NCBI GenBank assembly: GCA_040905475.1
Contig: JBBDRM010000136.1
Coordinates: 18,643-82,642 of the forward strand
Direction: 5' to 3'
Origin: Actinomycetota bacterium
Lineage (GTDB): Bacteria > Actinomycetota > AC-67
DNA length: 64,000 nucleotides
Shown here: piece by piece, positions 1 to 64,000 of the stretch
Position numbering within the stretch: the first letter of the stretch is position 1
Layout: each line of letters starts with the position of its first letter
Program-made: the position numbers and the translations under genes
Notes under the pieces: model-generated
The model's input: the letters and a program-made list of their open reading frames with translations, nothing else
Told to the model about the DNA's origin: nothing
The model's database searches: none

Positions 1-44
<44 letters not shown>

Positions 45-53
45 GCTCGGTGC

Positions 54-497
54 CTAGCGGGCGTACGCGGTCGTGGTCTCCATCGCGCGGAGACGCTCCG
101 ACATCGCGCGCATCATCTTCATGCCCACGTTCGGTGCGACGGCCAACAGGCTCGCGAAACCGCGCGGCTCGAGGACGAGCAGCGACAGGTCTGTCTCTGC
201 GACGACCGTCGCTGCTCGCGGCGCGACCTCGAGCAGACTCATCTCACCGAAGAAGTCGCCGGGCTCGAGGGTCGCCAGGTGCTGCCCGCGGAGCGTCGCT
301 TCGGCGCGTCCTTCCACGATCACGAAGAACTCGGCGCCGGGCTTGCCCTCCTGAACCAGGGTGGTCCCGGCGGCTCGCCGGCCCTCGTCGAACAGCTGGG
401 CGAGTCTCGCCAGCTCGCTGGGGCTGCAGCCTGAGAAGAGCTTGATCCCTCGTAGCACTTCGACCTTGTCCGAAGCGGCTCGCTCTCGACGCGCCAT
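54..497 (-). CDS. Cyclic nucleotide-binding domain protein (Crp/Fnr-type sensor domain only)
   Basis: This 147-residue protein is essentially one cNMP-binding beta-roll, with no DNA-binding helix-turn-helix after it. The phosphate-binding cassette is visible as F-G-E-M-S-L-L, then P-R-A-A-T-V, with the conserved Glu and Arg that hold the cyclic phosphate. The start chosen is the ATG at 497 because an AGGAGG ribosome site lies about 8 bases upstream; longer reading upstream is not protein-like. The gene diverges from ligD. A stand-alone domain of this kind could bind a partner or act as a cAMP/cGMP sink. The window also encodes three class III cyclases that could supply the ligand, which is inference. 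Confidence 0.85.
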   Translation of the reverse strand: MARRERAASDKVEVLRGIKLFSGCSPSELARLAQLFDEGRRAAGTTLVQEGKPGAEFFVIVEGRAEATLRGQHLATLEPGDFFGEMSLLEVAPRAATVVAETDLSLLVLEPRGFASLLAVAPNVGMKMMRAMSERLRAMETTTAYAR

Positions 498-618
498 CGC
501 GATCGACCTCCTCAGTTCCCGGCGATCCGGTCGGGTGTCATGCTGCGTCTTTCTTGCCGCGACGCCAATGGGAAACCTCACTCGCCCGGTGTGAGGAACC
601 TCACTACGCTCTAGCCCG

Positions 619-3072
619 ATGGCAGCCGCCCGCCGACCCGCACTGAAGTTCCCGCGTGAGCTCCCCGTCACGAAGCGCGGGCAGCATTGGTACGCGGATC
701 TCGACGGCGTCGAGGTGCGGCTCTCGAACTGGAACAAGGCGTATTGGCCCGACGAGGGCTACACGAAGGGCGACCTGCTCACCGCTTACTACAACCTGGC
801 GCCGATGATCCTCCCCCACCTGCGCGACAGGCCGCTGACGCTGCTGCGGATGCCCGACGGGATCGCCGGGCCCGAGTTCTACGAGAAGCAGGCTCCCTCG
901 CACACGCCGGACTGGGTCCCGCGGGCGCGCGTCACCGGCCTGTCGAGGAACCGATCGATCGACTTCCTGATGGCGAACAACACGGCGTCGCTGCTGTTCG
1001 TCGCGAACCTCGGATGCCTCGAGATGCATCCCCTTCACTCGCGAGCGGGCCGGATCGACCGGCCGGACTACGCGTTCTTCGATCTGGATCCGTTCGAGCC
1101 GATCACCTTCGAGACCGTGCGGCGCGTGGCGGTCATGGTGAAGGTCGCCCTGGAGAAGCTCGGGCTCCGGGGCTATCCGAAGACCTCGGGCGCGACGGGG
1201 ATGCAGGTCTTCGTGCCGCTCGACGGGACGCATACCTATTCCGAGGCCCGCGCGTTCGTCGAGCGGGTCTGCCGGTTGATCAACCGGACCTGGCCCGAGG
1301 GCACCACGATGGAATGGGAGATCGCCAAGCGCGCCGGGAAGGTGTTCCTCGACTACGCCATGGTGTCGGAGGGACGCAACATCGGCTCGGTGTATTCGGT
1401 TCGCGCCAAGCCCGGCGCACCGGTTTCCACGCCGCTGAAGTGGGACGAGCTCGAGCAGGACATCGAGCCCCGTGACTTCACGATCGCGACGGTCTGGAAC
1501 CGCTACGAGCAGGTGGGCGACCTGTTCGCCCCCGTGCTCGATGGGGGGTCGAAGAAGGGGCAGAACCTCAACAAGGCGATGGACGCGCTCGGTATCGACC
1601 GCTCGAAGCTCGACGCTCCGGCCGATCTGCGCGCCGAAGCACCGGCCGAGCCGCTCAAGGAGTACAAGAGGAAGCGCGATTTCGCGATCACATCCGAGCC
1701 GGCCGGCAAGCCCGGCACGGTGGAAGTCGACCGGCCGACGTTCATGATCCACAAGCACCACGCCCGGCGGCTCCATTACGACCTTCGGCTCGAGCGCGGC
1801 GGCGTGCTCGTGTCGTTCGCGGTACCCAAGGGGCTGCCCGAAGAGCCGGGCGTCCGCCGGCTCGCGGTCCACGTCGAGGATCATCCCATGGAATACGGCT
1901 CGTTCGAGGGGCAGATCCCGAAGGGCGAGTACGGCGCAGGCGAAGTGCGGATCTTCGACGAGGGCACCTACGAGCCGCTCGAGTGGACCGACAAGAAGAT
2001 CACGATCCGGCTCTACGGCGAGCGGCTGGACGGCGAGTACCACATCGTCAAGACCGACGAGAAGAACTGGCTGATCTTCCGCTCCACACGGTCCGGCCCG
2101 CTCGCCGCGAAGCCGATGCCGCCCGTCCTGCAGCCGATGCTCGCCACCGCGGGCGGGAAGCCGTTCGACGACCCGAAGTGGACGTTCGAGGTGAAGTGGG
2201 ACGGCGTGCGGACCTTCGCCTACCTCGGGGGTGAAAAGACTCGGCTCGTCTCGCGACGCGGCCGAGACGTCAACGTCCAATACCCGGAGCTGGTCGACAT
2301 GCACGGGCTGCTCGCCGGGGACAACGCGCTCGTCGACGGTGAGATCGTGGTGCTCTCCAAGGATGGGCGGCCGTCGTTCGAGCGGCTGCAGAGCCGGTTC
2401 ACGCTGGCGAAGCCGACGGAGCGTGACTTGAAGGCCAACCCGGTGATCTTCATCGCGTTCGACCTGCTGTGGCTCGACGGCGAGTCGCTGATCGACCGAC
2501 CGCTCGAGGAGCGGACGGAGGCGCTGCGACGCGTCCTGGTGCCCGGGCCGCGCGTGCAGAACTCGGTCGCCATCGAGCGGGAAGGAAAGAAACTGTTCGC
2601 CGAAGTGAAGAGACGGGGCCTCGAAGGAGTCATCGCCAAGCGCAAAGGCTCGCGCTACGTCCCCGGCCGGCGCACCAAGGACTGGGTCAAGATCAAGGCG
2701 GTCAACCGGCAGGGCTGCGTGATCATCGGTTGGTCGGCGGGTGAGGGCCGGCGCGACGGCTCGATCGGCGCGCTGCTGGTCGGGGTGTACAAGGACGGGA
2801 AGCTGATCTACGCAGGGCACGTCGGCACCGGCTTCACCGACCGGACATTGAAGACGCTGTCCGAGAAGTTGCGGCCGCTCGAGACAAAGGAGTCGCCGGT
2901 CCCGACGCCGCCCAAGGACGAGGTCGACCTCCGCGGCGTGCGCTGGGTCCGGCCGGAGCTGGTCTGCGAGGTCGAGTACCTCGAGTTCACGTCGCAGTTC
3001 CGGATGCGGGCCGCCTCGTTCAAGGGCCTTCGCGAGGACAAGGCGCCCGAGGACTGCGTGTACGAAGGCTGA
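619..3072 (+). CDS. ligD: Multifunctional DNA ligase D (polymerase-phosphoesterase-ligase), NHEJ
   Basis: This is an 817-residue LigD for repair of double-strand breaks by non-homologous end joining. Domains run in the mycobacterial order. The primase-like polymerase spans about 1-320, with catalytic D155 and D157 in F-D-L-D-P and the S-G-A-T-G motif near 190. The 3'-phosphoesterase spans about 350-495, with H-K-H-H at 378-381 followed by R-R-L-H-Y-D. The ATP-dependent ligase spans about 505-817, with the K-x-D-G nucleotidyl-transfer lysine at 526. All three active sites look intact. No Ku gene, the usual partner, is in the window. The ATG start fits the conserved N-terminus. Confidence 0.95.
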   Translation: MAAARRPALKFPRELPVTKRGQHWYADLDGVEVRLSNWNKAYWPDEGYTKGDLLTAYYNLAPMILPHLRDRPLTLLRMPDGIAGPEFYEKQAPSHTPDWVPRARVTGLSRNRSIDFLMANNTASLLFVANLGCLEMHPLHSRAGRIDRPDYAFFDLDPFEPITFETVRRVAVMVKVALEKLGLRGYPKTSGATGMQVFVPLDGTHTYSEARAFVERVCRLINRTWPEGTTMEWEIAKRAGKVFLDYAMVSEGRNIGSVYSVRAKPGAPVSTPLKWDELEQDIEPRDFTIATVWNRYEQVGDLFAPVLDGGSKKGQNLNKAMDALGIDRSKLDAPADLRAEAPAEPLKEYKRKRDFAITSEPAGKPGTVEVDRPTFMIHKHHARRLHYDLRLERGGVLVSFAVPKGLPEEPGVRRLAVHVEDHPMEYGSFEGQIPKGEYGAGEVRIFDEGTYEPLEWTDKKITIRLYGERLDGEYHIVKTDEKNWLIFRSTRSGPLAAKPMPPVLQPMLATAGGKPFDDPKWTFEVKWDGVRTFAYLGGEKTRLVSRRGRDVNVQYPELVDMHGLLAGDNALVDGEIVVLSKDGRPSFERLQSRFTLAKPTERDLKANPVIFIAFDLLWLDGESLIDRPLEERTEALRRVLVPGPRVQNSVAIEREGKKLFAEVKRRGLEGVIAKRKGSRYVPGRRTKDWVKIKAVNRQGCVIIGWSAGEGRRDGSIGALLVGVYKDGKLIYAGHVGTGFTDRTLKTLSEKLRPLETKESPVPTPPKDEVDLRGVRWVRPELVCEVEYLEFTSQFRMRAASFKGLREDKAPEDCVYEG

Positions 3073-3111
3073 CCGGGAGGAGGCGATCCCCGCGCGACGA
3101 ATCCCATCGGG

Positions 3112-5022
3112 GTGAGACGCCGCCGATCGCCGCTCTTCCTACTCCTCGTTGTCGTGGCCGGCCTCGCCGTGCCGCCGAGCTGGGCTCCCGCGCAGGCGGC
3201 TGGTGAGCCCTACCGCTATCGCGGCGTCATCTTCGGTCCGTACGGACGGCCGTGGACGCACGACGATCGGATGAGCGTGCTCGCGTGGATGGGCAGGCCG
3301 TGGCGCGACACCGGCCGGCCGCGGATGAACATCTACATCCACGCGGCGAAGGACGACGTTTACCAGCGGCTGCGGTGGCGAGCGCCGTACCCCGCGGAGC
3401 AGATGACCGCGTTCACGCAAGAGATCGCCCTGGCTCGTTCGCTCGGCGTCGAGTGGGTGCCGAACCTCAGCCCCGGGTTCCCGCTGATCCCTTCCGCGGC
3501 GCTCCCCGACGGCCCGCCGAGCCGGGACATCTGCTTCTCGTGCCCCGCCGACCTCGAGGCGCTCGTCGCGAAGCTTCGCCCGTTCGCCGAGGCCGGGGTC
3601 CGCACGTTCATGATCTCGTTCGACGACGTGCAGAAGCTCTCGACCCACGTCGAGGATCTGCTCACCTACGGTCTGGGCGACGCCGCGTACGGACGGATGA
3701 ACGCGGATCTGCTCAACCGCGCCCGCGAGCGACTGCGAGCCGAGTTCCCGGCCTCGCCGGATGAGGCACCCGTCCAGGTGCTGACGGTGCCGGCCGAGTA
3801 CAGCGGTACGGCGGCCAGCGCCTACCTGAAATCATTCGGCGAGACCTTGGACGCCGACATCCCGGTGATGTGGACCGGGACGCACGTCGTGTCGCCGGAG
3901 ATCCTGGCGTCGGAGGCAGCAGCGTACAGCGCCGCGATCTCGACGCCGGCGTCGGGTCCGCGCAAGCTGTTGATCTGGGACAACTTCCCGGTCAACGACT
4001 ACAACGGCAACATCTTCTCCTCGACCGGCCTGCCGACGAACTTCAAGCTCAACACGGGGCCGTACAAGGGCCGCGGCGCCGACCTCGCGGCGGTCATCGA
4101 CGGGATCGTGGCGAACCCGATGAACGAAGCCGAGGCTTCGAAGGTCCCGCTCTACTCGGTGGCCGCGTACCAGAACGACCCGGCCGCTTTCACGACGTCC
4201 GCAGCGACCTGCCCGCTCGATGACGACGTCGCCGGATGCTTGGCCGAGGACGCGTGGCTGGAGGGAATCGCGGAGTTCGGAGGTCCGCTGTCGGACGCAG
4301 TGTTCGATGTGGTCGCTCAGATGCGCTCGACGCCGATGGATCGGACCGAAGCGCCTGTGTTCCGTGCCCGTTGGGAGGCGGTCCGAGACACGTTCGGCGA
4401 CGCCTTCTGGCCGGAGCCTTGGGCCGCGCTGGTTTCCGAGCTGGGCGACGAGGGTGCCGCCCCGGGTCTGCTCCGCGCCGGGCTCGGCAACGCCCGGTTC
4501 ATCGCGGAGACCAAGAACCACCTGGCGACGCTCGAACGCAACGTCGCGGCCGGGCTGGCGGCCACCGATCTCCTCGCCGCCCTACGGCCGGCGCTCGATG
4601 CGAAGATCATCGCTTCGTCGAGTGGCGCCGTTACCGTGACGGGGGTCGCGCGCGCTCCCGAGCTCGCAAGGGTGATGGACGCGCTGACGACGCTGCTTCC
4701 CCGAGAGACCGTGATGCGCGCGACTCCCTACAGCGTCCACGGCGACCGGTTCCAGCACTCGATCGACCAGGTGTACGTTCGCGAGAATCAAATGGACGCG
4801 TTCACCGGCTTCGTGCACGAGGCGTTCCTCGGGTGGCTTCCGGCCGGGCCGATCGCCGTCTCGGGACCCGTGACCGTCACCGTGAACGGAAACCCGGTGA
4901 TGCTTCGGTCCGACGGCTCGTTCGAAGCAACGGTTCCCATCGAGCCCGGCGAAAGCCTTCTGACCGTGATCGCCACGGACGCGGCGGGCCTCACGACCGG
5001 CGCGCGGTTGACCCTCACCTGA
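3112..5022 (+). CDS. Secreted GH84-like beta-N-acetylglucosaminidase with C-terminal Ig-like domain
   Basis: This 636-residue protein has a Sec signal peptide (residues 1 to about 30, four Arg then a Leu/Val core ending A-Q-A). The N-terminal half matches the GH84 O-GlcNAcase/hyaluronidase pattern: R-G-V-I-F-G-P-Y-G-R-P-W, then N-I-Y-I-H-A-A-K-D-D and a W-R-x-x-Y-P element. The paired catalytic aspartates are D171-D172 in F-M-I-S-F-D-D. The last 60 residues look like a bacterial Ig-like or glucodextranase-type beta domain. It starts at GTG. It probably removes N-acetylglucosamine from glycans or cell-wall debris outside the cell. The substrate is not readable from sequence. It lies 39 bp after ligD, but no functional link is evident. 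Confidence 0.82.
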   Translation: MRRRRSPLFLLLVVVAGLAVPPSWAPAQAAGEPYRYRGVIFGPYGRPWTHDDRMSVLAWMGRPWRDTGRPRMNIYIHAAKDDVYQRLRWRAPYPAEQMTAFTQEIALARSLGVEWVPNLSPGFPLIPSAALPDGPPSRDICFSCPADLEALVAKLRPFAEAGVRTFMISFDDVQKLSTHVEDLLTYGLGDAAYGRMNADLLNRARERLRAEFPASPDEAPVQVLTVPAEYSGTAASAYLKSFGETLDADIPVMWTGTHVVSPEILASEAAAYSAAISTPASGPRKLLIWDNFPVNDYNGNIFSSTGLPTNFKLNTGPYKGRGADLAAVIDGIVANPMNEAEASKVPLYSVAAYQNDPAAFTTSAATCPLDDDVAGCLAEDAWLEGIAEFGGPLSDAVFDVVAQMRSTPMDRTEAPVFRARWEAVRDTFGDAFWPEPWAALVSELGDEGAAPGLLRAGLGNARFIAETKNHLATLERNVAAGLAATDLLAALRPALDAKIIASSSGAVTVTGVARAPELARVMDALTTLLPRETVMRATPYSVHGDRFQHSIDQVYVRENQMDAFTGFVHEAFLGWLPAGPIAVSGPVTVTVNGNPVMLRSDGSFEATVPIEPGESLLTVIATDAAGLTTGARLTLT

Positions 5023-5084
5023 CTGATCCGACCGGTTTCTTCTCGCTCTTCTCGATGTGTACAACTATAGGGTTCAAGGTGTAT

Positions 5085-5100
5085 CCTCATGTGTATGAGG
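5085..5100. promoter_or_regulatory. Inverted repeat over the vapB start (possible autoregulatory operator)
   Basis: CCTCAT, a GTGT spacer and ATGAGG form a perfect 6-bp inverted repeat whose right arm is the likely ATG start of vapB. A second small palindrome, TGTACA, lies about 25 bp upstream. VapBC operons are typically repressed by their own complex binding such repeats next to the start. A role as operator or as an mRNA hairpin hiding the start is inference. Confidence 0.4.
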
Positions 5101-5292
5101 ACGAACATCGATATCGACGACGTGGTTCTCCGGGAGGTTCAGCGTCTCACCGGCGCGCGCACCAAACGCGAAGCGGTCGACTTGGCGCTCCGAGAGCTGG
5201 TCGCACGATATCGGCGGGCCGGGATCCTCAAGCTTCGCGGCCGGGTGCGGTGGGAAGGCGATCTCGGGCGGAGCCGCGCAGCCCGATCATGA
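5095..5292 (+). CDS. vapB: VapB-family antitoxin
   Basis: This 65-residue protein begins M-R-T-N-I-D-I-D-D and continues T-K-R-E-A-V-D-L-A-L-R-E-L, the hallmark of the VapB antitoxin family whose N-terminus folds as a ribbon-helix-helix-like DNA-binding dimer. The C-terminal tail would wrap the toxin. The family N-terminus favours the ATG at 5095 over the ATG six bases upstream. The stop overlaps the vapC start (ATGA), so the pair is translationally coupled with the antitoxin first, the usual order. Confidence 0.88.
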   Translation: MRTNIDIDDVVLREVQRLTGARTKREAVDLALRELVARYRRAGILKLRGRVRWEGDLGRSRAARS

Positions 5293-5684
5293 TCGTCGTC
5301 GATACCAGCGTCTGGATCGACGTCCTGAACGCGAATGACACGCCACAGGCCCTCCGTTGCGTCGAGCTGCTCGAGGACGGCGCACCGATCGCTTTGACCG
5401 ACGTCATCTTCACCGAAGTGCTCCAGGGGCTTCGGACCGAGCGGGAGGCCGCGCGCGTCGAACGCTACCTCCGGTTGTTCCCGACCTTGAGGCTGGGATC
5501 CCTTGACGACTTCGCGCTGGCCGCTGGCCTCTATCGGTCTGCGCGTCGCGCCGGCGTCACGGTCCGAAAGACGTTGGACTGTCTGATCGCAGCGCCCTGC
5601 GTCCGCGAGGGCGCACCGATCCTGCACGCGGATGAGGATTTCAACCGCCTCGCTTCTTGCACGCCGTTGACGATCTTCTCGTAG
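5289..5684 (+). CDS. vapC: VapC-family PIN-domain ribonuclease toxin
   Basis: This 131-residue protein is a single PIN domain. The acidic residues that bind Mg2+ in VapC RNases are all present: D5 in V-V-D-T-S-V-W, E43 in F-T-E-V-L-Q-G, D97 in T-L-D-C-L-I-A, and D115/D117 near the end. Toxins of this family cleave tRNA or rRNA when released from VapB. It overlaps vapB by four bases. Its stop lies 4 bp from the convergent deacetylase gene's stop. The active site looks functional. The RNA target cannot be told. Confidence 0.92.
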   Translation: MIVVDTSVWIDVLNANDTPQALRCVELLEDGAPIALTDVIFTEVLQGLRTEREAARVERYLRLFPTLRLGSLDDFALAAGLYRSARRAGVTVRKTLDCLIAAPCVREGAPILHADEDFNRLASCTPLTIFS

Positions 5685-5688
5685 GAGA

Positions 5689-6429
5689 TCAGAACTCTTC
5701 GAGCCGGAACAGCTTGTAGGACTCGGCGTACTCGAAGGCGCCCTCGAAGCCCTTCTCCTTGGCGGCCGCGGCGATCTGCTTGTTGCGCTCGCGGATGAAC
5801 TCCCCCACCGGCCATTCGCCGACCTGCGATGCGTGCGCCTCGAGCGCCTTCACCTTGAGGTCGATCGTGTCGGTGATGTCGATGAAGACGTCGGGGTCGC
5901 TGAACGCGACGACGAACAGCGCCTTGGGCTTGTGCGGCTCGAGGCCCTCTTCCTTCCACAGCTCCGGGAACATCAGGCCACTGGACGCGTCGGGGTTGAT
6001 CGAGCGGAACACGACCTCGCCGACCGCGATGTGGTCGGGATGGTTGAGATACGCCGGCGCCCAGTACCGGCTCGTTGGGTCCTGCGAGATGATCGCATCG
6101 GGCTTGACCTTGCGGATCTCGCGCGCGACGGCCTTGCGCAGCTCCAGGTCCGGATACAGATAGCCGTCCTCGAAGCCCATGAAGATCACGTTTTCGATGC
6201 CGAGGATCTCCGCGGCTTGGAGCTGCTCCTGCCGGCGGATGTCGGCGAGCTTCTCGCGGGTCATCTCCGGATCGGACGAGCCTGAGGCGCCGTTGGTCAC
6301 CATGCAGTACGTGACCTGGACCCCCTCGCGCGCCCACTTCGCGCAGGTGCCGGACGCGCCGAACTCGGCGTCGTCGGGGTGCGCGTAGATGACCATGACC
6401 CGCTCGAGCTCGAGCCCTTCGTAATCCAT
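5689..6429 (-). CDS. PIG-L/LmbE-family deacetylase
   Basis: This is a 246-residue zinc-dependent N-deacetylase of the PIG-L family. The metal-binding A-H-P-D-D motif lies near the N-terminus and the second N-H-P-D-H motif near residue 140. Relatives remove acetyl groups from GlcNAc-inositol in mycothiol synthesis (MshB), or from mycothiol conjugates or sugar lipids. Which of these applies is not clear. The ATG at 6429 is chosen because GGGAGGAG sits 7-8 bases upstream. Its neighbours give no pathway. Confidence 0.85.
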   Translation of the reverse strand: MDYEGLELERVMVIYAHPDDAEFGASGTCAKWAREGVQVTYCMVTNGASGSSDPEMTREKLADIRRQEQLQAAEILGIENVIFMGFEDGYLYPDLELRKAVAREIRKVKPDAIISQDPTSRYWAPAYLNHPDHIAVGEVVFRSINPDASSGLMFPELWKEEGLEPHKPKALFVVAFSDPDVFIDITDTIDLKVKALEAHASQVGEWPVGEFIRERNKQIAAAAKEKGFEGAFEYAESYKLFRLEEF

Positions 6430-6491
6430 CGCGTCGCTCCTCCCGGTGACGAAAGGCGAGTCTACCGGGCTCCTCACTAGGATGCCGCCCG

Positions 6492-8012
6492 ATGGCGAAG
6501 CACGTGGTCGCGGCGTTGATGGAGTACCGGGCTCAGGAACATCCCGAGCACGTGTTCCTCAAGATGGACGGCGTTCGCGAGACGTGGGGATCGTTCTATG
6601 CGAACGTTCTCCGCGTCGCCGGCGGCTATCGCGACGCGGGTCTGCGCACGGGCGACCGCGTCGCGGTCATGCTCCCCAACTGCCCGGAGTTCCTCTACGC
6701 GCATTTCGGAGCCATCTGCGCGGGTCTCGCGCCGGTGCCGGTCAACACGGCGCAGCGCGGCGAAACGCTCGCGTTCCTGCTGCGCGATTCCGGCGCGCGC
6801 GGCATCGTGATCGACGCGGCGCTGCAACCCCAGTACGAGGGGGACGGGCTCGTCGAGATCGTGCGGGGAGCCCCCGTTGCCGGCTCGGGTGGGATCACGC
6901 TGAGCGACGTGCTCGCGGGACCCGCGCGCGAGCTTCCGTACGAAGAGGCCGAGGGCTCAACGTTCGGGGTCCTCTACACCAGCGGAACCACCGGCCCGCC
7001 GAAGGGCGTCGTCCCGACCAGGACCGACATCGCCCCCTTGCTGGCCATGTGGCAGGCCATGGAGGTCGCCGCGGGCGAGACCCTCTACACCTGTCTGCCG
7101 CTCTTCCACGGGAACCCTCTGGCGATCTCGGTGCTCGGCGCGATGTTCCTCGATACCGCGATCGCGGTGTCCGAACGGTTCTCCGCGAGCCGGTTCTGGG
7201 ACGAGTGCCGGGAGTTCGAGGCCGTCGAGTTCAATCACGTGGGCGCGATCATCCCGATCCTGCTGAAGCAACCTCCGCGCGACAACGACCGCGACAACCC
7301 CGTGCGGGTGTGTCTCTCCGCCGGCTGTCCGCCGCACGCATGGGAGCCGTTCCAGGATCGCTTCGGGGTGAAGATCGTCGAGCAGTTCTCGATGGTCGAT
7401 GCGCCGGGCTACCTGATCAACCTCGAGGGGCGTGTCGGCTCGATGGGGAAGCCGGTCGCCGGCTGCGAGGCCGCGATCCTCGACGAGGCCAGCTTCGAGA
7501 TGGGGCCGGGGCTCGTCGGAGAGCTCGGGCTGCGCGCGGCGGAAGGCCGAACGCACTACTACCTGAACCAGCCCGAGGCCACCGACGAAGCGTTCCGCCA
7601 CGGCTGGTTCCACACCGGCGACCGCGCCTGGCGGGACGAGGATGGGTTCTTCTACTACGCCGGCCGAAAGAAGGAATCGATGCGCCGGCGCGGCGAGAAC
7701 GTGAGCGCGTGGGAGGTCGAGAACGTCGTGAACCAGTTTCCGGGCGTTCTCGAGTCGGCCGCGCACGCGGTCCCTAGCGAGCTCGGCGAGGACGAGATCA
7801 AGGTCGTGGTCGTGCCGCGCGATGGGGTAACGATCGATCCGCGGGCGCTGACGGATTTCTGCGCGACCCGGATGGCCGCGTACGCCGTCCCCCGCTACGT
7901 CGAGATCCGGACCGAGATACCGAAGACACCGACGGAACGCCCCCGGTACGCGGAGCTGCGTTCAGAAGGCATCGGCGAACGGTCGTGGGATCGCTCGCGT
8001 AACGAGCGCTAA
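6492..8012 (+). CDS. AMP-binding acyl-CoA ligase (CaiC/FadD-like)
   Basis: This 506-residue ANL-superfamily ligase activates a carboxylic acid through an acyl-AMP and transfers it to CoA. The A3 loop Y-T-S-G-T-T-G-P-P-K-G is near residue 162, the T-G-D motif near 377, and the hinge region R-R-G-E-N-V-S-A-W-E-V-E follows. The usual C-terminal P-K-T-x-T-G-K, whose lysine helps adenylation, is replaced by P-K-T-P-T-E-R. The same replacement occurs in the gene fragment at 9753-9959, so it is a subfamily trait rather than a lone mutation. The substrate is unknown. Its stop overlaps the convergent cyclase gene by four bases. Confidence 0.85.
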   Translation: MAKHVVAALMEYRAQEHPEHVFLKMDGVRETWGSFYANVLRVAGGYRDAGLRTGDRVAVMLPNCPEFLYAHFGAICAGLAPVPVNTAQRGETLAFLLRDSGARGIVIDAALQPQYEGDGLVEIVRGAPVAGSGGITLSDVLAGPARELPYEEAEGSTFGVLYTSGTTGPPKGVVPTRTDIAPLLAMWQAMEVAAGETLYTCLPLFHGNPLAISVLGAMFLDTAIAVSERFSASRFWDECREFEAVEFNHVGAIIPILLKQPPRDNDRDNPVRVCLSAGCPPHAWEPFQDRFGVKIVEQFSMVDAPGYLINLEGRVGSMGKPVAGCEAAILDEASFEMGPGLVGELGLRAAEGRTHYYLNQPEATDEAFRHGWFHTGDRAWRDEDGFFYYAGRKKESMRRRGENVSAWEVENVVNQFPGVLESAAHAVPSELGEDEIKVVVVPRDGVTIDPRALTDFCATRMAAYAVPRYVEIRTEIPKTPTERPRYAELRSEGIGERSWDRSRNER

Positions 8013-9346
8013 ACGGTCGCCGCCTGGAACAGCTCCCAGTCGTCGGGAACGCCTCGCAGCCCGACCGACCCTCGCGACGTGAATCTGAGGTCCGTGCCGG
8101 TCGCCAGGTCACGCACGGTACGCGTCACAACCACCTGTCCGGCACCTGCCTCGGCGGCGGTTCGCGCCGCTATGTGGACGCCGATGCCGCCGACGTCTTC
8201 TCCGCGCAGCTCGATCTCGCCCGTGTGCAGTCCCGCGCGGATAGACAAGCCGGAGCCTGCCAGCGCTTCGGCCAGTTCGAACGCACACCGGAGCGCCCTC
8301 GTCGGGGCGTCGAACGTGGCCAGTAGCCCGTCCCCGGTGGACTTCACGAACCGGCCGCGGTAGCGCTCCACCTCTGCTCGCGCGGTGCGATCGTGCCGGT
8401 CCAGCAGCCGGCGCCACTGGCGGTCCCCAACCTCCGCGGCAAGAGCGGTCGAGTTGACGATGTCGGTGAAGAGCACGGTGGCGAGGACCCGGTCCACGTC
8501 GGGTTCGCCGCGCGCTCCGGTGAGGAACTCCCGAAGGGCGGCCGCCAATTCCTCGACGTGCTGACCCATCACACCGCTTCCGCTCCCAGGAAGCTCCACG
8601 AACCGGGAACCCTGGATGTTCTCGGCGAGGTACGTCGACTGTGCCATCGGGACGAACGGGTTGTCTTGCCGGTTGAGGATGAGCGTCGGCGCCTGAACCA
8701 GCGGAAGGACCTCGCGTACGTCGATCGAGAACGTCTGATCCATGTGATCGGCCATGACGCGTGGGCTCGCGGCAGCGCGTTGGTATTTCGCGAACCACTC
8801 CGTGAACCGGCGGTCGCCGGCGCGGTCGGGATAGAGGATCTCGCTCATCCTCGGCGTCCCCCAGTTCTCCGTGATGACGGAGATCAGCTGGGTGGACACC
8901 TCTGTCGGAAGGCCGGCAGGGTAGTCGTCCGCGTGCGTGATCCTTGCTGAGGTGTTGATGAGCACAAGTGCCGCGGTGCGGTCCGGGTGGGTCGCAGCGA
9001 ACAGGATCGCGGTGGGCCCCGCATCGAGGGCGCCGATGATGACGGCACGTTCGGAGCCCGCAGCATCCATGACGGTGCGAAGATCCTCGACCCAACTCTC
9101 CCACGCGAAGCGCGAGCCCGGCGGGAGCGGATCCGATGCTCCGCTCCCCCGTCCGTCGAAGGTGATCAGGCGCCCGAGTGTAGCGATGCGCCGGTGGAAG
9201 TCTTCGAAGACGGGCTCGTCCCACTTGAGGTCGATGTGGCCCACCGATCCGATCGTCAGCACGAGATCCGGCGGACCATCGCCGAGCACCTGATAGGCGA
9301 TGCGATCACTGCCGAGGCGGGCGAAAAGCGTGGAGGGAGGCCTCAT
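8009..9346 (-). CDS. Alpha/beta-hydrolase fold fused to class III adenylyl/guanylyl cyclase
   Basis: This 445-residue protein has an alpha/beta-hydrolase domain (about 10-275) and a class III cyclase domain (about 285-445). The metal-binding aspartates of the cyclase are present: D295 in L-F-T-D-I and D339 in S-T-G-D-G. Lys in V-K-S-T-G-D and Asp in E-D-V-G-G fit an ATP rather than GTP substrate. The usual transition-state Asn of V-N-x-A-A-R is His. In the hydrolase part the nucleophile elbow reads G-A-L-D-A-G at 105-110 where relatives have G-x-S-E-G-G, so the serine is missing and this half is more likely a ligand sensor than an enzyme. No membrane segment is seen. Confidence 0.88.
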   Translation of the reverse strand: MRPPSTLFARLGSDRIAYQVLGDGPPDLVLTIGSVGHIDLKWDEPVFEDFHRRIATLGRLITFDGRGSGASDPLPPGSRFAWESWVEDLRTVMDAAGSERAVIIGALDAGPTAILFAATHPDRTAALVLINTSARITHADDYPAGLPTEVSTQLISVITENWGTPRMSEILYPDRAGDRRFTEWFAKYQRAAASPRVMADHMDQTFSIDVREVLPLVQAPTLILNRQDNPFVPMAQSTYLAENIQGSRFVELPGSGSGVMGQHVEELAAALREFLTGARGEPDVDRVLATVLFTDIVNSTALAAEVGDRQWRRLLDRHDRTARAEVERYRGRFVKSTGDGLLATFDAPTRALRCAFELAEALAGSGLSIRAGLHTGEIELRGEDVGGIGVHIAARTAAEAGAGQVVVTRTVRDLATGTDLRFTSRGSVGLRGVPDDWELFQAATV

Positions 9347-9400
9347 CCGGCCGATTCTTGCACAGGGCCAGGCGGGTGCGGCAAGCTCGCCAACGCGCCG

Positions 9401-9758
9401 TCAAGCGAGTACGCGGCGCAGCTGCTCGACGTAGTCGTCCGAGCAGCCGTGGGCTTGGGCGCCACGGATGAGCGCCGACAGGTACCTCTTCGACGGCTTC
9501 TTGTATCCGCGCGGGATCGCGAAGTAGACCTGCGCGTCGACATCGCGGCCGTCGAATGAGACCGTAACGACGTCGCGGACGTACGCCCCGATGTCGATCC
9601 CCTCGTACGTATCGAGCGCGGCGAAGTGCTCGGTCGGTGAGGTCCCAAAGCACGCCCCATACTTCGGAATCTGGATCGGGATCGATGTGGGCGACGCCGC
9701 CGCCCCACGCCGGCGAGTCGCGGGTGAGCGTAAGCCGGTACCCGCCCAGCCGCGCGGT
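9401..9758 (-). pseudogene. Truncated, frameshifted gamma-glutamylcyclotransferase-like gene
   Basis: Read leftward, this piece encodes a close relative of the intact gene at 10764-11198. It starts inside the family at R-L-G-G-Y-R-L-T-L-T, has the W-G-G-G-V and E-V-W-G-V-L-W-D blocks, then continues to a TGA at 9401-9403. One extra base near 9634 shifts the frame between W-D-L-T-D and E-H-F-A-A-L-D. The N-terminus, including the Y-G-S-N substrate-binding motif, is absent because the sequence changes at about 9755 into a fragment of an acyl-CoA ligase on the other strand. It cannot make a working enzyme as read. Confidence 0.75.
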
Positions 9759-9959
9759 GGTGCCGTCGTCGACCCGGCCGCTCTGCTCGACTTCTGCGCG
9801 ACACGGATGGCTCGGTTCGCCGTACCCCGTTACGTGGAGTTGCGACGCGAGTTGCCCAAAACCCCGACCGAGCGTCCGCGCTACGCCGACCTGAAGGCCG
9901 AAGGCGTTACCCAGCGAACCTGGGACAGCGAGGCGTCCGGGTACCGTCTACTCGGCTGA
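9753..9959 (+). pseudogene. C-terminal fragment of an AMP-binding acyl-CoA ligase
   Basis: About 68 codons match the C-terminal end of the ligase at 6492-8012 almost residue for residue: D-P-A-A-L-L-D-F-C-A-T-R, A-V-P-R-Y-V-E-L, P-K-T-P-T-E-R-P-R-Y-A-D-L, then a TGA stop. Nothing of the adenylation core precedes it; upstream DNA belongs to the opposite-strand fragment. This is a remnant left by a deletion or rearrangement involving a ligase paralogue. It overlaps the end of the convergent methyltransferase gene by 12 bases. Confidence 0.8.
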
Positions 9960-10745
9960 GCGCCGCCCGATCGCCCAAAGAACCGGGAAGTAGATGAGCT
10001 TCAGGCCCGGCGCTTCGGCGTCGCGCTGGATCGCCTTCTCCCACCGGGCGAAGTCGGCCTCCGTCGCAAAGCCCCGCTCGATCAGCGTCTCGCGGGCCGC
10101 CCACGCGGGACCACGCATCTCAGGAGAGCGCTCGAGGGAGTCGTAGACGCCTCGCCGCTCGACGACCTCGAGGCCGGCGGCGTCCAACAAGATCGGGAGC
10201 TTCAGCCCGATCGAGAGGTCGTTGCCGAGCTCCTCATGGAGCTCGATGTACCGGGTCGTCAGTTCCTCGAACTCGGGACTCGACGGAACTGCTCGGATCG
10301 CGGTCGCGTCCACATCCACGAGATAGACGTAGCCGCCCGGCTTCACCAGCGTGGCGAGGTGGTCGACGATCTCTTGCTCGCGGCCGCCGTTGTGCGCGAG
10401 CACGTGCCGCATCATCACGGCGTCGAAGTTCCCCGGCTCCAAGCCGGTCGCCCCGGCGTCGCCGGTGATCACGCGCGCGTTCGTGATCCCTTCCCGCTCG
10501 AGGATCGCCGTCGCCGTCGCCATGGTCCCCGGCTCGCGCTCGACGCCGGTGGCTTCTCCGCCGGGAGCAACGGCTTTTGCCATTTCGCATAGCGGGAGCC
10601 CCGGCCCGCACCCGACGTCGGCGACCCGCGCGCCGGGGACGATGCCGGCCAGGGTCCACGAATCGGCCTCGAGCCTGCGAGCCGACTCGGCCATGCGTCG
10701 ATAGCGGTCGATCTCCGCTTCGCCGACCTTGAGGGTGTACGCCAC
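9948..10745 (-). CDS. Class I SAM-dependent methyltransferase
   Basis: This 265-residue Rossmann-fold methyltransferase has the SAM-binding motif V-A-D-V-G-C-G-P-G near residue 45, an acidic ribose-contact residue in G-V-E-R-E-P near 70, and F-D-A-V-M-M-R-H-V-L-A-H as motif IV. The C-terminal half resembles UbiE/Menaquinone-type small-molecule methyltransferases. It starts at GTG (10745). The substrate is unknown. It lies immediately downstream of the cyclotransferase-like gene on the same strand and may be co-transcribed with it. Confidence 0.85.
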   Translation of the reverse strand: MAYTLKVGEAEIDRYRRMAESARRLEADSWTLAGIVPGARVADVGCGPGLPLCEMAKAVAPGGEATGVEREPGTMATATAILEREGITNARVITGDAGATGLEPGNFDAVMMRHVLAHNGGREQEIVDHLATLVKPGGYVYLVDVDATAIRAVPSSPEFEELTTRYIELHEELGNDLSIGLKLPILLDAAGLEVVERRGVYDSLERSPEMRGPAWAARETLIERGFATEADFARWEKAIQRDAEAPGLKLIYFPVLWAIGRRSAE

Positions 10746-10763
10746 GAGATGGATCGTATGTCG

Positions 10764-11198
10764 TCAGTCCGGAAGTGCGCGCAGTCGCTCGACGTACCCG
10801 GCCGGGAGGCCGTGCGCTTCGGCGCCGCGAACGAGTGCGGCGATGTAGCGCTTCGACGGGCGCTTGAAACCGCGCGGGACCGCCAGGTAGACGATCGCCT
10901 CCACCTTGTAACCGTTGTGCGTCACGGTCACGCTATCGCGGACGTAGGCGCCGCCGGCGATCCCTTCGTATTCGTCCAGCGCGGTCATGTCGGCTTCCGT
11001 CGCGTCCCAGAGGACACCCCAAACTTCGTCGGCGACGTCGGGCTCGATGTGGCCGACGCCGCCTCCCCACGACGGGGAGTCCCGGGTGAACGTGAGCCGC
11101 CAGCCTGCAAGCCTCGCGGCCCCGAGCGCGCGGGCCTCCGGTGCGCGCGAGCTCATCTGCATGGGATCCATGTTGCTGCCGTAGGCGAAGTAGAGCAC
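10764..11198 (-). CDS. Gamma-glutamylcyclotransferase-like (GGCT/AIG2 fold) protein
   Basis: This 144-residue protein has the substrate-binding loop Y-F-A-Y-G-S-N-M at the N-terminus and the catalytic-type glutamate in L-D-E-Y-E-G near residue 79, as in GGCT-family enzymes that release pyroglutamate (5-oxoproline) from gamma-glutamyl amines. The bacterial members have varied substrates, so only the fold and chemistry are assigned. A truncated, frameshifted paralogue is at 9401-9758, so this family was duplicated locally. It sits 18 bp upstream of the methyltransferase gene in the same direction. Confidence 0.85.
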   Translation of the reverse strand: MLYFAYGSNMDPMQMSSRAPEARALGAARLAGWRLTFTRDSPSWGGGVGHIEPDVADEVWGVLWDATEADMTALDEYEGIAGGAYVRDSVTVTHNGYKVEAIVYLAVPRGFKRPSKRYIAALVRGAEAHGLPAGYVERLRALPD

Positions 11199-11229
11199 GC
11201 ACCTGACCTCCGTTGTGCTGTGACGAGGC

Positions 11230-12981
11230 TTAGCTGAGTCGAGACGTTTCCAGGATGGACCGAATCATCTTCACCCGTGCATCGAGGTCGCCTTCCGCAC
11301 CGGTGACTCCGTGACCCATGAACCGAGACTTTCCGAAGGTCGTGTAATACCAGACAGAGTGCGATCCGTTGAAGTCGATCCCGTATTGAAACCCCCAGGG
11401 ATGACCTGCGATCTCGACCACGCCGCAGTCGATGATCTGGGTGATGTACTCACCTTTGACGCACGCGGAGTCACCTTCGAAGGAGCGTTCCGTCTCCTCG
11501 TGTGCGACACCCATGACGAGCTCGATCCTATCTTTGGCCTTCTCATCAAAAGTGCTCTCCAACGACCATCGAGCATCCTGTGGAGCATCCGGATACTGCT
11601 CGACCCACCAGGTGCTCGGGTAGCAGATGCGCCAGTGCTGCGTCGGATCGAGGAGCAGCGCGTCGCGTGGAGGAGAACATTCCGGCGAGACAGCCCAAAG
11701 ACGACGGGCGGCCGGATGGATCGGCACAACGGTTCCGCTCAGAAGATCCAGAGCGCTCACTTGCCCGTGGTCGAGGAGATCTTGATCCAGCAGGACCGTC
11801 CCACCGTCGGGGAAGAGAGAGCCTGCTTCTGCCCGGTGAACCCTGAACCCCTTCGGCCATTGATCCGACTCGCTCGGCACGGACCTCGTCGTTCCCGTTC
11901 CGAGGTCCCGAAGGAACAGCCGTCCCCCGCCGGCCGTCGGATCGGGTTCGGCGGCGAACGCCACGCAGCTCCCATCGGCACTGATGGGGAGAACGCCGCG
12001 CAAGCCGGCCCCTCGAGGGAGCTCTCTGTCCATCGCATCGCGGGACGCGCGGATCGTTCCGCCGCCGACCAGGTCGTGCACAAAGACGTCGCCGAACTCG
12101 TTCTTGTCATCGGGGACGAGGTTCCCAGCACCAGACGAGAACACCACGAAACGGCCATCACGCGCGATCGCGGCATCGACGCTACCTCCGGACCGGTCGC
12201 CCTCCTCACCGGATGAGGCAACCGACACTCGCACGGTCTTTCCGAGGAGCCTGTCGCGAACGAAGACATCGGACATCCCGTTGCGATCCTCCTTCACCAG
12301 ATTCGTGGCTGAGGAAACGAAGACGACGTGCCGGCCGTCCCGAGAGATCGCGGCGACTCCGGACCAGCTGTCTCCGTCCGCTTCAGCGCCGCTGGAAGAC
12401 ACCGAGACTCGTTCTGTCGTTTTCGCGACGAGATCCCGAACGAAGATATCGATCTTGCCGTTGGAATCCCCCGGTGCCAGGCGCGGGTCGCCGTGAGAGA
12501 AAACGACGAATCCTCCGTCCGCCGAGATGGAGGCGAAGTGCCTCGAAGGCGTCACGACCCTGACATCCCGGCTCGCGTACCCCCCAGAGGGCAGAACCGA
12601 GACCGGGATCTCCTTTCCTGTCTTCGTGTCCCGCACATACACGGTCATGCCGTCGATCTCGAACGCCGCATACCGCCCATCGGCAGACATCGATCCGGCG
12701 CCATCCCCCCTCATCACAGGAACCGTGTGCCCACTCGACAGGTCCTTGACGAACATGAAGCCGTCCACCGTGACCGGCTGATAACGCCCTTCAGGCTTGC
12801 CGGAGCCACCAGAAGCGAGCGTAAGACACCCGGCCCCGGCGGCGGTGAAGGTGCCGTCGGTTTCTGGCGCCTCGTCGGCTCGCGGCCCTTCTTGTCTGCA
12901 TCCTGCGGCCAGGAGCGACAGCACGATCAGGAGACGAATCACTCTTTCGCGTGAGCCCATGGATCGTCTCGGGCGGGTCAT
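11230..12981 (-). CDS. Lipoprotein with TolB/WD40-like beta-propeller repeats
   Basis: This 583-residue protein carries a lipoprotein signal (L-L-A-A-G-C near residue 28), so it should be anchored on the outer face of the membrane. Residues about 65-400 hold repeated propeller blades of the type S-A-D-G-R-Y-A-A-F, I-S-R-D-G-R-H-V-V-F-V-S-S and I-A-R-D-G-R-F-V-V-F-S-S, each followed by D-V-F-V-R-D or D-V-F-V-H-D. The last 150 residues form a separate unrecognised domain. A role as an extracytoplasmic binding protein is likely. The start may be 21 bases further in, at the second Met. Confidence 0.78.
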   Translation of the reverse strand: MTRPRRSMGSRERVIRLLIVLSLLAAGCRQEGPRADEAPETDGTFTAAGAGCLTLASGGSGKPEGRYQPVTVDGFMFVKDLSSGHTVPVMRGDGAGSMSADGRYAAFEIDGMTVYVRDTKTGKEIPVSVLPSGGYASRDVRVVTPSRHFASISADGGFVVFSHGDPRLAPGDSNGKIDIFVRDLVAKTTERVSVSSSGAEADGDSWSGVAAISRDGRHVVFVSSATNLVKEDRNGMSDVFVRDRLLGKTVRVSVASSGEEGDRSGGSVDAAIARDGRFVVFSSGAGNLVPDDKNEFGDVFVHDLVGGGTIRASRDAMDRELPRGAGLRGVLPISADGSCVAFAAEPDPTAGGGRLFLRDLGTGTTRSVPSESDQWPKGFRVHRAEAGSLFPDGGTVLLDQDLLDHGQVSALDLLSGTVVPIHPAARRLWAVSPECSPPRDALLLDPTQHWRICYPSTWWVEQYPDAPQDARWSLESTFDEKAKDRIELVMGVAHEETERSFEGDSACVKGEYITQIIDCGVVEIAGHPWGFQYGIDFNGSHSVWYYTTFGKSRFMGHGVTGAEGDLDARVKMIRSILETSRLS

Positions 12982-13189
12982 AGCGTCAGCACCTTTTCAG
13001 AAATGCCGTTCTCCAGGTACGACCCGAAGGCGATGGAGGTCACCGGCGGACGGCCATACCTTCCAGTGCAGCGTACTCCCGCGCACGCATTGCGCAATGA
13101 GCTCATCGCGATCGAGTCCGGAGCGATCGCGATGCGTGCTGATGAAGCCTAGCTCTCGGTTCCGGCTGCAAGTCAGGTTGCGGTCGGCG

Positions 13190-13431
13190 TCAAGCGGTCG
13201 CGACGACGACCAGGCGGGCCCTGTCGATCGAGAATGGCCGCCCTCTGCACCGAGCGCATCGAGTGCCGTAAAGCCTGCGCCGATCAGCCAGTCCCGGATC
13301 TCCGGGACGGTGAATGTGCGAACGGCGATGTGGACGCGGCGTCGGCGTCGCTCCGCTCGGGCGTAAAGGATCTCGTCGGAGAAGGAGAGGTAGTCCTCGT
13401 CGAAGAGGGACGGATCGACGAGCTCGGCCAC
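13190..13431 (-). pseudogene. C-terminal remnant of a SAM methyltransferase
   Basis: Beginning at a GTG directly after the DUF5319 gene, this piece encodes about 80 residues. They include V-R-T-F-T-V-P-E-I-R-D-W-L-I-G-A-G-F, typical of the C-terminal end of small-molecule methyltransferases. A one-base deletion near 13238 breaks the frame; restoring it gives G-R-P-F-S-I-D-R-A-R-L-V-V-V-A and a stop at 13190, the normal family ending. No SAM-binding half is present. The 200 bases to its left (12982-13189) show nothing else recognisable. Confidence 0.6.
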
Positions 13432-13440
13432 GGCCGGCCC

Positions 13441-13998
13441 TTACTCGGATTCCTCGCCGACCTCGAGCGGGGGCTCGAAGCCGCTGTCGTCCATGAGCCC
13501 GGCGATCTCCTCGGCGGTCATGCCCCGCGCGGCGAGCGCGTCGACGAGCCGAAGCGGCGCGAGTGACGCCCCGCAGTACGGGCAGTACGTCCAATCGTCC
13601 CACGCGCGCTGCGGCAAGCGGCCGCGGCAGTAGGAGCAGCGGTTGCGCTCGGACAGCCAGGCGTTCCCGGCCGGCTTCTCTTCGTCGGCCGGCGCCTCCA
13701 TCTCGTCCGTGTCGGCCTCGGTCAGCGCGTCGAGGAAGCCGCGCGCGTAATCCCAGCCGAGGTACTCGTCGGGGTGCGGCTCGAACGCCGGCTCGTGCAT
13801 CCGCGGCTCGCCGGTCTGCAGCATGTGCTCGAGCGACTCCTTGAGCATGTCCCAGCCGTAGTAATGATCCTCGCCGCACTCCGAGCAGACGATGACCACG
13901 CCCTTGTACCCGCGGTCGCCGAAGATGGCGCGCATGGCCTCGAGGTCTTCGAGGTCCTCGATGACGGATTCGCGTTCCTCGGGGTCCATCTCGCTCAT
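13441..13998 (-). CDS. DUF5319-family protein with C-terminal zinc ribbon
   Basis: This 185-residue cytoplasmic protein has an N-terminal DUF5319-type region: an acidic start, then C-S-E-C-G-E-D-H-Y-Y-G-W-D-M-L and H-P-D-E-Y-L-G-W-D-Y-A-R-G. The family is typical of actinobacteria and has no established function. Residues about 125-155 add a zinc ribbon with two C-x-x-C pairs (C-S-Y-C and C-P-Y-C). The extra ribbon suggests nucleic-acid or protein binding. The gene is one of the better taxonomic markers in the window. Confidence 0.8.
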   Translation of the reverse strand: MSEMDPEERESVIEDLEDLEAMRAIFGDRGYKGVVIVCSECGEDHYYGWDMLKESLEHMLQTGEPRMHEPAFEPHPDEYLGWDYARGFLDALTEADTDEMEAPADEEKPAGNAWLSERNRCSYCRGRLPQRAWDDWTYCPYCGASLAPLRLVDALAARGMTAEEIAGLMDDSGFEPPLEVGEESE

Positions 13999-14061
13999 GG
14001 GAGCATCGTAACAGGGGCTCCGTGAGCCCGGCCGGGGGCTTCGAGCGGGGGTTCTGGTCGG

Positions 14062-14838
14062 CTACGCGCTCGGCTCGAGCAGGCGGGATGCGGCGTCGAG
14101 CGTCGCGGTGGCCGTCGCCTGGAGCGGATCGGAACCGGTACCGCAGAGCGACGCCCCGAGGACGGTGCGGCCGCGCTCGTCGGAGAGCAGCACGAGCACG
14201 GCGCGCTCGGTCCCGATCTCTCCCTCGATCGCCTCGCCGAGCTTGAGGCTCTGGTCGACCGCGTCGATGACCGCCAGCGCGACGGCACGCGGCGCGGATG
14301 GAGCTTCCGCGGTGCCGGTGCGAACCTCCCCGCCGAGCGGGACGGCCACCTCGGCGCGGGTGAGGTCGCCGACGAGCTCGACGGCGACGCGCGCCGGCGA
14401 AGCGACGATACGCGGGCGATCCGGCGTGCTTTCGAGCGCGTGCGTCGCTCGGCCGAACGAGCGGCAGAGCTTCACCGAGAGCTCGCGCTCCGGCTCTTCG
14501 AGCGAGAGGTCGCGACGGCCGATCACGTGCAAGCCGCGCGAGTGGCGGCCGCGCGTCGTCACCGCCAGCGCGAGGTAACCGCCGAGCAGGATGATCTCGT
14601 CGCCGTCGTGCTCGTCCTGGAGCGTGTCGCGCAAGGCCGAGAACAGGTTGAAGGCCTCGGTCGCGTCCATCTCCGCGAGCGACGGACGCGAAAGGTACAG
14701 CTGCGGTCCTTGGTCGCCGGCCGCATGGAGATAGGCGCACAGATCGAGGCTCATCGTCGCTCCGAGCGCGTCGAGGCCCGCGTAGACGAGGTCCTGGATG
14801 ACGAGCCCCGCCTCGGACTGCGGCTGCTGCTGAGTCAC
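14062..14838 (-). CDS. Conserved hypothetical protein, translationally coupled to the upstream membrane protein
   Basis: This 258-residue protein is not recognised with certainty. The GTG at 14838 is preferred because it overlaps the upstream gene's TGA (GTGA) and has GGGAGG about 8 bases before it. The N-terminal 130 residues look like a GAF-type or similar alpha/beta sensor fold. The C-terminal 100 residues form a second alpha/beta domain. No catalytic motif, signal peptide or membrane helix is visible. Tight coupling to the proline-rich membrane protein suggests a shared, possibly regulatory, task. Confidence 0.65.
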   Translation of the reverse strand: MTQQQPQSEAGLVIQDLVYAGLDALGATMSLDLCAYLHAAGDQGPQLYLSRPSLAEMDATEAFNLFSALRDTLQDEHDGDEIILLGGYLALAVTTRGRHSRGLHVIGRRDLSLEEPERELSVKLCRSFGRATHALESTPDRPRIVASPARVAVELVGDLTRAEVAVPLGGEVRTGTAEAPSAPRAVALAVIDAVDQSLKLGEAIEGEIGTERAVLVLLSDERGRTVLGASLCGTGSDPLQATATATLDAASRLLEPSA

Positions 14839-15632
14839 TTCGGCCTCCCGTGATCGCAATGCGGTCGGGGCTTGGTCCAGTGGTGAACCCATGGAGGAGT
14901 CCCGTGTCCGCGCCCGGGTTTCGGGCGAAGCTCCGGCCGCACCTGGGGTGGGTGGCATGAGACGGTCGTCGGGACTTCCCCGTTGGGGTCGGGCACGGGT
15001 CCCGGGCCGGGTCCCGTCGGAGGCTCGGGGGCCGGAGGCGGCCCCACGACCGGAGGCGGCTGCACCATCGGAGGCGGCACGGAGGTCGGCGGCTTCGGAG
15101 GGCTAAGCAACGGCCCGCGGCTGACGGGGCGGAGGATCGGCTCCAGCGGCTGAGGCGCGGGCGGCGCGGGCGGCTCCGGCGGCATGGGCCGGTCACCGCC
15201 GGCGGACGGCACGTTCACGAGGTTCCGCACGACGGGAGGCGCTAGAACGAGCTCCGTGGTGTTCTGGGTTCGGCTGCCGGTGCTACCCCGGAGTCCTACC
15301 CCACTGCCGGCCAGCCACACACCCGCCGCGAGCACGAGCGCGCCACCCAAAGAGCCCACGAGGGCGGGTCGTCCGTTGCGGATCTTGAGCGGCTCGACGA
15401 AGACGGGACGTGCCCCGCCGAAGACGCGAACCGGCAGGTCCACGCCGCGTGCGCGGAGCAGCTCGGTCACGGCTCGCTCGACGGAAACGGGGTCGGCTGC
15501 CGGCTGAACCAACACGACGATGTCGTCGTCCGTGATCGAGCAGGCGAGAACCTGTGGATAAGAACGGATCTCGTGCTCGAGCCATCCCCCCGTCACGAGA
15601 AGTAATGTACCCGCCGCCGCGGAGCACGTCAC
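14835..15632 (-). CDS. Single-pass membrane protein with proline-rich tail, function unknown
   Basis: This protein has up to 265 residues; GTG codons at 15632 and 15596 are both possible starts and neither has a clear ribosome site. An N-terminal domain of about 95 residues (E-H-E-I-R-S-Y-P-Q-V, then V-E-R-A-V-T-E-L-L-R) precedes one transmembrane helix (L-V-G-S-L-G-G-A-L-V-L-A-A-G-V-W-L-A-G). A long, low-complexity tail of Pro-rich repeats follows, ending in His/Pro/Lys-rich sequence. The layout suggests a cytoplasmic sensor-like domain and an extracytoplasmic proline-rich stalk. It is coupled to the next gene. Confidence 0.65.
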   Translation of the reverse strand: MTCSAAAGTLLLVTGGWLEHEIRSYPQVLACSITDDDIVVLVQPAADPVSVERAVTELLRARGVDLPVRVFGGARPVFVEPLKIRNGRPALVGSLGGALVLAAGVWLAGSGVGLRGSTGSRTQNTTELVLAPPVVRNLVNVPSAGGDRPMPPEPPAPPAPQPLEPILRPVSRGPLLSPPKPPTSVPPPMVQPPPVVGPPPAPEPPTGPGPGPVPDPNGEVPTTVSCHPPQVRPELRPKPGRGHGTPPWVHHWTKPRPHCDHGRPK

Positions 15633-15690
15633 ATACGGCGCGGAAGGGACACGCTGCGCGGTCGGATGCTCCTCGCGGTGGCCCCGCCCC

Positions 15691-16695
15691 CTACGCGGAG
15701 CGGAAGGTCTCGACGATGCGTGCGAAGGTGTCGGCGGTCCGCAACGAGTCCGGGGTCGCCCACGGCGGACCGAGGTACAGCTCGTCGGCGAGACCTTCCC
15801 AGCGGCCGATCTTCTCGCGGACCTCGTCCGGCGTGCCGGCTATCGCGTACGTCTCGCACATCTCGTCCGTGATGCAGCCGATCATCCCTTCCGCATCCCC
15901 CTTGGCGAACGCGTCCCTCAGCGGACCGACGACGTCTCCCCAGCCGTGGACCTCGAAAACCGGGCTGTAGGTGCGGGTCGTGCCGTAGAACCCGATCTGC
16001 ATCTTGGCTTCGCGCATCGCCTGCTCGGTCGAGTCGGCGATCGAACAGATCACGCCTTGAACGATCCGCACCTCGTCGCGCTTGCGGCCGCTCTTGTCGA
16101 GGCCGGCGTCGAGCGCCGGGCGCACCACCTCGGTGAAGTAGCGCGGGCTCGAGAACGGGTGTCCGAGGATCCCGTCGCCGACCTCTCCGGTGAGCTGAAC
16201 CATGAGCTTGTTCACGGCGGCGAGGTAGACCGGGATCGGGCCCGGCGCCGGCTGCCCGCCGGGGAACGGCGGCATCGTCACCGTGTAGAACCGGCCCTGG
16301 TGATCGATCGGCTCGCCGGCGTACGCGCGCCAGACCTTGCGGCACACCTCGATCACCTCGCGCATCTTCGGCGCGGGATGCTCGAACGGCGTCGCATACC
16401 GGAGCTCGTTGACCCGCTTCACCTGCGTGCCGAGACCGAGTATGAAGCGTCCACCGGAAAGCTCTGCGAGGTCGCGAGCCTCCATCGCGGTGACCACCGG
16501 CGAGCGCGGGAAGGCGAGCGCGATCGCCGTGCCGACCGTCGTCGCCTCCGTCGCTTGCAGGGCGACCGCCGCCTGCAGGAAAGCCGTGCGCGACGTCTCC
16601 GCTACCCAGAGGGTTCTGTAGCCGGCGTCTTCACACTGTTTCGCGACTTGCCCGACGATGCCCAGCGGCCCGCCGACCGATAGCCCAACCTCCAT
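15691..16695 (-). CDS. LLM class F420-dependent oxidoreductase
   Basis: This 334-residue luciferase-like (TIM-barrel) enzyme opens M-E-V-G-L-S-V-G-G-P-L-G and has the family blocks L-S-G-G-R-F-I-L-G-L-G-T and P-I-P-V-Y-L-A-A-V-N. Actinobacterial members usually use reduced coenzyme F420 to reduce a small molecule. The ATG at 16695 has GGGGAGG about 8 bases upstream and gives the usual N-terminus. It diverges from the MmgE/PrpD gene. The substrate is unknown; cofactor choice is inferred from the family. Confidence 0.85.
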   Translation of the reverse strand: MEVGLSVGGPLGIVGQVAKQCEDAGYRTLWVAETSRTAFLQAAVALQATEATTVGTAIALAFPRSPVVTAMEARDLAELSGGRFILGLGTQVKRVNELRYATPFEHPAPKMREVIEVCRKVWRAYAGEPIDHQGRFYTVTMPPFPGGQPAPGPIPVYLAAVNKLMVQLTGEVGDGILGHPFSSPRYFTEVVRPALDAGLDKSGRKRDEVRIVQGVICSIADSTEQAMREAKMQIGFYGTTRTYSPVFEVHGWGDVVGPLRDAFAKGDAEGMIGCITDEMCETYAIAGTPDEVREKIGRWEGLADELYLGPPWATPDSLRTADTFARIVETFRSA

Positions 16696-16760
16696 TTGAA
16701 CGCCTCCCCTCGACGCGAGGCGCAGCATACCGACCGCGCGCCTCCGGTACGATTCCCGGT

Positions 16761-18122
16761 GTGACCGCGTCCGAGACGCTCGCCGAGTTCTGTACGACCC
16801 TCCGCTTCGAGTCGATCCCGGCAGCGACCATCCACGCCGCGAAACGACACGCGCTCGACACGCTCGGTGTGGCGCTGGCGGCCGCCGCGAATGGGGTGGC
16901 CCACCCGATCGTCGATGCCGTGCGGGCGTGGGCCGGCGCGCGTGAGGCGAGCGTGGTCGGGCACGACTTCGGCGCCGCTGCGCCGCACGCTGCCCTCGCG
17001 AACGGCACCTTGGCGCACGCGCTCGATTTCGACGACACGCACGTCGAGTCGGTGGTTCATCCCAGCGCGTTCGTCGTGCCGGCCGCTTTGGCCGTCGCGG
17101 AGGAGTCGGGGGCGAACGGCCGGGCGCTGTTGTGCTCTGCCGTCGCAGGCTACGAGGTGTCGACCAGGATCGGCGCGGCCGCGCCGGGACGGTTCCATGC
17201 GCGAGGCTTGCACACGACCGGGATCGCGGGAACGTTCGGCGCGGCGGCCGTCGCAGGCGCGCTATGGGGGCTGACCTCGTCGCAGATCACGAACGCGTTC
17301 GGGATCGCAGGGTCACAGTCGAGCGGCCTGTTCGCCTACCTGGCCGACGGATCCGAGACGAAGCGGTTCCACGCGGGGTGGGCCTCGCAAGCCGGTATCG
17401 TCGCCGCCGACCTGGCGCGCCGGGGATTCACCGGGCCCCGGACGATCTTCGAGGGGCCGCACGGGTTGTTCGACGCGTTCCTCGCCGGCGAGAGCCACGA
17501 TCCCGAGCGGCTCGTCCGCGGCCTCGGCGAAGAATGGGAGACGACCCGGATCGCGATCAAGCCGTATCCCGCGTGCCACTTCGTGCACGCGTTCATGGAC
17601 GCGGCGGTCGGGCTCGGCGTCCGCGCGGGGGACGTCGAGGAGATCACGTGCTCGATCGCATCGCCGGCTGCCGGCATCGTCGCGGAGCCTCGCGACGGAC
17701 GTTTGCACCCGACGACGACCTACGCGGCACAGTTCTCGCTCCCGTTCGCGGTCGCTTCCGCGATCGTCGGCGGACGCGAAGGGCTGGACCTGTTCGGCGA
17801 TGAGGCGCGAACGGACAAGCGCGTTCTGGCGCTGGCCGAGCGCGTCCATCACCGCCGAGACGATTCGCTGCCGTTCCCCAAGACCTTCGGCGGACGCATC
17901 ACGATCCAGCTTCGGGACGGACGGCTGCGGGAAGCCGACGAGCTCGTCAATCGCGGACACCCCGACCGGCCGCTGAGCGACGACGAGGTCGTCGCGAAGT
18001 TCACGTCCAACGCGCGGCGGCGGCTGGACGCCGGCGCCGTCCAAAAGGTCGCCGACACGGTGTGGCGGCTCGAGGAGCTCGACTCGGTCGATGAGCTGGC
18101 CGGGCTCGTGCAGGTTTCGTGA
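16761..18122 (+). CDS. MmgE/PrpD family protein
   Basis: This 453-residue protein belongs to the MmgE/PrpD fold (2-methylcitrate dehydratase and relatives). Typical pieces are H-A-L-D-T-L-G-V-A-L, A-N-G-T-L-A-H-A-L-D-F-D-D-T-H near residue 85, the G-I-A-G-S-Q-S-S-G-L block, and K-P-Y-P-A-C-H-F-V-H-A near 270. Members dehydrate or isomerise hydroxy-acids, and many are not true methylcitrate dehydratases. No prpB or prpC is nearby, so a propionate role is not supported. It starts at GTG and ends overlapping the thioesterase (GTGA). Confidence 0.88.
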   Translation: MTASETLAEFCTTLRFESIPAATIHAAKRHALDTLGVALAAAANGVAHPIVDAVRAWAGAREASVVGHDFGAAAPHAALANGTLAHALDFDDTHVESVVHPSAFVVPAALAVAEESGANGRALLCSAVAGYEVSTRIGAAAPGRFHARGLHTTGIAGTFGAAAVAGALWGLTSSQITNAFGIAGSQSSGLFAYLADGSETKRFHAGWASQAGIVAADLARRGFTGPRTIFEGPHGLFDAFLAGESHDPERLVRGLGEEWETTRIAIKPYPACHFVHAFMDAAVGLGVRAGDVEEITCSIASPAAGIVAEPRDGRLHPTTTYAAQFSLPFAVASAIVGGREGLDLFGDEARTDKRVLALAERVHHRRDDSLPFPKTFGGRITIQLRDGRLREADELVNRGHPDRPLSDDEVVAKFTSNARRRLDAGAVQKVADTVWRLEELDSVDELAGLVQVS

Positions 18123-18535
18123 CCGGACACCACGGCTTCATCGAGAACCTCGGCATCGTGAACGGGCCGTTCGGAGACGGCCGCTCAACGCTTTCGCTCA
18201 CGATCGGACCGGAGCACATGTCTCCCACCAAGACGGTGCACGGGGCGGTCCTGTACGGCCTCGCCGACACGACCATGGGCTCGGCGATCTGGACACTGCT
18301 CACCGACGGCGAGACCTGCGCGACGATCTCGTGCTCGATCGACTACCTGCACGCGGTCCGCGAAGGGAAGCTGGTCTGTGAGGCCGAGGTCGTTTCCAAG
18401 AGCCACCGCACGGCGCTGGCGCGCGCCGTGATCAAGGACGGCAACGGCGAGCCGGTGGCGCAGGCGTCGGCCGCTTTCTGGGTTGGCCCCGCCGACGGGC
18501 GTCGGGCCGGGCGCGGCGAAGGCCGCCGGCGCTGA
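18119..18535 (+). CDS. PaaI-type hotdog thioesterase
   Basis: This 138-residue hotdog-fold protein has the family motif T-V-H-G-A-V-L-Y-G-L-A-D-T near residue 40 and a later S-I-D-Y-L-H strand, as in PaaI/YbgC-type acyl-CoA thioesterases. The GTG start overlaps the MmgE/PrpD stop, so the two are coupled and may act on the same acyl-CoA substrate. The Arg/Gly-rich last 12 residues are probably an unstructured tail. Confidence 0.82.
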   Translation: MTGHHGFIENLGIVNGPFGDGRSTLSLTIGPEHMSPTKTVHGAVLYGLADTTMGSAIWTLLTDGETCATISCSIDYLHAVREGKLVCEAEVVSKSHRTALARAVIKDGNGEPVAQASAAFWVGPADGRRAGRGEGRRR

Positions 18536-18539
18536 AGGA

Positions 18540-19514
18540 TCAGCCGCGCTCGAAGTGCGGCATGACCTCGGTCGCGAACCGCTCCACCGAATCGGTCGCG
18601 GGATAGTCCGGATACCAGTTGATGAAGCCGCTCGCGCCGAGCTCGACGTAGGTGCCGACCTTATCGATCACCTCTTGCGCCGTCCCGATGAGACCGCCCT
18701 GGCGTCGCGATTCCGCCGCCTCGCCCCACAGCGAAGGGAATTGGGTGAGCAGCCGCTGCACATCGGCCTCGTCCTTGCCGATCAGGCAGTCTTGATGGAG
18801 CGTCATGCGGATCGAGGCGGGATCCCTGCCGACCTTCTCACAGTGTGAGAACAGGATGTCGCGCTTGCGCTCCCATTCGTGCGGCTTCCCGCTGAAGTTC
18901 GAGTAGTCGGCGTGCTGGGCCACGATCCGCAGCGTCACCTTCTCTCCTCCGCCGCCGATCCACAGCGGCGGACGTGGCGACTGGAGCGGCTTCGGGTCGC
19001 AGAAGGCGTCCTTCACGCTCGCGTAGCGGCCCTCATACGTCGCCTTCTCGTCCGACCACATCCGTTTGAGGATCTCGATCGTGTCTGCGAGGTAGCCGAG
19101 CCGATCCCGCGGCTCGGGGAATCCGTAGCCGTAGGCGTTGAACTCGTCCCAGTACCAGCCGGCGCCCACCCCCATCTGCAGCCGTCCGTTCGAAGCCACG
19201 TCCACGCACGCCGAGATCTTCGCGAGGTACGCCGCGTTCCGGTACGGCGTGCACGTCACCATCTGCCCGAGCAACACGCGTTCGGTGCGCTCGGCGAACG
19301 CCATCATCGCCGTCCAGCACTCGAACACCGGCGTCGCGATGGGCGGGGGCGGGATGTTGTGGAAGTGGTCGTAGAGCCAGATCGAGTCGTACCCGACGCG
19401 CTCGCAGAGCCGAGCCGTCTCGATCATGGCGCGGTAAGCCGTGCGCGAGTCCAGTCCTTGGAACTCGCCCTTCCAGCCTTGGGGGACGAGGGCTCCGAAA
19501 TGGATCGGAGCCAA
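18540..19514 (-). CDS. LLM class F420-dependent oxidoreductase, TTG start
   Basis: This 324-residue luciferase-like monooxygenase-fold protein contains N-G-R-L-Q-M-G-V-G-A-G-W-Y-W-D-E-F and P-R-P-P-L-W-I-G-G-G-G-E, the signature of the subfamily that binds F420. The protein-like sequence begins at A-P-I-H-F-G-A-L-V-P, directly after a TTG at 19514 that lies two bases beyond the upstream stop codon and has AAGGTGA about 10 bases before it. The TTG start is therefore favoured, with coupling to the upstream gene. The substrate is unknown. Confidence 0.84.
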   Translation of the reverse strand: MAPIHFGALVPQGWKGEFQGLDSRTAYRAMIETARLCERVGYDSIWLYDHFHNIPPPPIATPVFECWTAMMAFAERTERVLLGQMVTCTPYRNAAYLAKISACVDVASNGRLQMGVGAGWYWDEFNAYGYGFPEPRDRLGYLADTIEILKRMWSDEKATYEGRYASVKDAFCDPKPLQSPRPPLWIGGGGEKVTLRIVAQHADYSNFSGKPHEWERKRDILFSHCEKVGRDPASIRMTLHQDCLIGKDEADVQRLLTQFPSLWGEAAESRRQGGLIGTAQEVIDKVGTYVELGASGFINWYPDYPATDSVERFATEVMPHFERG

Positions 19515-19516
19515 AG

Positions 19517-20107
19517 TTAGGCGATCACCTTCGCTCCCGAGGGCTCCCAGATGAACGTCTCCCAGTCGAGTCCCTCGGTCTTGGCGCGCTTGTTGAACTC
19601 GTCGCCCACCTTCTCGGACGTTTCGTGGAACGCGTCGTGGTTGTCCCACTCTTCGAGATCGAGCACGAGCGACGGGTTGCCCTCGCGCCGGAACGCCTGC
19701 GTCGAGTGCAGGCCCTTGGGCCGATCCATGCCGGCGTACCAAGCCACGGCGCCCTTGAAGGCCTCCCAATCCGGAGGCGAGACGGTCATCCAGACCACCG
19801 TGCTGCGTACCCCGTCGCTCTCGACGACCGGCGCATCGGAAGGCGTCCACACCTCTGTGATCCAGCCGCTGAAGTCTGCCTTGGCGCGGGTGCCGAACTC
19901 CTCGCCCACCTCGTCTGAGGCCTTGTGGTAGGAGTCGTGATCGTCCCACTCTTCGATGAGGAGGACGTGGTTCTGATCTCCTTTCTGCCGGTAGGAACGC
20001 GACCAGTGGAGTCCGGCGGCTCGATCCTCGCCGGCGTACCAGTCGAGCGCCCCTTTGAACGAATCCCAGTCGGAGACGGGCCCACGCATCGTTACCAGTA
20101 CGGTCAT
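19517..20107 (-). CDS. Tandem-duplicated ABM-like (dimeric alpha-beta barrel) protein
   Basis: This 196-residue protein is made of two similar halves of about 95 residues. Each has W-D/E-x-F-K-G-A, W-Y-A-G-x-D-R, G-L-H, then E-E-W-D-x-H-D near its end, followed by E-F-x-x-R-A-K. The pattern resembles antibiotic-biosynthesis-monooxygenase (ABM) folds, which normally act as dimers; the fusion would make one chain do the work of two. Function is unknown. It is coupled to the downstream F420-type oxidoreductase and may act on the same compound. Confidence 0.75.
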   Translation of the reverse strand: MTVLVTMRGPVSDWDSFKGALDWYAGEDRAAGLHWSRSYRQKGDQNHVLLIEEWDDHDSYHKASDEVGEEFGTRAKADFSGWITEVWTPSDAPVVESDGVRSTVVWMTVSPPDWEAFKGAVAWYAGMDRPKGLHSTQAFRREGNPSLVLDLEEWDNHDAFHETSEKVGDEFNKRAKTEGLDWETFIWEPSGAKVIA

Positions 20108-20144
20108 CGCGCCCTCCTCGGTCTCGATCCTGGTCGTGAAGCTA

Positions 20145-21569
20145 TCACTCCCCGGGTTTTGCGAACAGGTCGTTCTGCACAGAGCGGCGGGCGAGCGCGC
20201 GGTCGGGATCGCGGAAGTCCGTTCGCTGGTGCACGCCGCGGCTCTCCCGGCGCTTCAGGGCCGCGCCGGCGATACCGAGACAGAGATCCCGGTGGAGAGA
20301 GTCCGGCAAGCGCTCGAGCGCGTCGATGAGGCCGCGCAGGCGCATCTCGTCGCGGAACGGGCCGCAGCCGTCCCACATGAGCCGTGGGATGTTCACGTCG
20401 TGCGGCGTCAGGCGGACCGGGGGCGGCTCCGGTGGCGCTCCGGCATCCGGCGGCTCTTCGTCGTCGACCATCTCGGCCGCACGCCGCCCGAGGACCACCG
20501 ATTCCAGGAGCGAGTTGCCGGCCATCCGGTTCGCGCCGTGCATGCCGCCCGCGGAGCACTCACCCGCCGCGAACAACCCGGGGATGCTGGTCCGTCCACC
20601 GGCGTCGACGGCCACGCCGCCGATGAAATAGTGCGCCGCGGGCGAGACGGGAAGCGGCTGGGTGCCAGGATCGAACCCTCGTGATCGCGCGCCGGCGATC
20701 ACGGTTGGGAACCGCTCCTCGAGCCGTTCGATGCTCCGACAGTCGAGGAAGACGCGACCCCGCTCGAGGATCGCCTTCGCCACCACGTGTCGCGGGCCGA
20801 GCTCGTCGACGAATCGTTCGCCGCGCTCGTCTATCAGCGTCGCCCCATCCCCGCGCAACGCCTCGGTGAGGAGCACGCGACCGGGCCTCCCATCGTCCAA
20901 GGCCGTCGGATGGAACTGCATGAACTCCAGGTCGGCCAGCCTCGCGCCCGCGGCCATCGCCAGGGCGATGCCGTCTCCCGTCGCGCCCGGCGCGTTCGTC
21001 GTCGCCGCCCAGAGCGCTCCCGCGCCGCCCGTCGCCAGAAGCACGCCGCGGCCGAGCACAGGACCGTCGTCGGTGAGCACGCCCGCGCAGCGGCCGTCCG
21101 CGACGAGCAGCGCCACGGCGCGCGAGAGGATCCGGGTGGCGCGGCCGCGCGCGGACTCGCGCAGCGCACGGACGATCTCGAAGCCGGTGGCGTCGGTGGC
21201 GTGCACGCTGCGACCGACGGTCTGGCCGCCTTCACGCGCCAGATCGCGCGCGCCGTCCGGCGCACGATCGAAGCGGCAGCCGAGCTTCTCCAGCCACGCC
21301 ACGACGTCGGGCCCTTCGCCGCAGATGTCCCGCACGATCGTCTCGTCGCACAGCCCGGCGCCGGCCGCGATCGTGTCGGTCGCGTGGAGCTCGACCGAGT
21401 CCGCCGGGCCGACCGCGGCCGCGATCCCACCCTGGGCGAGCGGCGATGAACCCGCGCCCGCCTCACCCTTGTCGACCACGGCGATCCGCGTTCCGTCGGG
21501 CGCCGACAAAGCGCATGCCAGCCCGGCGATACCGCCGCCGACGATGACGATGTCGTAGGGCTGGGACAC
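20145..21569 (-). CDS. nadB: L-aspartate oxidase
   Basis: This 474-residue flavoprotein oxidises L-aspartate to iminoaspartate, the first step of de novo NAD synthesis. The FAD-binding V-I-V-G-G-G-I-A-G-L-A is at the N-terminus, followed by S-S-P-L-A-Q-G-G-I-A-A, E-F-M-Q-F-H-P-T-A, and P-A-A-H-Y-F-I-G-G-V, all typical of NadB and its fumarate reductase relatives. Length and C-terminal helical domain fit NadB better than FrdA/SdhA. nadA and nadC are not adjacent. It starts at GTG (21569) and diverges from a cyclase-ATPase gene. Confidence 0.93.
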   Translation of the reverse strand: MSQPYDIVIVGGGIAGLACALSAPDGTRIAVVDKGEAGAGSSPLAQGGIAAAVGPADSVELHATDTIAAGAGLCDETIVRDICGEGPDVVAWLEKLGCRFDRAPDGARDLAREGGQTVGRSVHATDATGFEIVRALRESARGRATRILSRAVALLVADGRCAGVLTDDGPVLGRGVLLATGGAGALWAATTNAPGATGDGIALAMAAGARLADLEFMQFHPTALDDGRPGRVLLTEALRGDGATLIDERGERFVDELGPRHVVAKAILERGRVFLDCRSIERLEERFPTVIAGARSRGFDPGTQPLPVSPAAHYFIGGVAVDAGGRTSIPGLFAAGECSAGGMHGANRMAGNSLLESVVLGRRAAEMVDDEEPPDAGAPPEPPPVRLTPHDVNIPRLMWDGCGPFRDEMRLRGLIDALERLPDSLHRDLCLGIAGAALKRRESRGVHQRTDFRDPDRALARRSVQNDLFAKPGE

Positions 21570-21594
21570 GGTGCCGCGAGGCTACACTGCCTCC

Positions 21595-24500
21595 GTGCCG
21601 GTCTGCGCGAACTGCAACGAGGACAACCCAGAGCGGGCGAAGTTCTGCCTCGCCTGCGGCTCCCCGCTGGCAGCCACGGCGCCCGCCCGCGAGGTCCGCA
21701 AGACCGTCACTGTGCTCTTCTCGGACGTCACGGGCTCGACGGCGCTCGGCGAGGCGAACGACCCCGAAGCGATGCGCTCGGTCATGGAGCGGTACTTCGA
21801 CCGGATGAAGCTCGTGATCGAGTCGCACGGCGGCACTGTCGAGAAGTTCATCGGCGACGCCATCATGGCCGTGTTCGGCGTCCCCGAGGTCCACGAAGAT
21901 GACGCGCTCCGCGCCGTGCGAGCCGCCGGCGAGATGCGCGAGGCGCTCGCGGCCCTCAACAGCTCGCTCGAGGGCGAGTTCGGCGCCCGTATCCGTGCGC
22001 GGATCGGCGTGAACACGGGTCCCGTAGTCGCCGGCGACCCGACGGCCGGACAACGGCTCGTGACCGGCGACGCCGTGAACGTTGCCGCGCGGCTCGAACA
22101 GGCGGCGCAGCCGGACGAGATCCTCATCGGTGCGGAGACCTATGGGCTCGTCCGCGGCGCCGTCACGGTCGAGCCCGTCGAGCCTGTCGCGGCGAAGGGG
22201 AAGGCCGACCCGGTTCCCGCTCTCCGGCTCACGGGCGTGACGCCGGGCGCGGCCGGCGTGACGCGGCGGCTGGACGCGCCGATCGTCGGCCGCGAGCACG
22301 AGCTCTCGCTCCTGATGCAAGCCTTCGAGCGAGCCGTCCGAGAGCGTTCCTGTCACCTCTTCACGATCCTCGGCGCCGCCGGCGTCGGGAAATCGCGGCT
22401 CGTCCATGAGGTGATGACCGGACTCGAAGACCAGGCCACGGTTCTGCGCGGACGCTGCCTTCCGTACGGAGACGGCATCACGTTCTTCCCCTTGCTCGAG
22501 GCGATCCCCGAAGCGGCCGGCATCCGCGACGACGATTCCCATGCCGGGGCGCGCTCCAAGATCGAAGCGCTCTGTCGGGGCGAGGAGCATGCGGACCGGA
22601 TCGCGAACGCGATCTGCGAATTACTCGACTTCGCAGAAGGATCGACCTCGCTGGAGGATCAGTTCTGGGCCGTCCGACGGCTCTTCGAGCATCTCGCGCG
22701 GCAGCGGCCGCTCGTCGTCGAGTTCGACGACATCCACTGGGCCGAGCCGAAGTTCCTCGATCTGATCGAGCACATCGCCGACTGGGCGCGCGACGCGCCG
22801 ATCCTCCTGCTGTGTGTGGCCCGTCACGAGCTGCTTGACCGCCGGCAGGGTTGGGGCGGCGGGAAGATGAACGCAACCTCACTCAACCTCGAGCCGCTCA
22901 CCGAGAAGGAGTGCGACCGGCTCGTCGAGTACCTGCTCGGCCGCGCCGAGATCGCCGAAGAGGCGCGCAAGCGCATCACCGAAGCGGCCGAAGGCAACCC
23001 CTTGTTCGTCGAGGAGATGCTCTCGATGCTGATCGAGGATGGTTCGCTCGTCCGCCGGGACGGGCGCTGGGTCCCGGCCGGGGATCTCGGCACCGTCGCC
23101 GTACCCCCCACCATCCAGGCACTCGTTGCGGCGCGGATCGACCGTCTCGGGCCCGGCGAGCGCGCCGCGCTCGAGCGCGCCGCGGTGGCCGGCAAGGTCT
23201 TCTGGCGCGGTGCGGTCCTCGCGTTGTCCCCCACGGAGCAACGCGGTGCCGTCGACACGAACCTGCTCGCGCTCGTACGGAAGGACCTGGTCCGGCACGA
23301 CCGGTCGACCTTCGCCGGCGAGGACGCGTTCCGCTTCCGCCATCTGGTGATCCGCGATGCCGCCTACAACGGGATCGCAAAGCGCGTGCGTGCCGACCTG
23401 CACGAGCGGTTCGCGAACTGGCTCATCGGGTCGACCGGGGAACGCGCAGCGGAATACGAGGAGATCATCGCGTACCACTACGAGCAGGCGTTCCGGAATC
23501 TCGACGAGCTCGGCATCAAGGACGAGCACACGACCGCGCTCGGGATCGAGGCGGGGACGCGCCTGGCCGACGCGGGCCGGCGGGGGCAAGCCCGCGGCGA
23601 CTCCCCGGCCTCGGTCAATCTCATCCGGCGCGCGATGGCCGCACTTCCGCGGAGCCATCCCGCGCGAACCGGCGCGCTGCCGGACCTCATCCTCGCGTAC
23701 CTCAACGTCGGCGGGCTGGATGAGGCCGACGCGGTCGCCGCAGAGCTCCGAGCGATCGCGGACGAAACCCGCGATGAATCGGCGAGCCGGCAGGCCGAGA
23801 TCGGCACGGCGGCGGTCGGTATCTGGCGCGCGACGCCCGGCTCTGCCGCCCGCGCGAGGACCGTCGCGACCGAGGCCATCGCGGCATTCGAACGGATCGG
23901 AGATGATCGCGGGCTCGCGAGCGCCTGGGATCTCCTTTCACAAGCGGAGTGGTTCCGTCTGCGAGCCGGCGACACGGCTGCTGCAGCCGAACGGGCGCTG
24001 GCATATGCGCGTCGGTCCGGGGAACGAGGTCGCGAAGACTCGCTGATCAGCACGCTATGGTTGACGCTGATCTTCGGCCCGACCCCGTGGCGCGAGGCGG
24101 TGCAACGCTCCGAGCAGCTCTTCCGAGAGCACGAAACCCAGTCGATGGAGGCCTCGCACCGAAGCACGCTCGCGAACGCGCTCATGGCAGAGGGGCGCTT
24201 CGACGAAGGACGTCGCGAGAAGGCGACGGCCCGCTCGATAGCCGAAGACCTGGGTCTCGACCTGTGGGCGGCCGGGTTCACGCAAGGGGAAGCCCACCTC
24301 GAGCGCTACGCCGGGGAGCACGAAGCCGCAGCGCGGATCCTCCGCGACGGGGCCGACACCCTCGGGCGGCTCGGCGAGGGAGCGATGCGTTCGACGAATC
24401 TCTCCCACCTCGCGCGCGTTCTCGCGTACCTGGGCCGCTACGACGAAGCCGAGCGTGCGGCCGTCGAGGCGCGAGAGACGGGCGACGAGCTGGATAACGC

Positions 24501-24780
24501 CACGCAGGTTGGATGGCGCACCGCGATGGCGATTGTGACGGCACAGGGGGACGACGCCGCCGAGGCCGAGCGGCTGATCCGAGAGGCCCTCGGCATGCTC
24601 GAGGACAGCGATTTCATCGAGTACCGCGCCGAGGTCCTCATCGATGGAGCCAGCGTCCTTCGTGCCATCGGCCGGCACGACGAAGCCGAGGCCTGGCTGG
24701 CGGAGGCCGAGGAGCTGTACGCGGCGAAGGGCACCCCGGTCATGGTCGACCGAGTGCGCGCGCTGCGCGCAGCTCGGTAA
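21595..24780 (+). CDS. Zinc ribbon-class III cyclase-AAA ATPase-TPR signalling protein
   Basis: This protein has 1,061 residues from the GTG at 21595. Order: a zinc ribbon (C-A-N-C ... C-L-A-C-G, 1-25); a class III cyclase domain (about 38-205) with metal aspartates D44 in F-S-D-V-T-G and D88 in F-I-G-D-A; an AAA/STAND-type ATPase with Walker A G-A-A-G-V-G-K-S at 260-267; and a long helical TPR-like region to the end. Such proteins link a cyclic-nucleotide or ligand-sensing head to a nucleotide-driven switch. No DNA-binding domain is seen. The alternative GTG 24 bases upstream would add non-conserved residues. TACACT six bases before the start may be a -10 of a leaderless promoter. Confidence 0.88.
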   Translation: MPVCANCNEDNPERAKFCLACGSPLAATAPAREVRKTVTVLFSDVTGSTALGEANDPEAMRSVMERYFDRMKLVIESHGGTVEKFIGDAIMAVFGVPEVHEDDALRAVRAAGEMREALAALNSSLEGEFGARIRARIGVNTGPVVAGDPTAGQRLVTGDAVNVAARLEQAAQPDEILIGAETYGLVRGAVTVEPVEPVAAKGKADPVPALRLTGVTPGAAGVTRRLDAPIVGREHELSLLMQAFERAVRERSCHLFTILGAAGVGKSRLVHEVMTGLEDQATVLRGRCLPYGDGITFFPLLEAIPEAAGIRDDDSHAGARSKIEALCRGEEHADRIANAICELLDFAEGSTSLEDQFWAVRRLFEHLARQRPLVVEFDDIHWAEPKFLDLIEHIADWARDAPILLLCVARHELLDRRQGWGGGKMNATSLNLEPLTEKECDRLVEYLLGRAEIAEEARKRITEAAEGNPLFVEEMLSMLIEDGSLVRRDGRWVPAGDLGTVAVPPTIQALVAARIDRLGPGERAALERAAVAGKVFWRGAVLALSPTEQRGAVDTNLLALVRKDLVRHDRSTFAGEDAFRFRHLVIRDAAYNGIAKRVRADLHERFANWLIGSTGERAAEYEEIIAYHYEQAFRNLDELGIKDEHTTALGIEAGTRLADAGRRGQARGDSPASVNLIRRAMAALPRSHPARTGALPDLILAYLNVGGLDEADAVAAELRAIADETRDESASRQAEIGTAAVGIWRATPGSAARARTVATEAIAAFERIGDDRGLASAWDLLSQAEWFRLRAGDTAAAAERALAYARRSGERGREDSLISTLWLTLIFGPTPWREAVQRSEQLFREHETQSMEASHRSTLANALMAEGRFDEGRREKATARSIAEDLGLDLWAAGFTQGEAHLERYAGEHEAAARILRDGADTLGRLGEGAMRSTNLSHLARVLAYLGRYDEAERAAVEARETGDELDNATQVGWRTAMAIVTAQGDDAAEAERLIREALGMLEDSDFIEYRAEVLIDGASVLRAIGRHDEAEAWLAEAEELYAAKGTPVMVDRVRALRAAR

Positions 24781-24784
24781 CGGG

Positions 24785-25138
24785 TCAGATCCGCCAGGCC
24801 GGGCGCAGCCAGGTGCGGCGACCGCAGGCCGGACACTTGATGTAGGCCGGATAGCGCCGCGGCACCGTCAGCCAGAACGGGAACGCGAGCCGCGGCAGCT
24901 CGCGCAGCCGCACGGGTGACTCGCGCTTGCACGACGAGCACTCGAGGATCAGCGTGCCGAGCCGTCCCTGCGTCCGCGCGCCTACTGAGAAGAGCGCCAG
25001 CTTCCCGAGCGGGTCGGGCTCCCGGCTGATCTGTTTGTAGTGCGCGAGCTGGTCTTCGATCAGCTGGCGGTCCCAGTCCGCGGGGTCAGCGCTCCGCGGC
25101 GTCGTGCGCGTCTCGCCGTTCTCCGTTGTTCGCTGCAT
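24785..25138 (-). CDS. Small zinc-ribbon protein, unknown function
   Basis: This 117-residue protein has two cysteine pairs, C-S-S-C near residue 67 and C-P-A-C near 103, that should bind one zinc. The rest is polar with several Arg. The only in-frame start giving the whole domain is the ATG at 25138, inside the last 53 bases of parA in another frame. The overlap implies co-expression with parA. It is not recognised as a named family. Confidence 0.65.
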   Translation of the reverse strand: MQRTTENGETRTTPRSADPADWDRQLIEDQLAHYKQISREPDPLGKLALFSVGARTQGRLGTLILECSSCKRESPVRLRELPRLAFPFWLTVPRRYPAYIKCPACGRRTWLRPAWRI

Positions 25139-25883
25139 CGAGCATGCTCCTCGCGATCTGACGGTACGCCTCGGCGCCCAGGTGTGACGGGGCGAACTTG
25201 AGGATCGATCGCCCTGAACGGGGCGCTTCGGCGAACCGGATCGATTTCCGGATGGGTGGGGAAAGCACGGGAAGGCGGTACCGCCTCCCGACATCGTCCA
25301 GGATCTCCTGGCCGTGCTGCGTGCGGGAATCGTAGAGCGTGGGCAGGATCCCGATCACCTCGAGGCCTTTGTTCGTGAGGCGCCGGACGTCGTCGATCGT
25401 CTCCAGCAGCTGACCGACGCCTCGATGCGCCAGAGCCTCGCACTGCATCGGGATGATCACCGCGTCCGCCGCCGTCAAGGCGTTGATGGTCATCACGCCG
25501 AGCGACGGGGGGCAGTCGAGCAGGATCCAGTCGTAGTGGATCTGGACGTCCTCGAGCGCGGTGCGTAGCGCATACTCACGGCCGGTTCGGGTCAGCAGGT
25601 AGGCCTCGGCGCCGGCGAGGTCGATGTTCGCTGGGACCAGGTCGACCTCGGCGAGCTGGTGGATCGTCTTGCCGATCGGGACGCGGCCCACCAGGACGTC
25701 GTGGATCGTCGTGTCGAGCGCGTCCGAGTCCAGCCCGAGCGAAAAGGTCAGGCAGCCCTGCGGGTCGAGATCGACGAGCAACGCCCGGCTGCCCATCTGC
25801 GCGAACGCAGCACCGAGCGCAAGCGTCGACGTCGTTTTCGCCACGCCACCCTTTTGGTTGGCGAGCGCGATGGTCCGAGCCAC
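25086..25883 (-). CDS. ParA/Soj-family ATPase (orphan)
   Basis: This 265-residue P-loop ATPase has the deviant Walker A K-G-G-V-A-K-T-T at 11-18 with the signature lysine, D-L-D-P-Q-G as the A' motif, and D-C-P-P-S-L-G as Walker B. These are features of ParA proteins that pattern DNA or protein cargo by ATP-dependent dimerisation on the nucleoid. No parB gene is next to it, so it may position something other than a chromosome. It starts at GTG. A long palindrome lies about 90 bp upstream (25971-26005). Confidence 0.88.
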   Translation of the reverse strand: MARTIALANQKGGVAKTTSTLALGAAFAQMGSRALLVDLDPQGCLTFSLGLDSDALDTTIHDVLVGRVPIGKTIHQLAEVDLVPANIDLAGAEAYLLTRTGREYALRTALEDVQIHYDWILLDCPPSLGVMTINALTAADAVIIPMQCEALAHRGVGQLLETIDDVRRLTNKGLEVIGILPTLYDSRTQHGQEILDDVGRRYRLPVLSPPIRKSIRFAEAPRSGRSILKFAPSHLGAEAYRQIARSMLDAANNGERRDAHDAAER

Positions 25884-25970
25884 GGCCCTCCCCTGGCTGC
25901 CCCGGATGTGTCAGCGGGCATCATCCGTCGCGGGCCGCGTTCAGCACAAGAGCGGGAAAACCTAATGTCG

Positions 25971-26005
25971 GACGAACCGGACAACGAAATTTCGTTGTGT
26001 TCGTC
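25971..26005. promoter_or_regulatory. Long nested palindrome upstream of parA
   Basis: ACAACGAAATTTCGTTGT (25981-25998) is a perfect 18-bp palindrome. It is flanked by a second inverted repeat, GACGAAC (25971-25977) and GTTCGTC (25999-26005), offset by three bases on one side. It lies between the aminotransferase stop and parA. It may be a terminator hairpin for the aminotransferase mRNA (no T-run follows) or an operator/partition-like site for ParA. The core is strikingly AT-rich for this DNA. Confidence 0.5.
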
Positions 26006-27149
26006 AGGGGCGCGCGAGTCGCTCGCCTGCGGCGTGCAACGTTTCCAGTTTCTTGCAGAACGAGAACCGGAGCTTCGTCCGTCCCAGCTCGGGCTTGCTG
26101 TAGAACGACGAGCCGGGCACCGAAGCGACTCCGACTTCCTTGGTCAGATGACGCGCAGCGGTGACGTCATCGTCGAATCCCAGGCCGGAGATGTCGGTCA
26201 TGATGTAGTAAGCGCCGTACGGTTTGTAGGTCTTGAACCCCGCGCCTTCCAAGATCGAGAGCATGAGGTCCCGCCGCTCCAGATACTCTTTCGCCAGCCG
26301 AGCGTAGTACTCGTCTGGGAGTCCCATCGCCACTGCACCGGCTTCTTGCAGCGGGGCGGCAGCGCCGACAGTCAGAAAGTCGTGAACCTTGCGGACGCCG
26401 CTCGTTAGCTCCGGCGATGCAACAGTCCATCCGACGCGCCAGCCAGTCACCGAGTAGGTCTTCGAGAGCGCGTTGATCGTAACGGTGCGGTCCTCCATGC
26501 CGGGGATGGTGATGAGCGGGACGTGTTCGTGACCCTCGTAGGTCATGTGCTCGTAGATTTCGTCAGTGAACGCGACCGCCCCCCACTTCTGGCAGAGCGC
26601 GCCGACAGCCTCCAGCTCCGAGCGTGTGAAGACCTTCCCCGTCGGATTGTTCGGCGTGTTGAGGATGATGCCGCGCGTCCGATCGTTGAACGCCGCCGCT
26701 AGCTCGCCCTCGTCAAAGGTCCAGTCAGGCTCGTGCAGCGTCACATAGCGCGGGGTCGCGCCGGACAGGATTGCGTCTGGCCCGTAGTTTTCGTAGAAGG
26801 GTTCAAGGACTACCACTTCGTCGCCGGGGTCGATGACCGCCAGCATCGCGGCGATCATGGCTTCGGTCGAGCCACAGGTGACGCAAAGCTGGGTGTCGGG
26901 ATTCACACGCATCCCGTACGTCCGCTCGAACTTCGCGGCGATGGCCTCACGGAAGTTCTGGGCACCCCAAGTGATTGCGTATTGATTCAAGTCGGCATCA
27001 ATCGCGCCCTTGGCCGCGTCCTTCAGTTCTTGTGGGCATGCAAAGTCAGGGAACCCCTGGGCGAGGTTGATCGCGCCGTGGGCGATGGCGAGCCGGGTCA
27101 TGTCGCGGATGACCGACTCGGTGAACGACGCCGCCTTAGCCGATATCAT
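26004..27149 (-). CDS. PLP-dependent class I/II aminotransferase
   Basis: This 381-residue fold-type I aminotransferase resembles kynurenine/methionine aminotransferases. It has L-A-Q-G-F-P-D-F near 28, N-T-P-N-N-P-T-G-K near 165, the PLP lysine in A-L-S-K-T-Y-S-V-T-G-W-R near 232, and K-L-R-F-S-F-C-K at the end. The ATG at 27149 has AGGGGGCCAAGG just before it and overlaps (ATGA) the stop of a truncated aminotransferase copy. Its codons carry more A/T in third positions than the two truncated copies to the right. It therefore probably came from a different lineage than they did. Confidence 0.9.
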   Translation of the reverse strand: MISAKAASFTESVIRDMTRLAIAHGAINLAQGFPDFACPQELKDAAKGAIDADLNQYAITWGAQNFREAIAAKFERTYGMRVNPDTQLCVTCGSTEAMIAAMLAVIDPGDEVVVLEPFYENYGPDAILSGATPRYVTLHEPDWTFDEGELAAAFNDRTRGIILNTPNNPTGKVFTRSELEAVGALCQKWGAVAFTDEIYEHMTYEGHEHVPLITIPGMEDRTVTINALSKTYSVTGWRVGWTVASPELTSGVRKVHDFLTVGAAAPLQEAGAVAMGLPDEYYARLAKEYLERRDLMLSILEGAGFKTYKPYGAYYIMTDISGLGFDDDVTAARHLTKEVGVASVPGSSFYSKPELGRTKLRFSFCKKLETLHAAGERLARP

Positions 27150-27571
27150 CCTTGGCCCCCTGACCTGCAAAAATGTCCTTTCTTCTCGTAGAAGGGCTCG
27201 AAGACGACCACCTCGTCACCCGGGTCGACGATCGCGAGCATCGCCGCGATCATCGCCTCGGTCGACCCGCAGGTGACGCAGAGCTGCCGGTTCGGGTCGA
27301 CGGCCATGCCGTAGGTGCGCTCGAACTTCCCGGCGATCGCCTCGCGGAAGCGTTGCGCGCCCCAGGTGATCGCGTACTGGTTGATGTCGGCGTCGATGGC
27401 TTCTTTGGCCGCGTCCTTCAGCTCTTGCGGGCACGCGAAGTCCGGGAAGCCCTGCGCGAGGTTGATCGCGCCGTGCGCGATCGCCAGCCGGGTCATGTCG
27501 CGGATCACCGACTCGGTGAAGGACGCAGCCTTGGCGGAGATCCGTATCTCGCCCATCGAGAAATCGCTCAT
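27146..27571 (-). pseudogene. Truncated aminotransferase, N-terminal copy A
   Basis: About 120 residues match the N-terminal third of the intact aminotransferase, ending at V-F-E-P-F-Y-E. The next 12 residues are unrelated and run into a stop that overlaps the intact gene's start. The PLP lysine and substrate domains are absent, so the product cannot be an enzyme. The ATG at 27556 corresponds to the native start of copy B; an in-frame ATG lies 15 bases upstream at 27571. The DNA is almost identical to copy B (28992-29329) but clearly diverged from the intact gene. Confidence 0.85.
27183..27520. repeat. 338-bp direct repeat, left copy
   Basis: This segment matches 28992-29329 base for base with only about three differences found by eye (in ...gtcAcc..., ...gaCgat... 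and ...gcCagcc...). To the right of 27520 the two copies suddenly diverge although they still encode similar residues. To the left of 27183 they share nothing. The abrupt left edge is at the same base in both copies. Confidence 0.9.
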
Positions 27572-27642
27572 AGACAGGTTCCTTGATAGCGCTCACGGAG
27601 AATGCGTCCCGCTAATCGAGGCCGTCAATGCCCTGGTTCAGC

Positions 27643-28191
27643 TCAGCTTCTTCGGCTCAAAGCCAGCTTAGCGGTTAATGGACGGGGCCAGTCCGGGCGG
27701 CCAACGGAAAGGAACAGGGTCGTTGCCTTTGGTGAAAGCCGTGGTCGAAAAGTCCACCGTCCGGTTAGGGCGACGGCGTCCGACTCATATGATCTCCCCA
27801 AGAATGTGTATGTGTTGTTTAGGTCGTCTCTCGCCTCGACGCGCCATGAAGGGTCTCGGGGGCTCCCTGGAATCAACGCATACCCTATCTTGAATCGGTC
27901 TGACCAAATCTCCAGGCTGAGAAGGAACGTAGCCTCCGTCGCCTCCCGTGGGGTGATTCTCGACAGCCACGGCAGAACTCGAACAGGTTTGGGAAATGGG
28001 AGATTCGTAGGAAGATCTTTCGAGGATTCCTCCGTCGGAGGCTCCCTATCGAGGCTCAAAATCCAAGGTAATAGTCGTAATGGCAAATCAATCGCTGCGG
28101 CTGATAGTCCAAGCCACATTCCGGCGTAGGATACGACGCCCAGTACCAACCTGGCCAAAGCACGAGGTGGAAATCGGCCTCCCAATGCCAA
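27643..28191 (-). CDS. Putative membrane-anchored protein in low-GC segment
   Basis: This product of up to 182 residues is not recognised. A hydrophobic stretch near residues 12-45 would anchor it in the membrane. The rest reads like a secreted beta-rich domain (V-E-A-R-D-D-L-N-N-T-Y-T-F-L-G, then G-R-W-T-F-R-P). The start is uncertain: TTG at 28191, or ATG at 28119. Codon use is much less GC-biased than in the surrounding genes, which suggests acquisition from elsewhere. Confidence 0.5.
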   Translation of the reverse strand: MALGGRFPPRALARLVLGVVSYAGMWLGLSAAAIDLPLRLLPWILSLDREPPTEESSKDLPTNLPFPKPVRVLPWLSRITPREATEATFLLSLEIWSDRFKIGYALIPGSPRDPSWRVEARDDLNNTYTFLGRSYESDAVALTGRWTFRPRLSPKATTLFLSVGRPDWPRPLTAKLALSRRS

Positions 28192-28286
28192 TCACCGCGA
28201 CAGTATTGCGAAACTCCCTTACTCTCGTATTGCTGGCGGCAGTTGATCGCTCCTGCGTGTTGGACGGCAGGACGACCATGGACCTC

Positions 28287-28673
28287 CTAACCAATCTCTC
28301 CTATCGATGCGATGAACTCCCATCCACGCCCAGGGTCCCAATACCAGGCCACTCCTGCTGCGCTCAGGCCGTTCATTTCCGCGCTGCACCACGCCTTAAC
28401 GCCCATATCCATCACCCCAACGTAATCAGGTGATCGCTGAAACTCATCCTCGTGCCAGCAGTAGATCGTTTGTTCTTCTTGGGCAGTTGTCGGGGCGCCT
28501 GCGCCTGCAAAACCGCAGACGTTAAACGCCTTCTCACACCCCAACGGGACGAGGCCAGCGGCGTCCCGCACACGGGCGACGAACCTCATCGTGTGAAGCT
28601 TGATACCGCCTTGGGCTGGGAGTTATGTCAACACCAGACCCATCAGAAGCGCCACGAGCGCCGCCCGTTTCAT
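28287..28673 (-). pseudogene. Small secreted protein gene interrupted by an in-frame stop
   Basis: An ATG at 28673, preceded by GGGAGGGGGCAGG, begins a clear signal peptide (M-K-R-A-A-L-V-A-L-L-M-G-L-V-L-T). Codon 17 is TAA (28623-28625). Beyond it the same frame stays open for about 112 codons and encodes a Cys/Trp-containing domain (N-V-C-G-F-A-G-A-G, Y-C-W-H-E-D-E-F, A-W-C-S-A-E-M-N-G, W-Y-W-D-P-G-R-G-W) to a TAG at 28287. An internal ATG at 28589 could give a 100-residue product without the signal. The family is unknown. The stop may be a mutation or a read error. Confidence 0.6.
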
Positions 28674-28698
28674 CCTGCCCCCTCCCGACGCCGAGTTA

Positions 28699-28726
28699 AT
28701 CATTTGGCGCATACAGCCCAAATCAT
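28699..28726. promoter_or_regulatory. Inverted repeat upstream of the secreted-protein gene
   Basis: ATCATTTGG and CCAAATCAT, separated by 10 bases, form a 9-bp inverted repeat with one mismatch. It lies 26-53 bp before the ATG at 28673, near TATGAT-like hexamers that could serve as a -10. It is a candidate operator or promoter element in an AT-rich patch. The assignment is by pattern only. Confidence 0.3.
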
Positions 28727-28801
28727 ATCATATCTGGCTTATACCATGGGAGTCAGCGCCGCCCTCCACCACTGGCTGTGGGAATGTGGTCCCGCCCACG
28801 G

Positions 28802-28984
28802 TCACTCCGCCGCGAACGCTTCGGCAACAACGGGCAAAGCCGCTGGCCGGTGGTCGGGAAGCGGATGCCGGCGAGGCCGACCGCAAGCTCCTTGATGTTG
28901 TCTTCAATGTCGTCGACGAATGCAAGCCCAGCAGGAGTCGCCAAAGGATTAGGCCACAAGCCTTCTGCCAGCGGAAGTGGAATG
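28802..28984 (-). pseudogene. Decayed C-terminal fragment of a HAD hydrolase
   Basis: The frame reads L-A-T-P-A-G-L-A-F-V-D-D-I-E-D-N-I, then G-L-A-G-I-R-F, then P-L-L-P-K. This aligns with the last 50 residues of the intact HAD protein at 29368-30039 (A-F-V-D-D-I-E-D-N-V, G-L-V-G-I-R-F, P-L-F-P-K). A one-base deletion after P-K breaks the frame; correcting it gives A-F-A-A-E and a stop at 28802, matching the intact A-F-A-A-G-R ending. The nucleophile half is absent. Its codons differ from the intact copy's, so it is from a related but diverged lineage. Confidence 0.75.
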
Positions 28985-29365
28985 TCCCTGGTTCTCGTAG
29001 AAGGGCTCGAAGACGACCACCTCGTCGCCCGGGTCGAAGATCGCGAGCATCGCCGCGATCATCGCCTCGGTCGACCCGCAGGTGACGCAGAGCTGCCGGT
29101 TCGGGTCGACGGCCATGCCGTAGGTGCGCTCGAACTTCCCGGCGATCGCCTCGCGGAAGCGTTGCGCGCCCCAGGTGATCGCGTACTGGTTGATGTCGGC
29201 GTCGATGGCTTCTTTGGCCGCGTCCTTCAGCTCTTGCGGGCACGCGAAGTCCGGGAAGCCCTGCGCGAGGTTGATCGCGCCGTGCGCGATCGCGAGCCGG
29301 GTCATGTCGCGGATCACCGACTCGGTGAACGAGGCGGCTTTCGCTGAGATGCCCACGTCGCCCAT
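28949..29365 (-). pseudogene. Truncated aminotransferase, N-terminal copy B
   Basis: It starts with ATG at 29365, two bases after the intact HAD gene's stop, so it occupies the place expected of a native second gene in a HAD-aminotransferase operon. About 120 residues match the aminotransferase N-terminus, stopping at V-F-E-P-F-Y-E-N like copy A. The sequence then jumps into the decayed HAD tail and reaches a stop. No PLP-lysine region remains. It is the right-hand copy of the 338-bp repeat. Confidence 0.85.
28992..29329. repeat. 338-bp direct repeat, right copy
   Basis: This is the partner of 27183-27520, in the same orientation and 1,809 bp away. It lies inside the truncated aminotransferase copy B. 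Homologous recombination between the two copies would delete or amplify the intervening low-GC segment. Confidence 0.9.
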
Positions 29366-29367
29366 CG

Positions 29368-30039
29368 TCAACGCCCCGCCGCGAATGCCTTCGGGAACAA
29401 CGGCCGCAGCCGGTCCATCACCTCGCCGTTGGTGGTGAATCGGATCCCGACCAGGCCCACGTTGCGCGCGCCGACCACATTGTCCTCGATGTCGTCGACG
29501 AACGCCGCGCGTGCCGGTGGGACGGCGAGGCGCTCGCAGGTCAGCCGGTAGATGCGCGGGTCGGGCTTGCGCATCCCGACCTCACTCGAGTCGACGACGA
29601 CCTCGAACACATCGGTCGGATAGAACTCGCGCCAGCCGCCCCACTCCTTCACGTTGTTGGTGAGCAGCCCGACCTTGTAGTGCTCGCTGATCCGCCGGGC
29701 GGTCTCGATCATCTCGTCGTTGCGGCGGATCCGGCCCCACAGCTTCTTGCGAACCTCCGCCGGATCTTCCGGCATCGTGATCGTGCTGCCCATCTCGCCG
29801 AGCTTGACGCCCAGCCGCCGGTAGTAGTCGGCCTCGGTGATCTGTCCGGTCTCGAGCAGATGGAAATCGGAAGAGCCGTCGGTGCTCGAGTAGTGCTCAC
29901 GGAAGGTCTTGACCAGCTCTCCCGGCTGCAGCCCCAGATCCTTCTCGAAGTCGGCGAACGACTCGAGGACCGGGGTAGTCAGCACCCCGCCGAGATCGAA
30001 GATCGCGGCGTCGAGCTCTGCGGCTTCCGTACCCGGCAC
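29368..30039 (-). CDS. HAD-superfamily hydrolase (subfamily IA)
   Basis: This 223-residue HAD phosphatase-like protein has the nucleophile Asp at 15 in F-D-L-G-G-V-L-T, the Thr motif in L-L-T-N-N-V-K near 125, the Lys in M-R-K-P-D-P-R-I-Y near 157, and the metal-binding F-V-D-D-I-E-D-N. All catalytic motifs are intact. Members dephosphorylate small metabolites or act as haloacid dehalogenases; the substrate is unknown. It starts at GTG. It appears to have headed an operon with an aminotransferase, now truncated. Confidence 0.88.
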   Translation of the reverse strand: MPGTEAAELDAAIFDLGGVLTTPVLESFADFEKDLGLQPGELVKTFREHYSSTDGSSDFHLLETGQITEADYYRRLGVKLGEMGSTITMPEDPAEVRKKLWGRIRRNDEMIETARRISEHYKVGLLTNNVKEWGGWREFYPTDVFEVVVDSSEVGMRKPDPRIYRLTCERLAVPPARAAFVDDIEDNVVGARNVGLVGIRFTTNGEVMDRLRPLFPKAFAAGR

Positions 30040-30102
30040 GGCCGCGAGTCTATCGGAAGGCCTGGACTACGATGCCTGCAGACTCCGACCGGGGAGGCCG
30101 CC

Positions 30103-30756
30103 ATGACCCTGCAGATCGTTCACGCCGAAGTCGAGCGTTACATGCGTTCCCTGCTGACCCGCCACGACGGAGCGGTGCTCCTCGAGATGGAGAAGGAAGG
30201 TGAGGAGCGCGGCTTCCCCATCATCGGACGGATGGTCGGTGTGACCGTGGAGGTTCTCGCGCGCGCGATCGGCGCGCGGCGCGTCTTCGAGCTGGGCTCG
30301 GGGTACGGCTACTCCGCGTACTGGTTCTCGCGAGCGGTCGGCCCGACCGGCGAGGTCCATTGCACCGATGGCGACCCCGAAAACGAGCGCAAGGCCTCGG
30401 ACTACCTGACGCGCGCCGGACTCTGGGATCGGGTGCGGTACCACGTCGGCGACGCGGTCGAGATGCTCGCCGCGACCCCGGGCACGTTCGACGTCGTCTA
30501 CAACGACATCGACAAGCACGGCTACCCGGACGCGTGGCGTGCAGCGCGCGAACGCGTGCGGCCCGGCGGGCTCTACCTCTGCGACAACGTGCTCTGGAGC
30601 GGCCGAGTGGCCGAGGACGTCGTCGATGACGACGTCAGGCCCGGGTGGACCGAGGCGATCAAGGAGCACAACCACCTGGTCTCAGAGGACCCCGACTTCT
30701 TGTCGGTCATCATCCCGACGCGCGACGGGGTGATGACGGCGTTGCGCCTCCGTTAG
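30103..30756 (+). CDS. O-methyltransferase (caffeoyl-CoA OMT-like, family 3)
   Basis: This 217-residue SAM-dependent methyltransferase has F-E-L-G-S-G-Y-G-Y-S-A near 64, D-G-D-P-E-N near 90, F-D-V-V-Y-N-D-I-D-K-H near 128 with the metal-binding acidic residues, and L-C-D-N-V-L-W-S-G near 162. These are typical of the cation-dependent catechol O-methyltransferase family. The ATG at 30103 follows a GGGGAGG ribosome site. It diverges from the HAD gene. The substrate is unknown. Confidence 0.88.
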   Translation: MTLQIVHAEVERYMRSLLTRHDGAVLLEMEKEGEERGFPIIGRMVGVTVEVLARAIGARRVFELGSGYGYSAYWFSRAVGPTGEVHCTDGDPENERKASDYLTRAGLWDRVRYHVGDAVEMLAATPGTFDVVYNDIDKHGYPDAWRAARERVRPGGLYLCDNVLWSGRVAEDVVDDDVRPGWTEAIKEHNHLVSEDPDFLSVIIPTRDGVMTALRLR

Positions 30757-31709
30757 GCGTTCCGCGTGTTGTCGAGATATTCCGCGATGCCGGTCGCGGT
30801 CCGGCCGTCCATCGTGAAATCGGTGAGGCCTTCGGCGACTCGCGTGGCTCCGATCCGTAGTGGGATGACCGAGCGGACGGCGCCCTCGACCTCGTACTTG
30901 GTTCCTTCAACGTCCTCGGCCACGATGCGCATCGCGCGGTGGAAGCGGCCGTCGAAATCGGAGTCGAGCGTGAAGCGCTTGACCTTGACGAGGCGGTGGT
31001 CGCGCCAGACCCATCCCGCCTGAACCTCGCGGCCGGGAAGGATCAGCGAATGAACCCCCAGGGCTCGTTCGCGGTCGAACGGGATCGAGAACCAGCGCCA
31101 TCCCCAGACCGCGCTCCAATCCCGAGGTCCCCACGACTTGTCCCGAACGCCGATCCCCTGGACCTCGAGGCGACGGTTCCCCACCTTCACGACGCCCTTG
31201 ACGCGGCACGCCTGCTCGAAGTGCCCGGTGGCGACCGCCTTCGCGGCGGCGTCGGCGTCCTCGGTCCGCCGCGTGCGTCCGCTCGTGCCGAACGGGGGCA
31301 TGAAGGCAACGTAGGAGAGCGCGATCTGGACGCGGACGATCCGCCCACCAGCGCTCCGTCCTCGCGTCTCGGCGATGTCGAGGTCCGATGCCTGCTCCAC
31401 CGCGATGGCGCTGCCGGAGCACTCGACCACCCATCGAGTCAGGTCGAAGCCCCGTTCGTACTTCAGGCCGCCGACGGCCACCACTTCGGGATTCGCCGTC
31501 GTGGGCTCGCGGTTCATCACGGCGACCGCGCCGCCCTCGGGGAGGAACAGGAAGAGGTTCCCGTCGGCCTGTCCCTCGTTGGGTCGGAAGCCGATGCGCG
31601 TGAAGCCCGCCAGCCCGGTCGTCGGGTCGGAGAAGTTGAAGTAGTACGACTCGCTCCATGCCGGCTCGGGGCCGGTCGGATGCGGGTGGTCGTCCTGCGG
31701 CTCGATCAC
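30753..31709 (-). CDS. Lipocalin-like/CrtC-type protein (DUF7064/7065-like), putative
   Basis: This 318-residue protein with two beta-barrel-like halves is reminiscent of hydroxyneurosporene synthase-type proteins of actinobacteria. Landmarks are W-S-E-S-Y-Y-F-N-F, G-N-L-F-L-F-L-P-E-G-G, H-F-E-Q-A-C-R-V-K-G, and G-V-R-D-K-S-W-G-P-R-D-W near residue 190. Naming of the family is tentative. The GTG at 31709 overlaps the upstream LLM enzyme stop (GTGA), so the two are coupled. It meets the O-methyltransferase gene tail to tail with a 4-bp overlap. Confidence 0.7.
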   Translation of the reverse strand: MIEPQDDHPHPTGPEPAWSESYYFNFSDPTTGLAGFTRIGFRPNEGQADGNLFLFLPEGGAVAVMNREPTTANPEVVAVGGLKYERGFDLTRWVVECSGSAIAVEQASDLDIAETRGRSAGGRIVRVQIALSYVAFMPPFGTSGRTRRTEDADAAAKAVATGHFEQACRVKGVVKVGNRRLEVQGIGVRDKSWGPRDWSAVWGWRWFSIPFDRERALGVHSLILPGREVQAGWVWRDHRLVKVKRFTLDSDFDGRFHRAMRIVAEDVEGTKYEVEGAVRSVIPLRIGATRVAEGLTDFTMDGRTATGIAEYLDNTRNA

Positions 31710-32842
31710 GAGGCGCCGCGACGGATCAGCCGGGCGGTCCGGACGAGCGACGTGAACGACGACAGCGCCTTCTGCGGCTTTGCGATCGCGGTGATGTTCT
31801 CGAAGATGATGTGCTTGAGGCCGCGTCGCTCGTAGTTCCAGGCCAGCTCCGCCATGTCCTGGGGGCTGCCATGCGGGAACAGGGCGTGCACGATCTCCCA
31901 CGGAACCTTCTCCATCGCGGCCATCGTCTCGTCGCGCGAGTAGCGCGTCGGGATGAAGTCGCGGATCCCGCCGAACGATTCGCCGAACGGGTGGATGCCG
32001 CCGGCCTCACGCCACGCCTCAGCGTCGAGCACGAGCGCGCCGAGCTTCAGCGCCGGCGACTCGAGGGCCGAGTGGCAGGCGTCGTGCGACGCGTCGATCA
32101 TCCCGGTGACGACGAGGCCGGGAGTGATCGACATCGGGTCACGCCCCGCCGCCGCCGCGGAGTCGCGGATCTTCCCCAACGCGATCCCGTACCGATCGGG
32201 CGAGAGCGTGTGCGGGATCCAGCCGTCGCCGTAGCGGCCGGTGATGTCGAGCATGCGGGGCCCCATCGCGGCGACCCAGATCGGCGGAGGGCGCTTCAGG
32301 TACGGACGGAGCGAGAGCGCAGCGCCCTGGAGCGTGAAGAACTCGCCCGCGAAGTGGACGGGCTCGCGGGAGGACCAGAGCAGCCGGATCACCTTCAACG
32401 CTTCCTCGAAACGGGTCACGGCTTTGGTCATCGACAGGCCGTACGGCTCGGTGTTCTCGCGCTCGCCGGCGCCGAGCCCCAGGATGAACCGGCCCTTCGT
32501 CGTGTGTTGCAGCGTGAGGGCCGCGCGCGCGATCGACGCGGGATGGAGCCGGATCGGGTCGGTGACCGAGACGCCGAACCGGATCCGCTTCGTCCGTGCA
32601 CCGAGCGCGCCGAGCACCACGAACGGGTCGAAGAACTCGTCGGGATCCTTGATCAGCCTGGCCGCCGGTGTGAGGTCCTTCGACCACATGCCCGGAGGGA
32701 TGACGCCCATGAAATGATCGATCAGCCAGTAGGAATCGAACCGGACCCGGTCGGCGACGCGCGCCATGATGCGCGAAACGGTGTGCGGGGGGCGCGTCGG
32801 ATCTTGAACGCCCACCCTCAGCCGGTCGTCGCGCCGGGCCAC
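31706..32842 (-). CDS. LLM class F420-dependent oxidoreductase
   Basis: This 378-residue luciferase-like enzyme has F-D-S-Y-W-L-I-D-H-F near 35, K-R-I-R-F-G-V-S-V-T-D-P near 85, G-R-F-I-L-G-L-G-A-G-E near 117, and P-P-P-I-W-V-A-A-M-G-P near 187. The family usually uses F420H2. It is longer than the window's other three LLM proteins, with extra C-terminal sequence after residue 300. It is coupled to the downstream CrtC-like gene and may act on the same hydrophobic substrate (inference). Confidence 0.85.
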   Translation of the reverse strand: MARRDDRLRVGVQDPTRPPHTVSRIMARVADRVRFDSYWLIDHFMGVIPPGMWSKDLTPAARLIKDPDEFFDPFVVLGALGARTKRIRFGVSVTDPIRLHPASIARAALTLQHTTKGRFILGLGAGERENTEPYGLSMTKAVTRFEEALKVIRLLWSSREPVHFAGEFFTLQGAALSLRPYLKRPPPIWVAAMGPRMLDITGRYGDGWIPHTLSPDRYGIALGKIRDSAAAAGRDPMSITPGLVVTGMIDASHDACHSALESPALKLGALVLDAEAWREAGGIHPFGESFGGIRDFIPTRYSRDETMAAMEKVPWEIVHALFPHGSPQDMAELAWNYERRGLKHIIFENITAIAKPQKALSSFTSLVRTARLIRRGAS

Positions 32843-32875
32843 GGCAGAAGCATATAGGTGGAGCCGAAAACCCGG

Positions 32876-32903
32876 ACGAGAGACCCCCTGCGGGGTCTCT
32901 CGT
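32876..32903 (-). terminator. Intrinsic terminator after the surface-protein gene
   Basis: ACGAGAGACCCC and GGGGTCTCTCGT form a perfect 12-bp stem with a CTGC loop. On the minus strand the stem is followed within about five bases by a TTTT run. It lies 55 bp beyond the stop of the large DUF11 protein gene and before the LLM gene, so it should end the surface-protein mRNA. Confidence 0.85.
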
Positions 32904-32957
32904 CACTATGGTGCTTCGTTGACGACGTCTATGCGCCGCCGTCCGGCACCCCCGCGA

Positions 32958-35900
32958 CTACACCGCGGCGAAGGAGTCGGCGTGTGCCTCGGCCACGATG
33001 ATCTCGATGCCCAAGCCCTCGATGAGGGCCTCCGCGGCCGTGATCACCACGCGGATCGACCGGACCGTGAGCCCTGAGCTCGTCGTACCCGAGCAGCTCG
33101 GAAGCGCAGCGGTGCCGTCGCAAAGCTGCTCATTCAGGATCACGAAGCCGATCCCCGGGAGCTCGATGACGGTGTTCGGGGGCGGCGTCACGTTGATAGG
33201 CGTCCCGGCGATGACCAGACCCACGAGCTGCGTCCCCGTTGGGTTGGAGAACGCCATCCCACCACCCGCGGTGCTGTTCGCCTGCGAGCGGACGAGAGTC
33301 GCGCCGACCGTACATCCGTCGTCCGTCCTGAGGACGCAGACGTCGGCGGCCTCGGCGTAGCTCGACGACCAAGCTCCTGCCGGTGCGATGAAGCCGGTAC
33401 TGTCGGAATCGGCCGCGGCCGCATCCACCACGGAACCGTCCAGGATGTCGGCTTCATCGAGAGCCTGGTGGTCCGACCCGCCGGACGGCGGGATGCCGAC
33501 GAAGCCGACGGTCGCACTCAGCAGGTCGGGATTGATCGCAGCGTGAGCGATGAAGGCGTGCCCGCTGACGGCCCGAAGCAGGCCGCCGCCTCCGCAGAGG
33601 GTGATCTGCGGGAAGTCGGCGTGCGCGAACGCGTGCGACACGACGATCTCGACCCTGCCCAGCAGCGCCATGTTGGTGACGTGGACACGGATCATGTTCA
33701 CCGCGATGTCGGCGGCGTAGGTTCCGCCCGAGAGCTGGCCGGGCGCCGGACGAGCCGTGGAAACGAGCTGCTCATAGAGCCGCACGTAGCTCCCCGCCCC
33801 GAAGAGGGCCGCCGGCAGCCTGACCGTGGTGTTCGGGGCCACGTTGTTCATCGCGACGCCCCGTACCTTCAGGTTCTTGAAGGTCGATCCGAGCGAGCTC
33901 GTCGTCGAGGAGCTGCCGTCCGCCGTCGCCGACGCCACTGCGCGCACGACGTCGGCGGTGACGACCCCGTTGAGGATGTTCACGCCGAGCACCTCCGCGG
34001 TGCCGGTGTCGGATGCGCGGGCGGGCTCCTCCGAAACCACACTCGAGCTGGTCGTCTGGAGCAGACCGGCGCGGAGCACATTCCCCGTCGGCGGCAAGAG
34101 GCTGACACTCAGCAAGGAATCCGCATCGCTGTCCGCACCGACGCCCGACTGAACGCTGTCCACCGGGATCAGCGTCTCGTCGATCCCCAGGATGTCCACG
34201 CCCACGTTGGCCGCGTACGCGTTGCCGCTGGCGTGTGCCAGCTCGGGATGGGCTCCAGGGGTGACGATGAGGCAGAGCTGGTTCGAGGGGGTCGGCGCGG
34301 TCTGAGCGCTGTCACCCATAGCGGTGTTGCAGATCTGGCAGGACGAGAGGGCGGCGTTGATGCTCACGGTCATCGACACAGCCACCGCAGCTTGCGGCGC
34401 GATCGGCGCGGCGATGGCCCAGCTCACCTGCGTGACCGGAGGACCATCGGTCTCGCAACCGCCGGTGCACGACACGTAGGTCGTCTGCGCCGGGACGGCG
34501 TCGGAGACCGTCACACCGGTCAGCGTGGTGTTGCCGGTGTTCGTGACGGTGAAGACGTAGGTTAGCGTGTCGCCCTCGTCGAGGAGGCCGTTGCCGTTCT
34601 CGTCGGCGTTGACGCTCGACTTGACGACGGACATCGCCGGAGTCTGAGTGATGGGCACGTCGAACTCATCGTCGTCTGGAGGGGTCTGATCCGAGTCGCC
34701 CGTCGCGATGTTGTGCACGTTGCCCGCGTCGATGTCCGCCTGGGTGATGGTGTAGCTGCCGGTGCACGACACTGCCTGTCCAACCCCGAGCGTGCCCGTA
34801 GCCCCCGGCCATGTGCAGACGAGTACCCCGGCCAGCGGGTCGACGACCGTAACGCCGGTCAGCGTGGTGTTGCCGATGTTGGTGACGGTGATCGTGTAGT
34901 TGATCTTGTCACCGGGGTTGACCACGTTGTCGGACCCGTCGTCGAGGACGCCCGACTTCTGCGTGTCGATCGCCGGCGCCTGAGGGATGGGCTCGATGTT
35001 GGTGTCGGAATCAGGCTCGGACTGCGTGCTGTCTGCCGTGCCCGTGTTGGTGACCGAACCCGCGTCGATGTCCGATTGGGTGATCGTGTACGTGGCGGTG
35101 CACGTCATCGACGCACCCGGCGCGAGCGCGGTTGCCGGACACGAGATCGCCGACAGGCCCACCTTCGGGTCGGTGACGGTGATGCCGGTCAGCGTGACGT
35201 TCCCGGTGTTGGTGACGACGAAGGTGTAGGAGATCACGTCACCGGGGTTGGCCGATCCGTTCCCGCCCAGGGCAAGTGTTCCTTCCTTGTCCAGGTTGAT
35301 CGCGGCGGTCTGAGTGATGGGCTCGACGTTGGTGTCGGAGTCCGGCCCGGACTGGTTCGAATCCGCCGTGGCCGTGTTGGTGACCGAACCTGCGTTGATG
35401 TCGGCCTGCGTGATCGCATAGGTAGCGGTGCAGGTCATCGACGCGCCCGGCGCGAGCGACGTTCCGGGGCACGAGATCGCCGACAGACCCGAGAGCGGAT
35501 CGGTGACGGTGATACCGGTCAACGTGACGTTCCCGACGTTGGTGACGACGAACGTGTAGGAGATCACGTCACCCGGCGTAGCACCATTCCCGCCTTCGTT
35601 CAGCGAACCTTCCTTGTCGATGTCGATCGCCGGAGCTTGCGGGAGCGGCTCGACGTTGGTGTCGGAGTCCGGCCCGGACTGGGTCGAATCCGCGGTTGCG
35701 GTGTTCGTGACAGAACCCGCATCGATGTCGGCCTGGGTGATCGCATAGGTAGCGGTGCAGGTCATCGACGCGGCCGGCGCGAGCGACGTTCCGGGGCACG
35801 AGATCGCCGACAGACCCACCTTTGGATCGGTAACGGTGACGCCGGTCAACGTGACGTTCCCGACGTTGGTGACGACGAACGTGTAGGAGATCACGTCACC

Positions 35901-37214
35901 CGGCGTAGCACCGTCGGACCCCAGCGCGACGGTGCCTTCCTTGTCGATGTCGATGGCGGGAGCTTGCGGGATCGGCTCGACGTTGGTGTCGGAGTCCGGC
36001 CCGGACTCGGTCGAGTCGGCGGTGGCGGTGTTGGTGACCGAGCCGGTGTTGATGTCCGCCTGCGTGATCGCGTACGTGGCGGTGCAGGTCATCGACGCAC
36101 CGACCGCAAGTGTCGTCGCCGGGCAGCTGATCGCCGACAGACCCGGAAGCGGATCGGTCACCGTGACGCCCGTCAAGGCAACGTCTCCGGTGTTGGTAAC
36201 GAGGAACGTGTAGGAGATCACGTCACCGGGAGTGGCACCGTCGGATCCCGTTGCGAGCGTTCCTTCCTTGTTGATCGTCAGCGACGGGTTGAGCTTATTG
36301 TTGGTGAAGGTACAGGTGATCTGCTGACCGGAAGCAAGATCGACCGTGACCGAGGGCTTGCTGACGACGGGGCCACCTCCGGTGCATGAGATGCTCGCGA
36401 GCGTCCAGCCTGTCGGCACGACCTCGGTGAGGGTGACCGGGACGTCGGACCGAACGGGGAGGAACGCCGTTTCGCCGGAACCGTCGATCGTCGCGAAGAG
36501 TCCGCCCGGCGGTGTGAGGTTGAAGTTGAAGTCCGTCCCGTCCTCGGCCGGCGTCGCAACCTTGACGATCTTGATGAACGCGTCGCGCGGGATCAGGACG
36601 CAGTCCGACGGATCGGAATTCGGCTGGGCAGACGGATACGAACACGTGTTGAGGAGCTCCGCACCCGCGCCCATCTCCGCCAGCACGATCGTGCACGATG
36701 CAGTCGTGTCGTTCGGAAAGGCCGTACCCGGCCCGTTGGGAACGTTGGGGCCGAACGGATCGGTGTTCGTCACAGCGACGCTACACGTCGACTCGGGAGT
36801 CCCCGGGACCTGCACGGCACCCGCGCAGCGATCGGCCCGGGTGTCGTTGCATGTGAAAAGGCGAGGGCTGCCCGCGATCTGCGTGGGAGTGCTTCCACCC
36901 CACGTAACGCAAAGGGCGCTGTTCGCCAGGCCGTCGCCGTCGGTGTCGAAGAGTGCGCACCCGTCCGCCGTGTTGTTCCCCGATATCGTGACGATGTCCC
37001 AGTTCCAGGTGACGGCGATCGTATTCGGCAGTCCGGCGGTATCGACCGTGTGCCGCGTGAGGTCTTTCTGGCCGGGTCCGTCATTGTCGTTGGCCCCGCC
37101 CTCGTCGATGAAGACGATCGGTGCCGCCAGCACCGGGAGCGGAGCGAAGGTCGCTCCCACCAAGGCGACGAGCAAGACGGCGACGAGACGTGCGATCAGC
37201 TTGCGAGAGTGCAT
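32958..37214 (-). CDS. Large secreted DUF11-repeat protein with choice-of-anchor P-like domains
   Basis: This is a 1,418-residue exported protein. The signal peptide (M-H-S-R-K-L-I-A-R-L-V-A-V-L-L then A-x-A) spans 1-30. The ATG at 37214 is chosen because GGAGG sits 7 bases before it, whereas the ATG six bases upstream touches the ribosome site. After a Cys-containing N-terminal region comes a prealbumin/SpaA-like domain (about 215-310), then six DUF11-type beta domains of about 109 residues (about 310-990). Two C-terminal domains follow with A-P-N-T-T-V-R-L-P and P-P-N-T-V-I-E-L-P-G plus N-E-Q-L, as in choice-of-anchor P proteins. No LPXTG or membrane helix ends the chain. It probably forms part of the cell surface or matrix. 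Confidence 0.85.
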   Translation of the reverse strand: MHSRKLIARLVAVLLVALVGATFAPLPVLAAPIVFIDEGGANDNDGPGQKDLTRHTVDTAGLPNTIAVTWNWDIVTISGNNTADGCALFDTDGDGLANSALCVTWGGSTPTQIAGSPRLFTCNDTRADRCAGAVQVPGTPESTCSVAVTNTDPFGPNVPNGPGTAFPNDTTASCTIVLAEMGAGAELLNTCSYPSAQPNSDPSDCVLIPRDAFIKIVKVATPAEDGTDFNFNLTPPGGLFATIDGSGETAFLPVRSDVPVTLTEVVPTGWTLASISCTGGGPVVSKPSVTVDLASGQQITCTFTNNKLNPSLTINKEGTLATGSDGATPGDVISYTFLVTNTGDVALTGVTVTDPLPGLSAISCPATTLAVGASMTCTATYAITQADINTGSVTNTATADSTESGPDSDTNVEPIPQAPAIDIDKEGTVALGSDGATPGDVISYTFVVTNVGNVTLTGVTVTDPKVGLSAISCPGTSLAPAASMTCTATYAITQADIDAGSVTNTATADSTQSGPDSDTNVEPLPQAPAIDIDKEGSLNEGGNGATPGDVISYTFVVTNVGNVTLTGITVTDPLSGLSAISCPGTSLAPGASMTCTATYAITQADINAGSVTNTATADSNQSGPDSDTNVEPITQTAAINLDKEGTLALGGNGSANPGDVISYTFVVTNTGNVTLTGITVTDPKVGLSAISCPATALAPGASMTCTATYTITQSDIDAGSVTNTGTADSTQSEPDSDTNIEPIPQAPAIDTQKSGVLDDGSDNVVNPGDKINYTITVTNIGNTTLTGVTVVDPLAGVLVCTWPGATGTLGVGQAVSCTGSYTITQADIDAGNVHNIATGDSDQTPPDDDEFDVPITQTPAMSVVKSSVNADENGNGLLDEGDTLTYVFTVTNTGNTTLTGVTVSDAVPAQTTYVSCTGGCETDGPPVTQVSWAIAAPIAPQAAVAVSMTVSINAALSSCQICNTAMGDSAQTAPTPSNQLCLIVTPGAHPELAHASGNAYAANVGVDILGIDETLIPVDSVQSGVGADSDADSLLSVSLLPPTGNVLRAGLLQTTSSSVVSEEPARASDTGTAEVLGVNILNGVVTADVVRAVASATADGSSSTTSSLGSTFKNLKVRGVAMNNVAPNTTVRLPAALFGAGSYVRLYEQLVSTARPAPGQLSGGTYAADIAVNMIRVHVTNMALLGRVEIVVSHAFAHADFPQITLCGGGGLLRAVSGHAFIAHAAINPDLLSATVGFVGIPPSGGSDHQALDEADILDGSVVDAAAADSDSTGFIAPAGAWSSSYAEAADVCVLRTDDGCTVGATLVRSQANSTAGGGMAFSNPTGTQLVGLVIAGTPINVTPPPNTVIELPGIGFVILNEQLCDGTAALPSCSGTTSSGLTVRSIRVVITAAEALIEGLGIEIIVAEAHADSFAAV
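34250..36290 (-). repeat. Tandem ~327-bp coding repeats (DUF11 array)
   Basis: Six head-to-tail units encode the DUF11 domains. Unit boundaries recur at about 36,290, 35,960, 35,630, 35,303, 34,975 and 34,640. The first four units are very alike (G-D-V-I-S-Y-T-F, G-L-S-A-I-S-C-P, S-M-T-C-T-A-T-Y); the fifth and sixth have drifted. DNA-level similarity of units 1-4 is high enough for recombination to change copy number. Confidence 0.9.
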
Positions 37215-37470
37215 GGCCATTCCTCCGTTTCGCGCCGGACGGCTCGACGCCCGTCCCCCAAGGCCCCTGATTCCCGAGCGCGTCCCCAACGTCGCTCGGC
37301 AAAATGAAATGATGAGTACCGTAGGTGAGTATTGAGCACGCCCGACCAAAGTGGGAGTGTTCGGCGGCGGAGCAAACGACTACATATCAGCCCAGGCGGC
37401 AGCCGCAGCAGGCCGATTTGTTCTGTTTGGCGAGAGCGCGCTTAGGACACCGGTCGCGACCGGGCAGGGC

Positions 37471-38043
37471 TCAGGTCTCGCTCGACTCGTTCTCCTCGGG
37501 TAGGTCGATGAGGCCGAGCCGCAGGGCGGCGGTGATCGCGCCCGAACGGTTCTGTACTTGTAATTTCTCGAAGATGCTCGATAGGTACGCCTTCACGGTG
37601 CGCTCACTGACGAAGAGGCGCTCGGCGATCTGCTTGTTCGCAAGGCCTCGCGCAAGGAGACGCAAGACCTGCAGTTGCCGCTGCGTGAAGGTTTGTGCGG
37701 CGAACGCGGTCGGCTCGGAAACGACGGTGTTCTCCTCGGTTATCAGCGAGGGATCCTCGTACATCGCCCGGCTCGAGCCGAGCACGATGGTATCGCCATG
37801 GTGAAGTTGACGGATCTGATGGAGGCGTTCGTTGTTGACGTAGCTGCCGTTGTGACTGCCGAGGTCCTCGAGCAAGATCACGTCGCCGCGGCGCATGAAG
37901 ATCGCGTGCAGCCGCGAGACCAGCGGGTCCTCCAGCGTCAGGTCGTTCTGCGCCGCGCGCCCGACGGTCAGCTCGTCCGAGTTCAGCTCGACGCGGCGCC
38001 CGGCGATGGGGCCGTGCATGAAGATCAGCGTTGGTGCGGCCAT
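37471..38043 (-). CDS. FHA domain-LuxR-type helix-turn-helix regulator
   Basis: This 190-residue protein has an FHA phosphothreonine-binding domain (about 8-95), with L-T-V-G-R-A near 25, S-R-L-H near 43 and H-N-G-S-Y-V-N near 63. It also has a LuxR-family DNA-binding domain (about 115-180) with T-Q-R-Q-L-Q-V-L-R-L and V-S-E-R-T-V-K-A-Y-L-S. It could couple Ser/Thr kinase signalling to transcription; the window encodes one such kinase at 45558. It starts one base after the aldehyde dehydrogenase stop. The 256 bases between it and the downstream surface-protein gene show no gene and should hold that gene's promoter. Confidence 0.9.
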   Translation of the reverse strand: MAAPTLIFMHGPIAGRRVELNSDELTVGRAAQNDLTLEDPLVSRLHAIFMRRGDVILLEDLGSHNGSYVNNERLHQIRQLHHGDTIVLGSSRAMYEDPSLITEENTVVSEPTAFAAQTFTQRQLQVLRLLARGLANKQIAERLFVSERTVKAYLSSIFEKLQVQNRSGAITAALRLGLIDLPEENESSET

Positions 38044-38044
38044 C

Positions 38045-39652
38045 TCACAACGCTCCCCGTCCCATCTCCCTGACCCGGTCGATCAAGCCCCGCCAATCCT
38101 TGCGGTGGCGCACCGCCGCACCGAGCCGCCCGGCGATGCCGGGAGCGTACAGCGTTTCCAATATCCCAGTGAAGCCGGCTCGCAAACGCTCGTCGTAGGG
38201 ATGCCACCACGGCGCGGTGAAGCGTCCGGCGTCGACGGAGATCATGCGCATCTGCGTGGTCTCGTAGAAGCCGTGCTTCGAGTGTGTGACGCCCACGCCC
38301 GACTTCTTCACGCCTCCCCACGGCAGCTGTGCGGCCGCGTGCGAGTACATGTGATCGTTGACCCAGATGCTTCCGGCTTCGAGGCGGCGGGCGAGTGAGA
38401 CCGCGCGCGCCCGATCGCGCGACCAGACCGACGCGCCGAGCCCGTACTCGGAGTCGTTGGCGAGCGTCACCGCCTCGTTCTCGTCGGCGAACGGCATCAT
38501 CGGGATCACGGGCCCGAAGGTCTCGTCGCGCATCAGCGGCATGGTGTGATCGACCTGCGTCACGACCGCGGGCGCGTACCACTTGCCCGGCATCCCGGGG
38601 TCGGCCGGGCCGCCGGTGTGTCGCTTCGCGCCGCGCACGAGGGCGTCCTCGACCTGCCCGTGCACGATGTCGTACTGCTCCGGGGCGGCGAACGGCCCGA
38701 CCTGCGTCGCGGGATCGAGCGGGTCGCCGGGCGTGAGCTGTTCCGCCAGCGCGGTGATGCGGTCGAGGAACGGATCCCAGATCCGATCCGAGACGTACAC
38801 GCGCTCGATGCCGGAGCACGTCTGGCCCGCGTTGGCCGCGCCGCCCCAGAGCACTCCCCGGGCCGCGCGGTCGAGGTCCGCGTCGGCGCAGACGATCGCC
38901 GCGTCCTTGCCGCCGAGCTCCAGGACGTACGGCTTGAGCATCGGCCCGCACACCGAAGCGACCTTGCGGCCGACCTCCACCGAGCCGGTGAAGAAGATCT
39001 TGCCGATGCCGGGGTGCTGGCACATCGCCTGCCCGATCTCGGCATCGCCGTGCGCAACGGTGAGCAGCCCGGCCGGCAGGCCGGCGGCGTCGAACGCCTT
39101 CTTGATCCACTCCCCCACCATGGGCGTGATCGGCGCCGGCTTGAGGATCACGGCGTTGCCTGCCGCCAGCGCGATCGCCACCTCGCCTGCCGGGATGGTG
39201 AACGGGTAGTTCCAGGGCGAGATGATCCCCACGACACCGATCGGCGGCCGCTCGAGATAGTGCTTCTTGGTCTTGTAGAAGAGCTGCGGGTCGTGGACGC
39301 GCTCGGGCTCCAGGATCTTGGCGGCATGACGTGCGACGTACGCGAAGGTGTCGACCACAGGGAGGACCTCCATGAGGTAGGCCTCCGTCAGCGGCTTTCC
39401 GTTCTCGCGGGCGATCAGCTCGGCGATCTGCGCGTGGTTGTAGCGGACGTAATCCGACGCTCGCTTGATCGCGAACCCGCGCTCCTTCGGCGTCAGGGAC
39501 GCCCACCGGCGCTGGGCGCGGTGCGCCTCGGCGACGATCGCGTCGAGATCGGACGGCGGCGTGGGCATGACGCGGCCGATCTCTTCGAGCGTCGCCGGGT
39601 TCAGCGAGATGATCGGCTCGAGGGCCGCCGGCTTCGCCTTCGCACGCGGCAT
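38045..39652 (-). CDS. Aldehyde dehydrogenase (NAD(P)+-dependent)
   Basis: This 535-residue ALDH-superfamily enzyme has the conserved S-P-W-N-Y-P at 145-150, catalytic Glu245 in L-E-L-G-G-K-D, and the nucleophile Cys279 in G-Q-T-C-S. All key residues are intact. A C-terminal extension of about 60 residues follows the normal ALDH end. It sits in a tight same-strand run with acyl-CoA dehydrogenase, PHP protein and FHA-LuxR genes. The aldehyde oxidised is unknown. Confidence 0.92.
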   Translation of the reverse strand: MPRAKAKPAALEPIISLNPATLEEIGRVMPTPPSDLDAIVAEAHRAQRRWASLTPKERGFAIKRASDYVRYNHAQIAELIARENGKPLTEAYLMEVLPVVDTFAYVARHAAKILEPERVHDPQLFYKTKKHYLERPPIGVVGIISPWNYPFTIPAGEVAIALAAGNAVILKPAPITPMVGEWIKKAFDAAGLPAGLLTVAHGDAEIGQAMCQHPGIGKIFFTGSVEVGRKVASVCGPMLKPYVLELGGKDAAIVCADADLDRAARGVLWGGAANAGQTCSGIERVYVSDRIWDPFLDRITALAEQLTPGDPLDPATQVGPFAAPEQYDIVHGQVEDALVRGAKRHTGGPADPGMPGKWYAPAVVTQVDHTMPLMRDETFGPVIPMMPFADENEAVTLANDSEYGLGASVWSRDRARAVSLARRLEAGSIWVNDHMYSHAAAQLPWGGVKKSGVGVTHSKHGFYETTQMRMISVDAGRFTAPWWHPYDERLRAGFTGILETLYAPGIAGRLGAAVRHRKDWRGLIDRVREMGRGAL

Positions 39653-40495
39653 CTACGTACCCGTTCTCGAGTGGGCGATCTCGGCAAGGCGCTCGAAGAC
39701 TTCGGGGTCGGTGGTGTTCTCACCGATCTTCCCGCCGTGATCGTTGCCGTGGTAGTCGCTGGAGCCGGTGCCGAGCAAACCCGTCTTCAGCGCGAGCGCG
39801 CGGAAGCGCTCCCGGGTCGGCGGATCGTGGTCGGGGTGATCGACCTCGATCCCGGCGAGCCCGAGCGGGATCAGCATGTCGAGGAACCGCTCTTGCTCCT
39901 CGGGCTTCTTCGGGTGCCAGACGGGATGAGCGAGAACGGCGACGCCGCCGGCCTCTCCGATCAGCTCGACGGCCGCCTCGGGGGTGAGCGCCTTCTTCTC
40001 GACGTACGCGCGGCCGCCTTCGAGGATCCAGTCCGTCGTGAACGCGTCGACCGTGCTCTTGATGACCCCGAGATCGACCATCGCTTGCGCCACGTGCGGC
40101 CGCACGATGGCCTCGCCCTTGGCGTTCGCGCGCACCTGCTCGAACGTCACCGGCACGCCGAGCGCGTTCAGCTTCTCGATCATGCCTTTGGCGCGCCATT
40201 CTCGATCGTCGAGGATCGCCGATAGCTCCTCCATGAGTCGCGGGTGCTTCGGATCCATGAAGTAGCCCAACACGTGCACCGAGCCGCCCTGCCAGACGGC
40301 CGAGATCTCGCAGCCGTCGTACACGGTGAGCCCAAGGGCCTCACCGGCCTCGCGCGCGGCGCCGAGGCCGGCCATCGAATCGTGGTCGGTCAGCGCGATC
40401 GCGTCGAGCCCCGCCTCGCGCGCGATCCTCGCCACCTCCGCCGGCGGGAAGGCGCCGTCGGAGTTGTTCGAATGGACGTGAAGGTCGATGCGCAT
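39653..40495 (-). CDS. PHP-domain phosphoesterase (RNase AM/YciV-like)
   Basis: This 280-residue PHP protein begins M-R-I-D-L-H-V-H-S with the first metal-binding H-x-H, followed by A-L-T-D-H-D-S near 38, a conserved A-H-P-V-W-H-P near 193, and G-S-S-D-Y-H-G near 245. These are the metal ligands of the trinuclear PHP site. Relatives are 3',5'-nucleoside bisphosphate phosphatases or 5'-3' exoribonucleases for short RNAs. The ATG overlaps the acyl-CoA dehydrogenase stop by one base. Confidence 0.88.
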   Translation of the reverse strand: MRIDLHVHSNNSDGAFPPAEVARIAREAGLDAIALTDHDSMAGLGAAREAGEALGLTVYDGCEISAVWQGGSVHVLGYFMDPKHPRLMEELSAILDDREWRAKGMIEKLNALGVPVTFEQVRANAKGEAIVRPHVAQAMVDLGVIKSTVDAFTTDWILEGGRAYVEKKALTPEAAVELIGEAGGVAVLAHPVWHPKKPEEQERFLDMLIPLGLAGIEVDHPDHDPPTRERFRALALKTGLLGTGSSDYHGNDHGGKIGENTTDPEVFERLAEIAHSRTGT

Positions 40496-41652
40496 CAAGA
40501 GGTGAATGCGTTGACGCCGGTGAGGTGTCGTCCGAGCAGCAGCTTCTGCACTTGGCTGGTCCCTTCGTAGAGCGTGGTCACGCGGGCGTCGCGCAGGTAT
40601 CTCCCGACCGGGAATTCGTCGATGTAGCCGTAGCCCCCATGCACCTGGATGGCCAGGTTCGCGCATTTCACCGCGGCCTCGCTGGCGACGTACTTTGCGA
40701 TGGCCGCCTCGATGGTGTTCCGCGAGCCCTTGTCCTTGAGCGCGGCCGCGCGCCACACGAGGAGCCGCGCCGCCTCGACTTCGACGAGCATGTCGGCGAG
40801 CATCTCCTGGATCAGCTGGAAGCCGGCGATCGGCTTGCCGAACTGCTCCCGCTGCTTCGCGTACTCAACCGACGCGTCCAGGCACGCCTGCGCGATCCCA
40901 ACGCAGCCTGCCGCGAGGCTCACGCGCCCTTGATCGAGGGCGCCCAACGCCACCTTCATCCCGCTTCCGACTTCCCCGAGCACCGCCGTCGCCGGCACGC
41001 GAACATCGGCATAGACCATCTCCGCGGTCGAGGCGGCTCGCAGGCCGAGCTTGCCTTTGATCTCGATCGCCTTCAGGCCAGGCGTGGGGACCGGCACCAA
41101 GAACGCGGTAACTCCCTTCGCCCCTTTCGACGGGTCTGCGTTGGCGAACGTGAGCGCAAGGCCGGCAACCGTGCCGTTGGTGATGAACATCTTTGTCCCG
41201 TTCAGCACGTAGTCGTCGCCGTCCCGCACGGCCGTCATCTGCGCCGAGCCCGGATCGGAGCCGGCGCCCGGCTCGGTCAGCGCGAAGCACCCGATCGCGT
41301 CGCCGGCGGAAAGCTTCGGGAGCCACACCTTCTTCTGGTCCTCGGTTCCCCACTTCGCGATCGCGGTCCCGACCAGCGAGCAGTTCACACTGAGGATCCC
41401 GCGGATCGATGAGTCGGCGCGCGCGATCTCCTCGATGACCAGGCAGTACGCGATCGAGTCGAGTCCCATCCCCCCGTACTCTTCCGGGATCGAGGCGCCC
41501 AGGAAGCCCAGCGGCTTCATCTTCTCGAGGACGGGCCAAGGGAACTCCTCCGACCGGTCGTAGTCGCGCGCCACCGGCGCGATCTCGCGTTCGGCGAAGT
41601 CGCGCGCGGTCTTGCGGATGAGCTCTTGCTCGGGCGTGAGGTCGAAGTCCAC
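40495..41652 (-). CDS. Acyl-CoA dehydrogenase
   Basis: This 385-residue FAD-dependent acyl-CoA dehydrogenase has G-C-F-A-L-T-E-P-G-A-G-S-D near 125, the FAD-contact W-x-x-x-A and Q-V-H-G-G-Y-G-Y-I near 338, and the catalytic-base Glu in T-L-Y-E-G-T-S-Q near 364. The position of the Glu fits short/medium-chain or branched-chain enzymes. It starts at GTG (41652) and leads the four-gene minus-strand run ending at 37471. It catalyses alpha,beta-desaturation of an acyl-CoA; chain length is unknown. Confidence 0.92.
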   Translation of the reverse strand: MDFDLTPEQELIRKTARDFAEREIAPVARDYDRSEEFPWPVLEKMKPLGFLGASIPEEYGGMGLDSIAYCLVIEEIARADSSIRGILSVNCSLVGTAIAKWGTEDQKKVWLPKLSAGDAIGCFALTEPGAGSDPGSAQMTAVRDGDDYVLNGTKMFITNGTVAGLALTFANADPSKGAKGVTAFLVPVPTPGLKAIEIKGKLGLRAASTAEMVYADVRVPATAVLGEVGSGMKVALGALDQGRVSLAAGCVGIAQACLDASVEYAKQREQFGKPIAGFQLIQEMLADMLVEVEAARLLVWRAAALKDKGSRNTIEAAIAKYVASEAAVKCANLAIQVHGGYGYIDEFPVGRYLRDARVTTLYEGTSQVQKLLLGRHLTGVNAFTS

Positions 41653-41777
41653 GTTCTCGCCTCCGGGCTCGCGGGCCCACCGAGCGTACCATCAGCCGCT
41701 TCGCTCTTCGCCGTCGCATCGCTGCGCAGCGCGGGGTCTTGGCCCGGGCCACGGCGGACGGTAGGCTCCACCGCCGC

Positions 41778-43241
41778 ATGGGGGCTGAGTCAGGGATCAA
41801 GGAGCTGGTCGAGCGCGCTCTCGATGCCGCCGCATCCGCCGGGGCGGGCTACGCAGACGCGCGCTTCCTGAACGAAGAGTGGGAAGCCATCGACGTTCGG
41901 GACGACCGTGTCCAAGGCGTCGACCGCGGCACTACCGCCGGGATCGGCATTCGCGTGCTGGTCGACGGCGCCTGGGGATTCGCCGGCAGCGCTCGCCTCG
42001 ATCCCTCGTCGATCGACCGGGCGGCCGCCCTGGCCGTCGAGATCGCCCGATCGTCGCAGGCGGTCAAGGGGCCGGCGGTCCGCCTCGCGGACGAGCCCCC
42101 CCAGAGGGCGTCGTGGACGACCGCGATCGAGGAGGATCCGTTCGCGGTCCCACTCGAGGACAAGATCGCGTTGCTGCTCGACGCGGCTGGCCGCATGAAG
42201 ATGGTTCCCGGCCTCGGGATCGCGGAGGCGTCCATCGACCTATGGCGCCGATCCTCCTTCCTGGCGACGAGCGAAGGCACACGCATCGATCAGACGCTGA
42301 CCCAGTCGGGAGCCGGGATCCGTGGGGGGGGGGGGGGCGAGCGCGAGGTTCAGCAGCGCTCGTATCCCAACTCCTTCCGAGGGCACTTCGCGTGCATGGG
42401 CTACGAGCACATCCGCGCGATGGACCTGACCGGCAACGCACAGCGCATCGCCGAGGAAGCCGTCGCGCTGCTGAAGGCGCCGGAGCTGCCGTCGATGGAG
42501 ACGACGCTCATCCTCGACGGTCCGCAGCTCGCGTTGCAGGTGCACGAGTCCATCGGTCATCCGATCGAGCTCGATCGGGTGCTCGGCATGGAAGCCGCGT
42601 ACGCCGGCACCTCGTTCCTCGCGCCGCCGGACCGGGGGAACCTCCGGTACGGCTCGCAGGTGATCGACATCACGGCCGATGCAACCACACCGGGAGCACT
42701 CGGCTCCTTCGGGTTCGACGACGAGGGCGTCGAGGCGCAGCGCTCCGAGGTGATCACCGAGGGCGTGTTCCGGCAGTTCCTGTCCTCGCGCGAAACCGCG
42801 CCGGAGATCGGCGAGGCGCGCTCGAACGGGACGATGCGTGCGTCCGGCTGGGACGTGATCCCGCTGATCCGCATGACGAACATCAATCTCGAGCCCGGCG
42901 ACTCCTCGCTGGAAAAGATGATCGGCGAAACGGACGACGGCGTATTCATGTCGACGAACCAATCGTGGTCGATCGACGACAAGCGCGTGAACTTCCAATT
43001 CGGGTGTGAGATCGCGTGGGAGATCCGCAAGGGGAAGCGGCGACGGATGTTCCGGAACCCGAACTACGCGGGCAAGACGGTGGACTTCTGGTCCTCATGC
43101 GACGCGGTGGCGGGGCGGGACGAGTGGGCAGTGTGGGGAACGCCAAACTGCGGCAAGGGGCAGCCCGGCCAAACGGCGCGCGTCGCACACGGCACCGCGC
43201 CGGCACGCTTCCGCAAAGTGAACGTCGGGGTTCGCGGGTGA
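41778..43241 (+). CDS. tldD: TldD-like metalloprotease subunit
   Basis: This 487-residue TldD/PmbA-family protein has the zinc-binding H-E-S-I-G-H near residue 258, so it is the catalytic subunit of a TldD-TldE pair that trims small peptides. The ATG at 41778 is preferred; the upstream extension is Arg-rich and unlike the family. Codons near 183-188 contain a run of 14 G (42324-42337) coding five glycines; a one-base slip there would end the protein early. It overlaps the partner gene by four bases (GTGA). Confidence 0.88.
   Translation: MGAESGIKELVERALDAAASAGAGYADARFLNEEWEAIDVRDDRVQGVDRGTTAGIGIRVLVDGAWGFAGSARLDPSSIDRAAALAVEIARSSQAVKGPAVRLADEPPQRASWTTAIEEDPFAVPLEDKIALLLDAAGRMKMVPGLGIAEASIDLWRRSSFLATSEGTRIDQTLTQSGAGIRGGGGGEREVQQRSYPNSFRGHFACMGYEHIRAMDLTGNAQRIAEEAVALLKAPELPSMETTLILDGPQLALQVHESIGHPIELDRVLGMEAAYAGTSFLAPPDRGNLRYGSQVIDITADATTPGALGSFGFDDEGVEAQRSEVITEGVFRQFLSSRETAPEIGEARSNGTMRASGWDVIPLIRMTNINLEPGDSSLEKMIGETDDGVFMSTNQSWSIDDKRVNFQFGCEIAWEIRKGKRRRMFRNPNYAGKTVDFWSSCDAVAGRDEWAVWGTPNCGKGQPGQTARVAHGTAPARFRKVNVGVRG
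42324..42337 (+). repeat. G14 homopolymer inside tldD
   Basis: Fourteen consecutive G lie in frame within tldD. Runs this long are unusual in coding DNA and are prone to slippage both in the cell and during sequencing. At 14 the frame is open. Confidence 0.9.
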
Positions 43242-44587
43242 TCCCTGGAGAGCTCGGACGTGAGCGGCTCGCCGAGGCAGCGGACGCCGCGCTCACCGTT
43301 GGAGCCGACGGGGTCGAGGTCATCGCGATCCACTCGATCGGCGGGCTGACCCGCTTCGCATCGTCGCGGATCCATCAGAACACCTGGCGCGAAGATATGG
43401 AGTTCCGCGTGGTCGCTGTGGTCGACGGGACGAAGATGGGCGTGGCATCCACGCACTCGCTCGAACCCGGGGCGGTTCGGCGAGCGGCGGAAGATGCCGT
43501 GGCGATCGCCCGGGTCACCCCGGGAGACCCAGACTTCCCCGGGCTGGCGCCGGCAGCCTCGTTCCCGGAGAAGAAGGGCTTCGACGAAGCGACGGCGACC
43601 GCGACGCCGGCCGACCGAGCCGAAGCGGTCCGCCACGCGCTGTCGGAGGTCCCCGGCACGATGGAGGGCGCCGGCTACGTCGAGACCGTCGCCGACGAAG
43701 TGCTGATCACGTCGACGACGGGGGTACGGGCTTTCGGCCGGACCACGCGCGCCGGCATCTCGGTGCTGGCGATGACCGACGATTCGAGCGGGTACGCCGA
43801 ACGGCTCGAGCGGCGTCTCTCCGATCTCGACCCGACATCGCTCGCGACGCGCGCGGTCGACAAGGCCGAACGCAGCCGCGACCCGAAGCCCATAGAGCCC
43901 GGCGCGTACACCGTGATCCTGGAACCGGCCGCGGTGTCGACCCTGATGCAGTTCCTCGGATACCTGGGCCTCGGCGCGAAGGCGTTCCTCGAGGAGCGCT
44001 CCTTCATGAGCGGGCGGATCGGGGACGCCCTGGCCGCCGAGCTGATCACGATCGTGGACGATCCGATCGCCGAGGACTCGCTCGGCTTGGCGTTCGATTT
44101 CGAAGGCGTGCCGGCGCAGCGCGTGGTCCTCATCGACCACGGCATGGCGAAGGGTGTGGTCTGGGACCGTGCCACGGCGAAGAAGGGCGGGGTCTCTTCG
44201 ACCGGACACGGGCTGCCGCCGCCGAACTCGTATGGACCCATCCCGCTCAATCTCCGGATGGAACCGGGGACGAGCACGGTCGAGGAGATGGTCGCCTCAA
44301 CCGAGCGCGGCCTGCTCGTGACCAGGTTCCACTACTCGAACGTGGTCAACGAGAAGGAGACGGTTCTGACGGGGATGACCCGCGACGCCACGTTCCTGAT
44401 CTCGGACGGTCGCATCGAGCACGGCGTGAAGAATCTGCGCTACACGCAGAACACCCTCGAGGCGCTGTCGAACGTCGAGGCGGTGGGCGATAAGACCGAG
44501 ATCTCGACCGAGCTCTTCTTCGGCGGTTCACGCGCGCCCGCGCTGAAGATCCGCGACTTCAAGTTCTCGTCGACGACGAGTCACTGA
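43238..44587 (+). CDS. pmbA: PmbA/TldE-like protease-associated subunit
   Basis: This 449-residue TldD/PmbA-family protein lacks the H-E-x-x-x-H zinc site, as expected of the non-catalytic TldE partner. Shared blocks include F-R-V-V-A-V-V-D-G, F-M-S-G-R-I-G-D near 262, T-G-H-G-L-P-P-P-N-S-Y-G near 328, and F-H-Y-S-N-V-V near 367. The GTG at 43238 overlaps the tldD stop, so the two are made together and should form the usual heterodimer. Confidence 0.88.
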   Translation: MIPGELGRERLAEAADAALTVGADGVEVIAIHSIGGLTRFASSRIHQNTWREDMEFRVVAVVDGTKMGVASTHSLEPGAVRRAAEDAVAIARVTPGDPDFPGLAPAASFPEKKGFDEATATATPADRAEAVRHALSEVPGTMEGAGYVETVADEVLITSTTGVRAFGRTTRAGISVLAMTDDSSGYAERLERRLSDLDPTSLATRAVDKAERSRDPKPIEPGAYTVILEPAAVSTLMQFLGYLGLGAKAFLEERSFMSGRIGDALAAELITIVDDPIAEDSLGLAFDFEGVPAQRVVLIDHGMAKGVVWDRATAKKGGVSSTGHGLPPPNSYGPIPLNLRMEPGTSTVEEMVASTERGLLVTRFHYSNVVNEKETVLTGMTRDATFLISDGRIEHGVKNLRYTQNTLEALSNVEAVGDKTEISTELFFGGSRAPALKIRDFKFSSTTSH

Positions 44588-44590
44588 ACG

Positions 44591-45463
44591 TCAGCTCAGC
44601 CGGACCGGATCCCCCACCCGGATCTCTCCGTCCTGCGCTACGGTCGCGTAGACGCCCGCGCACGGATAGTCCTTGCCGAGCGCTTGTGTGCGATTCGTGC
44701 GGGCGACGGTCCGAAGCACTTCGCGGTCCTCCGGCAGGTCGCCCTGCGGCAGCGTCGTCATCACGCAACGCGGGACCGGCATGAGGACCTTGACCCGGAC
44801 GTTCCCGATCTCGACGACGCGGTCCGCCCAGTCGTTCTCGATGAAGCCCTCGGCGCCGGGCACGTCGATCACCAGATTCGGCCTGAACCGTTCGGGCTCG
44901 AACCGGCTGGCCGGCGCAGCATCGGCGAGGCTCCGCAGCGACGCCGACGTGATGAAGTGGATGGCGGCCGCGTCAAAGAAGCCCTCGAGCGCGGCGAGCG
45001 AGGCGGGAACGTCGATGAGCTGTTCCCCGTCTTCTTCGCCGATCACGGGGCCGTACGGCTCGGCGCCGTTCTTCAGCTCGCCGTACCAGACCTCTTCGAT
45101 GTACTGCATCTCGTCGTGAGATGCCGCGAGCCGAACGGGACGGCCGAGCGTCGCCGTGAGCGCGTCCTCGATCGATGGGTCATCGCTCGAACGCACCGAG
45201 CCGTCGGGGAAGGTGATCTGGACCGGAGGGAGCGATCCGGCCGCCGACGGCGGGCCGGCGAACGATGCACTGAAGCTCAGGAGCGATCCCCACATCTTTG
45301 GCCGTTTGGCGCTCGCGAGCTTTCCCGTCTCACGGTCGACGATCGCGAGCGCTCTATCGCCGAGCAACCCCCGCTCGGTGACGTGTGAGCTTTCGACGTC
45401 TTCGCCGAGCATCGACTTCACCGGGTACCGGCGAAGCCGGGCGACCGAACCGATCGGGTCCAT
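44591..45463 (-). CDS. MOSC-domain protein (MOSC_N plus MOSC)
   Basis: This 290-residue protein begins with the N-terminal beta-barrel type A-R-L-R-R-Y-P-V-K-S-M-L-G-E and continues to a MOSC core with F-R-P-N-L-V-I-D near 197 and V-P-R-C-V-M-T-T near 236, where the Cys can bind molybdenum cofactor. Relatives (MOCOS C-terminus, mARC, YcbX, YiiM) reduce N-hydroxylated compounds or sulfurate Moco. The start at 45463 fits the family. It converges on pmbA with 3 bp between stops. Confidence 0.88.
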   Translation of the reverse strand: MDPIGSVARLRRYPVKSMLGEDVESSHVTERGLLGDRALAIVDRETGKLASAKRPKMWGSLLSFSASFAGPPSAAGSLPPVQITFPDGSVRSSDDPSIEDALTATLGRPVRLAASHDEMQYIEEVWYGELKNGAEPYGPVIGEEDGEQLIDVPASLAALEGFFDAAAIHFITSASLRSLADAAPASRFEPERFRPNLVIDVPGAEGFIENDWADRVVEIGNVRVKVLMPVPRCVMTTLPQGDLPEDREVLRTVARTNRTQALGKDYPCAGVYATVAQDGEIRVGDPVRLS

Positions 45464-45557
45464 GCCGGGACTGTAGGACGGTCGAGTGAACATCGCCACA
45501 GCCGGCCGCTGGGCGAGTGTGGTAGAAACCGGACAACCGAGCCGGGGAGGGATGAGC

Positions 45558-48500
45558 ATGGACTGCCCTTCCTGTAAACAGCCGAACCGCGACGGCGCGC
45601 GCTTCTGCGACGCGTGCGGCGCCGAGCTCGATGCGGTTCCGGCCGAAACCCCGCCCAAACCCGAGGCGTTCGCGGAAGGCCGATATGAGGTCGTGCGGTT
45701 CCTGGGCGAAGGCGCCCGAAAGCGCGTCTACCTGGCGTGCGACCTGCGGCTCGATCGCGAGGTCGCCGTCGCGCTCGTCAAGACCGAGGGCCTCGACGAG
45801 ATCGGCCTTCAACGGGTTCGGCGCGAAGCCAAGGCGATGGCTCGCCTCGGTGACCACCCGCACATCGTCACCGTCCACGACATCTCCGACGAGAACGGCC
45901 GGCCGCTCATCGTCAGTCAGTACATGGGGGGCGGATCGCTCGCGGAGCTGATCGATCGCACCGAAGCACGGCGCCTTCCGATCGAGGAGGCGATCCGGAT
46001 CGGCACCGAGGTCGCCCGCGCACTGGAACACGCGCACGCCAGCAGCGTGGTCCACCGCGATCTCAAACCCGGCAACGTATGGCTCACCGAATCCGGCACG
46101 GCGATGCTCGGCGATTTCGGGCTCGCCGTCGCGCTCGACCGGTCGCGACTGAGTAGTGAAGGCATGATGGTCGGCACGGTCGCCTACATGCCGCCCGAGC
46201 AGGCGACCGGCCGCGACCCCGACGTGCGCGCCGACCTGTACGCGCTCGGCTGCGTGCTGTACGAGATGCTGTGCGGGCGCCCGCCCTTCCTCGGCGACGA
46301 CGCCATCGCGGTCATCTCACAACACATCAACACCCCGCCGGTCGCGCCCACCTGGCACCGGTCGCAGTTGCCTCCCGGCCTCGAGCAGCTCGTGCTGGAT
46401 CTGCTGGCCAAGCCTCCGGAGGACCGGCCGAAGTCGGCGACGGTGGTACGCGAACGGCTCGAAGCCGTATCGGCTCAGAGCCTCACCACGAACGAGCCCG
46501 CCGCCGCCCTCCCCCAGACCGCACGCGCCACGTCCGGAACCGCGACCCCGGCCTGGCTCCGGTTCGTCGGGCGCGAGCGCGAGCTCGCATCGCTGCGTGA
46601 CGCGGTTGAGGGCTCGATGGGCGGGCGGGGGTCGATGCTGATGATCGTCGGCGAGCCTGGGATCGGGAAGACACGCCTCGCTGAGGAAGCCGGCGTGTAC
46701 GCCCGTTTGCGCGGCGCCCAAGTGCTGATCGGCCGGTGCTACGAGAGCGAGGCATCGCTTCCGTTCATCCCGTTCGTGCAGGCGATCCGCTCGTACATCT
46801 CCGAGGTAACACCCGAAGCGCTTCGCGAAGAACTTGGAGACGGCGCAGCCGACGTCGCCAAGCTCGTGTCCGAGATCCGTCAGCGCATCCCCGACTTGCC
46901 CGAGGCGCCGCAGGTCGAACCCGAGCAGGAGCGGTTCCGGTTGTTCGAAAGCGTGACGTCTTTCCTCGTAGCTGCGTCGAGAACGACGCCGCTGGTGCTC
47001 CTTCTGGACGACTTGCACTGGGCGGACAAGCCGTCGCTGCTTCTCCTTCAGCACCTCGCCCGCAAGGTCCCGGCAAGCAGGCTTATCATCCTCGGGACCT
47101 ATCGCGACATCGAGCTCGACCGGCGACATCCATTATCGGAGATGCTCGCTTCGCTCCGTCGAGAGCACTCGTTCGAACGTGTCCTTCTGCGAGGGCTGTC
47201 TGTCGAGGAGGTGGCGGCGATGCTCGAGGCCGGCGCCCAGCATGATCTCGGCCCGCGTGGTGCCCCCCTGGCACAAGCGATCCATCGAGAGTCCGAGGGC
47301 AACCCGTTCTTCATCGAGGAGATCATCCGTCACCTGGTCGAGACCGGCGGCATCTACCGGCGCGGCGATCAATGGGCGATCGGCGCGGACCGAATCGAGG
47401 ATCTCGGCATCCCGGAAGGGATCAAGGAGGTCATCGGACGGCGGCTGTCTCGGCTGTCCGAGGCCTGTAACGTCGCGCTATCGCACGGCGCCGTCCTCGG
47501 GCGCGAGTTCGATTTCTCGGTCGTCGGCCTCATGAGCGGGCTCGACGACGACGCGCTGCTCGGAGCGGTCGAGGAAGCGCTCGAGCATCAGCTGATCGTC
47601 GACGCGCCGGGACGCTCGGGACCGGCGTACATGTTCACACACGCGTTGGTGCGCCAGACGCTTTACGACGAACTTTCGCTCCCGCGCAAGCAACGGTTGC
47701 ATCTCAAGGCGGCACAAGCGATGGAGGAGGTCCACGCCCGCAACGTCGACCCGTACGTCTCGCCGCTCGCCGTGCACTACCGGCTCGCCGGCGCGGCGGC
47801 CGACGCGCAGAAAGCGATCGAGTACTCGCTCCGCGCCGCAGCGGCGGCTGCGACGATCTTCGGGTGGGAGGAGACTGCGACCCACATGCAGGCCGCGCTC
47901 GAGCTCATGGAAGAGCAGGGCGCCACGCCGGAAGTGCGGGCTCGTCTGCTCGAGCGGCTTGGGACGGTGATGTACGCGGTCGGGCTCGATCTGAGCCTCG
48001 GCGTTCGCTATCTCGAGCGCGCGCTCGAGTTGTATCAGCAGCTCGGCGATGGCGACCGCACCGCACGAATACACATCCGGCTCGGGTTCCTGCGTGCGAC
48101 CTTCCCGGAGACCATGGACGTTCCCCTCGCACACGAGCATCTCAACGCCGCCCGTACCGCGCTGGACGAGACGATCCCGACGCAGGCGCTCGGGTATCTC
48201 TACATGGGGTACGCGTCCGCGGCATTGTGGGACGGCCAGCCGCGCCGAGGGTTCGACATGGCGTCGCGCGCGCTGGAGGTCGGGACCGCGCTGGGCAACG
48301 AGGTCATGGAGTCCATGGCCGAGACGGTGGTCGGGTGGTTCCGCGCCGTTCTCGGTGAACTCACCGAAGGCGCCCGGATGATCGAGGACGCATGGCAGAA
48401 GGCGGACCGTCTCGATCATTTCTTCGCGTCGTTCCTAGCGAGCTGGTGCCTCGCCGGCGTGTACGGGATCGGATGTTGGGATCCCGTTCGCATGGCCGGG

Positions 48501-49865
48501 GCCGCGGAACGCGAGCTCGCCAAGCCGCGGATCGAGCAGGCACCGAACCAGCGCCAAGCTCTTGAGCAGATGGTGGCCGGATCGCTGATCATGCGCGGAC
48601 GGCTCGCGGAAGCGCGCGCTGCCACCGACGTGTATCTCGATTGGACGTTCGTGGAGCCATGGTTGCTCATGTACGAAGGCGACTGGGAGGCCGCCGACGC
48701 CGTGCTGCGGCGGTCCGTCGACATGGGGATGACGCGCAGGGAGAACATCACGCCTACAGGCGCGCGCGGATTCCGGGGGCTCATCGCACGGTACCGCGGC
48801 GATTACGATGCCGCCAGAGATCTGCTCACCCCCGATCTCGAGCTGGCAATCGACCGCGACTGGGTGTGGCCCGAGGTCAGCAACCGAATGATCCTGGCCG
48901 AGGTCGAGGTGGACGCGGGGCGTCCGGATGAAGCCGAACGGCACATCAACCGATGCAGGGAGCTGTTCGCGCGCGACAGCCATGGCGGAAAGGAAGGGAT
49001 CGTCGCTCGTGTCGAAGGCAAGCTTGCTGCCGCCCGGGGCCGATACGAGGACGCGGCTGGACACTTCCTGCGTTCCGTCGAGATCCTCGAGCGGGTAGAC
49101 CAGGTCTTCGAGCAGGCGGCGACGTTCCATTCGTGGGGCGGTGCCCTACGAGACCTCGGCGATCACGGCGCCGCGATCGAGAAGCTGTCCCAGGCACTCG
49201 ACCTCTACCGGAGAGGCGGCGCCGGCGCTGTGTTCATCGAGCGGGTGCTCGTCGACAAGATGGCCGCCCAGGGCATCGATCCGTCTACCGTCGAAACATC
49301 GATCGACGCCGTGGCGTCGATCGTAGGCATGGAACGGCCCGACCTGCAGCAGCACGCCTCGCCCGACGGCACCGTGGCGATCGTCTTCTCCGACATCGAG
49401 GGCTCGACGCAGATGGCCGAGCGGTTGGGCGATGAGCGATGGATCGCCGTTGTGCGCCGTCACAACGAGATCGTGCGCGAACGGCTTGCCGTGCACCGCG
49501 GTACCGAGGTCAAAGCGCTCGGTGACGGGTTCATGCTTGCGTTCCCCACGCCGTCGGACGCCATCGCATGCGCGGTCGACATCCAGCGAGCGTTCGCCGT
49601 GCACAATGCCTCTCACCCAGACGAGCCGATCCGCGTACGAGTCGGCGTCCATACCGGGCAAGCGATCAGAGAAGGCGAAGACTTCTACGGCAAGACCGTC
49701 ATCGTCGCCGCGCGGATCGCCGCAGAAGCGCGTGGTGGAGAGATCCTCGTCTCGTCGGCTGCGCGCGAGCGCGCCGGCAAAGTGACGACGGACGAGACCC
49801 GCGACACCGAGCTCAAGGGCCTCTCCGGACGCCACGATCTTTTCCGTGTCGCATGGTCGGCGTGA
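45558..49865 (+). CDS. Giant zinc ribbon-Ser/Thr kinase-AAA ATPase-TPR-class III cyclase protein
   Basis: This is a 1,435-residue signalling protein. Zinc ribbon 1-22 (C-P-S-C ... C-D-A-C-G). Ser/Thr kinase about 43-300 with Lys75, H-R-D-L-K-P-G-N (D168, N173) and D-F-G 186-188, all intact. AAA/STAND ATPase with Walker A G-E-P-G-I-G-K-T 365-372. TPR-like helices about 750-1230. C-terminal cyclase about 1265-1435 with metal aspartates D1279 and D1323, Lys in V-K-A-L-G-D and Asp in D-F-Y-G, which fit an ATP substrate; the usual Asn of V-N-x-A-A-R is Ile. The ATG at 45558 has GGAGG 7 bases before it. No membrane helix is visible. It is followed 15 bp later by a methyltransferase/cNMP-binding gene. 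Confidence 0.9.
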
Positions 49866-49880
49866 GATAGTAGGAACGAC

Positions 49881-50810
49881 ATGGGCGTCTACGTCTTCGA
49901 CGATTCCTGGCAGCTCTTCCGCGAGCGGCTGGCCGGCCTTGAGGCGCTCTACGACCCGCAGACGATCCGTCACCTCGAGGACATCGGGATCACCGAAGGC
50001 TGGCGTTGTCTCGAGGTCGGCGGCGGGGGTGGCTCCATCGCCGCTTGGATGAGCGAGCGGGTCGGCTCCCGGGGCAACGTGCTGGCCACCGACGTCAACA
50101 CGCGTTTCCTCGACGCACTGTCGGAACCCAATCTCGAGGTTCGGAAGCACGACATCGCCTCGGACGAGCTTCCCGTGGAGGCGTTCGACCTCGTTCACGC
50201 CCGACAGGTCTTCTCGCTCATCGCGGATCCGGACCAGGCGCTCAAGCAGATCGTCGGAGCGCTGCGGCCCGGCGGCTGGCTCCTGGTGGAGGACTTGGAC
50301 TGGGGTACCGTCTCCAAGTCGGGCGCGCCGTTCCGCTACCCGGCCAAGCACCCTCGCCGGGGCGCCAAGGTTATCCGCGGCTTCTTGTCCCATATGGAAC
50401 AGCTGGGCTACGACCCGCACTACGGCGGACAGATCCCCGGGCAGCTCATGGCGCATGGGTTCATCGACATCGGTGCCGAGATGTGGAGCGGCCTGATCTG
50501 GGGCGGCTCACGCGCGACGATGGAGCCGGCGTCGATCATGCACCGGCTGCGCGAACCGCTCATCGCCGGCGGAGTGTCCGCGAAAGATCTCGACGGCGAG
50601 CTGCAACTGATCGGCGATCCGGCCGTGGCTCAGTTCCCGGTGCCGATGGTGTCCGCGTGGGGGCGCCGGCCCGAGGCCGAGGTCCACACCACCGAAGGGA
50701 ACCCGCGCATGCCGCCGCGCACCGAGAGCGCGCTCGACTGGCTCCGCTTCCCCCCGCTCTTGGAGGGCTGTGGCCAGGCAGACCTCTCCCGCGTGGCCGC
50801 GCTGGCGCCC
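49881..50810 (+). CDS. SAM methyltransferase, N-terminal part of a methyltransferase-cNMP-binding fusion
   Basis: The first 270 residues are a class I methyltransferase with C-L-E-V-G-G-G-G-G-S near 38, T-D-V-N near 72, F-D-L-V-H-A-R-Q-V-F near 108, and G-G-W-L-L-V-E-D-L near 132. The frame continues into the first 25 residues of a cyclic-nucleotide-binding domain (L-L-E-G-C-G-Q-A-D-L-S-R-V-A). It is then thrown off by one extra C in CCC at 50808-50810 and runs as Arg-rich nonsense, if unrepaired, to 51476. Removing that base gives a continuous protein of about 411 residues. It lies directly behind the kinase-cyclase gene. Confidence 0.8.
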
Positions 50811-51117
50811 GGTGGACGCGCTTGCCGGCGAAGTCCTGACGGCCGAGGGCGAGCCGGGAGACACCTTCTATCTGATCGCCACCGGCTCCGCGACGGTGAC
50901 CAGAGCCGGCGTCCGGCTGGCGTCGCTCGGCCCGGGGTCGTACTTCGGGGAGATCGCCATCCTCGAGCGGGGACCCCGAACCGCAACGGTCACCGCCGAC
51001 ACGCCGATGCGCATGTTCGAGCTCGAAGCGGCGGATCTGGCGGCGCTCCTGCGCGACATCCCGACGGTGCGCACGAGGATCGAAGCGATCCTCGCCGAGC
51101 GCAAAGTGCGCGACTAG
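50770..51117 (+). CDS. Cyclic nucleotide-binding domain, C-terminal part of the broken fusion
   Basis: From about 50811 this frame encodes a cNMP-binding beta-roll: G-E-V-L-T-A-E-G-E-P-G-D, then the phosphate-binding cassette F-G-E-I-A-I-L-E-R-G-P-R-T-A-T-V. The Arg is present and is followed by Thr, which in eukaryotic kinases favours cGMP. The N-terminal strand of the domain is encoded in the preceding gene's frame, so the two are one protein split by a single-base indel. A GTG at 50770 with GGAGGG just upstream could start a short separate product, but its first 13 residues are not domain-like. Confidence 0.7.
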   Translation: MARQTSPAWPRWRPVDALAGEVLTAEGEPGDTFYLIATGSATVTRAGVRLASLGPGSYFGEIAILERGPRTATVTADTPMRMFELEAADLAALLRDIPTVRTRIEAILAERKVRD

Positions 51118-51121
51118 GCGC

Positions 51122-51790
51122 TCAGAAGCGTTCGAGGACCGCCGGGACCTCGTCCAGCGCACGCACGGCGGCGTCCGGGACCGCGAGCTGCTCGGCGGTC
51201 GGGTCGTCGGGAGCCTCGTTGCGAAGAACCCAGACCGTTCGCATCCCGAGCGCCTTCGCCGGCGCGATGTCGCGGTCGAGCCGGTCCCCCACCATCGCGA
51301 CCCGATCGGCGCTCGTCCCCGCGTCGCGCAGCAAGCTCCGGAAAAGGGCGGCGTCGGGCTTCTCCGCGCCGACCTCGGCCGAGATCGCCCACGCGCCGAC
51401 CAGGTCCGCGAAGCCGGCCTCTTCGGCCCGGCCGCGAACCCACGAGAAGTGGTTGGTGATGCACCCGATCCGATAACGGCCGGCGAGCACGCGCAATGCC
51501 TCGAGGGCCTCCGGGTAGAGCTCGTCCGCGTGGTGACCGCGGTCGGCCCAGCTCGCGTCGGCGTCGGCGCGGATCGCGGCATGCCGGGCAGGGTCGGGAA
51601 CGAACGCGTCGAGCAAGGCCGGCGTGAACGGCTCGGCCTGAGCTGTGCGTAACGTCCGGAGCTGCTCGTCGTACGCGGCGCGCGTCGTCGCCGGTTCCAC
51701 CCGGGCGATCGCCTCGAACAGGCCGGTGAAGTAGGAGTCGTCGCTGAAGATGATCCCGCCCACGTCGAGGAAGACCCAGTCGATCGTCAT
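51122..51790 (-). CDS. HAD-superfamily hydrolase
   Basis: This 222-residue HAD-IA protein has the nucleophile region F-L-D-V-G-G-I-I near 7, C-I-T-N-H-F-S near 112, the Lys in A-E-K-P-D-A-A-L-F near 145, and V-G-D-R-L-D-R-D near 167. All HAD motifs are recognisable. The start could be the ATG at 51790 or the one at 51802; neither has a good ribosome site. It diverges from the Nudix gene. The substrate is unknown. Confidence 0.85.
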   Translation of the reverse strand: MTIDWVFLDVGGIIFSDDSYFTGLFEAIARVEPATTRAAYDEQLRTLRTAQAEPFTPALLDAFVPDPARHAAIRADADASWADRGHHADELYPEALEALRVLAGRYRIGCITNHFSWVRGRAEEAGFADLVGAWAISAEVGAEKPDAALFRSLLRDAGTSADRVAMVGDRLDRDIAPAKALGMRTVWVLRNEAPDDPTAEQLAVPDAAVRALDEVPAVLERF

Positions 51791-51828
51791 TCGGATGACC
51801 ATGGTACGGGCGGTGATACGCTCGCGCC

Positions 51829-52272
51829 GTGACAACCGGTCCGTTCTGCGCCGTCGGGGCCATCGTCGTCGACAAGGGCGCGCTCCTGCTCATCAAGCGC
51901 AACCGGGAACCGGCGCGGGGCCAGTGGTCGCTCCCGGGCGGACGTGTCGAGCTCGGCGAAACCTTGCGTGAGGCCCTCGTACGTGAGGTCCGCGAGGAAA
52001 CCGGCGTCGACGTCGACGTCGACGGGCTCATCGGTGTGGCCGAGCGGATCGTCCGCGACGACGAGGGCGCGATCGAGTACCACTACGTGATCCTCGACTA
52101 CGTGTGCACGGCGCGTTCCACGGTCGTCAAAGCCGGTGACGACGCGGCGGATGCGCGGTGGGTGCCCGTCGGGGAGCTGGCGGACCTGCATCTGACCGCC
52201 GGGTTGCTCGAGTTCCTGTCGGACCGGGGCGTCATCGAGGGCCGGCGGTTGCGGGTGGATCGCGGCGCCTAG
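51829..52272 (+). CDS. Nudix hydrolase
   Basis: This 147-residue protein has a complete Nudix box, G-G-R-V-E-L-G-E-T with R-E-V-R-E-E-T-G-V (about 40-62), whose glutamates bind the divalent metals. Members cleave nucleoside diphosphates linked to another group, such as oxidised dNTPs, ADP-ribose or NADH. The sequence W-S-L-P-G-G before the box is typical of MutT/ADP-ribose types. It starts at GTG, and the short leader suggests a leaderless message. Confidence 0.88.
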   Translation: MTTGPFCAVGAIVVDKGALLLIKRNREPARGQWSLPGGRVELGETLREALVREVREETGVDVDVDGLIGVAERIVRDDEGAIEYHYVILDYVCTARSTVVKAGDDAADARWVPVGELADLHLTAGLLEFLSDRGVIEGRRLRVDRGA

Positions 52273-52377
52273 AGATTCCTCTCCTCATCTGGTCGGGCGC
52301 CTTTTAGATATAATTCTTTGCGATTTGAAGAAGATGCCAGTCAAGAGCACGCCATATGCGACTTCTTTACGCAGGTC

Positions 52378-52406
52378 TTGTGGATTTACGATAAACGCGT
52401 TATAAT
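52378..52406 (+). promoter_or_regulatory. Sigma-70-type promoter of the AbiE operon (leaderless)
   Basis: TTGTGG (52378-52383) and TATAAT (52401-52406) are separated by exactly 17 bp. The ATG of the AbiEi gene begins 7 bases after the -10, so transcription should start at or next to the start codon and give a leaderless mRNA. The region is AT-rich compared with flanking genes. Confidence 0.8.
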
Positions 52407-52413
52407 AAGTCGC

Positions 52414-53232
52414 ATGAAGAAGAGGCCTGGCTACAACGAAATGGTAGGTCGCCTTGCCGCTCGAGGCATTGAGATGTTCACCCTTGCCGACCTGCGGACA
52501 AACTTCGACCTCACAAATACGCAGGCGTATCAGCTTGGGCATCAGCTCGCCCGAAGACGTCTCGTCCGACGGGTCAAGCCAGGCCTCTACGTGATCCTTC
52601 ACCCCGCGGATTGGCAAGCCGGACCCGGTGCGGGTGTCGACCGCTTTTGGGCTGCCGCGAATGCGGTTCGAGGAGAGCCCCACTACCTCGCGTACTACAC
52701 CGCTATGGACTTCCACGGCATGATCCAACATCCCCTAAGAACCGTCTTTGTTGCCGTTGAAAGACCTCACAGGAACCTAATGCTAGGCACGGTCGAGGTG
52801 AGGTTCGTCAAATTGATCCCACGCAAGCTCTTTGGCCACGAGGAAAGGCGTACGGCTGGTGGTCACGTCGTTCGAGTCGCTCAACTAGAACGTACCTTTC
52901 TCGACTGCGTGGACCGTCCCGACCTCTGCGGAGGGATCGAAGAGGTCTTTCGAGGCTTCGCGAAACGTAAGCGGGATCTGGACCATGATCGACTCTTGCG
53001 GTTCGTCCATCGACTTGACAAACCTGTTCTTACCAAGCGATTGGGGTTCTTACTTGAGATGGCGGGCGGAGACCCGGAGTTGCTACTCGAGCTCGAACGC
53101 ACCACTGGCCGCCTCAAACGCTTCGTCCCGTTAGACAAGACCGTTCCGGCAGACGGCGACGAGCGCAACAGCAGGTGGGAGCTCATCGTCAATACGAACT
53201 TGCAGCGACTGTTCGCGGCGGCTCGAACATGA
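52414..53232 (+). CDS. abiEi: AbiEi-family antitoxin (type IV toxin-antitoxin)
   Basis: This 272-residue protein has an N-terminal winged helix (M-V-G-R-L-A-A-R-G-I-E-M-F-T-L-A-D-L-R, then L-V-R-R-V-K-P-G-L-Y near 45). A C-terminal AbiEi antitoxin domain follows, including Y-L-A-Y-Y-T-A-M-D-F-H-G and L-E-R-T-F-L-D-C-V-D-R-P. AbiEi proteins repress their own operon and counteract the AbiEii nucleotidyltransferase without direct binding. The ATG at 52414 fits the promoter. Lower GC than the neighbours and an AT-rich leader suggest recent arrival. It overlaps abiEii (ATGA). Confidence 0.87.
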   Translation: MKKRPGYNEMVGRLAARGIEMFTLADLRTNFDLTNTQAYQLGHQLARRRLVRRVKPGLYVILHPADWQAGPGAGVDRFWAAANAVRGEPHYLAYYTAMDFHGMIQHPLRTVFVAVERPHRNLMLGTVEVRFVKLIPRKLFGHEERRTAGGHVVRVAQLERTFLDCVDRPDLCGGIEEVFRGFAKRKRDLDHDRLLRFVHRLDKPVLTKRLGFLLEMAGGDPELLLELERTTGRLKRFVPLDKTVPADGDERNSRWELIVNTNLQRLFAAART

Positions 53233-54008
53233 TCGACGAACACGAAATCACAACGCGAGCAAGAAGACTCGGCGTAGATCCTTCCTACATACAGAAGGAT
53301 TATGTCTTGAACTGCGTTTTGGCGGCGATTGCCCAAGTCGGCGACGGGCTTGTCTTCCGCGGAGGTACCGCACTCGCTCGCGTCTTCTGGCCCGACTTTC
53401 GGTTGTCCGAGGATCTCGACTTCATCACTACATCGAGGATCGCGCCGAAGCTGGCGGCGATTCTGGACCAAGCGGTGGATGCCGCCACTCTACAGTCGGG
53501 CTTGGACCTTCGACTCGACTTCGGACCCCCGAAGGGACACTGGTCACGGTCACTTGTTCGATCTGATCGCATCGAGATACTGATCGACATTAACCTGGGC
53601 GATCGACCCTACCTTCCCGTCGAACATCTCGAACTCGACCTTCCGTATTCAGACTCCCCCAATCCGTCGCCCAGGATAGGCGTCGTTCAACTCGCCGAGA
53701 TCTTGGGGAATAAGTGGTTCATGCTGGACGACAGCGACCGGAACGAACCGCGCGACCTATTCGATGTGTGGGCCGGCCTTCAGCGCTTTGACGTGGCCTT
53801 CGAGGAGCTCGCTCGTGGCCACCGGGCCAAATACGGATTCGCTCCAATGATCCGGCAACTAAGGAACGCCCGTCGGCTCGAGCCACTGTGGGTAACAAGG
53901 CTTTCGCACCAATTGGTGAACCTTCCGCCCTTCGATGATGTCTACGCCTCGGTCCTCCGGTACTACGAAGCATGGCACGGCTCCTCCGGTCGTGGAGCTG
54001 ATGACTGA
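53229..54008 (+). CDS. abiEii: AbiEii-family nucleotidyltransferase toxin
   Basis: This 259-residue protein has the DNA polymerase beta-type nucleotidyltransferase signature F-R-G-G-T-A-L-A-R near residue 46 and L-S-E-D-L-D-F near 62, followed by an acidic residue on the D-I-N-L-G-D strand near 118. AbiEii/MenA-type toxins add nucleotides to tRNA and block growth, which can abort phage infection. The ATG overlaps abiEi by four bases. The active-site motifs look complete. Confidence 0.9.
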   Translation: MIDEHEITTRARRLGVDPSYIQKDYVLNCVLAAIAQVGDGLVFRGGTALARVFWPDFRLSEDLDFITTSRIAPKLAAILDQAVDAATLQSGLDLRLDFGPPKGHWSRSLVRSDRIEILIDINLGDRPYLPVEHLELDLPYSDSPNPSPRIGVVQLAEILGNKWFMLDDSDRNEPRDLFDVWAGLQRFDVAFEELARGHRAKYGFAPMIRQLRNARRLEPLWVTRLSHQLVNLPPFDDVYASVLRYYEAWHGSSGRGADD

Positions 54009-54089
54009 ACCCCCTCCCTAACCCCCAGGGGCTCCTATCCGGCACCTGTATCACCATGAGATGCAAACCATTCTTGGGCCCCTTGCAAG

Positions 54090-56222
54090 TTAGTAACGGA
54101 TCAAAACGTCGAGCTCGCCGTCCTTGCGCAAGACCTGGCAGCCGGTGACGCCCTCGTGCGAGTTGAAGGCGAGGTCGACACGTGCATCCCCGACGCGCAT
54201 GCCGATCAGATCCTGCCGCTGGAGCCAGTGCGGGAGCGTCGGCCGGGCGATGTAGAGCGTTCCGCTGGGCGCGTCCGCCGATATGCCCCCGTACGAACGG
54301 ACCATGAGGAGCGATGCGCCGGTCGCCCACGCCTGGGGACGGCACGCGACCGGGTACTCGACCGGCACCGGCACATCCTCGCGAGCGAAGCCGCAGAACA
54401 GCTCCGGGAAGCGGCCGGCGGGGAAGAAGGCGCCGGACAGCGCCAGCTGGTCGATCACCTTGTTGGCCGCGTCGTCGAAGCCCATCAATTTCATCCCGTG
54501 CGCGATCAGCGAGTTGTCGTGCGGCCAGACGGTTCCCGTGTGGTATCCGATCGGGTCGTAGGCCGGGCTGCGCCGGGACAGGGTGCGGATCCCCCACCCG
54601 CTCGACATGTCCGGCGCCAGCAGCCGGCGGACGACGCGCGTGGCGCGCGCCCGGTCGATGATCCGCGACCAGAGGCAATGCCCCGGGTTCGAGGTGATCG
54701 ACTTGACCTGCTCCTTGTTGCCGTCGAGCGCGACGGCGTAGTAGCCCTCGTCGGGCATCCAGAAGTCCTCGTTGAACCGTCGCTTCAGCTCGGCCGCCTT
54801 GCGCTCGAGATCCTTCGCCACGTCGGTGTGGCCGAGGGCCGAAGCGACGCGCGCCACCTGCACCCAGGCGTCGAAGACGTAGCCCTGCACCTCGACGAGG
54901 GCGATCGGCGACACGGGGATCGATCCGTCGGCGTGGACGATCCCGTCGTGCGAGTCCTTCCATCCTTGGTTGTCGAGACCGCCGCCCGACTTCTTCCGAT
55001 ACTCCACGTACCCGTCGCCGTCCATGTCGCCGTAGCGGTCGATCCAATCGAGCGCCCGCAGCGCGTTCGGCCACAGCTTCTCGGCAAACGCGCGGTCGGC
55101 GGTCCACATCCAGACGCGCCCGTAGATGAGGAGCCACAGCGGCGTCGCATCGATCGTGCCGTAGTAGGGCGTGTGCGGGATCTCCCCGGTACCGGCGAGC
55201 TCGCCGACGCGGAGCTCGTGCAGGATCTTTCCGGGCTCCTCCTCACGCCACTCGTCCACCTTCGAGCCTTGGTACTCGGCGAGCGTCTCCAGCGTCCCCT
55301 TCGCCAGATCAGGATTCACGCCGAGCGCCTGATAGGCGGTGATGAGCGAGTCGCGGCCGAACAGCGTCGAGAACCACGGAACGCCGGCGTCGATCGCGGG
55401 TTTGCCTTCCAGGTCCGTCTGCATCATCCGCAGATCCAGCACCGCGCGGTCCATGTACTGCTGGAGCTGCGGGTTGGAGGCGCGGAAGCGGGTGCAGTGC
55501 TTGCGCCAGTCCGAGTAGTCGCGCTCGAGCTCGGCGTGCGTGCGGTGGAGCGGCTCCTCGCCGCCGGCCCGAGGCAGGATGCTCACCTCGATCGAGCTCG
55601 AGGACTGTGGGTCCACTCGCAGCTCGAACGTGGCGCCGCGGGAGCTGATGCGTTTGGGATGCGGCTCGAATCTGATCTCGAGCTCCCGATGGATGCCGTC
55701 GAGCCCGTCGTAGCCGAACGTCACGCCGTCCTCAGAGATCTCGGGATCCAACATCTTGCCGGACTCCTTGCGCCGGAAACCGCGCACGACGAACAGGTCG
55801 AGGAAGTCGGCGCCGAACGTGAGTGAGATGCGCACGCGTCGCCGGTTGGACCCGAAGTTCTGGATGCGGATGGTCTCGTGGAAGCCGTGCTCGAGCCAGC
55901 GATGGCGTGAGACCGAGACGTTCTTCTTGGTCTCGACCCCCGTGGGATCCACCGACGTCACCGGCAGCGTCGCCTCGACCAGCATCGAGTAGTTCCGGTC
56001 GACCTCGGAGTGCAGGTAGATGGGGCGCATCCCGTCGATCTCGAGCTCGTAACGGGACAGGAAGCGCGTGTCCCGGAAGTAGAGCCCGAGCGCCGCCATG
56101 TTCTTGTCGGGGATGTCGCCGTGGCGGTCGCACAGCAGGAAAACGCGGTCGTGCTTGATCGTCTGCACGTCCCGGATGTCGAGCGGCCTGGCCGGGGCTT
56201 TCTTCTTCGCACGGACCGCCAT
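54090..56222 (-). CDS. Amylo-alpha-1,6-glucosidase/glycogen debranching-type enzyme
   Basis: This 710-residue protein has an N-terminal beta-sandwich (about 20-260) with N-M-A-A-L-G-L-Y-F-R-D-T-R-F-L-S-R-Y, typical of bacterial glycogen-debranching N-domains. A C-terminal (alpha/alpha)6 barrel of GH63/GH133 type follows, with G-V-P-W-F-S-T-L-F-G-R-D-S near 305 and Y-H-T-G-T-V-W-P-H-D-N-S near 565. These contain the acidic catalytic residues. It would hydrolyse alpha-1,6 branches or related glucosides. The ATG at 56222 is chosen because the upstream extension is not conserved-looking. Confidence 0.87.
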   Translation of the reverse strand: MAVRAKKKAPARPLDIRDVQTIKHDRVFLLCDRHGDIPDKNMAALGLYFRDTRFLSRYELEIDGMRPIYLHSEVDRNYSMLVEATLPVTSVDPTGVETKKNVSVSRHRWLEHGFHETIRIQNFGSNRRRVRISLTFGADFLDLFVVRGFRRKESGKMLDPEISEDGVTFGYDGLDGIHRELEIRFEPHPKRISSRGATFELRVDPQSSSSIEVSILPRAGGEEPLHRTHAELERDYSDWRKHCTRFRASNPQLQQYMDRAVLDLRMMQTDLEGKPAIDAGVPWFSTLFGRDSLITAYQALGVNPDLAKGTLETLAEYQGSKVDEWREEEPGKILHELRVGELAGTGEIPHTPYYGTIDATPLWLLIYGRVWMWTADRAFAEKLWPNALRALDWIDRYGDMDGDGYVEYRKKSGGGLDNQGWKDSHDGIVHADGSIPVSPIALVEVQGYVFDAWVQVARVASALGHTDVAKDLERKAAELKRRFNEDFWMPDEGYYAVALDGNKEQVKSITSNPGHCLWSRIIDRARATRVVRRLLAPDMSSGWGIRTLSRRSPAYDPIGYHTGTVWPHDNSLIAHGMKLMGFDDAANKVIDQLALSGAFFPAGRFPELFCGFAREDVPVPVEYPVACRPQAWATGASLLMVRSYGGISADAPSGTLYIARPTLPHWLQRQDLIGMRVGDARVDLAFNSHEGVTGCQVLRKDGELDVLIRY

Positions 56223-56277
56223 GCCGCGGGAGTGTATCGGGCCGTATAATCGCGCCGCGACCGACGAAGGAGACCCT

Positions 56278-57060
56278 GTGGGCGTCACGATCCACGACTT
56301 CCGCGTCACCGATGCAGTTCTCGCGGTGACCGATCCCGACGCCGGAGACGTCGTCTACCTGGGGCCGGCAGGCAACGCCGCGTTCCCGTTCGTGGTGTCC
56401 CGGAAGCTATCCGGACCCGGGGGGATGTACATGGACGCCGTCGAGATCCCGGGCTCCGACGTCGACCCGATCGCGTTCATCGAGCGCAAGTACGAACTCG
56501 ACGGCGAGTCGATCATCCAGAACGTCGTCGACGAGTTCACCGACGCCTCCTTCCCCGGCCCCGGCACGTACACGCTCCAGTATTACGTCTACGACGATCT
56601 CCTCCTCGAGACGCCGTTCGAGGTGATCCAATCGGACCCGCCGTACGGTGCGGTCGTGCCCGGCCCGGTGGACGCCGCGCTCTCCAAGTCCACGATCGCG
56701 TGGCTCGTCGTGCCCCAGGAAGACGGCACCGAGATAACCAAGCCGATCTGGTACGGCTACGACCAGGGCCGCGTGTACGTCCTCACCGGGAAGGGGGAGC
56801 AGGAGATCCCTGGGCTCGCGGGGTCGTCGAAGCACATGCGCTTGATCGTCCGGTCCAAGGATGTGCAGTCGCGCATCGGGGAAGTCCTGTGCGTCTCGCA
56901 GACGCTGCCCAAGGAGGCGGATTGGGAGCGCATCGCGCGCGACGTCCTCGTCGGCCGCCGCCTGAACCTGCGCGATGGTGAGAAGGCCGTCGACCGCTGG
57001 AAGAAGGACTGCGAGATCGTGATGCTCACCCCGGTGATCGTTCCGCAGGGCGAGGAGTAG
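56278..57060 (+). CDS. Hypothetical protein with C-terminal split-barrel-like domain
   Basis: This 260-residue protein starts at GTG with AAGGAGA 6 bases upstream and a TATAAT (56245-56250) that may be its -10. Residues about 1-125 look like an all-beta domain (G-P-G-T-Y-T-L-Q-Y-Y-V-Y-D-D). Residues about 130-255 (T-I-A-W-L-V-V-P-Q-E-D-G, I-W-Y-G-Y-D-Q-G-R-V-Y-V-L-T) resemble the FMN-binding split barrel of pyridoxamine-oxidase-like proteins, without a clear flavin motif. Function is not assigned. The downstream phosphatase gene starts 13 bp later. Confidence 0.65.
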   Translation: MGVTIHDFRVTDAVLAVTDPDAGDVVYLGPAGNAAFPFVVSRKLSGPGGMYMDAVEIPGSDVDPIAFIERKYELDGESIIQNVVDEFTDASFPGPGTYTLQYYVYDDLLLETPFEVIQSDPPYGAVVPGPVDAALSKSTIAWLVVPQEDGTEITKPIWYGYDQGRVYVLTGKGEQEIPGLAGSSKHMRLIVRSKDVQSRIGEVLCVSQTLPKEADWERIARDVLVGRRLNLRDGEKAVDRWKKDCEIVMLTPVIVPQGEE

Positions 57061-57073
57061 CGCCCCCGCTCCG

Positions 57074-57484
57074 ATGGAGCCTCCGGTCGTCCTGTTCGTC
57101 TGTATCCACAACGCCGGCCGAAGCCAGATCGCGGAGACGCTCTTCAACGCGTACGCGGGCGGAGCCGCGACCGCGATCAGCGCCGGGCTCGAGCCGGTCG
57201 CGGCGCTCAACATCGCGGTAGTCGCGACGATGCGAGACGCCGGCTACGACATCGCCGAGCAGAAGCCGAAACTGCTGACCGAGGAGATGATCGACGCCGC
57301 GGACCGCATCATCACGATGGGCTGCATGGACGATCCCGCCTGTCCGGCCGTGCTCGCGGAGGAGGACTGGGGGATCGACGATCCCGCCGGCGCTCCGATG
57401 CCGAAGGTGCGGGCGATCCGCGACGAGATCGCACGCAAGGTCCGCACGCTCCTGCGCGAGATGGGGATCGGATCGGTCGGGTAG
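57074..57484 (+). CDS. Low-molecular-weight phosphatase/arsenate reductase-family protein
   Basis: This 136-residue protein has the P-loop F-V-C-I-H-N-A-G-R-S (C10, R16), the C-x5-R active site of low-molecular-weight tyrosine phosphatases and thioredoxin- or mycothiol-linked arsenate reductases. M-G-C-M-D-D-P-A-C-P near residue 83 adds cysteines and the Asp-Asp pair, matching the ArsC branch better than a plain phosphatase. No arsR, arsB or ACR3 gene is nearby, so an arsenic role is only suggested by family. Confidence 0.85.
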   Translation: MEPPVVLFVCIHNAGRSQIAETLFNAYAGGAATAISAGLEPVAALNIAVVATMRDAGYDIAEQKPKLLTEEMIDAADRIITMGCMDDPACPAVLAEEDWGIDDPAGAPMPKVRAIRDEIARKVRTLLREMGIGSVG

Positions 57485-57492
57485 CCGCCCCC

Positions 57493-58326
57493 TCAGGCGG
57501 GCGGCATCGGCGCCCGATCGGGGAACGCCCTCGGTTCCACGGGCGGCTCGCTTACGCCCGGCGGGCCGGGGCGGCGGCTGCGACGGATCAACGTCCAGCC
57601 GAGAAGGAGGAGCAGCGCGACGACCGGGGCGCCGACGATCCCGAGCGACCTCGTGTTGTATGCCGTGCTCTCCGCGCGGAACGCCAGGCTCTTTCCGAGC
57701 TGCGGCGTCCATGTGACGGTTCCGCCGTCGATCTGATCGGGATCGCCGGACGTCGTCGAGACCTCCCCCGGCAGCTCTCCGCGGAGCCGAAACTTGAAGA
57801 ACTCCCCGGCCGCTTGGGTGACGATCGCCTCAAGCGCCGCGCGGCTCTCCTCCGGAGCATTTCCGAGGACGCCGGTCGAGGTGAGATCGATCGATCCCTC
57901 GACGACCGATCTCGTTTTCAAGAATCCCGACTCGCGGTCGATCTTCAACGTGAAGAATTGGGCCGTCGGGCCCTCTTGCTCCGCGGCGATGCGCTCGAGC
58001 TCGGCCATGGCCCCGTTGAACTCTTCCGGGCTCTTGAACGAGCGTTCCAGGCTGATCGTGAGGCCGCCGCCTTCGGCGGACCGGCCGCACGTCCATCCGA
58101 CCGTGGTGAGCTCCGCGGGGCACGCCAGGGCGGCGAACGGATCCTCCCCGGCGTTGCGAGCGAGATCGACGAGCTCCTTGTCGATCACGAAACGAAGCGA
58201 GAAAAGCCCGCTGCCGTCTCGTTCGACCTTTGTTACGAGTTCGACGTTGATCTCACACGCCACGCCGGCCAAGCCGAGGACCACGCTCAGCGCGAGCGCG
58301 CGGATCCGGCGAGGAACCCGGGGCAC
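57493..58326 (-). CDS. LppM-like lipoprotein with C-terminal membrane helix
   Basis: This 277-residue protein begins with a lipoprotein signal (L-A-G-V-A-C near 24) followed by E-I-N-V-E-L-V-T-K-V-E-R-D-G-S-G, the start typical of actinobacterial LppM/DUF3153-type proteins. The main domain is mixed alpha/beta. A transmembrane helix (V-G-A-P-V-V-A-L-L-L-L-L-G-W) and a basic, Pro-rich tail end the chain, so it is held in the membrane at both ends. Function is unknown; the mycobacterial relative affects phagosome trafficking. Confidence 0.75.
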   Translation of the reverse strand: MPRVPRRIRALALSVVLGLAGVACEINVELVTKVERDGSGLFSLRFVIDKELVDLARNAGEDPFAALACPAELTTVGWTCGRSAEGGGLTISLERSFKSPEEFNGAMAELERIAAEQEGPTAQFFTLKIDRESGFLKTRSVVEGSIDLTSTGVLGNAPEESRAALEAIVTQAAGEFFKFRLRGELPGEVSTTSGDPDQIDGGTVTWTPQLGKSLAFRAESTAYNTRSLGIVGAPVVALLLLLGWTLIRRSRRPGPPGVSEPPVEPRAFPDRAPMPPA

Positions 58327-58365
58327 GGCCGCATCCTATCAACGTGCTCGAGCCGCAGCCCCGCT

Positions 58366-58590
58366 CTATGCGTCATCCTTGCGCATCCGGTAGGTCCCCG
58401 TTGAGGTCTTCTCGATCTCGCCGGCGCGCGCCGCTCGAGCGAGCCAGCGGACGAGCTCGTCGCGCGCCTCGGGTTGCGTCATCGGATTCACGAACCCGGC
58501 TTTGAGCGCCCGGTCCCACACCACCGTCCAGTGGAGCGTCTCTTCGCCGGCCTCCTCCAGAACTCGCCGCGCGGCGCCGCCGGGGTCCAT
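58366..58590 (-). CDS. Small hypothetical protein coupled to LLM oxidoreductase
   Basis: This 74-residue protein starts at the ATG (58590) that overlaps the LLM gene's stop (TGATG). It is mostly helical with a terminal basic strand (T-S-T-G-T-Y-R-M-R-K), a shape that could be a small winged helix. W-T-V-V-W-D-R-A-L-K-A-G-F and D-E-L-V-R-W-L-A-R-A-A are the most distinctive stretches. It is not recognised. Confidence 0.6.
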   Translation of the reverse strand: MDPGGAARRVLEEAGEETLHWTVVWDRALKAGFVNPMTQPEARDELVRWLARAARAGEIEKTSTGTYRMRKDDA

Positions 58591-59588
58591 CAACGCACCG
58601 CCGGCAGAACCTCGCGCGCGAAGAGCTCCACCTGCTCCTCGTCCGACACCGAGAACGGTACGAGCCCGAACGAGCAGACGAGGTGCTCTACACCGAGCGC
58701 CTCGAACTCCTTGATCCGGGCGATGCAATCCTCGGTCGTTCCGACGAGCGTGTCGCGTGCGAAATCTTCCATCGCGAGCCCGGAGGCGTCGATCGGCGCG
58801 CGGTCGGCGGTACGGGTCCAACGCTTCGCGAGGTCGTCGTGGTCTGCTCCCACGACCGTATAGAGGCCGAGCGAGCGGCGGACGGTTGCGGGATCGCGCC
58901 CGGCGCGAGCGCAAGCGCGCTCGAGCTCGACGATGCGCTCCGCGTACGCATCCGGCGTCCAGCGCCATACCGTGTTCCACCCGTCGGCCGCTTCCGCCAC
59001 GATCCGCATGAGCTTCGGGCCGCCTTTGCCGCCGACCCAGACGGGCGGGCGCGGCCGCTGCACCGGCGGCGGATCGTTCGGCGCGTCTTCGACACGGTAG
59101 TAGCGTCCCTCGAACGAGAATCGCTCCTGCGACAGCATGCCGGCGAGGATCACGACCGTCTCGCGGAGGCGCTCCATCCGCTCGGCCACCGGGGCGAAGT
59201 CGTATCCGAACGCGCGATACTCGTCCTCGTACCACCCCGCGCCGACGCCGAGATCCAAACGGCCGCCGGAAACGATGTCGAGCGTCGCCGCCATCTTCGC
59301 GAGCAGCGGCGGATGGCGGAACGCCTCACACAGCACGAGCGTGCCGAGCCGCACCCGCTGGGTCTCCACGGCGAGCGCCGCCAGCGTCGTCATCGCTTCG
59401 AGCGAGGCATAGCGCCTCGAAGGACCGCCGTACCGTGACAGGTCGAGGAAGAAGTGATCGGACATCCACACCGAGTCGTACCCGAGCTCCTCGGCCCGCT
59501 GCGCGAATGAGATCGTGGCTTCGAGGTCGGCGACGCGGCCGTCCGGATACGAGAAGTCGTAGTGCGGGAGTGCGATGCCTACCTTCAT
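58590..59588 (-). CDS. LLM class F420-dependent oxidoreductase
   Basis: This 332-residue luciferase-like enzyme opens M-K-V-G-I-A-L-P-H-Y-D-F and has D-S-V-W-M-S-D-H-F near 42, G-G-R-L-D-L-G-V-G-A-G-W-Y-E-D-E-Y near 112 and R-P-P-V-W-V-G-G-K-G-G near 180. It is close in layout to the enzyme at 18540-19514. The ATG at 59588 fits the family start. It diverges from the ABC transporter genes. Cofactor F420 is inferred from the family; the substrate is unknown. Confidence 0.87.
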   Translation of the reverse strand: MKVGIALPHYDFSYPDGRVADLEATISFAQRAEELGYDSVWMSDHFFLDLSRYGGPSRRYASLEAMTTLAALAVETQRVRLGTLVLCEAFRHPPLLAKMAATLDIVSGGRLDLGVGAGWYEDEYRAFGYDFAPVAERMERLRETVVILAGMLSQERFSFEGRYYRVEDAPNDPPPVQRPRPPVWVGGKGGPKLMRIVAEAADGWNTVWRWTPDAYAERIVELERACARAGRDPATVRRSLGLYTVVGADHDDLAKRWTRTADRAPIDASGLAMEDFARDTLVGTTEDCIARIKEFEALGVEHLVCSFGLVPFSVSDEEQVELFAREVLPAVR

Positions 59589-59632
59589 CGCTTCAAAGCC
59601 TACCGGCCGCATGAGTGGGTATGCTCCGCGCG

Positions 59633-60544
59633 ATGCCGGCCATCTCGGTGCGGGGACTCCGCAAGTCATACGGGACGCTCGAAGCCGTCCGCGGCGTCGA
59701 CCTCGAGGTGGGAGAGGGCGAGGTCTTCGCGCTCCTCGGCCCGAACGGCGCCGGTAAGACGACCACCGTCGAGATCCTCGAGGGCCACCGGAAGCGCGAC
59801 GCCGGAGAGGTGTCGGTCCTCGGCCAGGATCCGGCCAACGCCGGCCGCGTCTACAAGGAACGGATCGGGATCGTCCTGCAGTCGACGAGCATCAATCCGT
59901 ATCTGACCGTGGGCGAGATCGTCGAACAGTTCCGCGGCTTCTATCCGAACCCGCGGCCGCTCGGCGAAATCCTATCGCTGGTCGGGCTGACCGAGAAGCG
60001 CGATGAGCGGGTCAGGCGACTCTCCGGCGGGCAGCAGCGCCGCCTCGACGTCGCGATCGGACTCGCCGGCAACCCGGACCTGCTCTTCCTCGACGAGCCG
60101 ACCACCGGCTTCGATCCGGCGGCCCGGCGCGGCGCGTGGGAGATGGTGAAGGGCCTCAGGGATCTCGGCAAGACCATCCTGCTCACCACGCATTACATGG
60201 ACGAGGCGCAAGCGTTAGCCGATCGCGTCGCCATCATCACGGCCGGGCGGATCGTGGTCGAGGGTCCGCCGTCGACGCTCACCGGAACCGGCGAGCGCGT
60301 GACGCTCGTTCGATTCCGCCTGCCCACCGAGGCGCCGGCGCTCCCGAGAGCGCTGAAGGCCATCGCTTCCGTCAGTGCGTCCGGCGTGGAACTACGCACC
60401 GACGACCCGACGAGAACTCTGCACGAGCTGACGAGCTGGGCGATCGGCAAGGGCATGGCCCTCGAGGGGCTCGAGGTCGCGCGGCCGACTCTGGAGGACG
60501 TCTATCTCGAGCTGACGCGCGAGGCTCCGGAGACGGCGTCGTGA
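59633..60544 (+). CDS. ABC transporter ATP-binding protein (drug/lipid exporter type)
   Basis: This 303-residue ABC ATPase has Walker A G-P-N-G-A-G-K-T-T near 40, the signature L-S-G-G-Q-Q-R-R near 132, Walker B L-L-F-L-D-E-P-T-T-G-F-D near 150, and the switch His in T-T-H-Y-M-D-E-A. The C-terminal 80 residues are a DrrA/NodI-type regulatory extension. The ATG at 59633 sits 7 bases after TATGCT, suggesting a leaderless mRNA. It overlaps the permease gene (GTGA), so the two form one exporter. Confidence 0.92.
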   Translation: MPAISVRGLRKSYGTLEAVRGVDLEVGEGEVFALLGPNGAGKTTTVEILEGHRKRDAGEVSVLGQDPANAGRVYKERIGIVLQSTSINPYLTVGEIVEQFRGFYPNPRPLGEILSLVGLTEKRDERVRRLSGGQQRRLDVAIGLAGNPDLLFLDEPTTGFDPAARRGAWEMVKGLRDLGKTILLTTHYMDEAQALADRVAIITAGRIVVEGPPSTLTGTGERVTLVRFRLPTEAPALPRALKAIASVSASGVELRTDDPTRTLHELTSWAIGKGMALEGLEVARPTLEDVYLELTREAPETAS

Positions 60545-61323
60545 GGGATCTCCAGTTAGCCCTGCGTCAGGTCCGGTATGAGAACGTCGCCTTCTGGCGG
60601 AACCCCGCGGCCGCCTTCTTCACGTTCGCGTTCCCGCTGATCTTCTTGGTGATCTTCAACCTGATCTTCGGGAGCGACACAACCGACCGATTCGGCGAGG
60701 TCGTGAGCCTCTCTAACTTCTACATCCCCGCGGTGGCCGCGTTCTCGGTCATCACGGCGTGCTACACGAACATCGCCATCGGAGTAACGTTCGCGCGCGA
60801 CGAAGGACAGCTGAAACGGATCCGCGGAACGCCTTTGCCGGGGTGGGCCTACCTCTTCGGCCGAATCGCGCACGCCATGCTCATCGCTCTCATCTTGGTC
60901 GTGATCGTCGTTCTGTTCGGCCGGGTGCTCTACGACGTCGACATCCCGGGAAAGACGATGCCCGCGTTCGTGGCCTCGGTCGCCGCAGGCGCGGCCGTGT
61001 TCGCCGCCCTCGGCCTTGCGGTCACGGCGATCATCCCGAATCCGGACGCTTCTCCTGCGGTGACCAATGCGACGATCCTGCCGCTGTTGTTCGTATCCGA
61101 CGTGTTCATTCCGCTCGGCCCCGACACCCCCAAATGGCTGGGGACTTTCGCCGACATCTTCCCGATCAAACACTTCTCTCACGCCCTGATCACCGCGTAC
61201 AACCCGAGCGGAACCACGACCGGCTCGGGCTTCGTGGCTTCGGACCTGATCGTCATGGCCTTTTGGGGAGTCTTCGGCGTCGCCGCCGCCGCCCGGTTCT
61301 TCTCCTGGGAGCCGCGGACCTAA
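60541..61323 (+). CDS. ABC-2 type permease
   Basis: This 260-residue inner-membrane protein has six hydrophobic segments, including A-F-F-T-F-A-F-P-L-I-F-L-V-I-F-N-L near 20, A-L-I-L-V-V-I-V-V-L-F-G near 122, and a last helix near 235. The layout matches DrrB/NodJ-type ABC-2 permeases. P-L-L-F-V-S-D-V-F-I-P is typical of the family's fifth segment region. It starts at GTG inside the ATPase stop. With its ATPase it probably exports a hydrophobic compound; the substrate is unknown. Confidence 0.92.
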   Translation: MRDLQLALRQVRYENVAFWRNPAAAFFTFAFPLIFLVIFNLIFGSDTTDRFGEVVSLSNFYIPAVAAFSVITACYTNIAIGVTFARDEGQLKRIRGTPLPGWAYLFGRIAHAMLIALILVVIVVLFGRVLYDVDIPGKTMPAFVASVAAGAAVFAALGLAVTAIIPNPDASPAVTNATILPLLFVSDVFIPLGPDTPKWLGTFADIFPIKHFSHALITAYNPSGTTTGSGFVASDLIVMAFWGVFGVAAAARFFSWEPRT

Positions 61324-61408
61324 GTTCGGCACCCGACCGATCGGGAGGATTCGGGCCGCCCCGCGTCGAAACCGATCACGTCAGCGTCGCTTACGAGGGG
61401 GCTCCAGC

Positions 61409-63106
61409 ATGCGCAACTTCTTCAAGTCGTGGATGGTCGGCCTGGTCATAGGACTCGGTCTGCTTTCCGGGGCGATGGCCGGCGTCGGGCTCGGGCCTCT
61501 GAAAGAACAGACGAGCAAGATCACCGACCGCCCGGCGAAGGCACTCCCTGCGGCGCCGGCGGCGAAGGCTGCGCCGGCGGCTGCCTCGCACACCGAGCCG
61601 GCCCAGGTTCCGGCCCTCGCGGCCCAGCAACTGGACCTGAACCTGCCCGGCAAGCTCCCGGGTGGGAGCTTCTTGGTCGGTTCCGACGCGACGAACCTCT
61701 ACCCCTCGCCGACGCTCTTCGGCGGCGAGACGTGGCAAACCGAGGGCTGCACGCGGCTCGAGGACGGAGAGCTTGACCTGACTCACGTGCTTCCGGGCGA
61801 CGGGCACGGCCACCCGTTCGCGTCCAAGGATTGCATCTACCTCGGCGGGTTCGGCATCCCCGCGCCGGTGCGTCCTGCGATCGAGTACGACGACGGCGGC
61901 GTGTGGGTCCGATCGATCGCGATCTCCAACGGTGAGTCTACGGTCGTCATGCAGATCCTCGACGCCGTCGGCTGGTTCGCGGCGTACAGCGACCAGATCT
62001 GCGACGGGTGCGGCATCAACGACATGCGCGCGAAGATAGCCGCAGACACGGGAATTCCGGCTTCGAACATCTCGATCGGCGCGACGCACACCCACGCCGG
62101 GCCGGACGGCTACGGCGGCTGGGGAGGACTGCCCACCTGGTACTGGGACCAGATCCGGGACTCCGTGATCGCATCCGCGAAGCAGGCGCTCTCCAACATG
62201 GAAGGGGCGACGATCACCGTCGGCGAGGCCGTCCTCCGTGACTTCAACAACGAGCGCCGGGATCACTACTACTCGACCGCCGACTATCAAGCGACCTGGC
62301 TCCAGGCCCGGGCCGCCGGAAGCGGCGCGGTGCTCGCGACGCTGACCAACTACGCGGGACACCCGACCTTCGTGGGTGGTCCCGTCCTTCACGCCGACTG
62401 GCCGGGTGCCGCCGCACGGCGTCTGGAGGGGCTCTACGGCGGAGTAGGCCTCCTGTTCGAGGGCGGCCTTGGGAACGTATCGATCCGCGGCCGCGGCGGG
62501 GAGACCGAGGACGAGGAAGCCGAGAACACGGGGAAAGCGTTCGCCGAAGCGATCGCCGGTGACATCGGGATCGGCGGAACGACCCTCACGACGAACGACG
62601 TCGCCGCGAGCTTGGCGGAGATCCAGCATCCGGTCACGAACCCGGTGCTAGCCGCCGGCGGGCTCGTCAGCCTCTTCGCGCGCGACTTCCTCCCCGGAGG
62701 CGGCGGCGCGCTGCCCGGCGCCTACCACTGGGCGAAGCCCGACCTCCCAGACCCGGGCCACTTGCGAGGCTGCACCACGGCCTCGGCGGTGGGCGTTACG
62801 ACGTTCGCCGGCGGATACCGGATCGGGAACGCGCTGATCCTGTTCGCGCCCGGTGAGATCTTCTCCAACATCACCGAGGTCGCGAAGTCGAAGACGTCCG
62901 GCTCATCGATGACGTTCGTATTCGCTCAGACGAACGACTCGCTCGGGTACATCATCCAGTCGTTCGAGTTCGACGTGCTGTCGAACGTCGTGACCGAGTA
63001 CGGCACGCAAACAGCCGAGTACGAGGAATTCTTCGCGATCGATCGCTGCTTCGGCGACCACGTCATGCAGACGCTGCTCGATGAGGCGGGGAAGCTCGGC
63101 TTCTAG
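61409..63106 (+). CDS. Secreted neutral/alkaline ceramidase-like protein
   Basis: This 565-residue exported protein has a signal sequence at 1-25 and an Ala/Pro-rich linker to about 70. The main domain resembles the neutral/alkaline non-lysosomal ceramidase N-terminal fold: I-G-A-T-H-T-H-A-G-P near 225 and N-Y-A-G-H-P near 315 supply likely zinc ligands. Whether the nucleophile serine is kept cannot be told by eye. It may hydrolyse an N-acyl lipid or simply share the fold. It converges with the HxlR gene by a 4-bp overlap. Confidence 0.75.
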   Translation: MRNFFKSWMVGLVIGLGLLSGAMAGVGLGPLKEQTSKITDRPAKALPAAPAAKAAPAAASHTEPAQVPALAAQQLDLNLPGKLPGGSFLVGSDATNLYPSPTLFGGETWQTEGCTRLEDGELDLTHVLPGDGHGHPFASKDCIYLGGFGIPAPVRPAIEYDDGGVWVRSIAISNGESTVVMQILDAVGWFAAYSDQICDGCGINDMRAKIAADTGIPASNISIGATHTHAGPDGYGGWGGLPTWYWDQIRDSVIASAKQALSNMEGATITVGEAVLRDFNNERRDHYYSTADYQATWLQARAAGSGAVLATLTNYAGHPTFVGGPVLHADWPGAAARRLEGLYGGVGLLFEGGLGNVSIRGRGGETEDEEAENTGKAFAEAIAGDIGIGGTTLTTNDVAASLAEIQHPVTNPVLAAGGLVSLFARDFLPGGGGALPGAYHWAKPDLPDPGHLRGCTTASAVGVTTFAGGYRIGNALILFAPGEIFSNITEVAKSKTSGSSMTFVFAQTNDSLGYIIQSFEFDVLSNVVTEYGTQTAEYEEFFAIDRCFGDHVMQTLLDEAGKLGF

Positions 63107-63621
63107 GCCCTGACGGCTTCGCGCGCGGCACGTTCCGCCATGCGCTGCTCGTACCGGCGGACCTCGTCCGGACCGGCGCCCGGCCCGAGCTCGTAGCGCA
63201 CGCTGCGCGGGTCGATCTCCTCGCCGCAATGCGGGCACGTCGGTGAGACGTCGAACACTTCGCCGCAGGTCTTGTGGCGGAGGAGAAGGGGAAGTCCTTC
63301 CTCCCCCACCGCCCATCGATCGCCCCACTTCTTGAGCGCGAGGATCACCTCGTAGAGATCGATCCCCTTCGGGGTGAGCCGGTACTCGAACCGCTGCGGC
63401 CGCTCCTGATAGAGCCGGCGCTCGAGGATGCTCTCGTCCACCAGACGGTCGAGACGGTCGGTCAGGATGTTGCGCGCGATCCCGAGGCGTTCCCGGAAGT
63501 CCTCGAACCGCCGGGTCCCGAGGAAGGTCTCCCGGAGCACCAGGAGCGTCCAGCGCTCCCCCACGACCTCGAGCGACTGGGCGATCGTGCAGTTCATCCC
63601 GGCGAAGCTCTTGAGCTTCAT
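63103..63621 (-). CDS. HxlR-family transcriptional regulator with zinc-ribbon tail
   Basis: This 172-residue protein has an N-terminal HxlR winged helix: C-T-I-A-Q-S-L-E-V-V-G-E-R-W-T-L-L-V-L-R, then R-F-E-D-F-R-E-R-L-G-I-A-R-N-I-L and Y-R-L-T-P-K-G near 82. The C-terminal third adds four cysteines (T-C-G-E and C-P-H-C) that may bind zinc, beyond the usual 110-residue HxlR length. The divergent promoter region holds two palindromes it probably binds. It likely controls itself and the thioesterase gene. Confidence 0.9.
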   Translation of the reverse strand: MKLKSFAGMNCTIAQSLEVVGERWTLLVLRETFLGTRRFEDFRERLGIARNILTDRLDRLVDESILERRLYQERPQRFEYRLTPKGIDLYEVILALKKWGDRWAVGEEGLPLLLRHKTCGEVFDVSPTCPHCGEEIDPRSVRYELGPGAGPDEVRRYEQRMAERAAREAVRA

Positions 63622-63627
63622 GACCTC

Positions 63628-63689
63628 ACGATACGGTACCGAGTTGCATCATGCAACTGTCGCTGCTAGATTGCGTTGCGTGATGCAAC
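63628..63689. promoter_or_regulatory. Divergent promoters with two HxlR-type palindromic operators
   Basis: GTTGCAT-C-ATGCAAC (63643-63657) is a perfect 15-bp palindrome; GTTGCGT-G-ATGCAAC (63675-63689) is the same with one mismatch. Their centres are 32 bp apart, about three helical turns. The first operator contains the -35 of the rightward promoter (TTGCAT, 17 bp, TAGATT at 63667-63672) and of the leftward one (TTGCAT, 17 bp, TATCGT read on the minus strand, 63628-63633). The second covers the rightward transcription start. Repression of both genes by the HxlR protein is the natural inference. Confidence 0.75.
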
Positions 63690-63706
63690 CGACCGAGGAG
63701 GCCCCG

Positions 63707-64000
63707 ATGGAAGCGGTCGCCCACCAGCTCCCCACGAACGGCCGGCTCCGCTCCAAGCAGGTGACCTGGGAAGACCCCATGGCGCTCGCTGCGGAGGCAC
63801 GCGGCATGAGCGGGCTGGAGTTCCTGCGCTCGATGATCGAGGGCCGCCTCCCCCGCCCGCCGATCGCTTCGTTGTTGGGCTTCACCTTGGTCGACGTCGG
63901 CGAGGGCTGGGCCGTGTTCGAAGGCGAGGTCGGCGAGGAGCACTACAACCCGATAGGCGTGGTGCACGGGGGCTATCCGGCATGCTGGCCGACTCGGCTA
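63707..64000 (+). CDS. PaaI-type thioesterase, cut by the window end
   Basis: The partial gene starts at the ATG at 63707, with GAGGAGG 5 bases upstream; an earlier in-frame ATG at 63683 lies inside the operator. The visible about 98 codons end in the hotdog motif N-P-I-G-V-V-H-G-G-Y, where PaaI proteins continue x-G-M-L-A-D-S. Here one base is missing near 63976, so the last 25 bases are out of frame; restored, they give G-M-L-A-D-S-A. The gene continues beyond the window. The HxlR regulator is divergent. Confidence 0.8.
   Translation, partial: MEAVAHQLPTNGRLRSKQVTWEDPMALAAEARGMSGLEFLRSMIEGRLPRPPIASLLGFTLVDVGEGWAVFEGEVGEEHYNPIGVVHGGYPACWPTRL

Follow-up and report, generated by a model that had tools for sequence, protein, structure and literature searches.

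Organization of the locus

The window, the whole 64,000-nucleotide stretch of DNA that was analyzed, is part of an 87-kb contig. The draft genome to which it belongs comprises 173 contigs and 4.24 Mb and is estimated to be 97.4% complete and 4.4% contaminated. On the minus strand of the window sequence, read leftward from position 30039, a gene for a HAD-superfamily hydrolase (HAD1) is followed by a piece of an aminotransferase (AT) gene (p3), a fragment of a second HAD gene (HAD2), a low-GC stretch (X), a second AT piece (p2) and a complete AT gene (AT3). The features are:

29368–30039, minus strand: HAD1, intact HAD-superfamily hydrolase (PF00702, 8e-14), in the ancestral position, adjoining a divergent methyltransferase gene
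28991–29365, minus strand: p3, aminotransferase N-terminal piece of about 125 codons, matching Aminotran_1_2 profile positions 4–103 only
28946–28990, minus strand: p3/HAD2 junction segment, 45 bases assignable to neither gene, with AATGTCC at 28981–28987 on the plus strand
28802–28945, minus strand: HAD2, C-terminal fragment of a second, diverged HAD, 70% identical to HAD1 in nucleotides
27572–28794, no strand assigned: X, low-GC orphan stretch of about 1.2 kb with no recognizable gene
27183–27571, minus strand: p2, second aminotransferase N-terminal piece, with its own ATG and AAGGA upstream; breakpoint between 27485 and 27521
27150–27182, minus strand: p2/AT3 junction segment, 33 bases; the TGA of the p2 frame overlaps the AT3 ATG (ATGA)
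26004–27149, minus strand: AT3, complete class I/II aminotransferase (PF00155, 1e-62), in the ancestral slot beside ParA
25086–25883, minus strand: ParA-type ATPase (context; AAA_31, 5e-57), 75–77% identical in amino acids to the ParA next to AT in G002, G003 and G004

An earlier note, made from the sequence alone, had set out the six pieces from HAD1 to AT3, and their order and places were borne out almost to the base. This includes the gap of two bases at 29365–29370, where the HAD1 stop codon (TGA, 29370–29368) is followed by the ATG of p3 (29365–29363). Between the intact genes HAD1 and AT3 lie 2.2 kb (27150–29367) that hold the truncated 5' ends of two AT genes, a HAD that is both truncated and decayed, and orphan DNA.

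Gene order in the family

The comparison set comprised four genomes of the same family from other genera (G001 to G004). In G002 the HAD gene directly adjoins the AT gene, and ParA and a zinc-ribbon gene come next. G003 has this order too, except that a MerR gene and a gene for a 629-aa protein lie between HAD and AT (contig C16, L029:7200-9880), and in G001 a PD-(D/E)XK nuclease gene lies there (contig C158, L030:1225-2004). In G004, AT, ParA and the zinc-ribbon gene are on one contig and the HAD gene is beside a methyltransferase gene on another. The HAD-AT gap is variable in the family, being absent in G002 and holding differing cargo in G001 and G003. The window retains both flanking arrangements, methyltransferase-HAD and AT-ParA-zinc-ribbon. 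These four family-level relatives show an ancestral order, HAD-(variable)-AT-ParA-zinc-ribbon, and the direct HAD-AT neighborhood of G002 supports the ancestral operon proposed in the earlier note. Because of this family gene order, HAD1 and AT3 are taken to be in their ancestral positions and the material between them to be debris. The HAD-AT-ParA-zinc-ribbon order was not seen in 77 other loci examined. It is present in JACQXY010000031.1, a sequence titled 'Acidobacteria bacterium', a name that may be wrong.

The two HAD sequences

In a profile search HAD1 matches the Pfam Hydrolase/HAD_2 families, and it is 57–58% identical in amino acids to the HAD near AT in G001, G002 and G003. The presence of a C-terminal piece of a second, diverged HAD was confirmed: HAD2 aligns with HAD1 at 70% nucleotide identity over 130 bp (E 4e-11), differs from it by a 9-bp gap and a frameshift, and ends at its own TGA. 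Among the HADs compared, HAD1 is the closest to HAD2. The missing N-terminus of HAD2 has no match elsewhere in the 97%-complete source genome. A core gene, rpoB, is incomplete in this assembly, with only the N-terminal ~300 codons found (contig C101:24553-25413), and absences from the source genome are therefore less trustworthy.

The truncated aminotransferase pieces

Both p2 and p3 match Aminotran_1_2 over the first ~104 of 361 positions only (profile 4–104). They were described in the earlier note as nearly identical, which holds: they are 95.6% identical over 387 bp and 97.5% identical over 118 codons, and include an exact run of 255 bp (p2 positions 27230–27484). In ungapped comparison, differences are found at 27218, 27229 and 27485, then at 27521, 27524, 27527, 27530, 27533 and 27536, which are six successive third codon positions, with more beyond 27536 toward the start codon. 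Of the 9 differences in the shared frame, 8 affect third positions (P 1e-3). The differences are concentrated toward the 5' end (Fisher P 1e-4), and under random placement of differences a 255-bp exact run has P 9e-5. Inside the AT coding sequence, between 27485 and 27521, p2 passes from a diverged 5' portion into a body identical with that of p3. On this pattern p2 is a mosaic, with a body homogenized with p3 and a 5' end that comes from a separate coding sequence under selection, given the third-position bias, the 5' clustering and the long exact run. Such a mosaic is the product of homologous recombination or conversion, or of an assembler crossing between two strains. The breakpoint within p2 fits the claim that the locus was broken and rejoined by recombination.

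The homology of p3 ends after EPFYEN, and p2 and p3 break off at the same codon, right after EPFYE, and then continue into unrelated sequence. The 7-bp sequence AATGTCC is found at the same offset past both breakpoints. Since both pieces end after EPFYE with AATGTCC at that offset, their common end point calls for an older truncation common to both, a recurrent event, or a preferred illegitimate join. No AT C-terminus matching p2 or p3 was found elsewhere in the 97%-complete source genome.

Could either piece still be functional? Both end after codon ~125–130 and have neither the PLP-binding lysine nor a C-terminal domain. Because they end before that lysine, p2 and p3 cannot encode active aminotransferases. 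The GC content at third codon positions (GC3) of the pieces is 0.93–0.95, at the high end for genes of the window. Since their frames are still open and high in GC3, the loss of function looks recent, as judged from the reading frames. It is also conceivable, but improbable, that p2 has been retained as a leader frame, with translation of AT3 coupled to p2 and X supplying a promoter. The features of p2 that would suit this role are its AAGGA ribosome site, its uninterrupted frame, and differences from p3 that are almost only at third positions, together with the 4-base overlap (ATGA) of its TGA with the AT3 start codon. Chance is the default reading of this overlap and ribosome site.

The complete aminotransferase

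AT3 spans the full Aminotran_1_2 domain (profile 4–357 of 361) and carries the PLP-lysine motif SKTYSVTGWR, in which K230 is invariant in our alignment (A1). The nearest NCBIfam family, PRK07777, scores 414.7 bits, under its curated cut-off of 553. AT3 is 85% identical in amino acids to the AT of G001. Over the 118 codons shared with the pieces, AT3 is 81% identical to them in DNA (82% in a separate alignment) and 91% in protein. For comparison, the AT of G001, from a different genus, has 82% DNA and 92% protein identity to the pieces over the same codons. The divergence is therefore real, with AT3 and the pieces representing two lineages about as far apart as another genus, as the earlier note had suggested. 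In a full-length AT tree AT3 falls just outside G001+G003+G004 (95/93), and in a tree over the 350-bp N-terminal region AT3, the pieces and G001 form a trio without resolved order. Because the divergence is about that between genera, the order of the trio is not settled, and AT3 lies just outside G001+G003+G004, AT3 did not arise by recent copying of the pieces. In the rpoB tree (295 residues) the source genome groups with G001 (89/92).

Which lineage is the resident one? The 350-bp N-terminal trees leave this branching order undecided. The earlier note had seen AT3 as a replacement, in different codon usage, for a broken native gene. The codon usage does differ from that of the pieces, with a GC3 over the shared N-terminal region of 0.78 for AT3 and 0.94 for the pieces (Fisher P 3e-4), but not from that of the window genes: GC3 is 0.80 over the whole of AT3, against a mean of 0.83 (sd 0.10) for the window, where 6 of 29 genes are lower. 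AT3 as a compositionally foreign gene was ruled out on these values. Comparison with the relatives yielded the ancestral order and at the same time lent no support to the replacement: AT3 is found where that order places the AT gene, next to ParA and the zinc-ribbon gene, and G002, G003 and G004 have the same arrangement. Neither position nor composition supports AT3 as a replacement, although it may yet be one.

Elsewhere in the window, two adjacent plus-strand ORFs at 52318–54008 have a GC3 of 0.63–0.65 against the window average of ~0.83. They may be considered a candidate import, their composition being more unusual than that of AT3. The ORF at 32958–37349 (minus strand) encodes a 1463-aa protein with tandem internal repeats at 34500–36275, of ~330-bp period and 73–77% identical, and its repeated modules look DUF11-like by eye. 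The segments 9416–9757 and 10779–11119 are 71.6% identical over 345 bp and are possibly diverged paralogous copies.

The low-GC stretch and the junction motifs

X has a GC content of 55–59%, against ~68% around it, and at closer to 1.2 kb is longer than the ~1.1 kb of low-GC DNA first described. It has no NCBIfam, PHROGs, Pfam or significant Rfam family (Rfam gave three sub-threshold matches only), and no match to a phage, plasmid or relative, with nothing matching in the genomes of the family. X as a piece of a known gene, RNA, phage or plasmid was thus ruled out for want of a match. Within X, 28287–28680 on the minus strand has a short signal-peptide-like start (MKRAALVALLMGLVLT) that runs into a stop. 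After the stop comes an open frame of 111 aa (including WCSAEMNGLSAAGVAWYWDPGRGW), which has no relative in 297 genomes of the phylum. At the HAD2/X edge there is a sequence, AATGTGGTCCC, related to AATGTCC.

The traits of mobile elements were sought at the locus, and no integrase, transposase, tRNA, terminal inverted repeats or target duplication were found. The 17-base motif at the p2 junction has one other match in the source genome, with 2 mismatches, and none in 149 other genomes of the phylum; the 18-base form has one match, with 1 mismatch, in 396 other genomes. The p3 form of the motif is single-copy in the source genome, viral contigs contain none of the junction 25- to 27-mers, and neither of the two integrase-type genes in the source genome has the junction motif nearby. 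Ends of an insertion element at the AATGTCC junctions were ruled out, since the longer motifs are about single-copy in the source genome and almost wholly missing from up to 397 phylum genomes, with no transposase nearby. A site-specific island with a duplicated att site was likewise rejected, there being no integrase or tRNA, and the absence of these, of a transposase and of a terminal repeat leaves the inserted island that had been proposed without support.

Origin of the locus

We consider it probable, from the arrangement of the pieces, that recombination has left a scar here, in a HAD-AT-ParA gene cluster specific to the family. DNA of a related bacterium (HAD2-X-AT2) would have recombined into the cluster, with the conserved AT 5' region serving as the homologous anchor. 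The non-homologous ends would then have been joined illegitimately, a short AATGTCC match being present at each AT breakpoint, and p2 and p3 would afterwards have been partly homogenized by gene conversion. The anatomy of the locus is observed, and the donor and the order and number of events are inferred from it. One junction (p2, 27485–27521) is within sequence homologous between the supposed donor and recipient, and the p3/HAD2 and p2/AT3 junctions join unrelated sequence with the 7-bp AATGTCC microhomology.

The main rival is a chimeric assembly, in which two co-occurring relatives have the AT 5' region in common and HAD1-AT1 of one strain has been joined to HAD2-X-AT2 and/or AT3 of another through the identical 255-bp stretch. 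The junctions are known from a single draft assembly, in 173 contigs and with 4.4% estimated contamination, and the C-terminus of the native AT is missing from it. The k-mers usually used by assemblers are shorter than 255 bp, so the exact match exceeds them. Yet a join at a repeat normally leaves one copy, and this locus has kept both, each of the four flanks being different. The AT pieces, moreover, end in unrelated sequence without a long overlap, the flanking genes on both sides retain the family order, and no other contig holds a further HAD-AT copy that a binned strain could have contributed. The present layout does not follow from one simple misjoin, and we regard an assembly artifact as possible but unlikely. 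In one benchmark, 1–2% of contigs in metagenome assemblies were chimeric (PMC7329831).

Less likely again is an internal tandem duplication of the HAD-AT pair, followed by divergence, decay, and gene conversion between the AT pieces. The tandem array with a single orientation, the closeness of HAD2 to HAD1, and the trio of AT3, pieces and G001 without settled order would allow it. No relative, however, has a second close HAD-AT copy or N-terminal-only AT pieces, X matches nothing in the family, and the between-genus divergence of AT3 and the pieces would demand a very old duplication that was lost in every other sampled genome. That the AT breakpoints are the ends of an insertion element with AATGTCC termini, since lost or replaced, is suggested by the shared offset of AATGTCC and by the related AATGTGGTCCC, but is highly improbable given the nearly unrepeated 17- and 18-base motifs, the single-copy p3 form, the lack of transposase, terminal inverted repeats and target duplication, and the two integrase-type genes without the motif nearby.

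Comparison with known systems

The probable recombination scar resembles the products of homology-facilitated illegitimate recombination, which has been described in three naturally competent species and is rare in E. coli conjugation (PMC3240628). In that process foreign DNA is brought in by homologous anchoring at one end and illegitimate joining at the other, and a resident gene can be broken. Here, unlike there, the junctions are read from the assembly, the donor, the recipient state and the order of events are inferred, and the three occurrences of the AT 5' end call for more than one event. The same process has been proposed for orphan gene arrays (PMC5361080). In the T6SS immunity arrays of Vibrio cholerae and the Rhs orphan 3' regions, as here, serial imports displace part of a gene and leave tandem remnants (PMC5361080). 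Unlike those arrays, this locus has no toxin, immunity or diversity selection, and its remnants are 5' ends from an enzyme gene of housekeeping type. Pseudogene debris of the ordinary sort next to a conserved operon is similar in that truncated, frameshifted copies adjoin intact ones; it differs in that the AT pieces keep open, high-GC3 frames.

Conclusions

The locus is ordinary in kind and no new mechanism is called for. Such loci in draft genomes should be checked against the reads before they are read biologically. Since one complete HAD and one complete AT are kept, the cell plausibly retains both hydrolase and transaminase activity. Taken as a recombination scar, the locus would be a readable case of exchange between related bacteria that leaves mosaic remnants at a site where the spacing of the genes was already variable.

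Follow-up and report, generated by a model that had tools for sequence, protein, structure and literature searches.

A kinase-ATPase-cyclase giant beside a frameshifted methyltransferase fused to a cyclic-nucleotide-binding domain: a putative second-messenger unit in an actinobacterial genome

In KATmt, a cyclic-nucleotide-binding domain (cNBD) is fused to a transferase, and to our knowledge no giant cyclase is linked to this protein. KATmt (Rv0998) is a cAMP-dependent protein acetyltransferase and represents an enzyme switch within the Actinomycetota (PMC3776917). Links between cyclases and other partners have also been described. In XC_0250/XC_0249 of Xanthomonas campestris the binding of cGMP raises diguanylate cyclase activity (PMC3770947), in Pycsar (PycC plus PycTIR) a cyclase gene is linked to a cNBD-fused effector enzyme (PMC11224242), and in Mycobacterium tuberculosis the cyclase-like Rv2561 is genomically linked with Rv2564/Rv2565 (PMC4886424). 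The terpene cyclase operons of family 2 encapsulins include methyltransferase genes (PMC8346489); no terpene cyclase or encapsulin-type gene was seen at the locus presented here. A literature search of partial coverage retrieved neither a cNBD-methyltransferase fusion nor a methylation output switched by cyclic nucleotides. The preliminary description of this locus knew of no described system of its kind, which is not supported given the cyclase-linked cNBD effector enzymes mentioned above (PMC3770947, PMC11224242), and it is the methyltransferase output alone that looks new.

The window, i.e., the whole stretch of 64,000 nucleotides analysed, is part of contig C136, which belongs to a draft genome of 4.24 Mb (G000; 173 contigs, 97% complete). 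The features of the locus are collected in Table 1. Its first gene codes for a giant signalling protein of 1435 amino acids (an alternative ATG at 45552, behind GGGGAGGG, would add two residues, giving 1437), in which Pfam finds the same zinc ribbon, intact Ser/Thr kinase, STAND-like ATPase, TPRs and class III cyclase that had been read from the sequence in the preliminary description, the zinc ribbon (residues 3–25) scoring slightly below the cut-off. By inspection, the kinase retains the catalytic K, HRD and DFG, with the third Gly of the glycine loop substituted (GEGARKRV), and both Walker A (GEPGIGKT) and Walker B (LLLDD) of the ATPase are intact. In STAND ATPase kinases of the PknK-like type, a Ser/Thr kinase precedes a Walker A/B NTPase and a repeat domain, and this is the order seen in the giant, where the Pkinase match is followed by AAA_16 and a TPR region (TPR_12). 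The methyltransferase gene comes directly after it, as had also been described, starting 15 bases 3′ of the giant on the same strand. Elsewhere in the window there are a second zinc-ribbon, cyclase-containing protein of 1061 aa (21595–24780, +), a cNBD gene (54–497, −) and three consecutive aminotransferase-like gene calls of 1146, 426, and 417 bases (26004–29365, −) with nearly identical N-terminal sequence (ISAKAASFTESVIRDMTRLAIAHGAINLAQGFPDF), a repeat that could be a duplication or an assembly artefact.

Table 1. Coordinates of the features found at the locus (positions refer to the window).
Feature	Start	End	Strand	Evidence
Giant: zinc ribbon, Ser/Thr kinase, STAND-type AAA_16 ATPase, TPR, class III nucleotide cyclase	45558	49865	+	Pfam
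Ser/Thr kinase domain of the giant	45684	46451	+	PF00069 (Pkinase) 1.2e-46, residues 43–298
AAA_16/STAND ATPase domain of the giant	46560	47090	+	PF13191 8.9e-31, residues 335–511
Class III cyclase domain of the giant	49362	49820	+	PF00211 (Guanylate_cyc) 2.4e-18, residues 1269–1421
Class I SAM-dependent methyltransferase domain, motif LEVGGGGGS	49881	50700	+	Methyltransf_11 1.7e-13; family alignment
cNBD, N-terminal part in the methyltransferase frame, remainder in frame +1	50775	51117	+	PF00027 9e-19
Probable indel (frameshift) splitting the methyltransferase-cNBD fusion	50792	50813	+	Codon-position GC switch; maximum of the cNBD profile score

Class III nucleotide cyclases are recognized by their fold together with two metal Asp, a substrate Lys/Asp pair and the transition-state Asn/Arg. 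The cyclase of the giant clearly belongs to this fold by its sequence, and the alignments place in it both metal Asp, the Lys/Asp pair of the ATP type and the Arg, with an Ile at the canonical position of the transition-state Asn. Among the complete giants of the same architecture, this position is occupied by Asn in C32, G124, G167, and G178, by Ile in the window, G261, and G056, and by Thr in G001:C29. In most cyclases, a missing transition-state Asn would suggest inactivity. The best PDB match of the domain is Ma1120 (1.7e-42; PDB 4wp3), with which it has in common the Lys/Asp pair specifying ATP, and which, with Ala in place of the Asn, is yet an active adenylyl cyclase, its activity being drastically lowered when Asn was introduced there (PMC4215837). 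Since this nearest solved relative is active, synthesis of cAMP by the giant is still likely.

Class I SAM methyltransferases were recognized by Rossmann motif I and the Methyltransf_11 score, and the downstream protein reaches 51.4 bits (cut-off 21.2), its motif I being kept in relatives. The nearest solved structures are phosphoethanolamine and other small-molecule methyltransferases, and the family is widespread, with relatives mostly among the Actinomycetota, and, apart from the copy in the window, it is single-domain. For the cNBD, we relied on the PF00027 score and on the phosphate-binding cassette FGE(L/I)A...PR(S/T/A)A. The domain that follows the methyltransferase, interrupted by the frameshift, scores 67.7 bits (cut-off 27.5) and has an intact, canonical cassette (FGEIAILERGPRTATV), in which PRTA does not discriminate between cAMP and cGMP; its PDB relatives are the regulatory domains of PKG and PKA.

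A methyltransferase fused to a cNBD had been proposed from the outset, and both domains are indeed there, the cNBD beginning in the methyltransferase frame, but they do not form one ORF, a frameshift having been overlooked. After the usual end of the methyltransferase domain (AWGRRPEA), the same frame gives SALDWLRFPPLLEGCGQADLSRVAALA, as would be expected where a cNBD begins, before continuing out-of-frame, open to 51476, while the remaining cNBD (VDALAGEVLTAEGEPGDTFYLIATG...FGEIAILERGPRTATV...) is read in frame +1. The codon-position GC changes frame at about 50790–50810. Every possible junction was scored with a cNBD profile built from the source genome's own domains, and the best switch from frame 0 to +1 falls at 50801–50807, with 117.7 bits versus ~90 for the +1 part alone. 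The frame switch within the cNBD rules out a single intact fusion ORF, and a cNBD gene standing apart, with a start of its own, is ruled out by the N-terminus in the methyltransferase frame, which adds roughly 27 bits. Because that N-terminus sits in the methyltransferase frame, the reading frames indicate that the ancestral gene is a true methyltransferase-cNBD fusion and that an indel lies within the cNBD in the deposited sequence, due either to an assembly error or to a fresh mutation, of which we infer the assembly error, rather than inactivation of the gene.

Conservation of the pairing was examined in roughly 95 distinct methyltransferase homologues, coming from the family relatives G001–G004, from 17 of 397 genomes of the phylum and from the best 80 of 353 GTDB loci (84,980 genomes). 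Six-frame scans around them revealed no cNBD and no adjoining giant outside the window, and a cyclase near the homologue at two of the scanned loci only (L190 and L226), which we estimate to be approximately the chance level in cyclase-rich genomes. From the cNBD side, no methyltransferase fusion was found among the 27 cNBD matches in G001–G004. The conserved co-occurrence of giant and fusion that the preliminary description had suggested looking for is thus absent in the ~95 homologues, and on that description's own terms this counts against the specific pair. Across these homologues, the scans rule out a conserved methyltransferase-cyclase pairing, and comparison lends no support to the specific circuit because both the fusion and the methyltransferase-giant pair are missing from these relatives. 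Contig C96 of the source genome (L077) has two paralogous small cyclase genes (1536–2785 and 10555–11819) with a C-terminal YHS domain (Pfam, first copy), each with a Methyltransf_11-type methyltransferase 2 bp downstream and cupin-like genes close by. These pairs were discarded as support, since close relatives of this methyltransferase (G002, G095, and G073) come without an adjacent cyclase and the C96 pairs themselves without a cNBD.

The arrangement of a giant plus a cNBD effector does recur, because in contig C32 of the same genome a close paralogue of the giant precedes a cNBD regulator of the Crp type, and in G124 cNBD genes follow another giant. The C32 giant (L074, 112–4910; identity of 64% in the kinase, 48% in the ATPase, and 56% in the cyclase) overlaps by one base the regulator (cNBD plus HTH_Crp_2), and as a candidate cyclase-effector pair these two are cleaner than the pair in the window. 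The giant of G124:C172 (L128, 1124–9122), from another family, has the identical five-part architecture and adjoins two small cNBD genes, an FAD oxidoreductase and a hydrolase-cyclase. Without a giant, the same cNBD-cNBD-FAD trio is seen again in G000:C132. Altogether, a cNBD neighbour was found at three of the eight same-architecture giants with readable downstream flanks and at none of those in G146:C22, G001:C29, G261, G167, and G056, the first two being the closest to the giant of the window over their full length (about 50% identity). Regarding cyclase-ATPases without a kinase, the one in G000:C35 (L075, 1754–7848) adjoins a membrane protein that resembles M50 peptidases and carries two cNBDs at its C-terminus, and that of G150 (L138, 4760–11416) is followed by an MFS-cNBD-patatin protein. 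A double-cNBD protein similar to that of C35 exists also in C166. In the source genome, 4 of 17 cNBD genes are located within 1.5 kb of a cyclase versus 0.51 expected (P about 0.002), a test prompted by the window pair, which is itself one of the four, three pairs being left without it.

We tentatively propose, with somewhat less than even confidence, that the locus is a local second-messenger unit in which the cyclic nucleotide of the giant acts on the neighbouring methyltransferase through the cNBD. A cytosolic signal would be integrated via the STAND ATPase/TPR part, the giant's own kinase probably contributing phosphorylation, and the C-terminal cyclase would produce a cyclic nucleotide, most likely cAMP. 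This product, perhaps joined by cAMP that other cyclases make, would bind the cNBD that ends the small-molecule-type methyltransferase, and the ligand-bound domain would alter methyltransferase activity allosterically. Counted in support are the intact motifs of the kinase, the ATPase and most of the cyclase, the canonical cNBD cassette, the 15 bp same-strand spacing, the activity of Ma1120 and the recurring cNBD neighbours of giants and cyclases; counted against are the fusion being frameshifted as deposited, the presence of fusion and pair in no other genome scanned and the lack of a cNBD neighbour at the two closest giants. A wider reading, which we consider doubtful, is that this cyclic-nucleotide-gated methyltransferase with its own kinase-ATPase-cyclase sensor might belong to a series of actinobacterial circuits that couple giants of this kind, by gene neighbourhood, to interchangeable cNBD outputs. 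As part of that same doubtful reading, the outputs would be the Crp regulator and the methyltransferase and, beside related cyclase-ATPases, the M50-protease-like and MFS-patatin proteins.

With about 38 cyclase-domain matches in the genome, a private circuit is not obvious, and an unlikely but serious alternative is that the fusion is real and tuned to the general cAMP/cGMP pool of dozens of cyclases, its adjacency to the giant being incidental. The abundance of these matches, together with 20 cNBD matches, in 4.24 Mb and the unconserved pairing of methyltransferase and giant are in line with it, but cyclases and cNBD genes are closer to each other than expected by chance and cNBD genes repeatedly adjoin giants. 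The frame change could also be a true mutation, with the cNBD and perhaps the entire second gene decaying and the circuit not working in this strain, as the location of the change inside the cNBD and the presence of the fusion in a single genome would suggest. We find this rather improbable, since neither an in-frame stop nor any further lesion is present, the codon-position GC is strong to either side of the junction and the cassette is intact, as an assembly error or a very recent event would leave them, and the genome is a 173-contig draft.

Other explanations concern what the giant itself does. With Ile replacing Asn, as in two other giants, and Thr in a further one, the cyclase might be dead and serve to sense nucleotides or to dimerise, with the kinase as the real output, possibly phosphorylating the methyltransferase; however, four giants keep the Asn, every other catalytic residue is conserved and the argument from the lost Asn is weakened by the activity of Ma1120 (PMC4215837), which makes this quite improbable. 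A Pycsar-like defence pair, in which infection would trigger the cyclase signal and the cNBD effector would be a toxin, is very improbable. Matches do exist, of the cNBD to PycTIR/TIR effector models (2e-12) and, weakly, of the cyclase to PycC (1.7e-5), but they are due to shared domains. Pycsar pairs comprise a PycC cyclase of the Pycsar clades and a TIR or transmembrane cNBD effector, whereas this effector has a methyltransferase domain, of a widespread and mostly stand-alone family, and lacks TIR and membrane toxin domains; the Lys/Asp pair of the cyclase is the one for ATP, not for pyrimidines. A defence assignment by PADLOC was rejected, the kinase matches being generic.

If the cNBD controls the methyltransferase as in the proposed second-messenger unit, methylation would be under the direct control of a second messenger. 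The wider pattern, in which STAND cyclases have various cNBD outputs as neighbours, would also help explain the dozens of cyclases of actinobacteria, by pointing to local wiring and not to one shared cAMP pool.

Among known systems, XC_0250/XC_0249 resembles the locus, by description and without sequence comparison, in that a class III cyclase gene adjoins the gene of an enzyme whose fused cNBD acts as a switch, but its product is cGMP and its output a GGDEF diguanylate cyclase; the adjacency of cyclase gene and cNBD effector is present in the window as in circuits of this type, and a ligand effect is predicted. Pycsar differs in its pyrimidine cyclase and TIR NADase effector. The TOMM kinase/cyclase fusion (TIGR03903) likewise joins kinase and cyclase in one giant, the best stretch lying over the ATPase region, but the score of 293.1 bits is well below the cut-off of 705.75. 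Within the PknK/MalT STAND proteins, PknK, compared by description, shares the kinase joined to a STAND ATPase, although no cyclase or zinc ribbon is described for it in that work (PMC4381067). Ma1120, the closest solved cyclase domain and likewise without Asn, has a solved structure of the cyclase domain alone. KATmt is an acetyl-, not a methyltransferase, and Rv2561 with Rv2564/Rv2565 also places a predicted cyclase near cNBD proteins in an actinobacterium, although other protein families are involved. Overall, from a single genome and an interrupted gene, the locus would plausibly represent methylation as a new output on a known circuit plan.
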